Source: Atopococcus tabaci DSM 17538 (GTDB lineage Bacteria; Bacillota; Bacilli; Lactobacillales; Carnobacteriaceae_A). Taken from it: a stretch of DNA of 42,253 nt. The stretch spans positions 1 to 42,253 of the forward strand of contig NZ_AUCD01000011.1 of assembly GCF_000429585.1 (NCBI RefSeq), given 5' to 3'. Positions 1 to 42,253 of this stretch are shown one piece after another (the first letter of the stretch is position 1; each line of letters opens with the position of its first letter). A program made the translations under genes and the position numbers. The notes under the pieces were generated by a model, which was not told the DNA's origin, made no database searches, and was given only the letters and a program-made list of their open reading frames with translations.

Positions 1-238
1 TGTATTGGGTTTGTTTTCTTGTAAAGGTCTTTTTCTTAGCGCCACACTTTGATTTATTCTGTTTATACTGATCAAAGTATTCTATAATTGAACCGCCTTC
101 CTTTAGGAAGGAAACGACATTATAGACCGGTTGATTTGATCGACCGATTTTCCGAGCAATCTTATAAGGTTTTAATCCAGTATCAAAATAAGTTTCTATC
201 CAGCTAAGTTCTTTCATGGTAAGATGTGTGTAGGCCAT
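1..238 (-). CDS. IS30-family transposase, N-terminal fragment
   Basis: The start codon is the ATG complementary to 236-238 and the frame runs off the window after 79 codons. The fragment opens with MAYTHLTMKELSWIE and contains a helix-turn-helix of the IS30 N-terminal type (YKIARKIGRSNQPVYNVV), which in this family binds the terminal inverted repeats. The RNase H-like DDE domain would lie outside the window. It is identical to the fragment at 42016-42253. Confidence 0.8.
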   Translation of the reverse strand, partial: MAYTHLTMKELSWIETYFDTGLKPYKIARKIGRSNQPVYNVVSFLKEGGSIIEYFDQYKQNKSKCGAKKKTFTRKQTQY

Positions 239-340
239 TTGTGGTCACTCCTCTAATTTTCGTGGTTGGAACTTAGTGAGAGTGTATCACAAATGGTTTT
301 CTATTTTTCTAGCTTAATTTTACAATTCAAGTAAATAAAA
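1..340 (-). mobile_element. IS30-family element, 5' end (left copy, partial)
   Basis: These 340 bases are the exact reverse complement of 41914-42253; identity stops at 341 (g here against the a expected from 41913). The block holds the upstream region and the first 79 codons of an IS30-type transposase that reads outward, off the window. The element's terminal inverted repeat should lie near 300-340. A rho-independent terminator hairpin begins within a few bases of the junction. Both copies are cut at the same internal base, which is what an assembler does at a repeat, so the true length and the sequence beyond are unknown. Confidence 0.85.
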
Positions 341-342
341 GG

Positions 343-376
343 AAAGCTACGCGGTTCAGGCCGCGTAGCTTTTTTG
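343..376 (+). terminator. Rho-independent terminator
   Basis: A perfect 12-bp stem (AAAGCTACGCGG at 343-354 with 361-372) closes a 6-nt loop and runs into six T's on the plus strand. It would end transcription coming from the left, so the gene it served was probably separated from it by the IS insertion. It lies directly next to the IS end. Confidence 0.85.
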
Positions 377-402
377 TATTCAACAATAAATTCAAAAAAA
401 TA

Positions 403-536
403 TTTTCTTTGTCAAATAGAGTGAGGCTTATCAACAAAGAAAAATGAAAAAAAGTTTTCTTTGTCGTATAGGGAGGTTCTCTTCAACAAAGAAACCAAAC
501 AATCAAGAATCTTTGTCCATTAGACACACGAAAAAG
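403..536. repeat. Palindrome array A, upstream of NERD locus 1
   Basis: CTTTGT arms begin at 407, 459 and 511, exactly 52 bp apart. ACAAAG arms begin at 434 and 486. The first two pairs each form a 33-bp inverted repeat (407-439 and 459-491), which extends outward to about 9-10 bp of stem through flanking TTT/AAA. The third unit has only a clear left arm. ATAG or TTAG follows the left arm in every unit (positions 10-13 of the unit). The same family recurs after the gene at 1507-1645. Confidence 0.85.
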
Positions 537-543
537 TGAAAAT

Positions 544-573
544 CTCCTCTTTTTGCGTAGTTAAATAGAGGAG
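544..573 (+). promoter_or_regulatory. Hairpin with TTTTGCGTA loop overlapping the RBS of NERD locus 1
   Basis: CTCCTCT (544-550) pairs with AGAGGAG (567-573) around a 16-nt loop that begins TTTTGCGTA. The right arm is part of the Shine-Dalgarno sequence (GAGGAGGG) of the gene starting at 582, so a folded RNA would hide the ribosome site. A 30-bp element of the same 7+16+7 layout, with the same loop start, precedes the second NERD gene at 33077-33106. Regulation by this hairpin is inferred from sequence only. Confidence 0.5.
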
Positions 574-581
574 GGATAGCG

Positions 582-1544
582 ATGAAAAAATTAAACGAAG
601 TCACCCCGTCACTCAACTTAAGGATCATGCGGGCGTTGAAAAAACGGATGGCGCTCCCGCAAGAAGCACAGCGGTACCACTTCAATTTGGAAAGCGGGCA
701 TGAAGGGGAGTGTAACTTTTCTTCTATGATCCGTGATTTATCCAGCGAACTCATAATTGCACATGACTTGTTATTAAAGGCAAACGGAGTGAAGTTCCAA
801 CTGGATGTCGTCATGATGACACCGGCAGGGATTCGCTTATATGAAGTGAAAAACTATGAGTGAGAATACGAATGCAGAGAAAATCTTGTTTACCGGATCC
901 GTTCGGGGAATGAAATATTGAATCCGTTTCTACAGTTGGAGAAGCACCAAACTCGTTTCCGTCAATTGATGAGGGAGATGAACATCCAGATGAGTTTTCA
1001 AGCCTATGTGGCGTTCGTTCATCCGGAATTCACTCTGTATGGCGCGGCACCCCGACCGGATTTGCTTCTGCCGACCGTGCTGCCGAATCATTTGAGAGAA
1101 TTGGACAAGATGCACGAGCGGCTGACCAACTATCAGGAAAAGGTGATGAAACGGTTGTTTGAAACAACGCTGCCGGAGACCCCACATGAAAACATCCCCA
1201 AATACACGTTTGAAAGTTTGGAAAAAGGAATCTTCTGTGCGCAGTGAGGGGCAATCGTGACAAAGAAAAACCAACAAACGTGCCGATGCACGCGGTGTGG
1301 GTGGGAAGAGGTCACCATCAAAGGAATCCAACGCCAGATTGAGGACTACGAAGTTCTCTTCCCAGAAGGTCTCAAAACCGTTTCAATCATCCGCGAATGG
1401 TGCGGACACGAACCATCTGATCGCCAACTTGCGTACGCATTGGAGAAAAATAATAGGAAGATTGGCACCAAACGTTGGACACGGTACGAAAAACGAGTTC
1501 TAATCGACAAAGAAGAAGAGAAAGAGAATTTCTTTGTGGAATAG
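582..1544 (+). pseudogene. NERD-domain nuclease with zinc ribbon, interrupted by two in-frame TGA codons
   Basis: One reading frame of 320 codons runs from ATG 582 (good SD, GAGGAGGG) to TAG 1542-1544, broken only by TGA at 861-863 and at 1245-1247. The first part carries the NERD signature: HEGE, FQLDV and YEVKNYE, i.e. the acidic and E-x-K residues of a PD-(D/E)xK-type nuclease. The middle matches the intact homologue at 33130-34026 in layout. The end has a zinc ribbon (CAQ-stop, then CRCTRCG) and a tail like the paralogue's putative DNA-binding region. The first TGA sits where the paralogue has Gly (KNYSG), the second where it has the second Cys of CxxC. Each is one base from the expected codon. 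Two nonsense mutations are the simplest reading. The frame's last codons lie inside repeat array A. Confidence 0.75.
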
Positions 1545-1645
1545 AACCTCCCTCATTCACAAAGAACTCAAACGATCAGACACCTTTGTCGAATAGACGC
1601 TCGCTCATCGACAAAGAATCACAAATAAATAAATCTTTGTCAAAG
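1504..1645. repeat. Palindrome array A, downstream of NERD locus 1
   Basis: Arms continue the upstream family: ACAAAG at 1507, CTTTGT at 1532, ACAAAG at 1559, CTTTGT at 1584, ACAAAG at 1611, CTTTGT at 1635. This gives two full 33-bp units (1532-1564 and 1584-1616, again 52 bp apart) and half-units on either side. The unit at 1584 has a perfect 9-bp stem (CTTTGTCGA / TCGACAAAG). The array begins inside the 3' end of the broken NERD frame, whose TAG stop is the ATAG of the unit at 1532. Confidence 0.85.
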
Positions 1646-1652
1646 AAACGCG

Positions 1653-1688
1653 AAAAAAGCGGCACCTCCAGGTCGAGGCGCCGCTTTC
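1653..1688 (-). terminator. Terminator of galE
   Basis: A 13-position stem with one mismatch (1656-1668 with 1675-1687) and a 6-nt loop is followed on the minus strand by six T's (complement of 1653-1658). It lies just past the galE stop codon. Confidence 0.85.
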
Positions 1689-1697
1689 GTATTCAAC

Positions 1698-2714
1698 TTA
1701 TTCTGTTTCATATCCATTCGGGTTGTTCTTCTGCCAGTTCCAGGAATCCCGGCACATGTCTTCGATGCCGAGTTCCGCTTTCCAACCGAGTTCGCGTTCC
1801 GCTTTGGAGGCATCCGCGTAGCTTGTGCCGATGTCCCCTGCACGTCGGTCCGCAATTTCATACGGAACTGCCTGTCCGCTTGCTTTTTCGAACGCTTTGA
1901 CCACGTCCAACACACTGTACCCGTGACCGGTTCCTAAGTTGTAGGCTTCGATGCCGGTGGAGTCCAACACTTTCTCCAACGCTTTGATGTGTCCTTTGGC
2001 TAAGTCAACCACATGAATGTAGTCGCGGACACCCGTTCCGTCCGGTGTATCGTAGTCGTCGCCGAACACACTCAATTTCTCGCGCTTGCCGACTGCAACC
2101 TGCGTGATATACGGCATCAAGTTGTTCGGAATGTCGTTCGGGTCTTCGCCGATACGTCCACTTGGATGCGCGCCGATTGGGTTGAAGTAACGCAAGAGTG
2201 CGGTGCTCCATTCCGGATCGGCCACTTGCTGGTCCTGCAAAATTTTCTCGATAAACAATTTGGTCGTTCCATACGGGTTGGTCGTGCTCAACGGCATGTC
2301 TTCGGTGAACGGCGCTTCGTTGTTCATGCCGTAAACCGTCGCCGAAGAACTGAAGACCATTTTCTTCACGTTGTATTCCTGCATCAATTCCATCAACATA
2401 AGTGTACCGGTGATGTTGTTGTGGTAGTACTTCAACGGTTGTTCCACCGATTCTCCGACCGCTTTGAATCCGGCAAAGTGAATCACCGCATCGATGTCAG
2501 AACCACGGAAGACGACTTCCAACGCTTCTTTGTCCAACAGGTTCACCTGATAAAACGCAAACTCTTTTCCTGTGATCGAACGGATGCGTTCCAATACTTC
2601 GGGTTTGCTGTTGGAGAAATCATCCACCACGATGACTTCATACCCTTCGTTCAACAATTCAATAACTGTGTGGCTGCCGATATATCCGGCACCACCTGTG
2701 ACTAGAATCGCCAT
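1698..2714 (-). CDS. galE: UDP-glucose 4-epimerase
   Basis: A cytoplasmic short-chain dehydrogenase/reductase that interconverts UDP-glucose and UDP-galactose (some members also the N-acetyl forms). The 338-residue length is that of typical GalE. The N-terminus has the NAD-binding GGAGYIGSH, followed by SSSATVYG and an active-site YGTTK (YxxxK). The start at 2714 (MAILVTGG) is preferred over the longer frame from 2729, because the upstream ATG lies inside the GGAGG Shine-Dalgarno that serves 2714. It stands alone on the minus strand, divergent from the cotH operon and with its own terminator. It probably supplies UDP-galactose to the neighbouring polysaccharide genes. Confidence 0.96.
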
Positions 2715-2942
2715 ATGTTCATCCTCCATTTATATAAATATGCAGTGCTTACAATCACATTCATTTTAACCCAAAAGCAAGGAGATAAAAAGGGAATGTG
2801 CCTTATTCAAAAGTCTCTTGTAAACTAAACCGTTTTCGAAAAGTTGGTGAACGTTTTCAAAATTTGATTGAATAAAGTAATTGGATTTCGGAGAATGAAA
2901 AGGAATGTAAAAAAATGTAATATTAAGGTAAAGGGTGAGTGC

Positions 2943-3104
2943 GTGAAACGAGAACAACGAATCAAAGTAGCTTTGTTTCTGTCGAGCTTGTTAACCGGTT
3001 TCTACATCGTGGCCAAACTCGATTTCAGGAGCACGATGGCGATAGAAGATGCTGCGGTACAGTCTGAGGAGTACAAGGAAATTATTGGAGAAAGAAACGT
3101 TTGA
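2943..3104 (+). pseudogene. N-terminal membrane-anchor part of the CotH protein, out of frame with the rest
   Basis: From GTG 2943 (SD-like GGGTGAG) this frame encodes a basic start (VKREQR) and a hydrophobic segment, ALFLSSLLTGFYIVA, as in a signal anchor. It then continues to AVQSEEYKEIIGERNV and stops at 3104. The CotH domain follows in another frame, which is already open from 3049. Its first codons (MLRYSLRSTRK) look like an out-of-frame reading of the same DNA, while from EKETFDLKLK on it looks like real protein. This suggests a single-base indel near 3080-3100, by mutation or sequencing error. No start with a good SD lies in the downstream frame. Confidence 0.65.
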
Positions 3105-4509
3105 CTTGAAATTGAAAACTCATTCAACGTATGCGACCGATTATGAAGTCGCGCTGTTGGAAGAAGATATGACGCCTCAAAAGTTATCAGAAGGTAAGAC
3201 GTTTCAGTTGCTTGTTTACAATGACGAGCAATACAAGGAATACCAAATCGGCTTCACAACCCTTCCGATAGTTAAGATTGAATTGGAGGATCCGCCAGGT
3301 GATGAGAACAACCCAATCGGCATAGAAGACGCTTGGGCCAAGTTCGAACTCTATGACAACCGGGAGGGAGTCGCTAAAAAGGAACGGCTTGTCAAAAGTT
3401 ATACATACGTTCGGCTGAGAGGAGCATCCAGTCTGAGGTATCCACAGAAACAAATGCGGTTGAACTTACGTGATCTTTCCATCAGTGGAGAAGAAAGCAA
3501 CCAACATTTGTCATTGTTAGGAATGCGTGAAGACGACGATTGGATACTGTATGCGCCGTACAGCGACCCGGAAAAAATCCGCGACACATTCTCCACCAAT
3601 CTATGGTACGAAACTTCCGCACAAAACAATTCCCTGGACGTAGACAACGGAACAGAAGGAAAGTTTGTGGAAGTCTTTATCGGAGATCGCTATTGGGGGG
3701 CCTATACATTAATGTTCCCCATAGACGAGAAGCAGTTGGATTTGGATAAGGACAAAGGGAATTCGTTGGAAAGTGATTTTTATTACCGAATCTTTTCAAA
3801 CGTAGCACCTCAAGAAGAGACGTTCAAACAATCCGGTAACAGCTTGATTGCAGGAAGCGTGGAACTGCGTTATCCAGATGAGCCATTGAATGACTACAGG
3901 CAATGGGAGCCCTTGATGCAACATCTAGACGCGATGGCAGCGGGAGAAGAACCGCTTCGTGACTACATGCAGACAAAGGCGGAATTACCCAATCAAATTG
4001 ATTATTTCCTCTTCTACACCCTCACGCAAGCGCATGACAATGACACAAAGAACCGTAATTATATGGCGTATTGGGAAGAAGGTCAGCACTTGATGTTAGA
4101 ATCTCCTTGGGATCTCGATTTGACTTGGGGAAATAGATGGACTCAAGAACATGCATTGAATGTACAAGTACGGGGACACGCAGGCGAAAACTTAGTGCTT
4201 CGTCCGTCGCTTATTACACGTGCACTAGAACTGGGAATGACAGATATCTCTGAAGAAGTTATCCAAAGGTATAAAGAACTCAGAGAAACGGTTTGGTCGG
4301 AAGAACATTTGTTACATCGACTCGAACAATACGAACATGACATCTATGGCTCCGGAGCGGCTGCCCGCAACCATGCGCGTTGGCCGGGAGCGGCGTATGC
4401 GGAAGATGCGTCCGCATTGAAACAATACGTTGAAAATCGATTGGTTCATATGGATCGCTTCATTTATGAAACAGTCCAAGGAGGGGCGCTGCATGACAGA
4501 AACAGATAA
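3049..4509 (+). CDS. CotH-like protein kinase family protein (frameshifted at its 5' end)
   Basis: The body matches the CotH kinase family, atypical protein-kinase-fold proteins first known from Bacillus spore coats but also found in other surface systems. Visible family features are RGASSLRYPQKQMRLNL (the RGxSS..P.K.xR block), DDDWILYAPYSDP, EVFIGDRYWGAYTL and PWDLDLTWG, the last holding putative metal/catalytic aspartates. The true N-terminus is probably the out-of-frame membrane anchor at 2943-3104, giving about 520 residues facing the cell exterior. The 3' end overlaps the VTC gene at 4493, and DUF4956 follows, a grouping seen in other bacteria. The substrate is unknown, and whether the protein is made depends on the frameshift being real. 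Confidence 0.75.
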   Translation: MLRYSLRSTRKLLEKETFDLKLKTHSTYATDYEVALLEEDMTPQKLSEGKTFQLLVYNDEQYKEYQIGFTTLPIVKIELEDPPGDENNPIGIEDAWAKFELYDNREGVAKKERLVKSYTYVRLRGASSLRYPQKQMRLNLRDLSISGEESNQHLSLLGMREDDDWILYAPYSDPEKIRDTFSTNLWYETSAQNNSLDVDNGTEGKFVEVFIGDRYWGAYTLMFPIDEKQLDLDKDKGNSLESDFYYRIFSNVAPQEETFKQSGNSLIAGSVELRYPDEPLNDYRQWEPLMQHLDAMAAGEEPLRDYMQTKAELPNQIDYFLFYTLTQAHDNDTKNRNYMAYWEEGQHLMLESPWDLDLTWGNRWTQEHALNVQVRGHAGENLVLRPSLITRALELGMTDISEEVIQRYKELRETVWSEEHLLHRLEQYEHDIYGSGAAARNHARWPGAAYAEDASALKQYVENRLVHMDRFIYETVQGGALHDRNR

Positions 4510-5209
4510 AAAATACCGGAACGAGATGAAATATTTCTGTACGGATTTTGATTTGGACATCGTTCAAAGTCGCCTTACTCCTTTGGTCCAGCTTGATCCA
4601 TACACAGATGAAGAGTATGGCAATTACGTAGTAAGGAGTTTGTATTTTGACGATTATGATGACAACTGCTTGAACCACAATGAAATCAGTATCGGCCGGC
4701 GGAAGAAATACCGGATTCGGTATTACGGAAGTCAACCCGATTTCCTTTTGTTGGAAAAGAAAGAAAAAGAAAACAGTATGACCCACAAAACAAGCTGTAC
4801 TATCAACCGAAATCAATACGACCAATTGTACTCGGGGGATGTGGCAGCTCTTTACTGGGAAGCGGAAGATCCGCTCTTGAAAGAATTTTGTTTGCAAATC
4901 ATGATGAAGCGGTTCGCACCTAAGGTCATCATTCATTATGAACGTACAGCGTTCATTGATTTTCCAGGAAATGTCCGGGTTACGATGGATCGACAGATTT
5001 CTTGTTCGAAAGAGTTGAATCGATTTTTAGATGGAGACTACACGAGAATCCCCGTTTTGCACGCAGGGCAACACTTATTGGAAGTGAAATACGACGAGCT
5101 CTTACCTGATTACATCAAGCAGGTAGTTCAATTGGATTCGTTGGAACAGGCAACATTTTCTAAGTATTACATGGGAAGAGTTACTTCCCAAAAGCATGGA
5201 GGCATATAA
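4493..5209 (+). CDS. VTC-domain protein (polyphosphate polymerase-like)
   Basis: 238 residues. The fold is the VTC/triphosphate-tunnel type, recognisable by alternating charged strands: RNEMKYFC near the N-terminus, RKKYRIRYYG, FLLLEKKEKEN, TMDRQISC and LLEVKYDELLPDY. In yeast Vtc4 the domain makes polyphosphate; in bacteria the CotH/VTC/DUF4956 group has no firmly assigned role that I know of. The start at 4493 is chosen because AAGGAGGGG lies just upstream, whereas the longer frame from 4430 has no SD. It overlaps the end of cotH by 17 bp, and its stop overlaps the next start (TAATG), so the three genes are translationally coupled. Confidence 0.85.
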   Translation: MTETDKKYRNEMKYFCTDFDLDIVQSRLTPLVQLDPYTDEEYGNYVVRSLYFDDYDDNCLNHNEISIGRRKKYRIRYYGSQPDFLLLEKKEKENSMTHKTSCTINRNQYDQLYSGDVAALYWEAEDPLLKEFCLQIMMKRFAPKVIIHYERTAFIDFPGNVRVTMDRQISCSKELNRFLDGDYTRIPVLHAGQHLLEVKYDELLPDYIKQVVQLDSLEQATFSKYYMGRVTSQKHGGI

Positions 5210-5883
5210 TGAATACATTATCAGGAATTTTAGATGGCATTAATAACGGGCTCAACAACACAGAAATCTCAACGACCCGAACAATCACGATGTTGACGGT
5301 AGTTGCAATTCTATCGTTTTATGAATTCTTCGTTTATCGTTACGTCTCAAAAAGAAGTTTTTACTCAAAGCATTTCAATATTTCATTGGCGCTCATTCCA
5401 TTTTTTATCTCGACCATTATTATGGCGCTTCAAACGAGTTTGGTTGTCAGCTTAGGAACAATCGGAGCATTGGCCATTATCCGTTTCCGGACCGCGATCA
5501 AAGACCCGCTGGATATGGTTTACCTGTTTTGGTCCGTCCATACAGGAATCATAGCAGGAACAGGTCTTTATGAAGTAGCGATCTTATCTTCCATTTTCGT
5601 CACTGTCTTCTTGATTCTGTTGGATTTGATGCCTCTTGGAAAAGCGCCGTACTTATTGGTCTTGAATATCACAGAACCAAAGAAAGAAAAAGAAATCATA
5701 GCTGATATTAATCAGTTCGCTAAAAACGTGGAAATCAAATCCCGTAACTTTTCAAGAAACGGGTTGGACATGATTTTGGAAATTCGGACTAAGCAAGAAG
5801 CGGAATTGATGGAAGCCTTGACGAATCACAAAGAAATCAACGCCGCGTCCCTTGTGGCACACGATGGCGAAAAAGAATTTTAA
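5209..5883 (+). CDS. DUF4956 membrane protein
   Basis: 224 residues with about four hydrophobic segments in the first 150 (roughly 25-45, 58-80, 82-95 and 113-145) and a soluble C-terminal domain of about 75 residues. The conserved stretch between membrane segments reads IIRFRTAIKDPLDMVYLFW, with GIIAGTGLYEVA after it, as expected for this family. It is the last gene of the cotH-VTC operon and is closed by a strong terminator. It may form a membrane complex with the VTC protein; this rests on gene order only. Confidence 0.85.
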   Translation: MNTLSGILDGINNGLNNTEISTTRTITMLTVVAILSFYEFFVYRYVSKRSFYSKHFNISLALIPFFISTIIMALQTSLVVSLGTIGALAIIRFRTAIKDPLDMVYLFWSVHTGIIAGTGLYEVAILSSIFVTVFLILLDLMPLGKAPYLLVLNITEPKKEKEIIADINQFAKNVEIKSRNFSRNGLDMILEIRTKQEAELMEALTNHKEINAASLVAHDGEKEF

Positions 5884-5892
5884 CCACCAGTC

Positions 5893-5922
5893 AACCAAGG
5901 CTTGTTAAGCCTTGGTTTTTGT
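5893..5922 (+). terminator. Terminator of the cotH-VTC-DUF4956 operon
   Basis: An 11-bp perfect stem (AACCAAGGCTT at 5893-5903 with 5907-5917), a 3-nt loop and a T-rich tail follow the stop by ten bases. Confidence 0.9.
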
Positions 5923-5995
5923 TGTGTCTGTCTTATGAAGAGACGTCGAATTTTATGAGAAATTGCCGGCTTCAAGCCCAACCACTTTATCGCTG

Positions 5996-6004
5996 TGATA
6001 TAAT
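5996..6004 (+). promoter_or_regulatory. Extended -10 promoter of the first polysaccharide cluster
   Basis: TGATATAAT gives a perfect TATAAT (5999-6004) preceded by the TGn extension. No good -35 is visible, which extended -10 promoters tolerate. It sits after the previous terminator and 33 bp before the first glycosyltransferase start, so it is the likely entry for transcription of the cluster from 6037. Confidence 0.65.
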
Positions 6005-6036
6005 GGCTAAGATTAAGCGAAGAAGGGAATTATTGT

Positions 6037-7092
6037 ATGGAAATTGTGTCCATTATCATGCCTGTTTACAATGTGGAAAGACACTTGCCGAGAGCCATTG
6101 AGAGTGCTCTGCAACAGACGTCGTCCGAATGGGAGCTCATTCTCGTCAATGACGGATCGACGGATGAATCTGGAAACATTTGTGAGGCATACAAAGAAAA
6201 AGATGAGCGGATTCATGTGATCCACCAAGAAAACCAAGGATCCGGTCCTGCCCGCAATGCGGGGCTCGTAAAAGCGCGCGGAGAATATATTTACTTTGCC
6301 GATCCAGATGATTACTTTGATGCGGATTTGATTGAAGACAATCTGGCCATCATGAAAAAAGACCAAGCGGACTTGGTGGTGTTTGGTTATGTGAATGAAC
6401 TGATGGATCAGTCGGGAAAGGTTCACCAAGACCATTACTTGCCGAACATGCCAAGGTTGAAGACACAAGAAGAGTTCCGTGCACACTTTCAAAACTTTTA
6501 TCTCTTTTCGCCCTACGCTTTATGGAACAAGGTGTACCGGAAAGCGTATCTTATTGAGCAGCAAATTCGTTTCACCAATCAACGGCTGGGGCAAGATGCG
6601 TTATTTAACTTGAGTGTTTATAAAGAGATGGGACGTGTCTTCTTTAACCGCAAAGTATACTACCATTACATGACCCATGAGGGTTCGGCAGTGAACCGGT
6701 ACCGTGCGGATCGCATGGAAATGGAATATGAAATCGCAAAAACGTTTGAACACCTTTTGGTAAGTTGGAACAAAGCAGAGCAATTTAAGGATTTGATCAC
6801 AGAGGAATATTTTCATGTGATCTATTTGGAAACAGCCAATCTTGCTCATCGAGATTGTCCGCTTACTCGATCAGAAAAAATAGAAAGACTTCAAAGCATA
6901 TGGAATGAAGTCGGTATAACTAAAGGCGTGAGCAGCAAAAAAGAAGCTCATCCATTCCGATTTTTGTTGATGCAAGCCTTCAAGCGGAAAAAATTTAACG
7001 CAGCGCTGATGTTGATGAAAAGTCGCAATGGGATTGCTGACAATTATACTTTTCTGTTCAAAAAAATTCGTCAGTCAGTTCGAAAGAAATGA
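6037..7092 (+). CDS. GT2 family glycosyltransferase
   Basis: 351 residues. It has an N-terminal GT-A domain of the GT2 family: VSIIMPVYN near residue 4, VNDGSTDESG near 38 and the metal-binding DPDD at 89-92, with ARNAGL before it. The C-terminal 120 residues are basic and lack long hydrophobic runs, so the enzyme probably sits at the inner membrane face and adds a sugar to an undecaprenyl-linked intermediate. Donor and linkage cannot be read from the sequence. It is first in the cluster behind an extended -10 promoter, with SD AAGGGA ahead of ATG 6037. Confidence 0.88.
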   Translation: MEIVSIIMPVYNVERHLPRAIESALQQTSSEWELILVNDGSTDESGNICEAYKEKDERIHVIHQENQGSGPARNAGLVKARGEYIYFADPDDYFDADLIEDNLAIMKKDQADLVVFGYVNELMDQSGKVHQDHYLPNMPRLKTQEEFRAHFQNFYLFSPYALWNKVYRKAYLIEQQIRFTNQRLGQDALFNLSVYKEMGRVFFNRKVYYHYMTHEGSAVNRYRADRMEMEYEIAKTFEHLLVSWNKAEQFKDLITEEYFHVIYLETANLAHRDCPLTRSEKIERLQSIWNEVGITKGVSSKKEAHPFRFLLMQAFKRKKFNAALMLMKSRNGIADNYTFLFKKIRQSVRKK

Positions 7093-7123
7093 ACCAACAG
7101 ATTAATCAAGGAGCGGCTATGAA

Positions 7124-8551
7124 ATGATAGAGCAATTTAAAAAGGGGATCTTCTACACGGCAATCGGAAAATATTCTATCGTGGCCGTGCAGCTTTTGGT
7201 GCAGGCGATCCTTTCGAGAATATTAACCCCCAGTGAATTTGGTATTGTGTCAGCAGTTAATATCTTTTTAGTATTCTTTCAATTATTAGCTGATTTTGGC
7301 ATAGGACCTGCAATCATCCAAAACAAAGAACTGACCCAAAAAGAAGTGAATTCGATCTTTTCCTTCAGCATATATATCGCTTTAGGATTAAGTGTTTTGT
7401 TTGTCTTTTTGGGTTATCCGATGAGCTTATTCTATGGGAACACAGTTTTTATCCCTATAAGTATGATACTTGCCATAGCAGTGTTTTTTTATGGGATTCT
7501 TGTTGTCCCCCAATCTTTATTATTGAGAGAAAAAAATTTCCGGCTTGTCAACATGACAACCGTGATGGGAGCTGTGATATCGGGAATCGTCTCGATCACT
7601 CTCGGCTTTTTAGGATTCAGTTACTATTCAATTATTCTAGGGAACACAGTAAAAGCGGCCACGTTGTTTTTAGTGTTTTACTTAAAAACAGACACCAAGT
7701 TCCGTTTCCAATTTGAATGGGCACCGCTCAAAAAAATCTATACTTTTTCCCGCAACCAATTTTTGTTCAACTTCATCAATTATTTTTCTAGAAACTTGGA
7801 CAGCTTGTTGATTGGCCGGTATTTTTCAGCAAGCTCTTTGGCTTATTACGATAAGGCATACCAAGTGTCTCTGTACCCCAACCAAGTCTTGACAAGCTTG
7901 GTGACGTCAGTGATTCACCCGATTCTATCGGATTATGAAGACGAAAAAGAACGAATCAAGCAAGTATACTTACGTATTTCCAATATGCTGGCCACGCTCG
8001 GCATGCCACTTTCAATATTTCTGTTTTTTACGGCTGAAGAAGTGATCATGTTTCTGTTCGGCGGACAGTGGGGGAGCAGTGTTCCTGTGTTTCAAATACT
8101 CGCGCTTTCTGTGTGGATCCAAATGATTTTGTCCAGTACTGGGGGAATCTTCCAATCCGGAAATCGGACAGATTTACTTTTATTATCAGGAATTCTTTCT
8201 ACTGTCTTGAACGTGGCTGGAATTGTGACTGGGGTGCTGTTAGGAAGAATCGAAACGGTGGCTTGCTTTTTGGTCATCGCGTTCAGCATGAATTTTGTTC
8301 AAGCGAACATATTACTCATGAAAATCATGTTTAAAGACTCGCTGTTGACCTTTTTGAAAGTGTTGAAAAAACCTTTCTTGCTGACTTTGATGCAAGCGGG
8401 TGTGTTTCTTGTACTGCCTCAGCTGCCTTTCAGCATTTTCATCCGTTTGTTTATTAAAGGAATAGTCTTTGTTATCGTTTGGATTGCGGGGTTGCTTTTA
8501 ACCGGAGAGGTGAAGCGCATCAAAATGGAAATACAACGAGTAAAAAGATAG
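7124..8551 (+). CDS. Wzx-type polysaccharide flippase (first copy)
   Basis: 475 residues with about 12-14 hydrophobic segments spread evenly, as in the MOP superfamily. The opening (FYTAIGKYSIVAVQLLVQAI, then SRILTPSEFGIVSAVNIF) is typical of Wzx/WzxC proteins, which move undecaprenyl-linked repeat units across the membrane. The loop YYDKAYQVSLYPNQ is also characteristic. It lies 31 bp after the GT2 gene and shares a transcription unit with it. A second flippase occurs at 23407, so each may serve a different repeat unit. Confidence 0.9.
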   Translation: MIEQFKKGIFYTAIGKYSIVAVQLLVQAILSRILTPSEFGIVSAVNIFLVFFQLLADFGIGPAIIQNKELTQKEVNSIFSFSIYIALGLSVLFVFLGYPMSLFYGNTVFIPISMILAIAVFFYGILVVPQSLLLREKNFRLVNMTTVMGAVISGIVSITLGFLGFSYYSIILGNTVKAATLFLVFYLKTDTKFRFQFEWAPLKKIYTFSRNQFLFNFINYFSRNLDSLLIGRYFSASSLAYYDKAYQVSLYPNQVLTSLVTSVIHPILSDYEDEKERIKQVYLRISNMLATLGMPLSIFLFFTAEEVIMFLFGGQWGSSVPVFQILALSVWIQMILSSTGGIFQSGNRTDLLLLSGILSTVLNVAGIVTGVLLGRIETVACFLVIAFSMNFVQANILLMKIMFKDSLLTFLKVLKKPFLLTLMQAGVFLVLPQLPFSIFIRLFIKGIVFVIVWIAGLLLTGEVKRIKMEIQRVKR

Positions 8552-8576
8552 AGAGTGCTGCAGGAAGGAGTATCCA

Positions 8577-9515
8577 ATGGCAAACCCGTTAGTAAGTATT
8601 ATTGTGCCGGCATATAATGTGGAAAACTATATAGAAGAATGTGTGGATTCGCTGCTTGCTCAAACATATTCTCCCATTGAAGTCATCGTTTTGGATGATG
8701 GATCGACGGACCAGACTGTCAAACTTCTTCGTTCTTACGAGGACACTATTTTATTGTTTGAAAATAAGGAGAACAAAGGACAAGGTGCACGACGAAACCA
8801 AGGGATGAAGATCGCAAAAGGGAAATACCTTTATTTCATGGATTCTGATGATTGGCTGGAAAAAGATGCAATAGAAAAACTGGTGAAGCAAATGTCAAAA
8901 ACCGATGCAGACTTGGTTCGGTTCAATGGTACTGTTTTTTATGAAAACTCTTTTGAAACAATACAGCAAGAAGGACGTTATGACTTTTCGCATCAATTGG
9001 TCCACCAAAAAGTATACGCAGGCGATGAACTGCTGCATAAAAATCGCAAAAGTTTTTCTGCTTCTCCGTGTCTGTATTTGATTAAAAAAGAAGTGATCGA
9101 TACACATGGTTTATTCTTCTTGGAAGGGGTCCTGCATGAAGACGAGTATTTCACTGCGCGGCTCTTTTCTGTTGTGGAGAAAATGACTTATCTGAATGAG
9201 GCTTTTTATCACAGAAGATACAGAGATGGTTCTACCATGACAAAGCAAAGTGAAGAACATCAAAAAAGATCTTTTGACTCCTATCTGGTGGTTTTCTGTA
9301 CGCTGGAGAACGACATTCAGAATCTGAACTTAACGACAAAACAAAAGAGGTTCCTAAAAAGGCAGCTTCTGTCTATTTATAGCGGGTTGATCCGAAATGA
9401 ATTGTCCCCGGAACAAGAAAAGAAAATAAGCGGCCTCAGTTCAATCTCTATGAAAGACAAACTTTTTTTAAGACTGGCATCCATGAAGCAGTCGATAGAG
9501 AGGGCAAACCGATGA
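8577..9515 (+). CDS. GT2 family glycosyltransferase
   Basis: 312 residues. GT-A fold signatures are VSIIVPAYNVENY near 6, LDDGSTDQT near 39 and DSDDWLE at 89-95. It is shorter than the GT2 at 6037 and ends in a basic tail. SD AAGGAG lies seven bases before ATG 8577. Its stop overlaps the ATG of a tiny frame at 9512. It likely adds one sugar to the repeat unit; specificity is unknown. Confidence 0.87.
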   Translation: MANPLVSIIVPAYNVENYIEECVDSLLAQTYSPIEVIVLDDGSTDQTVKLLRSYEDTILLFENKENKGQGARRNQGMKIAKGKYLYFMDSDDWLEKDAIEKLVKQMSKTDADLVRFNGTVFYENSFETIQQEGRYDFSHQLVHQKVYAGDELLHKNRKSFSASPCLYLIKKEVIDTHGLFFLEGVLHEDEYFTARLFSVVEKMTYLNEAFYHRRYRDGSTMTKQSEEHQKRSFDSYLVVFCTLENDIQNLNLTTKQKRFLKRQLLSIYSGLIRNELSPEQEKKISGLSSISMKDKLFLRLASMKQSIERANR

Positions 9516-9673
9516 AAATGAAATCCAAACGTTATTTTACAGGAGATCATGAAAAGGCTGTGTTCTCTATCGTTAACGGTTCTTTTTATGATAGAATGTT
9601 GCTTGAGGCAAAAACGAGTACGATAGAAAAAGTGAAATCATGTTCACATAAGAACGGAGAAGAAGCAAGATGA
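9512..9673 (+). CDS. Possible small coupled ORF, 53 residues
   Basis: The frame starts at an ATG overlapping the stop of the upstream GT2 (ATGA) and ends at a TGA overlapping the wecB start (ATGA again). It therefore fills the gap exactly and would couple translation through the operon. The product (start MKMKSKRYFTGDHEKA) is basic, has no membrane segment and matches nothing I recognise. It could instead be an untranslated spacer. TATGAT inside it might be a -10 for wecB. Confidence 0.3.
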   Translation: MKMKSKRYFTGDHEKAVFSIVNGSFYDRMLLEAKTSTIEKVKSCSHKNGEEAR

Positions 9674-10815
9674 AAAAAAAGAAAGTCGCAGTTGTTTTTG
9701 GCACTCGGCCAGAAGCGATTAAAATGGCTCCAGTGGTTCGTGAGTTGAAGAAACAAGCAGACTTCTTTCAAACAATTGTCATCGTGACTGCTCAGCATCG
9801 AGAAATGCTGGACCAGGTGTTGGACGTTTTTAATATTAAGCCTGACTACGACTTAAATGTGATGAAGCAAAACCAAACGTTGGCTGACATCACAACGGAT
9901 GTATTAAGAGGAATCGATAAGATTTACTTAGAAGAGCGGCCGGATATGGTCTTGGTTCATGGTGACACAACCACCAGTTTTGCAGCCGCCTTGGCTGCTT
10001 ATTACCATAAAATTTCCATTGGGCACGTGGAAGCAGGACTGCGCACTTACGATCCATATTTCCCATTTCCGGAAGAAGCGAATAGGCAGCTGATTGATAC
10101 GATCACGGATTTGTATTTCGCTCCGACTGAAGCAGCTAAACAAAATTTGCTGAATGAAGGAAAAAGCAGAAGCCGGATAATGGTAACCGGCAATACCGTC
10201 ATCGATGCAATCCACTATACAAGTAACACTAAATCGAATCACAACATATTGGACCTGATGAAAGCGAAAGCTGATCAAAAATGGATCCTTTTAACGATGC
10301 ATCGGAGAGAAAATCATGGGCAACCAATGAAAAATGTGTTTGAGGCTGTAATACATATAGCCGATGAACATCCTGAAATCGAAATTTTGATGCCAGTGCA
10401 TTTGAATCCTAAAATCCAATTGTTGGCAAATGAGATGCTGGGACAACACGAAAGAATCCATTTGGTTGAACCGTTGGGAGTCGATGTGTTTCACCAAATA
10501 GTCGATCAATCTTGGGTAATACTGACCGATTCAGGAGGGCTGCAGGAAGAAGCACCTGCATTGGATGTGCCTGTGTTGGTTCTTCGTGACAAAACGGAGC
10601 GGCCGGAAGGGCTTGAAGCCGGGACATTGAAAGTGATCGGCACAGAAAAAAACAGTGTCATAAAAGAAGTGGAAGAGCTGCTGTACAATCTGAAAGCATA
10701 TGAAAAAATGGCCAAAGCACTCAATCCTTATGGTGACGGAAAAGCCAGTCAGAAAATTATAAAAGAAATCCAAACGTATTTTGAAAGAAGCGAAAAACTA
10801 GATGAAATTGTATAG
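9670..10815 (+). CDS. wecB: UDP-N-acetylglucosamine 2-epimerase (non-hydrolysing)
   Basis: 381 residues, the family's usual length. It interconverts UDP-GlcNAc and UDP-ManNAc in the cytoplasm. Visible motifs are GTRPEAIK (11-18), HGDT (97-100), HVEAGLRT (119-126), TMHRREN and DSGGLQEEAP. UDP-ManNAc can be used as such or oxidised to the uronate by a WecC-type dehydrogenase; no clear WecC is nearby, the dehydrogenase at 28423 being closer to TviB/WbpO. The gene is also called mnaA in Bacilli, where it serves teichoic acid linkage-unit synthesis. Confidence 0.95.
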   Translation: MKKKKVAVVFGTRPEAIKMAPVVRELKKQADFFQTIVIVTAQHREMLDQVLDVFNIKPDYDLNVMKQNQTLADITTDVLRGIDKIYLEERPDMVLVHGDTTTSFAAALAAYYHKISIGHVEAGLRTYDPYFPFPEEANRQLIDTITDLYFAPTEAAKQNLLNEGKSRSRIMVTGNTVIDAIHYTSNTKSNHNILDLMKAKADQKWILLTMHRRENHGQPMKNVFEAVIHIADEHPEIEILMPVHLNPKIQLLANEMLGQHERIHLVEPLGVDVFHQIVDQSWVILTDSGGLQEEAPALDVPVLVLRDKTERPEGLEAGTLKVIGTEKNSVIKEVEELLYNLKAYEKMAKALNPYGDGKASQKIIKEIQTYFERSEKLDEIV

Positions 10816-10833
10816 TACAAGGAGTAGTACAGT

Positions 10834-12066
10834 ATGGGAACAACTCTGATGGCAAATTGGGATGCACAATTCACTAAAAAACAGCCTCTGCTGAATCATA
10901 TTCTCCTTTTTTTAATCAGCTTTTCTTTCATGCTTAGTGATTGGGTCTATGGGGCGTTTACGTTTACAGAACTGGCACTTGGGATGATAATGGGAATCCT
11001 GTTGGTTTTTGGAAAGTACAAAATACCAATTGCTCAGTGGAAATGTGTGGCGGTTCCGATAGGGATGATCAGCGCACACTCCTTGTATCACTTTCTTGTC
11101 AATCAGGAGTTCGATTCAAGAACAGCGCTTATCGCGATTATAAAGTTGAGTTTTTATGTTTTGGTTGTTGCTGGCATCTATAATTTTATTAAAGTACAGC
11201 GCTTGGAAAGTACGTTTATTCGATGGAACAACGCAGCGGCATTAGTTGTTTGCGTATTGGGAGTGTACATTGCCTTTGCCGTTTACGCAGATATGCACTT
11301 GGGCTTAACCCTTCCTTATGAGCAGTTGTTACAGTTCACAAGATTGGATGGGCATTTGTATCGGAGAGACATCCCCATTGTCAGAATGAAGAGTATCTTC
11401 GAGGAACCGGCCCATCTAGGTTATTATCTGAACGCCGTATTGATGGTGAATGTACTGAATAAAACTCAGTACAAACCTAACTACGCCGTCGTGGCTGTTT
11501 TGATTGTTTCTATCTTATTCACTTTATCCTACAGTGCGGTATTTATTATGCTGGCTACTGTTCTGTTATGGGCAATTAAGTCTCTTAAGATCTCAAAAGA
11601 AAAGGTAAAGTGGAACAAAAAAACAATACTCATCATATTGGGTGTTTTATTAGTTCTTTTTCTGTCCTGGGATTTTATTTACATCACATTGATTCAACGA
11701 ACACTTGAACTGATTTCTGGGACTGAGTCTTCTGGATATGAGCGGCTGGTAATCAGCTGGAGGTATATCAACAAAGAAAATTATTTAATGGGTTTGGGAT
11801 TCATGCAGACACCGGGAATGCTTTGGAATATTTACGCCTATGTTTTTACGGAATTAGGTCTGATTTATTTTATATGTTATATACTGGGAATTGCTTATCT
11901 TATAGTGGTGAACCCTCCATTGGGAATTGTCTTTGGGCTGATGAATTTTGCTAAAGGCGGGTATTTGTCATCGGGCTTCTGGTTTTTGATTTTACTCGTA
12001 TTGATTTATGCGGCAGACACATACAAAAATCCATTGGACTGTATAAGAAAGGAAAGACAATCGTGA
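10834..12066 (+). CDS. Wzy-type polysaccharide polymerase (putative)
   Basis: 410 residues, very hydrophobic, with about 10-12 predicted membrane segments and a larger loop near residues 155-205 (RLDGHLYRRDIP). This layout, and the position between a flippase and a priming transferase, fits the O-antigen/capsule polymerase family, whose members share little sequence. It would join flipped repeat units on the outer face of the membrane. The stop overlaps the GTG of the next gene. The assignment rests on topology and context. A second, different polymerase (EpsG type) lies at 22243. Confidence 0.7.
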   Translation: MGTTLMANWDAQFTKKQPLLNHILLFLISFSFMLSDWVYGAFTFTELALGMIMGILLVFGKYKIPIAQWKCVAVPIGMISAHSLYHFLVNQEFDSRTALIAIIKLSFYVLVVAGIYNFIKVQRLESTFIRWNNAAALVVCVLGVYIAFAVYADMHLGLTLPYEQLLQFTRLDGHLYRRDIPIVRMKSIFEEPAHLGYYLNAVLMVNVLNKTQYKPNYAVVAVLIVSILFTLSYSAVFIMLATVLLWAIKSLKISKEKVKWNKKTILIILGVLLVLFLSWDFIYITLIQRTLELISGTESSGYERLVISWRYINKENYLMGLGFMQTPGMLWNIYAYVFTELGLIYFICYILGIAYLIVVNPPLGIVFGLMNFAKGGYLSSGFWFLILLVLIYAADTYKNPLDCIRKERQS

Positions 12067-13445
12067 AGACTAAAGAAGGTTTCGACAAAACGAAAAAAAT
12101 ACTGATTGGAATTGTTGAAATATTTATTTACCATATTTCAATTTTACTGTCCTTTTATATGAGATATGGACAAGAGATTCCGTCATTTAACTACGTGGCT
12201 TATGAGAACGCGTTTATCTATATCATCACAGCATTTGTTGTGCTGAATGTTCTATTTGGAGTATATGTTCTTTACAACAAGTCAATAATGGATATATTGA
12301 TTTTGACCGTCATCATTCAAGTGGTGCTGTCAATCATGATTATGGCGATGACGTTTTTCGGAAGGTGGTTCACTTTTCCTAGATCCATTATTGCAATAAG
12401 TTTTGTGGTCAGTTCATTCGCTTTGTTCCTATGGCGGATTGCAGTGTTCAAACTGTATGAAAGAATCGCAGGAACAAAAAGAGTGATGGTTGTCGGTAAA
12501 GAAGAAAACTTGGCTGAGAGCATTTACAATTTTGAGAATGCGAAAAACAAAAGACATAAAGTGACTTGTGCGGTTACTGGAAATTACTACACACACATAA
12601 AAAATAACTTGTCTGACGTGGATATTGTGTACCTTACGAGCGACATGGATTATGCGGAGAGAATAAAGATTTACGAATTGATTGTTCGGAACAATAAGAA
12701 AATATTTGTTGACACTAGTTTCGAACATTTGTTGATGGTCAATCCCAATATTATGAACATTGAAGACGAGAGCGTAATCGAGTTGTCTAACTTCCGTATC
12801 TCTCCTGAGTTCGATGTCATTAAACGAAGCATCGACATTATCGTGTCGCTTGCAATGATTGTGCTGACTTCTCCTCTCATGTTGATCGCAGCAGTGTTGG
12901 TTAAAGCTACCTCTGCCGGACCGGTCATTTATAAGCAAGTGAGAGTGACAAAAGACCAAAAGGAATTCAACATTTATAAATTCCGTACAATGTCTGCGAC
13001 AGCTGAAAAAGAGTCGGGACCTGTATTAGCTTCCGCAAACGATATGCGGGTGACATTCGTAGGAAAATATTTACGTTCACTAAGAATTGACGAACTTCCC
13101 CAATTGTTCAACGTATTGAATGGAACGATGTCATTAGTCGGCCCAAGACCTGAGCGTCCTTTCTTCGTTGAACAATTTAAAAAAGAGAATCCGTATTATG
13201 ATTTGAGACACAATGTAAGAGCAGGGATTACAGGCTATGCTCAAGTATACGGGAAGTACACGACGAACTTTAACCGGAAATTGAATTTTGATTTGGTGTA
13301 TATAAAGAAATACAGTTTGCTTTTGGATGTGAAGATTCTTTTGCAGACGATAAAAGTATTGTTTGACAAAGTATCTTCTCAAGGCGTTGAAGAAGAAGAG
13401 CTGCTGAATAAAAAAATGCCAGAACACATTAAAGTATATGATTAG
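12063..13445 (+). CDS. Polyprenyl glycosylphosphotransferase (initiating sugar transferase, long form)
   Basis: 460 residues. Four N-terminal membrane segments (about 10-30, 45-70, 75-100 and 105-125) precede a nucleotide-binding-like middle domain (KRVMVVGKEEN) and a C-terminal bacterial sugar transferase domain from about residue 255. The latter shows RSIDIIVSL, YKFRTM, LRIDELPQLFNV and SLVGPRPERP. It transfers a sugar-1-phosphate to undecaprenyl phosphate and so starts each repeat unit. GTG 12063 is the start and overlaps the upstream stop (GTGA). A short form occurs at 39036, so the window has two priming enzymes. Confidence 0.93.
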   Translation: MKTKEGFDKTKKILIGIVEIFIYHISILLSFYMRYGQEIPSFNYVAYENAFIYIITAFVVLNVLFGVYVLYNKSIMDILILTVIIQVVLSIMIMAMTFFGRWFTFPRSIIAISFVVSSFALFLWRIAVFKLYERIAGTKRVMVVGKEENLAESIYNFENAKNKRHKVTCAVTGNYYTHIKNNLSDVDIVYLTSDMDYAERIKIYELIVRNNKKIFVDTSFEHLLMVNPNIMNIEDESVIELSNFRISPEFDVIKRSIDIIVSLAMIVLTSPLMLIAAVLVKATSAGPVIYKQVRVTKDQKEFNIYKFRTMSATAEKESGPVLASANDMRVTFVGKYLRSLRIDELPQLFNVLNGTMSLVGPRPERPFFVEQFKKENPYYDLRHNVRAGITGYAQVYGKYTTNFNRKLNFDLVYIKKYSLLLDVKILLQTIKVLFDKVSSQGVEEEELLNKKMPEHIKVYD

Positions 13446-13460
13446 GCAGGGGATATTGAT

Positions 13461-14585
13461 ATGAAAGATGAATTGACGATCAGAGATTTTTACTATTTTC
13501 TAAAGGATAATTTAAAAATTATTCTTGGCTCCATGATCTTATTGGCATTGGCAATTGGAGGGTATGTAATTTACGCTCACATGACTGCAGACACTTCAGA
13601 AGAACAAACTGCTTCTCCAATAGAGATGAGAAGTCCTGCGCTTAGTGAAGAACGTTTTGCAGAAATGGCAGAGTGGCCGCTGGAAGTTTATTCAGAACCT
13701 CAAATCAGAGCAATGCAAGAGTATCTATTGCCTCGAGCATACAAACTGACCATTTACGCAGAACATGAAAACTATGAGCCAATAGCAAACACCACCTTCA
13801 TGAGAGAAGTATTCAGAAACGATACTGTCTTGGAATATGTCGAAGCAGAGCTTGGAGAAAAACTTACTCCAGCAATAGAATTTTCCATACACATTGAGAA
13901 TTTGGCAGACTCAGGTGTGTATGAACTTCACTTCCAAAGAGGGACTAGGGAAGAAAGTTTGGAACTGGGACGCATCGTTATGAACGCAATTGAAGAAGAC
14001 GTAATTCCGGTGTTGGAAAACAAAACAGTCTACTTTGTTGAAGACGAGCCGGAAGTTCTGATGCCTGATTACTCTGATCAATATTCTACTGATGCTGACT
14101 CTGGAACTGCTCCAGCAGGCGTCATTGTTCGAGATGTTGTGCTCTACGCAGCGATAGCGGCTGCAGTTGGCGGAATCGTAGGCATACTTTTGGCCTTGCT
14201 TATCAATGCACTCGACAAAAAGATCACTCCGTTATACGACTACATCCGTAAAGAGACGGATAAAGTGGTACGATTGAATCATCTAAGAGAGGTCGACAGA
14301 GAGAAGCAAATAGAAAAAGGCTTAAAAAATATCAACATGCCAAAAGAAGAACATAAAGTTGTTTTGTATGATGAAGTCACAGAAAACGAATGGAAAGATT
14401 TAATCAACAAATTCGACAAAAATGTGTCTATTTATACAGATTTTGCCCAAATTGACCCGAAAATGGTTAATATAAATGAAGTTATATTATTATCAAGGGT
14501 TAATAAAACAACAAAAAACTGGTATAATAATCAACGGATTCAATTAAATGGGTATGATGTTCCTGTTAAAATCATTCAGTTTTAA
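13461..14585 (+). CDS. Wzz-like chain-length protein with an unusual C-terminal cytoplasmic domain
   Basis: 374 residues. The topology is that of a polysaccharide co-polymerase: a cytoplasmic start (LTIRDFYYFLKDNLKI), a membrane segment at about 18-36, an external acidic domain of about 190 residues, a second membrane segment at about 227-250 (IAAAVGGIVGILLALL), then about 120 cytoplasmic residues. That C-terminal part has no Walker motifs but resembles in size and pattern a degenerate BY-kinase half. A canonical Wzz/kinase pair is present at 36679-38154. The gene follows the priming transferase by 15 bp and a large palindrome follows it. Sequence similarity to Wzz is weak, so the call leans on topology. 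Confidence 0.6.
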   Translation: MKDELTIRDFYYFLKDNLKIILGSMILLALAIGGYVIYAHMTADTSEEQTASPIEMRSPALSEERFAEMAEWPLEVYSEPQIRAMQEYLLPRAYKLTIYAEHENYEPIANTTFMREVFRNDTVLEYVEAELGEKLTPAIEFSIHIENLADSGVYELHFQRGTREESLELGRIVMNAIEEDVIPVLENKTVYFVEDEPEVLMPDYSDQYSTDADSGTAPAGVIVRDVVLYAAIAAAVGGIVGILLALLINALDKKITPLYDYIRKETDKVVRLNHLREVDREKQIEKGLKNINMPKEEHKVVLYDEVTENEWKDLINKFDKNVSIYTDFAQIDPKMVNINEVILLSRVNKTTKNWYNNQRIQLNGYDVPVKIIQF

Positions 14586-14602
14586 TTGAATTCTAGTTTA
14601 AA

Positions 14603-14640
14603 CATACAAAAGGTATAGCATATGCTATACCTTTTGTATG
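14603..14640. terminator. Perfect 38-bp palindrome between the Wzz-like gene and the hydrolase gene
   Basis: Nineteen bases (CATACAAAAGGTATAGCAT) are followed at once by their exact reverse complement. As RNA this makes a long stem with almost no loop, reading CCUUUU on both strands' descending arm, and could act as a bidirectional terminator. An operator is an alternative. It divides the polysaccharide operon from the hydrolase gene. Confidence 0.55.
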
Positions 14641-14669
14641 TAAATTTATAGATTTTTTAGGAGGAAAAG

Positions 14670-17021
14670 ATGAAAAGAAAGAAGTTAGTCAGTGTATTGA
14701 TGAGCAGTGCCCTTTTATTTACCACTGGAGCACCAACTGTACTTGCTGCGCCGCTTGATGAAAATGTTTTGTTGGCCTCGGAAGAAGAAACAAGTCTCTT
14801 TTTGGCTGAGTTAATCAGTAAAGCAGATGGAGACAACAACATAGACGGTATTGGTGACATCAAACTTACATTTCATGGCGAGACTGTTCACATATCCGGC
14901 ACAGTTGACAATGCCTATACTGTTTCTCTGGAAATGTCATTTGAGGAAAGCTTAGTTTTTGAATCTGGAAGCCAGCTGGATGTCCAATTAAGCTTGGAAG
15001 ACTTAACAAACGAAGGTACAGTCTTGAAAGTGACGCATACCGAAACTGAAGAAAATACCCTTGAGGCGGACCTTTCCGACCTTTTTGACTCATACATAGC
15101 AAGCATTGAAGAAGATGCTGAACCTAAAGAAGAAAGCGGCCAAGAAACTGAAGAAGTGACTGATGAACTGGACAGTACAGTTATCGACACTGAGGCTGAA
15201 GAAAAGCTGGATAATTCTGAAAAAGAAGCTGTCAGTGACAGTGCTGTCGAACAAGAAGACAATACTGTAAGCGATCAAGAAGAGTCCGAAGAAGAGACTA
15301 TCGAAGAAGAACTTGCAGAAGAAATTGTTGAAGAAGAGATTGAGGAAGAAGCTACCGAAGAAGAGAATGTAGAAAAAGACACAGAGGCGGCAGAGGAAGA
15401 AGAGCTCGCAGAAGAGCCGATTGAAGAAGAGTATCATGAGATAAAAGAATACGAAAGCCCATCAAGTGAACACTCATTTCCAAGAGAATCCGGTGTGGAC
15501 GAGATTTTACACGGCGACGAGCAGAGCGAAACAGAAGAAGCCCCAGCTCCCCGTATGAGAATGTTTTCTACATTCGGTGCTCGTAGACTTACAGCAGCCA
15601 GTGATGGTACATACACAGTTAAACGCGGCGACACCTTCAGTCTCATTGCGTCTTCATTTAACTTGAGTGTACGTCAGTTACAAGAATGGAATTCCCATGT
15701 TACAAATATCAACGTAGTCCCTGTAGGAACACGGTTGGCTGTAACGAGACGGGGAGTCGAAGAGATGCTGTCGCCGAGTGACAAAGCACGCCTCTATAAA
15801 GGTGGGGCTACATCTCAGTTCTCAACACCTCAAGAGTTTATTGATGAAATCGCTCCTCGAGCTATTCAGGTTGCTAATCAAGAAGGACGTGAAGGATTGT
15901 GGCCTTCACTTATGATTGCTCAGGCTGCTCACGAAAGTAATTACGGCCGCAGTTCCTTAGGAAGTGCTCCGTATCACAATTTGAGCGGAATCAAAGGATC
16001 GCACAACGGAAAATCTGTATTGATGTGGACGTGGGAAGTATACGGCGGACAACGAGTCAACGTATTGGCTAACTTCAGACACTATCCGTCTTATGATGCC
16101 TCGCTTCAAGACTACGCAAACTTGTTGCGGAATGGATTGTCTTGGAATAGACGCTACTATGCTGGTACGTGGAGAAGCAATACAAATTCCGTTTGGGATG
16201 TTTTAAATAACAACGGGTTAAAAGGCTATGCTACCGATCCTAATTACTACGCTGCCATCAGAAGAATCATCAACCAGTATGATTTGACTCAATATGACAC
16301 CGGAAATCATTACTATGTTCGTACAGGAACATTTTTAGGGAAAGAGTTCACTACGATACAAATGAATCGATTGAAAGCTGAAAACGGTCAGTATTCTTAT
16401 CGGATTGAACGAGATGAAAACAAAGCGCCTTATTCGTACAGAAGAATTCAGTCAACTAAAGACTTTTTAGGTGAAGCAGGGGCGCAGCGTGTCATTGACC
16501 AATTGCGCAGAGAAAAAGGATGGAGCGCTTCAATGGTTCCATCTGGTAACAGCACTCAACGTCATCGCGTACGGTCTGGGTTCTTTAACACATTGAGAGA
16601 AGCAGAAAGAGCTCTTAAACAATTCGAGAACTTGAGCGGATATTCTGCTACGATTGTACACGGTTCAGACGGCAAGTATAGAATTCGAACAGGATTCTTT
16701 AATGGAAGAAGCAGTGCACAGTCAGGCGTAGATTATATGAAAGAGTTGGGCTGGTCTGCTTTCATTCTCGAATCAACTGATTCGACTCCGCATTATTACG
16801 TCCGTACAGGAACGTTTAATACTCCTAACCATGTCAACAGAGCAACAGACTACTTCAACCAAAATGGCTGGGGAAGCAAGCCAGTACTTGATTCGAAAAA
16901 TAACTATTACTACAGAATATATATAGAAGGTTTCCACAACCATAGCCGGGCATCTTCTTATGTATCACATCTGAAAAATAAATACAATTGGGGATCAACT
17001 GCCTTTCTTGTAGAAGACTAG
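14670..17021 (+). CDS. Secreted LysM / glucosaminidase / SPOR-repeat cell-wall hydrolase
   Basis: 783 residues. A signal peptide (about 1-26, basic start and hydrophobic core, ending VLAAP) is followed by a folded region, then a very acidic Glu-rich stretch (about 150-290). A LysM peptidoglycan-binding domain follows at about 312-357 (TYTVKRGDTFSLIA), and a glucosaminidase domain at about 380-545 with the likely catalytic Glu in AQAAHESNYGRSS. The rest is a series of about five SPOR-like repeats (HYYVRTGTF, HRVRSGFF, KYRIRTGFF, HYYVRTGTF, YYYRIYIEGF). Such an enzyme cuts the glycan strands of peptidoglycan outside the cell. SD AGGAGG precedes ATG 14670. It is an unusual gene to find inside a polysaccharide cluster. 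Confidence 0.9.
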   Translation: MKRKKLVSVLMSSALLFTTGAPTVLAAPLDENVLLASEEETSLFLAELISKADGDNNIDGIGDIKLTFHGETVHISGTVDNAYTVSLEMSFEESLVFESGSQLDVQLSLEDLTNEGTVLKVTHTETEENTLEADLSDLFDSYIASIEEDAEPKEESGQETEEVTDELDSTVIDTEAEEKLDNSEKEAVSDSAVEQEDNTVSDQEESEEETIEEELAEEIVEEEIEEEATEEENVEKDTEAAEEEELAEEPIEEEYHEIKEYESPSSEHSFPRESGVDEILHGDEQSETEEAPAPRMRMFSTFGARRLTAASDGTYTVKRGDTFSLIASSFNLSVRQLQEWNSHVTNINVVPVGTRLAVTRRGVEEMLSPSDKARLYKGGATSQFSTPQEFIDEIAPRAIQVANQEGREGLWPSLMIAQAAHESNYGRSSLGSAPYHNLSGIKGSHNGKSVLMWTWEVYGGQRVNVLANFRHYPSYDASLQDYANLLRNGLSWNRRYYAGTWRSNTNSVWDVLNNNGLKGYATDPNYYAAIRRIINQYDLTQYDTGNHYYVRTGTFLGKEFTTIQMNRLKAENGQYSYRIERDENKAPYSYRRIQSTKDFLGEAGAQRVIDQLRREKGWSASMVPSGNSTQRHRVRSGFFNTLREAERALKQFENLSGYSATIVHGSDGKYRIRTGFFNGRSSAQSGVDYMKELGWSAFILESTDSTPHYYVRTGTFNTPNHVNRATDYFNQNGWGSKPVLDSKNNYYYRIYIEGFHNHSRASSYVSHLKNKYNWGSTAFLVED

Positions 17022-17032
17022 TAAATGCCTTG

Positions 17033-17076
17033 AAGGCCCTCCACTCCAGACCCATCTGGAGTGGAGGGCCTTTTGT
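17033..17076 (+). terminator. Terminator of the hydrolase gene
   Basis: A perfect 18-bp stem (17033-17050 with 17055-17072) with a 4-nt CCCA loop and a short T tail. It is the strongest hairpin in the window and ends the first part of the cluster. Confidence 0.92.
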
Positions 17077-17147
17077 GTCTCTATTATGGTTCATCTGAAC
17101 GTGAATTCTTAAAAGTTTGTTAATAGAACTGCATTGTTGGTTATTTT

Positions 17148-17157
17148 GCTATATAAT
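17148..17157 (+). promoter_or_regulatory. Probable promoter of the second glycosyltransferase block
   Basis: TGCTATATAAT contains TATAAT at 17152-17157 and a TGn extension if the overlapping TATATA is used. The -35 region is poor. It follows the terminator at 17033-17076 and lies 50 bp ahead of the gene at 17207. Confidence 0.5.
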
Positions 17158-17206
17158 TGAATAGATTTGGTTTGATAAAATAGATAGAATGTTCGGAGGA
17201 AGCAAG

Positions 17207-18313
17207 ATGAAAAAAGTGCTTATTTTTTCTAATCATCCTGCCTATACTTTTAACTTAAGAAAAGAAGTTATAGATGGATTTGTAAGAGAGGGGTATCATA
17301 TCACTCTTGTGGTGCCTTACGGAGAAGAAATAAAATATTTTGAAAAAATGGGTGTTAAATTAGTCGACATCACTCTTGTGGGAAGGACGACCAACCCATT
17401 GACAGATTTGAAATTACTGCGAGATAATATTCGTATAATAAAGAATGAAAAACCGGATGTCATCTTGACGTATACAACAAAACAAAACATTTATGGCGGA
17501 TTGGCTGCCCGTATGACTTCTGTACCCTACATACCTATGATGACAGGTTTGGGCGGAGCGATGGAAAATCCTGGTATCTTGCAAAAAATAACCAGCACAC
17601 TCTACCGAGCGGGAACCAAGAAAGCAACGACTGTCTTTGTCCAAAATACGGCTATACTCGAAAAAATGAAACAGTTCGATATGGTGAATTCTCCAATCAG
17701 AATGACCCCTGGTTCGGGAGTCAGCCTGGAAAGGCATGCTTTTGCAGACTATCCCGAAAAAGAAACTCCGCTTCAATTTGTCTTTATCGGAAGAATAATG
17801 AAAGATAAAGGCATATTCGATCTGATCGAAGCCATTAAGCGAGTCAAGAAAACATTCCCGGATGTAGTATTCAAAATAATCGGGGAAGGGCATTTAGAAG
17901 AAGACACTGAACGGGTAAGAGCAGCTGAAGCAGAAGGCCTGGTCGAGTACTTAGGTCCTCAAGCTGATGTCAGACCGTATATCAGGGAATCGCATGCGAC
18001 AATCCTCCCGTCTTATTATGAAGGGATGGCGAATGTGCTGCTTGAATCTGCCTCGGCTGGAAGACCAGTATTAGCTTCAAACGTTCCGGGCTGCAGAGAA
18101 ACCTTTGATGAAGGCATATCAGGAATTGGATTTGAGGCGAAGAATGTAGACTCATTGACCGAAGCGATAGAAAGATTCATACAGCTGCCCTATGAAAAAA
18201 AGAGAGAAATGGGATTGGCTGGAAGGAAAAAGATGGAAAGAGAATTCAGTCGTGAGTTGATATTACAGATGTATATAGAAGAAATTGAAAAGATAGGAAA
18301 TAAAAACGACTGA
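17207..18313 (+). CDS. GT4 family glycosyltransferase
   Basis: 368 residues with a GT-B fold. The N-terminal half starts KKVLIFSNHPAYTF; the C-terminal half has GSGVSLERH, FIGRIMKDKG and the donor-binding EGMANVLLE (E-x7-E) near residue 270. It retains the configuration of the donor's anomeric centre, as GT4 enzymes do, and acts on the cytoplasmic face. The start at 17207 is preferred to 17189, since the upstream ATG would place the GGAGG ribosome site inside the gene. Related proteins in Bacilli often add the second sugar of a repeat. Confidence 0.88.
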   Translation: MKKVLIFSNHPAYTFNLRKEVIDGFVREGYHITLVVPYGEEIKYFEKMGVKLVDITLVGRTTNPLTDLKLLRDNIRIIKNEKPDVILTYTTKQNIYGGLAARMTSVPYIPMMTGLGGAMENPGILQKITSTLYRAGTKKATTVFVQNTAILEKMKQFDMVNSPIRMTPGSGVSLERHAFADYPEKETPLQFVFIGRIMKDKGIFDLIEAIKRVKKTFPDVVFKIIGEGHLEEDTERVRAAEAEGLVEYLGPQADVRPYIRESHATILPSYYEGMANVLLESASAGRPVLASNVPGCRETFDEGISGIGFEAKNVDSLTEAIERFIQLPYEKKREMGLAGRKKMEREFSRELILQMYIEEIEKIGNKND

Positions 18314-18352
18314 TCGCTTCCACTTCTAAACCGAGAAAAGTAAGGAGAAATT

Positions 18353-19477
18353 ATGGTGGAGAACAAACCAATACGCATCTTACATGTGCTGGGATACTTT
18401 AATTACGGCGGCGCAGAAGCGTTAGTAATGAACCTTTTTCGTCATATCGATCGTTCTGAAATCATGTTTGATTTTGTGGTCCATTCAGAAGAAAAAGGAG
18501 CCTTCGAAAAAGAGGCAGAATCCATGGGTGCCCGTATCTTTCGAGTGCCTCAATATACTGGGAAGAACCACTTTAAATACCGTGATGCGTGGAAAACGTT
18601 ATTTAAAGAGCACCCAGAGTATGCTATCATACATGGGCATGTGAGAAGCACCGCCAGTATCTACTTGAAAATAGCTAAAGAGTATGGTTTGCGGACCATA
18701 TCACACAGTCACAGCATTTCTTCGGGAAGCGGACTGTCAGCAGCTGTCAAAAATCTGATGCAAAAACGAATCCGACATACAGCGGATTATTTTTTAGCCT
18801 GCTCGCATACAGCAGGGGAATGGTTGTTTGGCGATCAAGTTGTCACACAGCCGAATTTCCATATCATGAACAATGCCATTGATGCCAAACAATTCATTTT
18901 TGACCCCGAAAAGAGAGAGCATGTACGGCAGAGCTTGAATTTGACGGATGAATTTGTTGTTGGGCATGTAGGGCGTCTCCATGAATCAAAAAACCATTTC
19001 CGTCTGCTCGACATATTTAATCAATTGCAGCGAGAGCATCCTGACAGCCGATTGGTGCTGGTCGGTGATGGAGAATTGGAAGAATCTATCGAGCAAAGAG
19101 TTGCTGAATTGGGATTGACCAACAAAGTTATCATGCTGGGAGCACGAAGCGACACATATGATTTGCTCCAAGCAATGGATGTCTTTCTATTTCCTTCTTT
19201 ATATGAAGGATTGGGAATTTCAGTAGTCGAAGCCCAAGCAAGCGGCCTGCCGTGTGTAGTCTCCACCACGGTTCCGGATGAAGCTGTCATTACTGATTTG
19301 GTGACGTCGGTGTCTTTAAATGAGGAAAATGCTGTTTGGGTTGAAGCCATACGCACAACCTCAAGAGACAATAGACAAGAAACTGTTTCTTTGAAGGATA
19401 TTGAAGATTCAGGTTATGACATAAAAAAAGTCAGTCAATGGTATGCGGAATTCATTAACAGCATACTGAAAAAATGA
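18353..19477 (+). CDS. GT4 family glycosyltransferase (EpsF-like)
   Basis: 374 residues, GT-B fold. It opens with IRILHVLGYFNYGGAE, the glycine-rich acceptor-side motif usual in EpsF-type enzymes, and has VGHVGRLHESKNH, LVGDGELEE and YEGLGISVVEAQASG (E-x7-E) near residue 283. Forty bases separate it from the previous gene, with SD AAGGAG before ATG 18353. It probably extends the same lipid-linked repeat unit; the sugar it uses is unknown. Confidence 0.88.
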   Translation: MVENKPIRILHVLGYFNYGGAEALVMNLFRHIDRSEIMFDFVVHSEEKGAFEKEAESMGARIFRVPQYTGKNHFKYRDAWKTLFKEHPEYAIIHGHVRSTASIYLKIAKEYGLRTISHSHSISSGSGLSAAVKNLMQKRIRHTADYFLACSHTAGEWLFGDQVVTQPNFHIMNNAIDAKQFIFDPEKREHVRQSLNLTDEFVVGHVGRLHESKNHFRLLDIFNQLQREHPDSRLVLVGDGELEESIEQRVAELGLTNKVIMLGARSDTYDLLQAMDVFLFPSLYEGLGISVVEAQASGLPCVVSTTVPDEAVITDLVTSVSLNEENAVWVEAIRTTSRDNRQETVSLKDIEDSGYDIKKVSQWYAEFINSILKK

Positions 19478-19503
19478 TTGAGAAAAGGACTAAGTGATAG
19501 AAA

Positions 19504-20634
19504 ATGAATTATATAGTCATTGTGTTTTTGCGAATTATCTTAAAAATCTTCTATGTGTTTCCAATCAAAAGGAACAAAATTTTGTACATGGCCTATTCAG
19601 GCAGAGATTATACATGTAACCCCAAGTACATCCACAAATATCTCTTGAATCAGGATAACGGGTACCAACATGTTTGGGTATTGAAAAATCCGGACAATCC
19701 AAAGTTGAAAGCGACTGAAAATACGGAGACGATACCTAACAAAGGTCTCTCTTTTTTGTACCATTTTTTGACGTCCAAGGTCATCATTTCGAATGCCTCC
19801 ATACCAACATATGTTCCTTTGAGAAAGAAACAGAAGTACATCGAAACCTGGCATGGGGGCGGTGCGTATAAACAAACCGGACTTTCTTACAACCAAAGCA
19901 AGGAACAAATCAAAAAATTGGAAATCATTTCTGAAGAAGTGGATCTTTTCATTTCCAGCAGCAATGCTTTTACAGAAACAAAGTCCAAAAACCACTTAGT
20001 TGACAAAGAGAAATTTTTCGAAATTGGGATGCCGAGAAACGATATTCTATTTGAAGGATCAGACGAAATTAAGCGGAAAGTAAAAGACTTTTATGGCTTG
20101 GACAATGAAACAAAAATTGTGTTGTATGCTCCAACCTATCGCACAAAAGAAGACGACTCTTCATACGAATGGCTGGACATGGACAATTTGGTCCAGTCGT
20201 TGGAAAAAAGATTCGGGGGACAATGGGTGGTATTCACTCGAATGCACTACTACTTGAACGAAAAAATACAATACGAAGGTGCCATCAATGTTTCTGCTTA
20301 TGACGATATGCAAGAATTGATGCTGGCAGCTGATGTTTTGATCACTGACTACTCTTCGGTGATGTGGGACTTTTCTATCACCAAAAAGCCGGCCTTTGTA
20401 TTTGCACCTGACTTGGAAGAGTATGACAAAGCTCGTTCTTTCTTTACGCCGCCTGAAAAATGGCCGTTCCAGATTGCCAGAACAAATCAAGATCTTGCTG
20501 AGAAAATCGCTCAGTTCGATCAAAAAGAGCACGAGACGAAAATCAAAAAGCATCACCAGCTCCAAGGAAGTTTCGAAAAAGGAACCGCACTTGAAAAAGT
20601 GTACGACAAAATAACGGCCTTCGTTCAAGAATAG
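19504..20634 (+). CDS. CDP-glycerol glycerophosphotransferase family protein
   Basis: 376 residues. It belongs to the TagB/TagF family (GT-B-like fold), which moves glycerol phosphate from CDP-glycerol to a growing chain or a sugar. Family marks are ETWHGGGAYKQTG (the usual form is TWHGTPLKK), GMPRNDILF, VLYAPTYRT and LITDYSSVMWDF. The cytidylyltransferase that would make CDP-glycerol is two genes downstream (21789). One N-terminal hydrophobic stretch may bind the membrane. The product is either a teichoic-acid-like polymer or a glycerol-phosphate decoration of the polysaccharide. A hairpin covers the stop codon. Confidence 0.9.
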   Translation: MNYIVIVFLRIILKIFYVFPIKRNKILYMAYSGRDYTCNPKYIHKYLLNQDNGYQHVWVLKNPDNPKLKATENTETIPNKGLSFLYHFLTSKVIISNASIPTYVPLRKKQKYIETWHGGGAYKQTGLSYNQSKEQIKKLEIISEEVDLFISSSNAFTETKSKNHLVDKEKFFEIGMPRNDILFEGSDEIKRKVKDFYGLDNETKIVLYAPTYRTKEDDSSYEWLDMDNLVQSLEKRFGGQWVVFTRMHYYLNEKIQYEGAINVSAYDDMQELMLAADVLITDYSSVMWDFSITKKPAFVFAPDLEEYDKARSFFTPPEKWPFQIARTNQDLAEKIAQFDQKEHETKIKKHHQLQGSFEKGTALEKVYDKITAFVQE

Positions 20635-20642
20635 GCCGTTAT
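20611..20642 (+). other. Hairpin spanning the stop codon of the glycerophosphotransferase gene
   Basis: ATAACGGCC (20611-20619) pairs with GGCCGTTAT (20634-20642). No T-run follows, so it may slow or stabilise the transcript end rather than terminate it. Confidence 0.4.
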
Positions 20643-20672
20643 AAAATTCAGTTAAAGAGAAGGTTTTGTAAA

Positions 20673-21725
20673 ATGACTAAAGTAAGTGTAGTTATGCCTG
20701 TCTATAATGGGGAAAAATTCTTAAAGCAAGCCGTCGATTCAATCAGAAACCAAACGATGGAAGACATTGAAATCATCTTGGTCAATGATCAGTCCACAGA
20801 TGCCAGCGGTCGGATATGTGATGAACTGAAAGAGGAAGACAGTCGGATACACGTCATCCACTTGGAAGAAAACAAAGGAATTTGTGGTGCCCGCAACGCA
20901 GGGCTTCGAGCAGCAAAAGGCGAATACGTAGCTTTCTGTGACAACGATGATTTCTTTTTGCCGAACTTGATTGCTGACAACTATTCTTTGGCAAAAGAAT
21001 ACGATGCCGATATGGTAAAATTTGGAAGAAAATTGATTGATGTTGATTCAAACGGTAACGTCTTAAGAGAGAAGGAGACCCCTCTCAAAGAACTCGCTTT
21101 TTATGACACAGCTTCAAAGATGACCCATTACTTTTCCATCAAATCAAAAGGTTTGTTGATGAACGTTTGGAACGGCATGTACCGTCTTTCTTCCATTAAA
21201 GAGAAAGATATTTGGTTTAATGAATTCATGAGATTCGGCAGTGAAGATGCTGACTTTTCATACCGCTTTTTCCTTTCGGCAGAAAAGATAGTGGTGAATC
21301 CTTATTCTTATTACGTTCATTACCGCAGAAATGATTTCTCGACTTCAAGAAAGTTCAGCATGAACAAATTGGAATCGATGGTTTTGGCGTCTGAATCGGA
21401 AGCTCGTATTTTTGAATTGATGCCGGATACTGCCGAAATAAAAGCTCGAAAGATAATCGAAATCAATAAGCTGATCATGAATATGTATACTCAGCAAGTG
21501 TTCCATGAGGAAAACCCTATGACCTTAAAAGAGAGAATACAGTACCTGAGCAAAATAAAAAGCCACGAGCATTTAAATTACGAACTTGATTCAGAAATAA
21601 AAAAAGAACTGAAAAAAATCAAGAAAAAACACCTCCCTTTTTCCAAAGCTTATGCGAATGGGTGGAATCAAGCAGCATATGGTTTGTTGAAAATTCAGTA
21701 TTTAATGAACAATGAAAAATGGTAA
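20673..21725 (+). CDS. GT2 family glycosyltransferase
   Basis: 350 residues, GT-A fold. Signatures are VSVVMPVYNGEKF near residue 4, LVNDQSTDASG near 38 (Gln in place of the usual Gly) and CDNDD near 90. The C-terminal third is rich in Lys and Glu. It sits between the two glycerol-phosphate genes. SD AGAAGG precedes ATG 20673. Confidence 0.86.
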   Translation: MTKVSVVMPVYNGEKFLKQAVDSIRNQTMEDIEIILVNDQSTDASGRICDELKEEDSRIHVIHLEENKGICGARNAGLRAAKGEYVAFCDNDDFFLPNLIADNYSLAKEYDADMVKFGRKLIDVDSNGNVLREKETPLKELAFYDTASKMTHYFSIKSKGLLMNVWNGMYRLSSIKEKDIWFNEFMRFGSEDADFSYRFFLSAEKIVVNPYSYYVHYRRNDFSTSRKFSMNKLESMVLASESEARIFELMPDTAEIKARKIIEINKLIMNMYTQQVFHEENPMTLKERIQYLSKIKSHEHLNYELDSEIKKELKKIKKKHLPFSKAYANGWNQAAYGLLKIQYLMNNEKW

Positions 21726-21788
21726 ACTAAACACTGCTTGGCTTTTTAAATAGTTTTTTTGTAAATAAAGCAGAGAGGCTGGAGAAGT

Positions 21789-22214
21789 ATGTCAAAAATA
21801 ATTGGATACACAACAGGCGTATTTGATCTTTTTCATATTGGGCATTTGAACATATTGAGAAAGGCAAAACAAGAATGCGACTACCTCATTGTAGGTGTCA
21901 CGACTGATGAAGAAGTGGAACGAGTCAAAAAGAAACGGCCAATCATCCCATTTGAAGAAAGAATTGAAATTGTGAAGGCCATTCGCTTTGTCGATGAAGC
22001 CGTTCCGGAAACAGATACAGATAAGCTGAAAGCAGCAGATACCATTCCTTTCAATCGCATCTTTAAAGGAGATGACTGGAAAGGAACTCCAAAATGGAAT
22101 AAGTATGAGGAAGAATTCGCCAAAAAAGATATTGAAGTGATGTATTTTTCTTACACAAAAGGGACGTCTTCCACTCACTTAAGAAATGTTCTGGACGCCA
22201 TACTCAATGCTTGA
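21789..22214 (+). CDS. tagD: Glycerol-3-phosphate cytidylyltransferase-like protein
   Basis: 141 residues, the size of TagD/GCT enzymes. They make CDP-glycerol from CTP and glycerol 3-phosphate. The nucleotidyltransferase HxGH motif is present as FDLFHIGHLN, followed by RIEIVKAIRFVDEAVPE and, near the C-terminus, the CTP-site GTSSTHLR in place of the usual RTxGISTT. It is next to a CDP-glycerol-using transferase. Related enzymes act on other alditol or alcohol phosphates, so the substrate is likely but not certain to be glycerol 3-phosphate. Confidence 0.85.
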   Translation: MSKIIGYTTGVFDLFHIGHLNILRKAKQECDYLIVGVTTDEEVERVKKKRPIIPFEERIEIVKAIRFVDEAVPETDTDKLKAADTIPFNRIFKGDDWKGTPKWNKYEEEFAKKDIEVMYFSYTKGTSSTHLRNVLDAILNA

Positions 22215-22242
22215 TGATTAGTGTATGTAAAGGAGGGGTGTT

Positions 22243-23391
22243 ATGACGTTAGTGTTGTATCTGGTGGTCCTGGTGAACAATTGGTACTTTGCATTAAAAA
22301 AAAGATCGAGTCAAATTTGGACAGTCATAACATTGGCTTTCTTGTTCTTTGTCATGTCCGGAGCAGGACCGTTCTACTCGTTCCATGCCGATTACGACAA
22401 TTATTACAGGAACTACTATACGGTGTTGGATCGTGGCATACTCGACAACAATCAAGTCGGGTATTCTTTTATTATGATTATCGGGAATATTTTAGGGCTT
22501 CCATTTGAGGTTTTCCGCATATTGGTCATTGCAGGATGCTTATGGCTGCTGTACCGTTATGTGATTAAGAGATACCAAGTGAACGCCAATTATATACTGA
22601 GCCTATACATGATGTACGCTGTCATTATGGACTCTGAACAATTTCGTAATTGGGTTGCGTTAACCATATTGCTAAGCGGGATTCGTTTTTTGGAAACTCC
22701 CAAGTTAGCGGATCGATTGAAATTTGTCGCGGTGTGGATTGCGTCGATAACTTTCCATTATTCTTTTGTTCTGTATGCGCCGTTGCTTTTGGTTAACGGC
22801 AAGAAGGATAACAAGTGGATCAAACGCCTTGTCATTCTTTCCTTAACAATCAGCGTGATCATTATTCTGAATGGAAACCAAATTCCATTTCAAGACTATA
22901 TCATAGCAGTCGCGGATACCCGGGTGGTCGAACAGTATTTGACAACTCAAACGAATTTTGGTTTTCTGATTCCGGCAATCACACATGGTTCAAGTGTGGT
23001 TTTAGCTTACTGGTCTCGAAAAATCATTTACGCAAAACACTTTGGGATGCCTGTCGATGTATTGCCGGGAGAACCGGGTTATCAAGAGGCAAAAATGAGG
23101 AAGAGAGAATTAACGATAGCCAATGTGATTTTCTGGATAAATGTCAGCATGCTGATGGTGTTCCCGTTGTATATTGTTAACGTTCAATTCTACAGACTCA
23201 TGAGAAGTTTGTTGTTGATCACTTATGTCATTTGTGCAAAGGCGTCTACATACATCATTAGACGAACGCCCAATATCTTGTTTAACTTGATGGTTGCCGG
23301 GACAGCACTTGTCTGGTTATTCTTGGACTTGATCCATAGAATTGCGCCGGAACGGCTGCTCATACCATTCTTTTTAGAAAATATTTTATAG
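22243..23391 (+). CDS. EpsG-family polysaccharide polymerase (putative)
   Basis: 382 residues with about 9-10 hydrophobic segments. The early external loop FHADYDNYYRNYY matches the EpsG/Wzy-like family, in which an Asp/Tyr-rich motif follows the second membrane helix, and MDSEQFRNWVA matches the conserved RN stretch. It would polymerise the repeat units of the second block. It differs from the Wzy-like protein at 10834, so two polymers or two linkages are implied. SD AAGGAGG is eight bases before ATG 22243. Confidence 0.82.
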   Translation: MTLVLYLVVLVNNWYFALKKRSSQIWTVITLAFLFFVMSGAGPFYSFHADYDNYYRNYYTVLDRGILDNNQVGYSFIMIIGNILGLPFEVFRILVIAGCLWLLYRYVIKRYQVNANYILSLYMMYAVIMDSEQFRNWVALTILLSGIRFLETPKLADRLKFVAVWIASITFHYSFVLYAPLLLVNGKKDNKWIKRLVILSLTISVIIILNGNQIPFQDYIIAVADTRVVEQYLTTQTNFGFLIPAITHGSSVVLAYWSRKIIYAKHFGMPVDVLPGEPGYQEAKMRKRELTIANVIFWINVSMLMVFPLYIVNVQFYRLMRSLLLITYVICAKASTYIIRRTPNILFNLMVAGTALVWLFLDLIHRIAPERLLIPFFLENIL

Positions 23392-23406
23392 AGAAGAAGG
23401 ATTTCG

Positions 23407-24828
23407 ATGAATGTCAAAGCGTTAAGCTTTTTTAAAAATTTCTCGTATACATTTGTATCCAATTTGATTACGCTGGTAGTCTCTACACTGGTCACTCTTA
23501 TTGTTCCAAAACTGATTGGGGTGGAAGATTACGGATATTGGCAGCTGTATATGTTTTATTCAACTTATGTAGGCTTTTTTCACTTTGGATGGAATGATGG
23601 TATTTATCTGAGATACGGTGGAGAAGAGTACGAATCGTTGGATAAACCAAAATTCTTCTCACAATTCATCCAGCTTTTGACTTTGCAAGTGTCTTTGGCA
23701 GCACTGTTCATGGTTGGAGCAAGCTTCATTGCTGACGGTCCAGACCGAACATTCATTTTTCAAATGATTGCAATCGATATGGTCATCTTGAATGTCCGGT
23801 ACATGTTTTTGTTCATTCTGCAAGCGACGAACCGAATCAATAAATATGCTGTCATCATGGTACTCGACAGGGTTCTTTTTGTAGGCACGGTGTTGTTTTT
23901 GCTTTTGATTGGCAGTCGAGATTACCATCTTATGATTGCAGCTGATTTAATCTCTAAATTTGTGTCCTTGCTTTACGGTATGTATGCATGTAAAGAGTTT
24001 GTCTTCTTGAAGCTGTCTGAGTTCACACTCGACTTAAAAGAAACCTGGCACAACATCAATGTCGGCGTAAAGTTGATGATTGCAAACTTAGCGAGTAAAG
24101 CCATTATCGGAATTGTCCGCTTCGGGATTGAACGGCGGTGGGATGTCGAAACGTTTGGTAAGGTCTCTTTGACGCTGAGTATTTCCCACTTCATGATGGT
24201 CTTTATTACAGGTATCGGAGTGGTAGTCTATCCTATACTCAGAAGAACTAATCCGGAAAAGCTGCCTTCCATTTATAAACTGATGCGAAACTTTTTGATG
24301 ATCACATCATTTTCCTTCCTGATTTTTTATTACCCGGCGCGGGTCATTTTATCTGCATGGCTGCCGGAATATGCGGAAGCATTGTTGTATATGGCTCTCT
24401 TGTTTCCTTTAGTCATTTACGAGGGCAGATTAACGTTGTTGATCAACACGTATATGAAAACATTGAGACATGAGAAAGTACTGCTGCGCATCAATACCAT
24501 CTCGGTGACCATCAGCACAATCGCCACAGTGTTCACTACCGTTATCCTGCACAATCTAAACTTGGCAGTACTGACGATATTACTGGGGCAGATGACACGA
24601 GCTATCTTGGCCGAGTACTTCTTATCAGATAGATTAAATATCTCGCTGACTAAAGATATCATCCTAGAAACAGTGTTGACCGTGGTCTTCATCGCTTCAG
24701 GCTGGTACATTGATTCATGGTGGACAGTGGTAATTTATGGAATTAGTTACTTAATCTATTTAATGATCAAGATGCCTGATGTAAAAGAAACTTATGCCGG
24801 AATGAAAGGACTAGTGGGCAACAAATAA
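23407..24828 (+). CDS. Wzx-type polysaccharide flippase (second copy)
   Basis: 473 residues with about 12-14 membrane segments. It opens [20 protein letters not shown] and has [18 protein letters not shown], the conserved first-helix pair of MOP flippases. It is only distantly like the flippase at 7124. As the last gene before a strong terminator, it closes the second block (17207-24828), which therefore has its own polymerase and flippase but no priming enzyme. Confidence 0.9.
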
Positions 24829-24835
24829 GACTGGA

Positions 24836-24870
24836 AAAAGCGGAAAGGGATTGAATCTTTCCGCTTTTTT
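24836..24870 (+). terminator. Terminator after the second flippase
   Basis: A 12-bp perfect stem (24836-24847 with 24857-24868), a 9-nt loop and a run of six T's. Confidence 0.92.
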
Positions 24871-24928
24871 AGTGCGCTGGTTCCGGTTCGTTTTTTATGG
24901 AAGAGAAATAAAGTTGTCAAATGGTTTA

Positions 24929-24937
24929 TGGTATACT
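24929..24937 (+). promoter_or_regulatory. Extended -10 promoter of the rml operon
   Basis: TGGTATACT gives TATACT (24932-24937) with the TGn extension, 43 bp before rmlA. TTGTCA at 24914-24919 is too close (12 bp) to be an ordinary -35. Confidence 0.55.
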
Positions 24938-24979
24938 AAAATCAATAAAGATAATATAGAACAAGAGAGGACTTTATAT

Positions 24980-25861
24980 ATGAAAGGAATTATCCTGGCT
25001 GGCGGGAGCGGAACAAGGCTGTACCCGCTCACTCGAGCTGTATCCAAACAATTGATGCCTATTTATGATAAACCGATGATTTATTATCCGTTGTCTGTTT
25101 TGATGTTGGCAGGAATAAAAGAGATTTTGATCATCTCTACTCCGGAAGACACGCCCCGATTCGAGGAATTATTAGGTGACGGGGCTGATCTCGGCTTATC
25201 CTTGGAATACACGGTACAAGAAAACCCTGAAGGGCTGGCTCAAGCGTTCCTAATCGGAGAGGACTTTATCGGGGACGACTCTGTCTGTTTGATCCTGGGA
25301 GACAACATCTATTACGGAGGCGGCTTGTCGAAGATGCTTCAGCGAGCAGCTTCCAAAGAAAAAGGCGCGACTGTTTTCGGGTATCATGTGAATGATCCAG
25401 AGCGTTTTGGCGTGGTCGAGTTCGATGATAACCAACAGGCGGTTTCAATCGAAGAAAAACCTGAGAACCCAAAAAGCTCGTTTGCGGTGACAGGTTTATA
25501 TTTCTATGACAATAAAGTCGTGGACATAGCCAAAACCATTAAGCCTTCTGAAAGAGGAGAGCTGGAAATCACAGACATTAACCAAGCTTACTTGGATATG
25601 GGCGAATTGGATGTGGAATTGCTGGGACGAGGATACGCATGGCTTGACACAGGAACTCATGAGTCTTTGTTGGAAGCTGGTCAGTTCATCGAAACAGTCG
25701 AAAAAAGACAAAACATGAAAATTGCCTGTCTGGAAGAAATCGCTTGGCGCATGGGGTATATCACCACAGAGCAGCTTGTTGAACTGGCTCAGCCGTTGAA
25801 GAAAAATGCTTATGGGCAGTATATGCTTCGCCTGGCGAAAGAAGAAGGAGGCAAACGATGA
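24980..25861 (+). CDS. rmlA: Glucose-1-phosphate thymidylyltransferase
   Basis: 293 residues, the normal RmlA length. It makes dTDP-glucose, the first step to dTDP-L-rhamnose. The N-terminus has the nucleotide-binding [18 protein letters not shown], then [18 protein letters not shown] and, near 195, [21 protein letters not shown] longer frame from 24851 exists but overlaps the terminator and promoter, so ATG 24980 is the start (SD AGAGAGG). It heads rmlA-rmlC-rmlB-rmlD and overlaps rmlC by four bases. Confidence 0.96.
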
Positions 25862-26424
25862 AAGTTTATGACACGTCACTGCAAGATGTAAAGTTGATTG
25901 AAACAGACGTCTTTGGAGACCATCGTGGTTTCTTTACAGAAAGTTACACACAACAAAAATTCATGGATGCTGGTATTACCCATGAGTTCATTCAAGACAA
26001 TCATTCTCTTTCCATAGAACCGGGAGTGTTGAGAGGTCTTCACTTCCAAACACCTCCGAAAGCTCAGACGAAATTGGTCCGGGCCACGACCGGTGTCATT
26101 TATGATGTACTGGTTGACTTGCGTGCAGGGTCGCCGACTTACAAACAGTGGGAAGGCTATATCCTAAGCGAATACAATCATCGACAGTTGTTGGTGCCAA
26201 AAGGATTTGCTCATGGTTTCGTGACGTTGAGTCCAAATTGCAATGTCCAATACAAAGTAGATGAAGGCTACTCGAAAGAACACGATGGCGGTATCGCGTT
26301 TGACGATCCGGAACTTGGAATAAAATGGCCTATTTCATTGGACAAAGCAATATTGTCGGAAAAGGACAAACATCATCCTGTTTTGGCAGAGTTTGATAAT
26401 CCTTTTACTTGGGAGGAAAAATAA
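25858..26424 (+). CDS. rmlC: dTDP-4-dehydrorhamnose 3,5-epimerase
   Basis: 188 residues of the RmlC cupin family. It epimerises dTDP-4-keto-6-deoxyglucose at C3 and C5. The catalytic His lies in GVLRGLHFQ, with [14 protein letters not shown] and the later FAHGFVTLS as expected. It is translationally coupled to rmlA (ATGA). Confidence 0.95.
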
Positions 26425-26425
26425 G

Positions 26426-27412
26426 TTGAATATATTGGTAACAGGCGGAGCAGGCTTCATTGGGAGCAACTTCGTACATTATATGCTGGAAAACTATCCA
26501 TCAGATAAAATTGTGAATCTGGATTTGCTCACATATGCGGGAAACATCGAGAACTTGGCGGATCTTAAAAACAACCCTAATCATGTCTTTGTCCAGGGAA
26601 ACATCACAAACAGTGAATTGGTACGCCATTTGGTACAAACACATGAGATCACACATTTTGTGAACTTTGCTGCCGAATCACACGTTGACCGCAGCATACT
26701 TAATCCGGAAGTTTTCGTGGAAACCAACATTCAAGGCACCTTGTCTCTATTGAATGTGGCGAAAGAAATGGGAATCGAGAAGTTTCTGCAAGTGTCTACA
26801 GATGAGGTGTACGGTTCACTCGGAAAAGAGGGATACTTCACTGAAGAAACCCCGCTGGCTCCGAACAGTCCTTACTCTGCAAGTAAGACAGGAGCCGACT
26901 TGTTGGTTCGTTCTTACTACGAAACATACGGAATGAACGTGAACATCACACGGTGCTCCAACAACTATGGTCCTTATCATTTCCCAGAGAAACTGATTCC
27001 GTTGGTGATCACAAACGCCATGGACGGGAAAAAATTGCCAATCTATGGAGACGGCGAAAACGTCAGAGACTGGCTGCATGTGAAAGATCACTGTCAGGCG
27101 ATTGATTTGGTGCTCCGCACTGGCGAAAAAGGCGAAGTGTACAACGTGGGAGGCCACAACGAGTATACGAACAACCAGATTGTCCGTTTGATTGTTGACC
27201 GCCTGGGAGTATCGGAAGACTTGATTACGTATGTGGATGACCGGCTGGGACATGACCGCCGCTACGCCATCGACCCGACTAAAATAGAGACAGAACTGGG
27301 CTGGAAGCCTCACTATACGTTTGAGCAAGGCATAACAGAAACCATTGAATGGTACAAAGAAAATGAAGAATGGTGGAGACCGCTTCAACAGCGCGCCAAG
27401 CTAGAGAAATAA
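26426..27412 (+). CDS. rmlB: dTDP-glucose 4,6-dehydratase
   Basis: 328 residues of the extended SDR family, using NAD to make dTDP-4-keto-6-deoxyglucose. Visible are [33 protein letters not shown] (catalytic Asp-Glu) and YSASK (YxxxK). The start is taken as TTG 26426, one base after the rmlC stop and nine bases after GGGAGG. The frame can be extended to ATG 26393 inside rmlC, but that would put the ribosome site within the gene. The weak TTG start may hold RmlB at a lower level. Confidence 0.95.
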   Translation: MNILVTGGAGFIGSNFVHYMLENYPSDKIVNLDLLTYAGNIENLADLKNNPNHVFVQGNITNSELVRHLVQTHEITHFVNFAAESHVDRSILNPEVFVETNIQGTLSLLNVAKEMGIEKFLQVSTDEVYGSLGKEGYFTEETPLAPNSPYSASKTGADLLVRSYYETYGMNVNITRCSNNYGPYHFPEKLIPLVITNAMDGKKLPIYGDGENVRDWLHVKDHCQAIDLVLRTGEKGEVYNVGGHNEYTNNQIVRLIVDRLGVSEDLITYVDDRLGHDRRYAIDPTKIETELGWKPHYTFEQGITETIEWYKENEEWWRPLQQRAKLEK

Positions 27413-27416
27413 AAAC

Positions 27417-27450
27417 AGAGGCTTGTTCTTAAAAAAACAAGCCTCTTTCT
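27417..27450 (+). terminator. Hairpin between rmlB and rmlD
   Basis: AGAGGCTTGTT (27417-27427) pairs perfectly with 27436-27446 around an 8-nt loop and runs into TTCTT. It looks like a partial terminator inside the rml operon, 25 bp before rmlD, and could lower transcription of rmlD and anything that depends on read-through. Confidence 0.7.
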
Positions 27451-27471
27451 TATGTAAGGGGATGAGTGCAG

Positions 27472-28329
27472 ATGAAAGCATTAGTGACAGGAGCGAACGG
27501 TCAATTAGGGAAAGAAGTGCAGAAGCTGCTTCAGGAAAATGGAATTGACTTTATTGCAGCTGGGCGTCAGGAACTGGACATCACAAACGAAGAAGAGAGC
27601 AATTCGTACATCCAAAACATTCAGCCGTCTGTTGTTTACCACTGTGCAGCGTATACGAATGTTGAACAAGCGGAAGACGAAGGAAAAGAAGAAAACTGGC
27701 TGGTCAACGTCGAAGGAACAAAAAATGTTGCTAAAGCGGCGGAGGCAGTTGGGGCAAAAATGGTGTACATCAGTACGGACTATGTTTTTGACGGAAAAGA
27801 TGACCGTGAATACACAACAGACCATGAAACCAACCCAATCAACGAGTATGGAAAAGCGAAACTGGCAGGCGAAAAAGCGGTACAAGAGATTTGTTCAGCT
27901 TACTATATCATTCGAACGTCATGGGTCTTCGGGGAGTTTGGTTCCAACTTTGTCTACACGATGAAGCGTCTGGCAAGAAAACTGGACAAGTTGACCGTGG
28001 TGAATGATCAGACCGGCCGGCCGACATGGACACGCACGTTAGCCGAATTCATGCTGTATGCTGTGAAAAATGATGTTCCGACTGGCATCTATCACTTATC
28101 AAACGATGACAGCTGTACTTGGTACGAATTCGCAACTGAAATCCTTAAAGAAGACAATGTGGAAATTGAGCCAGTGGATTCTTCAGCGTTTGTACAGAAA
28201 GCAGAACGGCCTAAACACTCCAAGATGGACTTGAGTTCTGTGAAAAATACGGATTTCCATATTCTTCCTTGGAAAGAAGCACTAGGGAAGTTTTTAAATT
28301 CTGTAGACATCGAGAAGCAGCTGCAGTAA
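27472..28329 (+). CDS. rmlD: dTDP-4-dehydrorhamnose reductase
   Basis: 285 residues of the SDR family. It makes dTDP-L-rhamnose in the last step of the pathway. Motifs are ALVTGANGQLG, YISTDYVFDG, YGKAKLAGE (YxxxK) and SWVFGEFGSNF. ATG 27472 is chosen; a GTG at 27466 in the same frame is also possible, and both are near SD AAGGGG. It is separated from rmlB by a hairpin and a 59-bp gap. Confidence 0.95.
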   Translation: MKALVTGANGQLGKEVQKLLQENGIDFIAAGRQELDITNEEESNSYIQNIQPSVVYHCAAYTNVEQAEDEGKEENWLVNVEGTKNVAKAAEAVGAKMVYISTDYVFDGKDDREYTTDHETNPINEYGKAKLAGEKAVQEICSAYYIIRTSWVFGEFGSNFVYTMKRLARKLDKLTVVNDQTGRPTWTRTLAEFMLYAVKNDVPTGIYHLSNDDSCTWYEFATEILKEDNVEIEPVDSSAFVQKAERPKHSKMDLSSVKNTDFHILPWKEALGKFLNSVDIEKQLQ

Positions 28330-28372
28330 GGCGAACCTGACAGGAACTATTTCTTTTTGCGCACAAATACGT

Positions 28373-28378
28373 TATGAT
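28373..28378 (+). promoter_or_regulatory. Possible -10 box before the UDP-sugar dehydrogenase operon
   Basis: TATGAT in the context CGTTATGAT lies 45 bp before the gene at 28423. The -35 (TTTCTT, 17 bp upstream) is weak. The same nine bases occur before ugd at 34208-34216. Confidence 0.35.
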
Positions 28379-28422
28379 TACACTGATATTTACATGAGAC
28401 ACATATAGAAAGAGGAAGCAAA

Positions 28423-29742
28423 ATGAGTTTGTATGAAAAGATAAAAAACAAACAAGAGAAAATTTCATTAGTCGGACTGGGTTATGTCGGCATGCCGATT
28501 GCTGTGGCTTTCGCTAGAAAAGCTGAAGTCATTGGGTTTGACACGAACAAGGAAAAAATCGATCTTTACAAAAAAGGAATCGATCCGACAAAAGAAGTTG
28601 GAGACGAAGCAATCAAAGAAACAACGGTTGATTTCACGTCAGACGAAACCCGGCTCCAAGAAGCTAAATTTCATATCGTGGCTGTTCCTACTCCTGTAAG
28701 AGCCGATCACACTCCTGATTTGACCCCTCTGGAATCCGCCAGCCGGACAGTCGGAAGAAACTTGACAAAAGGCTCCATTGTGGTTTTCGAATCCACTGTA
28801 TACCCTGGAGTGACGGAAGAAGTATGTGTACCCATCTTGGAAGAAGCATCTGGATTAAAATATGGAGTCGACTTCAAAGTGGGGTATTCTCCAGAACGAA
28901 TCAATCCGGGCGACAAAGTTCATCGCTTGGAAACAATCGTAAAAGTCGTTTCCGGTATGGACGCAGAAACCTTGGATGAAGTAGCCAAAGTATATGAATT
29001 GGTTGTGGACGCAGGTGTTCACCGGGCAGAGTCCATAAAAGTAGCAGAAGCAGCCAAAGTCATCGAAAACTCCCAAAGAGACATCAACATTGCGTTCATG
29101 AACGAGTTGTCCATCATCTTCAACAAATTGGATATCGACACAAAAGCAGTATTGGAAGCAGCAGGAACAAAATGGAACTTCTTGAATTTTTCACCTGGAC
29201 TGGTGGGAGGTCACTGTATCGGTGTGGATCCTTACTATTTGACATACAAAGCAGAACAGATGGGATACCACTCTCAAATCATTTTGTCTGGCCGAAAAAT
29301 CAATGATGACATGGGCAAATATGTAGTCGAAAATGTGGTCAAAAATTTGATTAAAGCAGACGTGCCTGTAAAAGAAGCTAACGTAGCGATTTTAGGTTTC
29401 ACTTTCAAAGAAAATATGCCTGACACAAGAAATACACGTGTCATTGATATCGTCCACGAGTTGGAAGAATACGGAATCAAGCCAATGATTGTTGATCCAC
29501 AAGCAGATGCGAAAGAAGCAGAGAGAGAATACGGCATTCATTTCCACTCCCTTGAAGACATCAGTGAGATGGACGCTGTCGTTATCGCCGTAGGACATGA
29601 AGAGTTCAGTCACTTCACACAAGACGATTTCGACAAGATGTTCAAAGGCCAAAAAAATGAGAACAAAGTATTGATAGACTTGAAGGGCATATTGAACCGA
29701 AAAGAATACGAAGCAGCTGGATACAGATACTGGAGATTGTAA
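28423..29742 (+). CDS. Nucleotide-sugar dehydrogenase, TviB/WbpO-like
   Basis: 439 residues. Three-domain UDP-sugar dehydrogenase with NAD-binding GLGYVGMP near 18 and the catalytic Cys in GGHCIGVDPYYL; it oxidises C6 to a carboxylate in two steps. YSPERINPGDK and TKWNFLNFSPGLVGG place it with the UDP-GlcNAc/UDP-GalNAc dehydrogenases (TviB, WbpO) rather than UDP-glucose dehydrogenase, which is represented separately at 34265. The next gene is TviC/WbpP-like, so the pair should make a UDP-N-acetylhexosaminuronic acid such as UDP-GalNAcA. UDP-ManNAc dehydrogenase (WecC) activity, using WecB product, cannot be excluded. Confidence 0.88.
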   Translation: MSLYEKIKNKQEKISLVGLGYVGMPIAVAFARKAEVIGFDTNKEKIDLYKKGIDPTKEVGDEAIKETTVDFTSDETRLQEAKFHIVAVPTPVRADHTPDLTPLESASRTVGRNLTKGSIVVFESTVYPGVTEEVCVPILEEASGLKYGVDFKVGYSPERINPGDKVHRLETIVKVVSGMDAETLDEVAKVYELVVDAGVHRAESIKVAEAAKVIENSQRDINIAFMNELSIIFNKLDIDTKAVLEAAGTKWNFLNFSPGLVGGHCIGVDPYYLTYKAEQMGYHSQIILSGRKINDDMGKYVVENVVKNLIKADVPVKEANVAILGFTFKENMPDTRNTRVIDIVHELEEYGIKPMIVDPQADAKEAEREYGIHFHSLEDISEMDAVVIAVGHEEFSHFTQDDFDKMFKGQKNENKVLIDLKGILNRKEYEAAGYRYWRL

Positions 29743-29759
29743 AAGAAAGGTCGTAAGCA

Positions 29760-30734
29760 ATGGGATACAATGATGTAGTGTTTGAAAAAGACAGTGTTTT
29801 TCTTGTCACAGGCGGGGCGGGGTTCATCGGATCCAACTTGTGCCAGGTGTTATTAGAGAAAGGCTATGAAGTAAGGTGTTTGGATGACTTATCAAACGGT
29901 AAAGAGTCCAACGTCGAGATGTTCCAAGATCATCCAAATTATACCTTTATAAAGGGGGATATACGCGACCTGGACGTATGTTTGGATGCATGTGATGGAG
30001 TAGATTATGTGCTTCATCAAGCAGCTTGGGGAAGCGTACCAAGAAGTATCGAGATGCCGCTTTTGTATGAGGATATCAACATAAGAGGGACATTGAACAT
30101 GTTGGAAGCCGCACGGCAAAAAGATGTTAAAAAGTTTGTCTATGCTTCCAGTTCTTCAGTGTATGGAGACGAACCGAACCTGCCGAAACAAGAAGGAAGG
30201 GAAGGGAATCTTTTATCCCCGTATGCTTTAACAAAGCGGGTGGACGAAGAGTATGCCAAACTGTATACAAAACTGTACGGATTGGATACGTACGGTCTTC
30301 GTTACTTTAATGTCTTTGGCAGAAGACAAGATCCAGACGGAGCATATGCAGCAGTTCTCCCTAAATTCATCAAGCAGCTCCTTAACGACGAGCGTCCGAC
30401 CATCAACGGAGACGGAAAACAAAGCCGTGACTTCACATACATCGAAAATGTGGTTGAAGCGAATTTGAAAGCATGCTTGGCACCTTCTGAATCAGCAGGA
30501 GAAGCGTTCAACATTGCATACGGCGGAAGAGAGTACTTGATTGATGTATACCGCTCTCTTTGCAAAGTTTTAGGTAAAGACATTGAACCCATCTTTGGGC
30601 CAGAAAGAAAAGGCGACATCAAACACAGCAATGCTGATATCACCAAAGCGAAACAACTGTTAGGCTATGACCCTAGTTGGAGTTTCGCAGAAGGCATTGA
30701 CGCAGCAATAGAATGGTACAAAGAAAACTTATAA
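29760..30734 (+). CDS. UDP-N-acetylglucosamine/glucosaminuronate C4-epimerase, TviC/WbpP-like
   Basis: 324 residues of the extended SDR family. NAD site FLVTGGAGFIGSNL, then HQAAWGSVPRSI, which is the signature block of WbpP/TviC (usual form HQAALGSVPRS), SSSSVYG and YALTK (YxxxK). It epimerises C4 of UDP-GlcNAc or its uronate to the galacto form. It lies 17 bp after the dehydrogenase, with SD AAAGG. Confidence 0.88.
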   Translation: MGYNDVVFEKDSVFLVTGGAGFIGSNLCQVLLEKGYEVRCLDDLSNGKESNVEMFQDHPNYTFIKGDIRDLDVCLDACDGVDYVLHQAAWGSVPRSIEMPLLYEDINIRGTLNMLEAARQKDVKKFVYASSSSVYGDEPNLPKQEGREGNLLSPYALTKRVDEEYAKLYTKLYGLDTYGLRYFNVFGRRQDPDGAYAAVLPKFIKQLLNDERPTINGDGKQSRDFTYIENVVEANLKACLAPSESAGEAFNIAYGGREYLIDVYRSLCKVLGKDIEPIFGPERKGDIKHSNADITKAKQLLGYDPSWSFAEGIDAAIEWYKENL

Positions 30735-30754
30735 GAAGATAAGGAGATGTTGTT

Positions 30755-31783
30755 ATGGGGCAGGAGAAGCGAGGGAATGTTTTTTTAATCACTGGAGCGG
30801 CCGGTTTCATCGGCTATTACTTATCCAAGCAGTTATTGGAAGCAGGAAAAACTGTTATTGGCATTGACAATTTGAACGACTACTATGAAGTCAAATTGAA
30901 AGAAACCCGTTTAACTGATTTAGAAAAATACAACCAATTCGCTTTCTTCAAGATGGATATTGCGGACAAAGAAGTGATGATGGCTTTGTTTGAGGAGCAT
31001 AAGCCTTCTATCGTTATCAACCTTGCTGCTCAAGCAGGCGTCCGCTATTCCATAGAGAACCCAGATGCCTACATCAGCAGCAACATCACCGGGTTTTTCA
31101 ATATCTTAGAAGCGTGCCGTTTCTATCCGGTAGAGCATTTGATTTATGCTTCTTCCAGTTCGGTATACGGAAGCAACAAAAAAGTTCCGTTCGAAGAAAC
31201 AGACTTTGTGGATAACCCGGTTTCTCTGTATGCAGCAACAAAGAAATCCAATGAACTGATGGCCCACACATATAGCCATCTGTACAATATTCCTTCCACA
31301 GGATTGCGTTTCTTCACGGTTTATGGACCGATGGGAAGACCGGATATGGCATACTTTGGGTTTGCGAACAAGTTCTTCAACAATGAACCGATTCATATTT
31401 ACAATGATAGAGACTTTGAGAATGACCTGTACCGAGACTTCACTTTCGTAGACGATATTGTGCAAGGAATTCTAAAGTTGATTCCTGAAGCTCCTAAAAA
31501 AACAGCCGGCCAAGCTGCTCATCGTGTATTTAATATCGGAAACAACCAACCGGTGAAATTGATGGCATTCATCACAGCTTTGGAAAAAGCATTGAGCAAT
31601 TCGTTAGGAAGAGACATTGAGTTCGAAAAAGTCTACGAACCGATGAAACCCGGCGATGTTCCTGCAACATATGCATCTACAGACCAACTGCAACATGTCA
31701 CAGGATTTAAACCGCAGACCACTATTCAAGATGGTTTGCAAAAGTTCGCTGATTGGTATGTGACGTATTACAATAAAAAATAG
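30755..31783 (+). CDS. UDP-glucuronate 4-epimerase
   Basis: 342 residues, extended SDR. NAD site FLITGAAGFIGYYL, then GIDNLNDYYEVKLKETRL, NLAAQAGVRYSIENP and SSSSVYG; these are the marks of the GAE/LspL/Cap1J group that turns UDP-GlcA into UDP-GalA. UDP-GlcA would come from Ugd at 34265. It ends with a weak hairpin and no obvious co-transcribed gene after it, since the LCP gene has its own promoter. Confidence 0.88.
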   Translation: MGQEKRGNVFLITGAAGFIGYYLSKQLLEAGKTVIGIDNLNDYYEVKLKETRLTDLEKYNQFAFFKMDIADKEVMMALFEEHKPSIVINLAAQAGVRYSIENPDAYISSNITGFFNILEACRFYPVEHLIYASSSSVYGSNKKVPFEETDFVDNPVSLYAATKKSNELMAHTYSHLYNIPSTGLRFFTVYGPMGRPDMAYFGFANKFFNNEPIHIYNDRDFENDLYRDFTFVDDIVQGILKLIPEAPKKTAGQAAHRVFNIGNNQPVKLMAFITALEKALSNSLGRDIEFEKVYEPMKPGDVPATYASTDQLQHVTGFKPQTTIQDGLQKFADWYVTYYNKK

Positions 31784-31790
31784 CTTTCAA

Positions 31791-31813
31791 AAGGTCTCTT
31801 TCTTAGAGGCCTT
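31791..31813 (+). terminator. Weak terminator hairpin
   Basis: AAGGTCTCT (31791-31799) pairs with AGAGGCCTT (31805-31813) through one G-T wobble, with a 5-nt loop but no real T-run after it. Confidence 0.5.
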
Positions 31814-31847
31814 CTAATATTTGAATAAAACCTTCACATTTACTCCA

Positions 31848-31875
31848 TTGCATTCTGAAGAATTACTGGTAAAAT
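31848..31875 (+). promoter_or_regulatory. Promoter of the LCP gene
   Basis: TTGCAT (31848-31853), a 16-bp spacer and TAAAAT (31870-31875) with a TGn extension. It is the best-formed sigma-A-type promoter in the window and lies 52 bp before the start. Confidence 0.7.
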
Positions 31876-31926
31876 TATCAAGTATGAATGTATATTGGAA
31901 AGAACGAACAGAAGAAAGGTGAAGAC

Positions 31927-32886
31927 ATGCCATCTCGATCAGATAGATACAACAAGAAGAAAAGAAAATCAAAAACGCGCCGTATTATAACCGTAATAGC
32001 AGTCATTTTATTATTCATTGTGGCTGGACTCGGTGTCCTGGCATTCAAAGTATATAACGATGTAACCTCCACGACGGAGAATATGTATGCGGAAGTTGAA
32101 AAAGAAGAAGTACGTCCGGAAGCCGTCAATGTGGACAGTGGGCAGGAACCATTTTCCGTTCTCTTGTTAGGAGTCGACACAGGGGATTTAGGGCGCACGG
32201 AACAAGGCCGGTCAGATACGATGATGGTCATGACTGTCAATCCAAACACCAATGAGTCCACAATTGTCAGTATCCCGCGTGACACGTATACAGAAATCAT
32301 CGGCCGTGGCACAATGGACAAAATCAACCACGCATATGCATTCGGCGGAGCAAGCATGTCCATCAACACAGTGCAGAACTTGTTCGATATCCCAATTGAC
32401 TACTACGTAGAAGTCAATATGAAAGGCTTAAAAGATATTATTGATGCGGTTGGTGGAGTGGAAGTCACACCGACATTAACCTTCTCCTATGAAGGTTATA
32501 GTTTCACAGAAGGAGTACCGGTGACCTTAGACGGTGATGCAGCATTGTCATACTCACGTATGCGTTACGACGATCCGAACGGTGACTATGGCCGTCAACA
32601 ACGCCAGCGTCAAGTGATTGAAGCGGTTATCAAGAAAGTAGCCTCTTTCTCATCTATCATGAACTATCAAGGTGTATTAGGAACATTGGAAAACAACATG
32701 GCCACGAACTTGTCCTTCCCAGAAATGGTTGATATCTTCAATCATTACCGCGGAGCAGCAAGCAACATCAACCAAGTTCAGCTAACCGGAACCGGCCAGA
32801 AGATGAACGGAATTTACTACGACATCATCCCGGATGAAGAACTGCAACGCGTATCAGATATCTTGAAAGAACAACTGGAAATTTAA
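31927..32886 (+). CDS. LytR-CpsA-Psr (LCP) family glycopolymer ligase
   Basis: 319 residues. A short Lys/Arg-rich cytoplasmic start (RYNKKKRKSKTRR) and one membrane segment (about 20-40) precede an external LCP domain. Conserved residues are seen in LLLGVDTGDLGRTEQGRSD, SIPRDTYTEI, KINHAYAFGG and YSRMRYDDPNGDYGRQQRQ, which include the Arg and Asp residues that bind the polyprenyl pyrophosphate head group. Family members transfer undecaprenyl-linked polymers to peptidoglycan, so this enzyme probably anchors one of the polymers made here. Start 31927 has SD GAAAGGTG; an earlier in-frame ATG at 31888 does not. Confidence 0.92.
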   Translation: MPSRSDRYNKKKRKSKTRRIITVIAVILLFIVAGLGVLAFKVYNDVTSTTENMYAEVEKEEVRPEAVNVDSGQEPFSVLLLGVDTGDLGRTEQGRSDTMMVMTVNPNTNESTIVSIPRDTYTEIIGRGTMDKINHAYAFGGASMSINTVQNLFDIPIDYYVEVNMKGLKDIIDAVGGVEVTPTLTFSYEGYSFTEGVPVTLDGDAALSYSRMRYDDPNGDYGRQQRQRQVIEAVIKKVASFSSIMNYQGVLGTLENNMATNLSFPEMVDIFNHYRGAASNINQVQLTGTGQKMNGIYYDIIPDEELQRVSDILKEQLEI

Positions 32887-32894
32887 TTTATGGG

Positions 32895-32920
32895 CCGTCT
32901 CAGCGATGAGGCGGTCTTTT
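32895..32920 (+). terminator. Terminator of the LCP gene
   Basis: CCGTCTCA (32895-32902) pairs with TGAGGCGG (32907-32914) with one G-T pair and a GCGA loop, followed by TCTTTTT. Confidence 0.85.
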
Positions 32921-32923
32921 TGT

Positions 32924-33062
32924 GTGGAGTGAGGTTGGTAAATAGGGGGCACTCCACGCAAACTTTGCGCAATGAGTGTAGTGGAAGGTTTAGATACTCA
33001 TGACTCCACGCATACAGGAAAATTTGCGTGAAGCGAACACGAAAACCAATATCCACTCCACG
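32924..33062. repeat. Palindrome array B, upstream of NERD locus 2
   Basis: Arms of a GTGGAGTG/CACTCCAC inverted pair alternate at exact 26-bp steps: GTGGAGTG at 32924, CACTCCAC at 32950, GTGTAGTG at 32976, GACTCCAC at 33002, GTGAAGCG at 33028, CACTCCAC at 33054. The full period is 52 bp, as in array A. Many arms continue into CGCA or TGCG, so stems can be longer, e.g. CTCCACGCA (33004) with TGCGTGAAG (33025). Sequence between arms is not conserved. Confidence 0.88.
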
Positions 33063-33076
33063 AATAAAATGATATT

Positions 33077-33106
33077 CCCCACTTTTTGCGTATCTTATTA
33101 GTGAGC
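33077..33106 (+). promoter_or_regulatory. TTTTGCGTA-loop element upstream of NERD locus 2
   Basis: CCCCACT (33077-33083) and AGTGAGC (33100-33106) form an imperfect stem (5 of 7) around a 16-nt loop that begins TTTTGCGTA. Layout and loop start equal those of the element at 544-573. Here the SD (AAAGGAG) lies 3' of the hairpin. It may instead be part of the promoter. Confidence 0.45.
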
Positions 33107-33129
33107 ACAACTAAGAAAGGAGCACTTTT

Positions 33130-34026
33130 ATGATCGTAAAACGACTGAAGAAGCCGGTGGCGCTCAGAATCTATGACGCCTTGAACGCCCGCATGACACT
33201 GACGGCTGCCCAACAACGAGAGCGCCAGAGTTATCAACGCGGTTACGAAGGCGAGGTTCAACTGGGGAATCACTTCGAAAAAATGCCGTTCGATTGCCTG
33301 GTTCTGCAAGACCTACAGTTGAAAGAAAGCGGGGTGCAGGTCCAAATCGATGTGCTGCTTCTCACCGGAAACACGATTCATCTCTACGAAGTCAAAAACT
33401 ATTCCGGTAGCTATGACTTCCAAGACGACGCCTTGCATACGCAAGCCGACTTTGTAGTAGACCCGTTGGCGCAGACTCGTAAAAGCAAGCCGCTGATCTA
33501 CAACTTGGTCCGCAAATGGGGTTATCGATTCCAAGTGGAAGAGTGCGCCATCTTCATCAATCCCAACTTCTATATCTACCAGCTTCCGCGTGACAAACCG
33601 TTCGTGTTTCACCACCAACTGCCGCATCACTTCGGGCAAACAGGCCAAGGTGTTTGGATCGATGAATCCCACAAGCGGTTGGCGCAGAAGCTTCTGAACT
33701 GCCACCTCCATGACTACCGCCCGCACGAGTTGCCGCGCTACGAATACGCACAGCTCAAAAAAGGCATCTACTGCTCTCAATGCTATTCGTTTGCCCACAC
33801 GAACACACGGCAGACCCGGATTTGCACATGTAGGTACAAAGAAACTATACGGGAAGCAATCCAGCGCACGGCAGAGGAGTTCCGGCTGTTGTTTCCTGAA
33901 AGAAAAATGACTACGAGCGTCATTTATGACTGGTGTGGCCGTGAATACTACAAACAACGGATTCAAGAAGTGATGCAGGAGCATTTTACGGTTTATGGAA
34001 AATGGGGCGGCACCTATTATACGTGA
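33130..34026 (+). CDS. NERD-domain nuclease with zinc ribbon and C-terminal putative DNA-binding domain
   Basis: 298 residues, intact. The N-terminal NERD domain (about 35-130) has the likely PD-(D/E)xK residues: Glu42 in GYEGE, Asp74 in QIDV, and Glu87 and Lys89 in LYEVKNY. A middle region follows. Then comes a four-Cys zinc ribbon (Cys215, 218, 232, 234) and a basic C-terminal domain (about 238-298) with a helix-turn-helix-like stretch around TTSVIYDWCG and YYKQRIQEVMQEHF. The protein is expected to cut or bind nucleic acid; its real role is unknown. SD AAAGGAG precedes ATG 33130. Its stop codon lies inside the first arm of the downstream array. It is a paralogue of the broken gene at 582-1544 and has no functional link to polysaccharide genes that I can see. 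Confidence 0.82.
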   Translation: MIVKRLKKPVALRIYDALNARMTLTAAQQRERQSYQRGYEGEVQLGNHFEKMPFDCLVLQDLQLKESGVQVQIDVLLLTGNTIHLYEVKNYSGSYDFQDDALHTQADFVVDPLAQTRKSKPLIYNLVRKWGYRFQVEECAIFINPNFYIYQLPRDKPFVFHHQLPHHFGQTGQGVWIDESHKRLAQKLLNCHLHDYRPHELPRYEYAQLKKGIYCSQCYSFAHTNTRQTRICTCRYKETIREAIQRTAEEFRLLFPERKMTTSVIYDWCGREYYKQRIQEVMQEHFTVYGKWGGTYYT

Positions 34027-34135
34027 AGTGACTCTCTAAAACGAGGACTGCTCCACGCAAGTGACCACACATTGAATGCAGTGGATCCAAGAAAAAGGGC
34101 TCACTCCACGAATAAACGCCCATTTGCGTGGAGTG
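34022..34135. repeat. Palindrome array B, downstream of NERD locus 2
   Basis: Alternating arms resume at the stop codon: GTGAAGTG at 34023, TGCTCCAC at 34049, ATGCAGTG at 34076, CACTCCAC at 34102, GTGGAGTG at 34128, with steps of 26, 27, 26 and 26 bp. The last pair is perfect over 9 bp (CACTCCACG 34102-34110 with 34127-34135). Its interior starts AATAAACGCCC, close to the AATAGACGCTC of array A at 1593. Confidence 0.88.
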
Positions 34136-34207
34136 ACATTTCAAGCCAGCCTTCAATCTATGCAAGCTCGTCCAGTAAGGAAACGTATTCCCTTTTCCAC
34201 GTATTTG

Positions 34208-34216
34208 CGTTATGAT
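34208..34216 (+). promoter_or_regulatory. Possible -10 region of ugd
   Basis: CGTTATGAT with TATGAT at 34211-34216; the -35 is poor. The nonamer matches that before the dehydrogenase at 28423. Confidence 0.35.
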
Positions 34217-34264
34217 AGAAACGATTGAAAAAGATTACAATTACAAGAAAGAGGGCGTCAAACA

Positions 34265-35434
34265 GTGAACATCACAGTAGTCGGTATGGGGTACGTTGGC
34301 TTGTCCAACGCCATTTTGCTTGCACAACACAACGACGTGCGGGCCCTGGAAATCATTCAAGAAAAAGTAGACCTAATCAACAACAAGAAATCGCCAATCG
34401 TCGACACAGAAATCGAAGACTATCTGGCGAACCGTGAGCTGAACTTGCTTGCGACGTCGAACCCGGAAGAAGCGTACGCGCACAAACCGGAGTACGTCGT
34501 CATCGCGGCACCAACGAACTACGATGACAAAACAAACTACTTCGACACGTCCGCTGTGGAAGCGGTCATCGAAGACGTGTTGACATACACACCGGAATCC
34601 ATCATGATCATCAAATCCACCATCCCGGTTGGATACACAAAAGAAGTGCGTGAAAAATACGGTGTGGACAACATCATCTTCTCGCCGGAATTCCTGCGTG
34701 AAGGCCAGGCGCTATACGACAACTTGCACCCGAGCCGGGTCATCGTTGGGGAAGAATCTGAGCGGGCGCAAACATTTGCGGACCTCCTCGTAGAAGGGGC
34801 CGTCAAAGAAGACATTCCGGTCTTGTTGATGGACTCCACCGAAGCGGAAGCGGTGAAATTGTTTGCGAATACTTATTTGGCTCTGCGCGTAGCGTACTTC
34901 AACGAATTGGACACTTATGCAGAAGTCAGAGGCTTGGACGCGTTGTCTATCATTGAAGGGGTGGGACTCGATCCGCGTATCGGCACCCACTACAACAACC
35001 CGTCCTTCGGGTACGGCGGTTACTGCCTGCCGAAAGATACGAAACAGCTCTTGGCGAACTACGAAGACGTGCCGAACAACATCATTCAAGCGATTGTGGA
35101 TGCGAACAGCACACGGAAAGACTTCATCGCCGAGCAAATCTTGTCCCGCAACCCGGAGCGCGTGGGCATCTACCGTTTGACGATGAAAGCCGGATCCGAC
35201 AACTTCCGTCAGTCGTCCATCCAAGGCATCATGAAACGTCTCAAAGCAAAAGGCATCGAAGTCGTGGTGTATGAACCGGTCTTGGAAGAAGACACCTTCT
35301 ACAAATCCCGTGTCATCCGCGACCTGGACGAGTTCAAACAACTCTCCGACGTCATCGTGGCAAACCGCTTCACGGAAGAGCTGGAAGACGTGGAAAACAA
35401 AGTCTACACGCGTGACTTGTACCACCAAAATTAA
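34265..35434 (+). CDS. ugd: UDP-glucose 6-dehydrogenase
   Basis: 389 residues, the short form typical of many bacterial Ugd enzymes. It oxidises UDP-glucose to UDP-glucuronate. NAD site [15 protein letters not shown], substrate-binding [14 protein letters not shown], and the catalytic Cys in [18 protein letters not shown] 34265 is the start, with SD AAAGAGGG. Codons are rich in C-ending forms compared with the genes at 39036 onward, as in galU and the Wzz/kinase genes next to it. Its product feeds the 4-epimerase at 30755. Confidence 0.95.
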
Positions 35435-35450
35435 CATCCTATAATGAAAG

Positions 35451-35482
35451 AAAAGGCGCTTCGAACGGGAGGCGTCTTTTTA
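35451..35482 (+). terminator. Terminator of ugd
   Basis: AAAAGGCGC (35451-35459) pairs with GCGTCTTTT (35472-35480) with one G-T pair, then T's. It lies between ugd and galU and may allow some read-through. Confidence 0.7.
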
Positions 35483-35500
35483 TTAAGGAGGCATTCACAC

Positions 35501-36382
35501 ATGTCAAAAATCAAAAAAGCGATCATCCCGGCAGCGGGGCTGGGAACGGGTTTCCTGCCGGCCACCAAAGCGACGGCCAAAGAGATGCTGCCGATTGTCG
35601 ATACCCCGATTCTCCAGTACGTGGTGGAAGAAGCCATCGAGTCCGGCATTGAAGAACTCCTCATCGTCACCGGCCGCAGCAAACGATCCATCGAAGACCA
35701 CTTCGACTCCAACTTCGAATTGGAAAAGAACTTGAAAGAAAAAGGTAAGCTGGAGATGCTCGAGATGGTGAAAGAAACCACCGACATCCAAATCCACTAT
35801 GTCCGCCAGTCATACCCGAAAGGACTGGGCGACGCCGTCCTGCAAGGGAAAGACTTTGTCGGAGACGAGCCGTTTGTCGTGATGCTCGGGGACAACATCA
35901 TGCAAAACCATGTGCCGCTGACCAAACAGTTGATTGGCCGCCATGAACGTGTCCAAGCCAGCGTCATCGGGGTGATGGCACTCCCTGAAGACGAGCTCAG
36001 CCTGTACGGAGTTGTGGAACCGGGGGAAGAACTCGAACCGGGCTTGTTCCCGATTAACCACTTTGTGGAAAAGCCGAGCAAAGAAGAAGCGCCAAGTAAC
36101 CTGGCATCCATCGGACGGTACATCTTGACACCGGAAATCTTCCCGCTGCTGGAAACGCAGGAGCCAGGAGCAAACGGGGAAATCCAGTTGACAGATGCCA
36201 TGGAACGGTTAAATCAAACCCAACGTGTCTTCGCCCATGTCTATAAAGGTGAACGGTTTGACGTCGGCGAGAAAATCGGGTACTTGAAAGCCAACCTGGT
36301 CTTCGGTCTCCGCCATCCACAAATCAAAGAAGATACGCAACAGTACCTCAAAGAATTGGCAAATGAGCTGCGAAAAAGATAG
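35501..36382 (+). CDS. galU: UTP-glucose-1-phosphate uridylyltransferase, with a changed active-site motif
   Basis: 293 residues, normal for GalU/GtaB. It makes UDP-glucose, the substrate of Ugd and GalE. The start is [20 protein letters not shown]; the family has Arg where this protein has Gly (GLGTR-FLPATK), in the loop that holds the UTP phosphates. The later metal-site block reads VVMLGDNIM, where many members have LGDD. Other blocks ([56 protein letters not shown]) are normal. ATG 35501 has SD AAGGAGG; an earlier in-frame ATG at 35444 lies in the terminator. Confidence 0.9.
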
Positions 36383-36449
36383 ACCGCTTTTCTGTACAAT
36401 TTTGTACGCCGGAAACAGTTTAAAATTAAATAACACGTTGGATAAAAAC

Positions 36450-36484
36450 AAAATGGGACCTCATAAAAGCAGAGGTCCTATTTT
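36450..36484 (+). terminator. Terminator of galU
   Basis: A 13-position stem with one G-T pair (36450-36462 with 36472-36484) ending in ATTTT, 67 bp after the galU stop. The rest of the gap up to 36678 is AT-rich and holds the promoter candidates for the next operon. Confidence 0.8.
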
Positions 36485-36621
36485 CAGGAATTGGAAAAGG
36501 TTTACATTTGTATTAATTTTCTCATTACGGTATTTTAACAAATTGTTCATAACCTAGGGGGAAACGATATGATATAGTGATAAAGAGATAAAATACATAA
36601 CACAAATTATGAAAACTCGTG

Positions 36622-36627
36622 TATAAT
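36622..36627 (+). promoter_or_regulatory. Probable -10 of the Wzz-kinase-phosphatase operon
   Basis: A perfect TATAAT (CGTGTATAAT) lies 51 bp before the Wzz start, without a clear -35. A second candidate is TTGTTC (36543) with TATGAT (36568), spacer 19 bp. The choice is open. Confidence 0.5.
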
Positions 36628-36678
36628 GAACACATTATTTACTAATACACCGGCTGAAAAGCTATGCAGGAGGAAATC

Positions 36679-37431
36679 ATGGAAGAAGAAATCAGTTTAA
36701 TTGAGTTATTCGAAATCATTAAAAAGCGGGCAGGGATGATTGTCAGTCTGGGTCTTATCGGACTCATTGTTTCCGCCATTTTTACATTTTTCATTGCCAC
36801 ACCGCAGTACAGCGCCACCACGCAGATTCTGGTCAACCACACGCAGTCTGAAAACGTCATTCAACAAAGCGACATCAACGCCAACTTGCAATTGATCAAT
36901 ACATATAAAGACATCATCAAAGGTCCGGTGATTTTGGATGATGTCCGCGAAACACTGGACATGGATGTCACACACAACCAATTGGCCGAAATGATTGAAA
37001 TCGGGAACCAAGACAACTCTCAAGTGTTCTCCATTCGTGTCACGACAGACAACCCGTTCCATTCGGCAAGCATTGCGAACACAACTGCAGAAATTTTCCA
37101 AGAAGAAATCGACGACATCATGAATGTCGACAACGTCACCATCATTTCCGCAGCGGTTGCCAATCCAAATGCCGTGTCTCCAAACACCACGTTGAACCTG
37201 GCGATTGGGTTACTGTTGGGAGGCATGATCGGAGTCGGTTTGGCATTCGTATTGGAATTCTTTGACAACACCGTAAAAGACAAAAAATTCATCACCGACG
37301 AACTCGGTTGGACTTACTTAGGCGGCGTGTTCGAAATGGACGATGAAGAATTGGAGCCTTCCCAAGCTATCCTTGTAAGAGATGCAAATGACCAAGAGGT
37401 TGTCGCTAATACCAGAAGAAGTCGAGTGTAA
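36679..37431 (+). CDS. Wzz/CapA-type chain-length determinant and kinase activator
   Basis: 250 residues. Polysaccharide co-polymerase: cytoplasmic start with EEISLIELFEIIKKR, membrane segment at about 20-42, external domain with coiled-coil tendency, then the Pro-rich PNAVSPNTT before the second membrane segment (about 170-192) and a short cytoplasmic tail ending in RRSRV. In Gram-positives the tail activates the separate BY-kinase, here the next gene 15 bp on. Start 36679 uses SD CAGGAGG; an upstream in-frame ATG at 36664 contains the SD itself. Confidence 0.93.
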   Translation: MEEEISLIELFEIIKKRAGMIVSLGLIGLIVSAIFTFFIATPQYSATTQILVNHTQSENVIQQSDINANLQLINTYKDIIKGPVILDDVRETLDMDVTHNQLAEMIEIGNQDNSQVFSIRVTTDNPFHSASIANTTAEIFQEEIDDIMNVDNVTIISAAVANPNAVSPNTTLNLAIGLLLGGMIGVGLAFVLEFFDNTVKDKKFITDELGWTYLGGVFEMDDEELEPSQAILVRDANDQEVVANTRRSRV

Positions 37432-37446
37432 AGGGAGTAGTTGAAA

Positions 37447-38154
37447 ATGTTTGGTAAAAAAAAGAAGAAAAATGAAAGTTCTACACGAGCCGGGTTGGTC
37501 GTTGTAAACAAACCAAAATCAGTCATCTCTGAACAGTACCGTACGATTCGTACGAACGTCCAGTTCTCCATGGTGGACCAAGAATTCAAAAGCATCGTCA
37601 TCACCTCCGATGCTCCGGGAGCTGGAAAGTCATTGACGTCTGCCAACTTGGCTGCGACATTCGCTTCCGAAGACAAACGCGTCCTATTGGTGGATGCGGA
37701 CATGCGGAAACCAACCGTACACAACACGTTCCGTGTGCGGAACACAGACGGTTTGACCACCATTTTGACGGACCGTCACACACAGCTTCAGGACAAAATC
37801 TACAAAACTTCTGTAGACAACTTGTACATCTTGACCAGCGGACCGATTCCTCCGAACCCAGCTGAGATGCTCAGTTCTGAGAGAATGGACCGTTTGCAAG
37901 AAGAAATGGAAAGCCTGTTCGACTTAGTCATTTTCGATACACCTCCATTGACTGCGGTAACCGATGCGCAAATCATGGCCGGTAAAACCGACGGCGTCAT
38001 CTTCATCGTCCGCAATAAAGTGGCGATCAAAGAACAGATTCTCGAATCCAAACAACTGTTGGAAATGGTCGGTGCCAACGTCATCGGAGCGGTCATGAAC
38101 CGGATCGACAAAAAAGAAGATTCGTACTATTACTATTACGGAAACGGAGAGTAG
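37447..38154 (+). CDS. Bacterial tyrosine (BY) kinase of the CpsD/CapB type
   Basis: 235 residues. Walker A is APGAGKS at 56-62, Walker A' LLVDADMRKP at 80-89, and Walker B LVIFDTPP near 160. The C-terminus is a tyrosine cluster (DSYYYYYGNGE), the site of autophosphorylation in this family. With the Wzz activator upstream and the phosphatase downstream, it cycles between phosphorylated and free states to control polymer length and assembly. ATG 37447 is preferred; an in-frame TTG at 37441 is too near the SD (AAGGGAG). Confidence 0.95.
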   Translation: MFGKKKKKNESSTRAGLVVVNKPKSVISEQYRTIRTNVQFSMVDQEFKSIVITSDAPGAGKSLTSANLAATFASEDKRVLLVDADMRKPTVHNTFRVRNTDGLTTILTDRHTQLQDKIYKTSVDNLYILTSGPIPPNPAEMLSSERMDRLQEEMESLFDLVIFDTPPLTAVTDAQIMAGKTDGVIFIVRNKVAIKEQILESKQLLEMVGANVIGAVMNRIDKKEDSYYYYYGNGE

Positions 38155-38160
38155 ACTCAT

Positions 38161-38928
38161 ATGATCGATTTGCATTGCCATATCTTGCCGGGACTGGATG
38201 ACGGCGCGCAAACGATGGAGGTCTCACTCGACATGGCGCGGGCGGCGGTCAAAGAAGGCATCACGCATATTTTGGCCACCCCGCACCATAAAGCTTACTC
38301 GTGGGAAAACGACAAACAGACGGTTCTTCAAAAAACAGCGGAACTGCAGAAAGAGTTGGACGCACGGGAAATCCCGTTGACCATTTTCCCGGGACAGGAA
38401 GTGCGGATGTTTGGTGAACTGCCGGAAGACATCGAACAGGGCACCATCCAATTCATCGACGAGCAGAACCAGTATCTGCTCGTCGAATTTCCCTCGTCCT
38501 CTATTCCTCATTACACGGAACGCTTGTTTTACGAACTGCAGGCCATGAACGTCACGCCCATCATCGTCCACCCCGAGCGCAACCGAGTCATCCAAGAAAA
38601 TCCAGAAAAGTTGAAAGAGTTTATTGAAAAAGGGGCACTTTCCCAGTTGACCGCGGCCAGTTATACCGGCGGATTCGGGAAGACCATCAAGAAGTTAAGC
38701 TATCAGTTGATTGAAGCTAACTTGGTGCATTTCATTGCATCCGATGCCCACAATGTCACGAACCGCTTGTTCCATATGCAGGAAGCGCACGATTTGCTTG
38801 CGAAAGAGTTTGGATCTGAACGGGTGCGCCAGTTTGAACAAATAACGAAAGACTTGGTGAATGGGGAAGTCATTGTTCTGCCGACTCCACAGTCAGTGAA
38901 AAAGAAAAAGTTTTTTGGGTTGTTTTAG
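38161..38928 (+). CDS. PHP-family tyrosine phosphatase of the CpsB/CapC/YwqE type
   Basis: 255 residues. Metal-binding motifs of the PHP superfamily are seen: DLHCHILPGLDDG (3-15), LATPHH, GQEVRM, HPERN and IASDAHN. It removes phosphate from the tyrosine cluster of the kinase just upstream (six bases away). Sequence composition changes noticeably after its stop. Confidence 0.94.
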   Translation: MIDLHCHILPGLDDGAQTMEVSLDMARAAVKEGITHILATPHHKAYSWENDKQTVLQKTAELQKELDAREIPLTIFPGQEVRMFGELPEDIEQGTIQFIDEQNQYLLVEFPSSSIPHYTERLFYELQAMNVTPIIVHPERNRVIQENPEKLKEFIEKGALSQLTAASYTGGFGKTIKKLSYQLIEANLVHFIASDAHNVTNRLFHMQEAHDLLAKEFGSERVRQFEQITKDLVNGEVIVLPTPQSVKKKKFFGLF

Positions 38929-39035
38929 TGAAAAGTAAACCAACAAAAAATCAGCAATAATTAATTGTGATGGATTTATAATTTATTGGAGGTTTTAAAC
39001 AAAGATAATAATGGAAATTAAAGGAGGAGTTGTAC

Positions 39036-39698
39036 GTGGAGTCTGGGAAAGAAAGTGTAAGTAAAGAGTTAATTACATATTCAAACGAAAAAATCACATA
39101 TGAAGTTGCTACTAGAATACTCGATATTGTTTTATCATTGTTAGGAATTGTTTTTTTGATACCGTTACTTCTCGTTATTTCTATATGGATAAAATTGGAT
39201 GACCCAAAAGGAAACGTTATTTTTTCTCAAACTCGAGTAGGGAAAAACGGAGAACCGTTTAAGATGTACAAGTTTCGTTCTATGTATTCAGATGCTGAAC
39301 AAAGGCTGGCGAATCTGCTTCATTTAAATGAAGCAGAAGGAGCTATGTTTAAGATGAAAGAAGATCCTCGGGTAACAAAAATAGGTAAATTTATTAGAAA
39401 AACTAGCATCGATGAACTCCCCCAATTGTTCAATGTAATTAAAGGGGAGATGAGTCTAGTTGGTCCGCGGCCAGCGTTGCCTAGAGAAGTACAAGAGTAT
39501 TCTGAGTATGATAGACAGAGATTACAAGTTACGCCAGGAATTACTGGACTTTGGCAAGTAAGTGGAAGAAGCGCACTAACGTTTGAAGAAATGCTTGAAC
39601 TCGATTTACAATTTATAAGAAATCGAAAGATATCTGGTTATATTAAAATACTTTTTCGAACTATGATTGTAGTTTTAAAGTTGGAAAACGCCTATTAG
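39036..39698 (+). CDS. Initiating sugar-phosphate transferase (short form)
   Basis: 220 residues, one N-terminal membrane segment (about 30-52) and a bacterial sugar transferase domain with KMYKFRSM, IRKTSIDELPQLFNV, SLVGPRPALP and TPGITGLWQVSGRS. It transfers a sugar-1-phosphate to undecaprenyl phosphate, starting a second type of repeat unit besides that of the enzyme at 12063. The last motif is typical of the galactose/glucose-phosphate group. GTG 39036 lies eight bases after AAGGAGG; TTG 39030 in the same frame is too close to it. The DNA is AT-rich from here on. Confidence 0.92.
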   Translation: MESGKESVSKELITYSNEKITYEVATRILDIVLSLLGIVFLIPLLLVISIWIKLDDPKGNVIFSQTRVGKNGEPFKMYKFRSMYSDAEQRLANLLHLNEAEGAMFKMKEDPRVTKIGKFIRKTSIDELPQLFNVIKGEMSLVGPRPALPREVQEYSEYDRQRLQVTPGITGLWQVSGRSALTFEEMLELDLQFIRNRKISGYIKILFRTMIVVLKLENAY

Positions 39699-39882
39699 TA
39701 GTAGATATGTCTATAAATGGATAATAAAGAATATTTTACAGCAAATATTAAAACCATTGATACAATTTACCTCATAAAAAGTGTGTGGATTAATAAATCA
39801 TGTAGACTTTTTTATTCAAATTTTTACAAAAATTGGAGTTTACCCTTTGTTTAAACTCTACCTTTTTAGGAGAATATATATT

Positions 39883-40347
39883 ATGGAAAACGGGAAAAAA
39901 ATTTGTTTTATAGCTTCTTCAGGCGGGCATTACGAACAACTATTGATGTTAAAGCCATTGATGAAAAAGTACAGCAGTATTATTGTGACTGAAAAAACCG
40001 AATACAACACTAAGTTTCTTGATACCACGTATTATATTCCTCAAATGAACCGGAGAGAAAAGTATTGGAACATTAAGATGATAAAAGTTTTTTTCATTTC
40101 TTTATACATTTTGCTAAAGGAAAAACCCGATATTGTAATTTCAACGGGTGTACTTGCAACAGTGCCTTTGTGCATATTAGCAAAGATAGGAAGGAAGAAA
40201 CTTATCTATATTGAATCATTTGCAAAAATTAATTCTCCAACCATTACTGGAAAGTTATTATATAAATTTGCTGATCGATTCTATATTCAGTGGGAGACAT
40301 TACAAAAATTTTATCCCAAAGCTATTTATGTAGGGTCGATATATTAA
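39883..40347 (+). CDS. PssD/Cps14F/Alg14-like glycosyltransferase subunit
   Basis: 154 residues, the usual size. It opens KKICFIASSGGHYEQLLML, the marker of this family, and has one hydrophobic stretch near 70-85. In pneumococcal Cps14F/G and yeast Alg14/13, this subunit binds the membrane and recruits the catalytic partner, here the next gene. The start is ATG 39883 with SD TTAGGAG, not the longer frame from 39781. The 184-bp gap before it holds a weak hairpin (39836-39842 with 39852-39858) and no gene. Confidence 0.9.
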   Translation: MENGKKICFIASSGGHYEQLLMLKPLMKKYSSIIVTEKTEYNTKFLDTTYYIPQMNRREKYWNIKMIKVFFISLYILLKEKPDIVISTGVLATVPLCILAKIGRKKLIYIESFAKINSPTITGKLLYKFADRFYIQWETLQKFYPKAIYVGSIY

Positions 40348-40361
40348 AAGGAGTAAATAAT

Positions 40362-40850
40362 ATGATTTTTGTTACAGTTGGTTCTCAAAAATTTCAATTT
40401 GATCGTTTGTTAAAAAAAATAGATGATTTAATTGAATCTAAAGAGATTGATGAAGAGTTATTTGCACAAATAGGCGCTAGTGAATACATACCAAAAAATT
40501 ATTCATATGAAAGATATTTGACTCGTGAGTCGTTTCTTTTTCATACTAAGGAATGTGATTTGTTTATAACACATGGTGGTACTGGGGCTATCATAGGAGC
40601 CTTGAAAGCAAAAAAAAAAGTGATAGCAGTTCCAAGATTAGCAAAGTATGGTGAACATGTAGATAACCATCAAATTCAGTTGGTGGATCAATTTGTAGCT
40701 TTATCTTATATAAATTCATGCTACGACATTAAAGAACTAGGGGAAGTAATAAAAAGTACAAAAAATATAAATTTTAAGACATATGTTTCTAATACGAGTA
40801 ATATTATAAAATCTATTAATCAATTCATAGAAAGTAGTACAGGTGTATAA
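40362..40850 (+). CDS. PssE/Cps14G/Alg13-like glycosyltransferase subunit
   Basis: 162 residues. It corresponds to the C-terminal, donor-binding half of a GT28-type enzyme: IFVTVGSQKFQFDRLL at the start and FITHGGTGAIIGALKAKKK around residue 70-90, then HVDNHQIQLVDQF. Together with the upstream PssD-like protein it should form one transferase that adds the second sugar, often galactose or glucuronate, to the primed lipid. ATG 40362 has SD AAAGGAG. Confidence 0.9.
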   Translation: MIFVTVGSQKFQFDRLLKKIDDLIESKEIDEELFAQIGASEYIPKNYSYERYLTRESFLFHTKECDLFITHGGTGAIIGALKAKKKVIAVPRLAKYGEHVDNHQIQLVDQFVALSYINSCYDIKELGEVIKSTKNINFKTYVSNTSNIIKSINQFIESSTGV

Positions 40851-40852
40851 AT

Positions 40853-41911
40853 ATGGTGAATGTACTGATGTGTGGAAACCATCCAGATAGTAAAGGCGGT
40901 ATGACAACCGTTATAGATCAAATATTGAAACATAATTGGAATAGTAGAGGTATAAAAATCAAATTTATCCCTACTTATTATCCAGGAAACAATGTAATAA
41001 AGATTTTTTATTTTTTCTTAGCATTAATCAAGATTATATTTCTCACAATAACTAATAAGCCCGATATAATCTATATGCATATGTCATATAAAGGAAGTTT
41101 CTGGAGAAAATACATTATTCACAGATGGTCCAAGCTCTTAGGAATTAAAACTATTATTCATTTACATGGTTCTGAATTCGAGAAGTGGTATAATACTACT
41201 TCTGAAAGTAGTAGTAAAAGAATAGTAAGAATATTGAAAGAATGTGACAAGTTTATTGTCCTTGGAAATGAATGGGCTAATATCATTAGCAAGATTGAAC
41301 CCGATGTAGATTTGTTTTTACTGCAGAATGCGGTTAAAGAACAAGAAGTAAAAGTTGAGTGGAATACAGAAGAATGTACTTATGTTTTTCTGGGTGTGCT
41401 GATTGAAAGAAAAGGTGTCTTAGACTTGGTTAAAGCAGTGAAACTGTTAAAAGATAATAATAAATGGGAAAAAAGACATTTACTTATTGCTGGGACAGGA
41501 GAACAGGAATATGAATTGAAAAAATATATTGAAGAATATGGTATGACTAAAGATGTTACTTTTACAGGATGGATTGATAGTAAAACTAAAGCACAAGTTT
41601 TATCTGGTAGTCAAATAATGGTTTTGCCTTCTTATAATGAAGGACTTCCGGTTTCTATCTTAGAAGGAATGAGCTATGGAATGCCAATTATCTCTACAAA
41701 TGTTGGAGATATTGAATTAGCAGTTAAAGACGGAATTAACGGATATGTTGTGACGCCAGGTAATATTGAACTGCTTGCTGAAAAAATAGATATAGTCGGA
41801 AATTTAGATGTATTTTCAGAAATGGCATGTCAATCTAAAGAAATTGTTAATAGGAAGTTTTCTGAAAAGGAGTTTTTTATTAAACTTGAAGAATGCATGT
41901 TGAAGTTATAG
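40853..41911 (+). CDS. GT4 family glycosyltransferase
   Basis: 352 residues, GT-B fold. It has NVLMCGNHPDSKGGMTTV at the start, LGVLIERKGVLDLV and YNEGLPVSILEGMSYG (E-x7-E) near residue 262. It starts two bases after the previous stop. Its own stop (TAG 41909-41911) is two bases before the IS copy. The length is normal, so the gene is probably whole, but the IS has cut off whatever followed. Confidence 0.87.
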   Translation: MVNVLMCGNHPDSKGGMTTVIDQILKHNWNSRGIKIKFIPTYYPGNNVIKIFYFFLALIKIIFLTITNKPDIIYMHMSYKGSFWRKYIIHRWSKLLGIKTIIHLHGSEFEKWYNTTSESSSKRIVRILKECDKFIVLGNEWANIISKIEPDVDLFLLQNAVKEQEVKVEWNTEECTYVFLGVLIERKGVLDLVKAVKLLKDNNKWEKRHLLIAGTGEQEYELKKYIEEYGMTKDVTFTGWIDSKTKAQVLSGSQIMVLPSYNEGLPVSILEGMSYGMPIISTNVGDIELAVKDGINGYVVTPGNIELLAEKIDIVGNLDVFSEMACQSKEIVNRKFSEKEFFIKLEECMLKL

Positions 41912-41913
41912 TT

Positions 41914-42253
41914 TTTTATTTACTTGAATTGTAAAATTAAGCTAGAAAAATAGAAAACCATTTGTGATACACTCTCACTAAGTTCCAACCACGAAAATTA
42001 GAGGAGTGACCACAAATGGCCTACACACATCTTACCATGAAAGAACTTAGCTGGATAGAAACTTATTTTGATACTGGATTAAAACCTTATAAGATTGCTC
42101 GGAAAATCGGTCGATCAAATCAACCGGTCTATAATGTCGTTTCCTTCCTAAAGGAAGGCGGTTCAATTATAGAATACTTTGATCAGTATAAACAGAATAA
42201 ATCAAAGTGTGGCGCTAAGAAAAAGACCTTTACAAGAAAACAAACCCAATACA
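41914..42253 (+). mobile_element. IS30-family element, 5' end (right copy, partial)
   Basis: Exact reverse complement of 1-340. It begins in a T-rich stretch two bases after a gene's stop codon, includes the IS left end and leader, and runs off the window in the transposase gene. A -10-like TGTGATACACT is seen at about 41963-41973. Confidence 0.85.
42016..42253 (+). CDS. IS30-family transposase, N-terminal fragment
   Basis: Starts at ATG 42016 with SD GAGGAG and stays open for 79 codons to the window edge. The helix-turn-helix region and sequence are identical to the left copy; the two genes read outward in opposite directions. Confidence 0.8.
   Translation, partial: MAYTHLTMKELSWIETYFDTGLKPYKIARKIGRSNQPVYNVVSFLKEGGSIIEYFDQYKQNKSKCGAKKKTFTRKQTQY

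Follow-up and report, generated by a model that had tools for sequence, protein, structure and literature searches.

In the REP/RAYT partnerships of bacteria, each type of repeat is matched to its protein, and in the BIME arrays of E. coli, REPs of alternating orientation follow one another in extragenic DNA. As far as the accessible text of two papers goes, the RAYT (TnpA-REP) nuclease is chromosomal, tied to dispersed extragenic inverted REP/REPIN repeats, and not on plasmids (PMC8049555, PMC8266576); the accessible text of the second also has the REP palindrome accompanied by a GTAG or similar tag (PMC8266576). The accessible part of a third describes a NERD protein, SmdA of Staphylococcus aureus, as membrane-anchored and without several of the most conserved NERD residues, and mentions no association with repeats (PMC9040797).

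We consider here a stretch of 42,253 nucleotides from Atopococcus tabaci DSM 17538, referred to as the window, in which the gene of a NERD protein, called NERD-A below, stands between two arrays of short inverted arms. NERD-A shares with SmdA the NERD domain (PF08378). A loose likeness to REP/RAYT, put forward in a preliminary description of the locus, is supported: both systems combine inverted repeats dispersed outside genes with a chromosomal nuclease gene that the same repeats accompany, and in both the repeat is matched to the protein; neither nuclease is seen on plasmids, and in both systems the repeats are commoner in the genomes that bear the nuclease. The enzymes, however, are of different classes: NERD-A combines a PD-(D/E)XK domain with a zinc ribbon and a winged helix, whereas RAYT is an HUH enzyme with a catalytic tyrosine. 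Judging from the lack of covariation in 84 arrays, the NERD arms appear to behave as duplex half-sites, in contrast to the single-stranded DNA hairpins of RAYT, and the 51-52 bp phasing of the arrays, with up to 11 NERD matches per genome, is also unlike REP/RAYT. The best reading is thus that the NERD-A system is REP/RAYT-like in its lifestyle without being a member of that group, since the enzyme class differs and the arms fail to behave as hairpins in covariation, which is an indirect test. BIME arrays and NERD arrays are both extragenic and alternate in orientation, but their sequence, spacing and protein differ.

We found no description of NERD-associated repeats in the open-access papers searched, including the accessible parts of PMC8049555, PMC8266576, PMC9040797 and PMC2267715, and a partnership in the Bacilli between a nuclease and its own DNA repeats looks previously undescribed.

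The window locus and its predicted nuclease

The product of the window gene (298 amino acids) matches the Pfam model NERD (PF08378) with an E-value of 3e-12 and 47.4 bits, against a curated cut-off of 22.1; this is its sole Pfam match at E 1e-3. All eleven arms around the gene stand where the preliminary description had placed them (Table 1), and their orientation alternates throughout, as it had claimed. Exact copies of GTGGAGTG/CACTCCAC are found in five arms (32924, 32950, 33054, 34102 and 34128), one mismatch in three (32976, 33002 and 34023), and two mismatches in the remaining three (33028, 34049 and 34076). The regular spacing also holds, with upstream steps of 26 bp each and downstream steps of 26, 27, 26 and 26 bp, and the stop codon of the NERD gene (34024-34026) does lie within the first downstream arm.

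Table 1. Positions in the window of the two NERD-A genes and of the arrays beside them
Feature	Position	Strand	Description
NERD-A gene	33130..34026	+	298 aa: PD-(D/E)XK-type nuclease domain, zinc ribbon C215/C218/C232/C234, C-terminal winged-helix-like domain 239-298
Upstream array	32924..33061	.	six alternating inverted arms: 32924, 32950, 32976, 33002, 33028, 33054; steps 26 bp
Downstream array	34023..34135	.	five alternating inverted arms: 34023, 34049, 34076, 34102, 34128
Second, decayed NERD-A paralogue	597..1490	+	E 9e-84; two in-frame stops, both TGA
Array 5' of decayed paralogue	405..517	.	arm TTCTTTGTC/GACAAAGAA, alternating, 52-bp period; array score 36
Array 3' of decayed paralogue	1506..1641	.	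arm identical to that of the 405-517 array

The array score used in this work is based on how often one 9-mer arm, whichever its orientation, is found in the 450 bp on each side of a gene, with same-orientation copies 50-54 bp apart; the array threshold is the 99th percentile of 92 shuffles. The window locus has a score of 27, and the maximum in 92 shuffled-sequence trials is 20.

When the score is slid along the window, it exceeds the threshold at three of 88 positions: 1900, 14050 and 15400. The first peak overlaps the array of a decayed NERD paralogue. This second NERD-A gene, with an array of its own, is absent from the preliminary description; the two NERD genes of the window have the same array design and unrelated arm sequences. 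The other two peaks have in common the stretch 14950-15400, and are probably false positives of the score: the stretch holds a GAA-rich short tandem repeat, at 15287-15366, within the ORF 14670-17021.

In the protein, residues E42, D74, E87-x-K89 and Q115, together with four cysteines, are kept in 98-100% of 87 aligned homologues. The AF2 model of the window NERD-A is confident (pLDDT 92.6). The structural neighbours of residues 3-184 are PD-(D/E)XK nucleases (Can2, McrC, Hjc and others), with a best Z of 8.2, a middling score; the matches to Can2, McrC and others have a Z of 7-8, and Card1 is also among the neighbours. Residues 239-298 match the fold of Z-alpha, Hop2-Mnd1 and others, with a Z of about 6 over 55-60 residues and an rmsd of about 2. 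A search of solved structures by sequence gives eight matches, the best at only E 0.053. By its catalytic motif (D74, E87-x-K89, Q115) and its core fold, NERD-A belongs to the PD-(D/E)XK nuclease superfamily, and is a predicted nuclease. Its catalytic residues appear intact, the sequence giving no sign of a dead enzyme.

Occurrence of the arrays and their match to the protein

In a first set of 60 genomes, made up of the window's own and those of relatives, NERD homologues are present in 27, with up to 11 matches per genome, fragments included. From this search we took 91 loci, leaving out fragments and many lower-scoring rows: 70 of the 91 are above the array threshold, versus 3 of 81 control stretches located 900-1350 bp away. 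The second sample is made of the best 80 of at least 496 confirmed relatives from GTDB species genomes, in genera that include Alkalibacterium, Bacillus, Oceanobacillus, Ureibacillus, Lysinibacillus and Heyndrickxia; 78 of these best 80 are above the threshold, versus 2 of 70 controls located 2050-2500 bp away. This comparison of NERD flanks in related Bacilli with shuffled sequence had been suggested in the preliminary description, and it puts the arrays well above both the shuffles and the far controls. The shuffles and the control stretches at the two distances from the gene rule out chance or composition as the source of the arrays. Some of the loci above the threshold have copies in a single orientation only.

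Pooled, the two samples, which have some loci in common, hold 158 non-identical proteins: 135 have an array within 450 bp, and 23 fall below the threshold. In 119 of the 135 array loci, the spacing that prevails is 51 or 52 bp. The array is downstream only in 89 of them, on both sides in 33, the window among these, and upstream only in 13. The inverted arms of the Bacillaceae are often 7 bp apart. That the arms are kept while the sequence between them varies, first remarked in the window, is a general property: over 133 loci, mean conservation is 0.89 in the arm versus 0.61 in the 20+20 flanking bases.

Ten neighbouring proteins, taken from nine loci, comprise eight members of common metabolic or cellular families and two proteins without a Pfam match. 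A CRISPR array is ruled out as the identity of the repeats: the arms alternate, the spacers are often common to neighbouring units, and no cas family is found among these ten neighbours.

How far do the arrays extend among NERD proteins? In a phylum-wide search of 398 genomes, with at most five candidates scored in each, matches that reach E 1e-45 are found in four genomes, one of them the window's own, and all four belong to the window's class; in the other three, 7 of 8 loci are above the array threshold, one with single-orientation copies only. A profile search of 43 genomes of the Peribacillus family yields two classes of NERD proteins: subfamily A, with E below 1e-90, in 10 genomes, and subfamily B, with E about 1e-36 to 1e-22, in many genomes. 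Arrays flank 9 of the 10 loci of subfamily A (one of them, L202, with direct copies only), the tenth being cut by a contig end, versus 2 of 20 loci of subfamily B, where one array is weak and the other has direct copies alone. Consequently, it is subfamily A, and not the NERD proteins in general, that the arrays accompany. NERD homologues without arrays, which the preliminary description had named as evidence against its proposal, do exist, but they are found in the sister subfamily B (18 of 20) and not in the subfamily of the window.

The proteins of subfamily B (L203-L222, of which 18 of 20 are below the array threshold) are about 310-340 amino acids long, often with several copies per genome. 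At L222, there is a direct-only repeat of about 52 bp.

Arms and proteins vary together. Over the 116 loci with both arm orientations, mean arm similarity is 2.6 for protein identities below 40%, 3.4 at 50-60%, and 5.4 above 80%. The Mantel correlation between arm similarity and protein identity, r = 0.46, is reached by none of 2000 permutations, which ignore shared ancestry. Among same-genome pairs of NERD proteins with arrays, 77 of 90 are under 40% identity, and the arm likeness of these 77 pairs is no higher than in other pairs of such identity. The partial correlation is 0.21 for residues 201-298 versus 0.13 for residues 1-200, a modest C-terminal signal; it peaks in residue windows 217-243 and 265-279, which coincide with the modelled zinc ribbon and winged-helix-like domain (239-298). 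Co-evolution, subfamily specificity and domain content together make it very probable that the NERD protein recognises its flanking arms, as had been proposed at the outset; we predict with good confidence, from sequence comparison, that NERD-A binds its own arms.

Dispersed arrays and their turnover

The arms are also found far from the genes that they flank. In the counts that follow, a dyad is a pair of inverted arms, and dyads adjoining a NERD gene are included in all genomes. The genome of the window has 16 dyads of the window arm (up to three mismatches), versus 3 for the control pattern: six are at the NERD gene, nine at four other loci (C20, C21, C29 and C36), and one is isolated. With up to two mismatches, the window arm is counted 10 times in its own genome versus 0-2 times in 27 relatives. 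Likewise, the arm of Pisciglobus halotolerans (G027) forms 158 dyads at home, with a control of 1, and 0-3 in 21 other genomes. The Bacillaceae dyad GTCCTTCAT-N7-ATGAAGGAC (up to two mismatches) was counted in 12 genomes picked for NERD-adjacent arms that resemble it: these have from 2 to 181 dyads per genome, with a control of 0-1, and the largest number is that of Peribacillus deserti, 181 versus a control of 1.

In the 43 genomes of the Peribacillus family, at least 14 dyads are found in eight genomes, seven of which carry subfamily A, and the other 35 genomes all have at most 4. Counted by protein, of the 10 genomes with subfamily A, 7 have at least 14 dyads, versus 1 of the 33 that lack it; once the three genomes chosen for their arms are removed, the numbers are 4 of 7 versus 1 of 33. 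In genome G105, the common Bacillaceae arm forms 14 dyads, and the NERD matches are of subfamily B only, with none of subfamily A: a lost gene, a gap in the assembly or some other protein that reads the arms may be the reason.

Dispersed arrays are mostly extragenic, and their arms are genome-specific. The preliminary description had also held that its case would fail if 52-bp arrays were equally common away from NERD genes. Such arrays exist, but they mostly bear the arms of the resident NERD gene, so that the initial idea is extended rather than refuted.

Two genomes of Heyndrickxia coagulans, 36D1 and DSM1, allow arrays to be compared site by site. The NERD-adjacent arm forms 167 dyads in 36D1 (control 10) and 67 in DSM1 (control 7), and each genome has one NERD-A match, beside GTCCTTTTG-type arrays. 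Orthologous arrays of the two genomes have 11 versus 21 units, and 9 versus 8 units; another has 12 units in DSM1, and in 36D1 an insertion of about 1.4 kb divides it into stretches of 9 and 8 units. Five array sites of 36D1 can be placed in DSM1: an array is present at all five, at two of them only as a short array of the other type. Two sites of 36D1 have long GTCCTTTTG-type arrays inside or beside GTCCTTCAT-type arrays, and at both of these mixed sites, DSM1 holds only a short GTCCTTCAT-type array. At several sites, the two arm types succeed each other in one 52-bp register. Since both copy numbers and arm types differ at sites common to the two genomes, arrays turn over in place, and the arm type can change within an array.

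Certain stretches of 36D1 are seemingly absent from DSM1, and were candidates for clean empty sites. They proved to be arrays of a second type that lie inside or beside an older array, and DSM1 has this older array in a short form; because they sit in older arrays, we do not claim insertion into virgin sites, and the comparison of the five placed sites did not catch any spread to new ones.

The correspondence between one protein and one arm is not strict: each of these two H. coagulans genomes has arrays of at least two arm types. No decay is seen in the type that is not beside the gene, with mean mismatches of 1.05 (38 dyads) versus 1.17 (96 dyads). This second type may be a leftover, or one protein may read both.

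Three further observations concern these genomes. A two-ORF insertion of about 1.4 kb lies at about 921-2143 of L177 (36D1), within a 52-bp array that runs without interruption in DSM1; judged by eye, it is IS3-family-like. A third type of dyad, GTCTAATTG-N7-CAATTAGAC, with the same 9-7-9 geometry, is found at 3399-3423 of L180 (36D1) and at 17054 of L178 (DSM1). The stretch of L180 that adjoins it, at about 3317-3460, gives 20 of 63 BLAST rows in DSM1, and a further dispersed repeat thus adjoins the third dyad type.

A proposed repeat system with a dedicated nuclease, and its alternatives

The explanation that best accounts for these observations as a whole, and towards which we lean, is that the NERD-A gene and its arrays form a chromosomal repeat system with a dedicated nuclease, the two co-evolving. 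NERD-A would be a sequence-specific nuclease that binds duplex DNA, and the arrays would be its binding sites: each arm would serve as a half-site, two inverted arms as a dyad, and dyads would recur every 51-52 bp. The winged helix and the zinc ribbon suggest that binding is by dimers. A length of 52 bp is about five turns of B-DNA, and equivalent sites therefore face one side; dimers bound on this one face could pack cooperatively. Each NERD-A gene would retain its adjacent array. The sequences themselves show the same arms strewn over the chromosome, mostly in extragenic positions, in dispersed arrays that grow and shrink in place. By nicking or cutting the arrays, NERD-A would trigger repair that copies, extends or converts units, and arrays would be maintained and spread in this way, as REPINs are by RAYTs. 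This last part is suggested by an active site that is intact and by arrays that turn over, and we give nuclease-driven upkeep and spread a little less than an even chance.

Going further, the arrays could be a bacterial "satellite DNA", in which NERD-A nicks or cuts phased duplex sites, repair lengthens and copies them, and shifts in the specificity of the winged helix drive the turnover of the arms. The arm replacement in the 52-bp register of H. coagulans would then exemplify co-evolution of the satellite or PRDM9 type in a prokaryote. We put this forward as a conjecture, possible but on balance doubtful.

The main rival to a repeat system with a dedicated nuclease is an element of architecture or transcription that serves the host: a domesticated NERD-A, acting as a nucleoid or insulator protein, would coat intergenic arrays and regulate itself through its own array, with nuclease activity secondary. 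Supercoil buffering, the ending of transcription, or looping are the roles that it might fill. The extragenic placement of the arrays is in its favour: simple ORF calling gives a convergent setting for 11, a tandem one for 10 and a divergent one for 1 of 22 dispersed places, and the one arm that falls within a called ORF, on C43, is single and not an array. So are the strict spacing, the five of five placed positions common to the two genomes of H. coagulans, and the lack of relatives on mobile DNA: one Bacillaceae query has no match at E 1e-5 among plasmids (72,556 records) or phages (50,697 records), and of 34 stretches of viral contigs that fit a peptide pattern, none was confirmed by the alignment search. 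However, a mere binder has no need of the catalytic residues that are kept in 98-100% of the 87 homologues, and neither the patchy presence, in 27 of 60 genomes and with as many as 11 matches in one, nor the turnover of the arms resembles a core architectural role. We regard this explanation as unlikely, though it deserves to be kept in view.

A defence nuclease with decoys of self DNA is much less probable still. The arrays would hold or inhibit the nuclease, which would be freed against invading DNA. Can2, Card1 and McrC are indeed among the structural neighbours, and the protein of L016 weakly matches the models MADS6, PglW and MkoA, far below the curated cut-off where one exists; yet neither NCBIfam nor PADLOC has a match for the window protein, the ten neighbouring proteins of nine loci give no defence island, and decoys would require neither genome-wide dispersal nor a 52-bp phase.

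The arms could also be hairpins, of RNA or in cruciforms, that is, stem-loops that act as terminators, in RNA stability, or as the single-stranded DNA hairpins of RAYTs, with the NERD gene incidental. Inverted arms, often 7 bp apart in the Bacillaceae, could fold, and half of the dispersed places examined are between convergent genes. In 84 arrays, however, the two arms of a dyad do not covary beyond what the rates at each position predict: coinciding substitutions number 62 versus 58.3 expected in the closer dyad, and 59 versus 59.5 in the other. Substitutions in same-orientation neighbours at 52 bp do coincide strongly (399 versus 260), and G-U-compatible mismatches have no clear strand bias (172 versus 147) in the same arrays. 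This makes it unlikely that selection acts on a hairpin of RNA or single-stranded DNA; the data fit independent duplex half-sites. Rfam has no match within the window at gathering thresholds, and the arrays are tied to one protein subfamily; we consider this account highly improbable.

The same low probability goes to a mobile cassette, after the layout of the preliminary description, which had suggested a self-contained element: the NERD gene, bounded by the flanking arrays, would travel as a single transposon-like unit. The 33 of 135 loci, the window included, that have an array on either side, and the several paralogues per genome, would agree with it. Against it, arrays are downstream only in 89 of the 135, same-genome pairs with arrays are mostly divergent (77 of 90 below 40% identity), with unrelated arms, and are not recent copies, arrays of the same arms also occur elsewhere than at the gene, and the searches above give no plasmid, phage or viral relative.

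If the NERD-A gene and its arrays are, as we favour, a repeat system with a dedicated nuclease, several consequences follow. The NERD nucleases, a little-characterised family, gain a target, the likely recognition sequence being the one that adjoins each gene. The 135 loci amount to more than 100 naturally diversified pairs of protein and arm, in which a protein-DNA recognition code is directly testable. The system would also add a second, independently evolved case for studying the persistence of dispersed bacterial repeats and of their nucleases, a question that is open for REP/RAYT. Finally, it would explain the otherwise anonymous 52-bp intergenic repeats of Bacilli such as H. coagulans.
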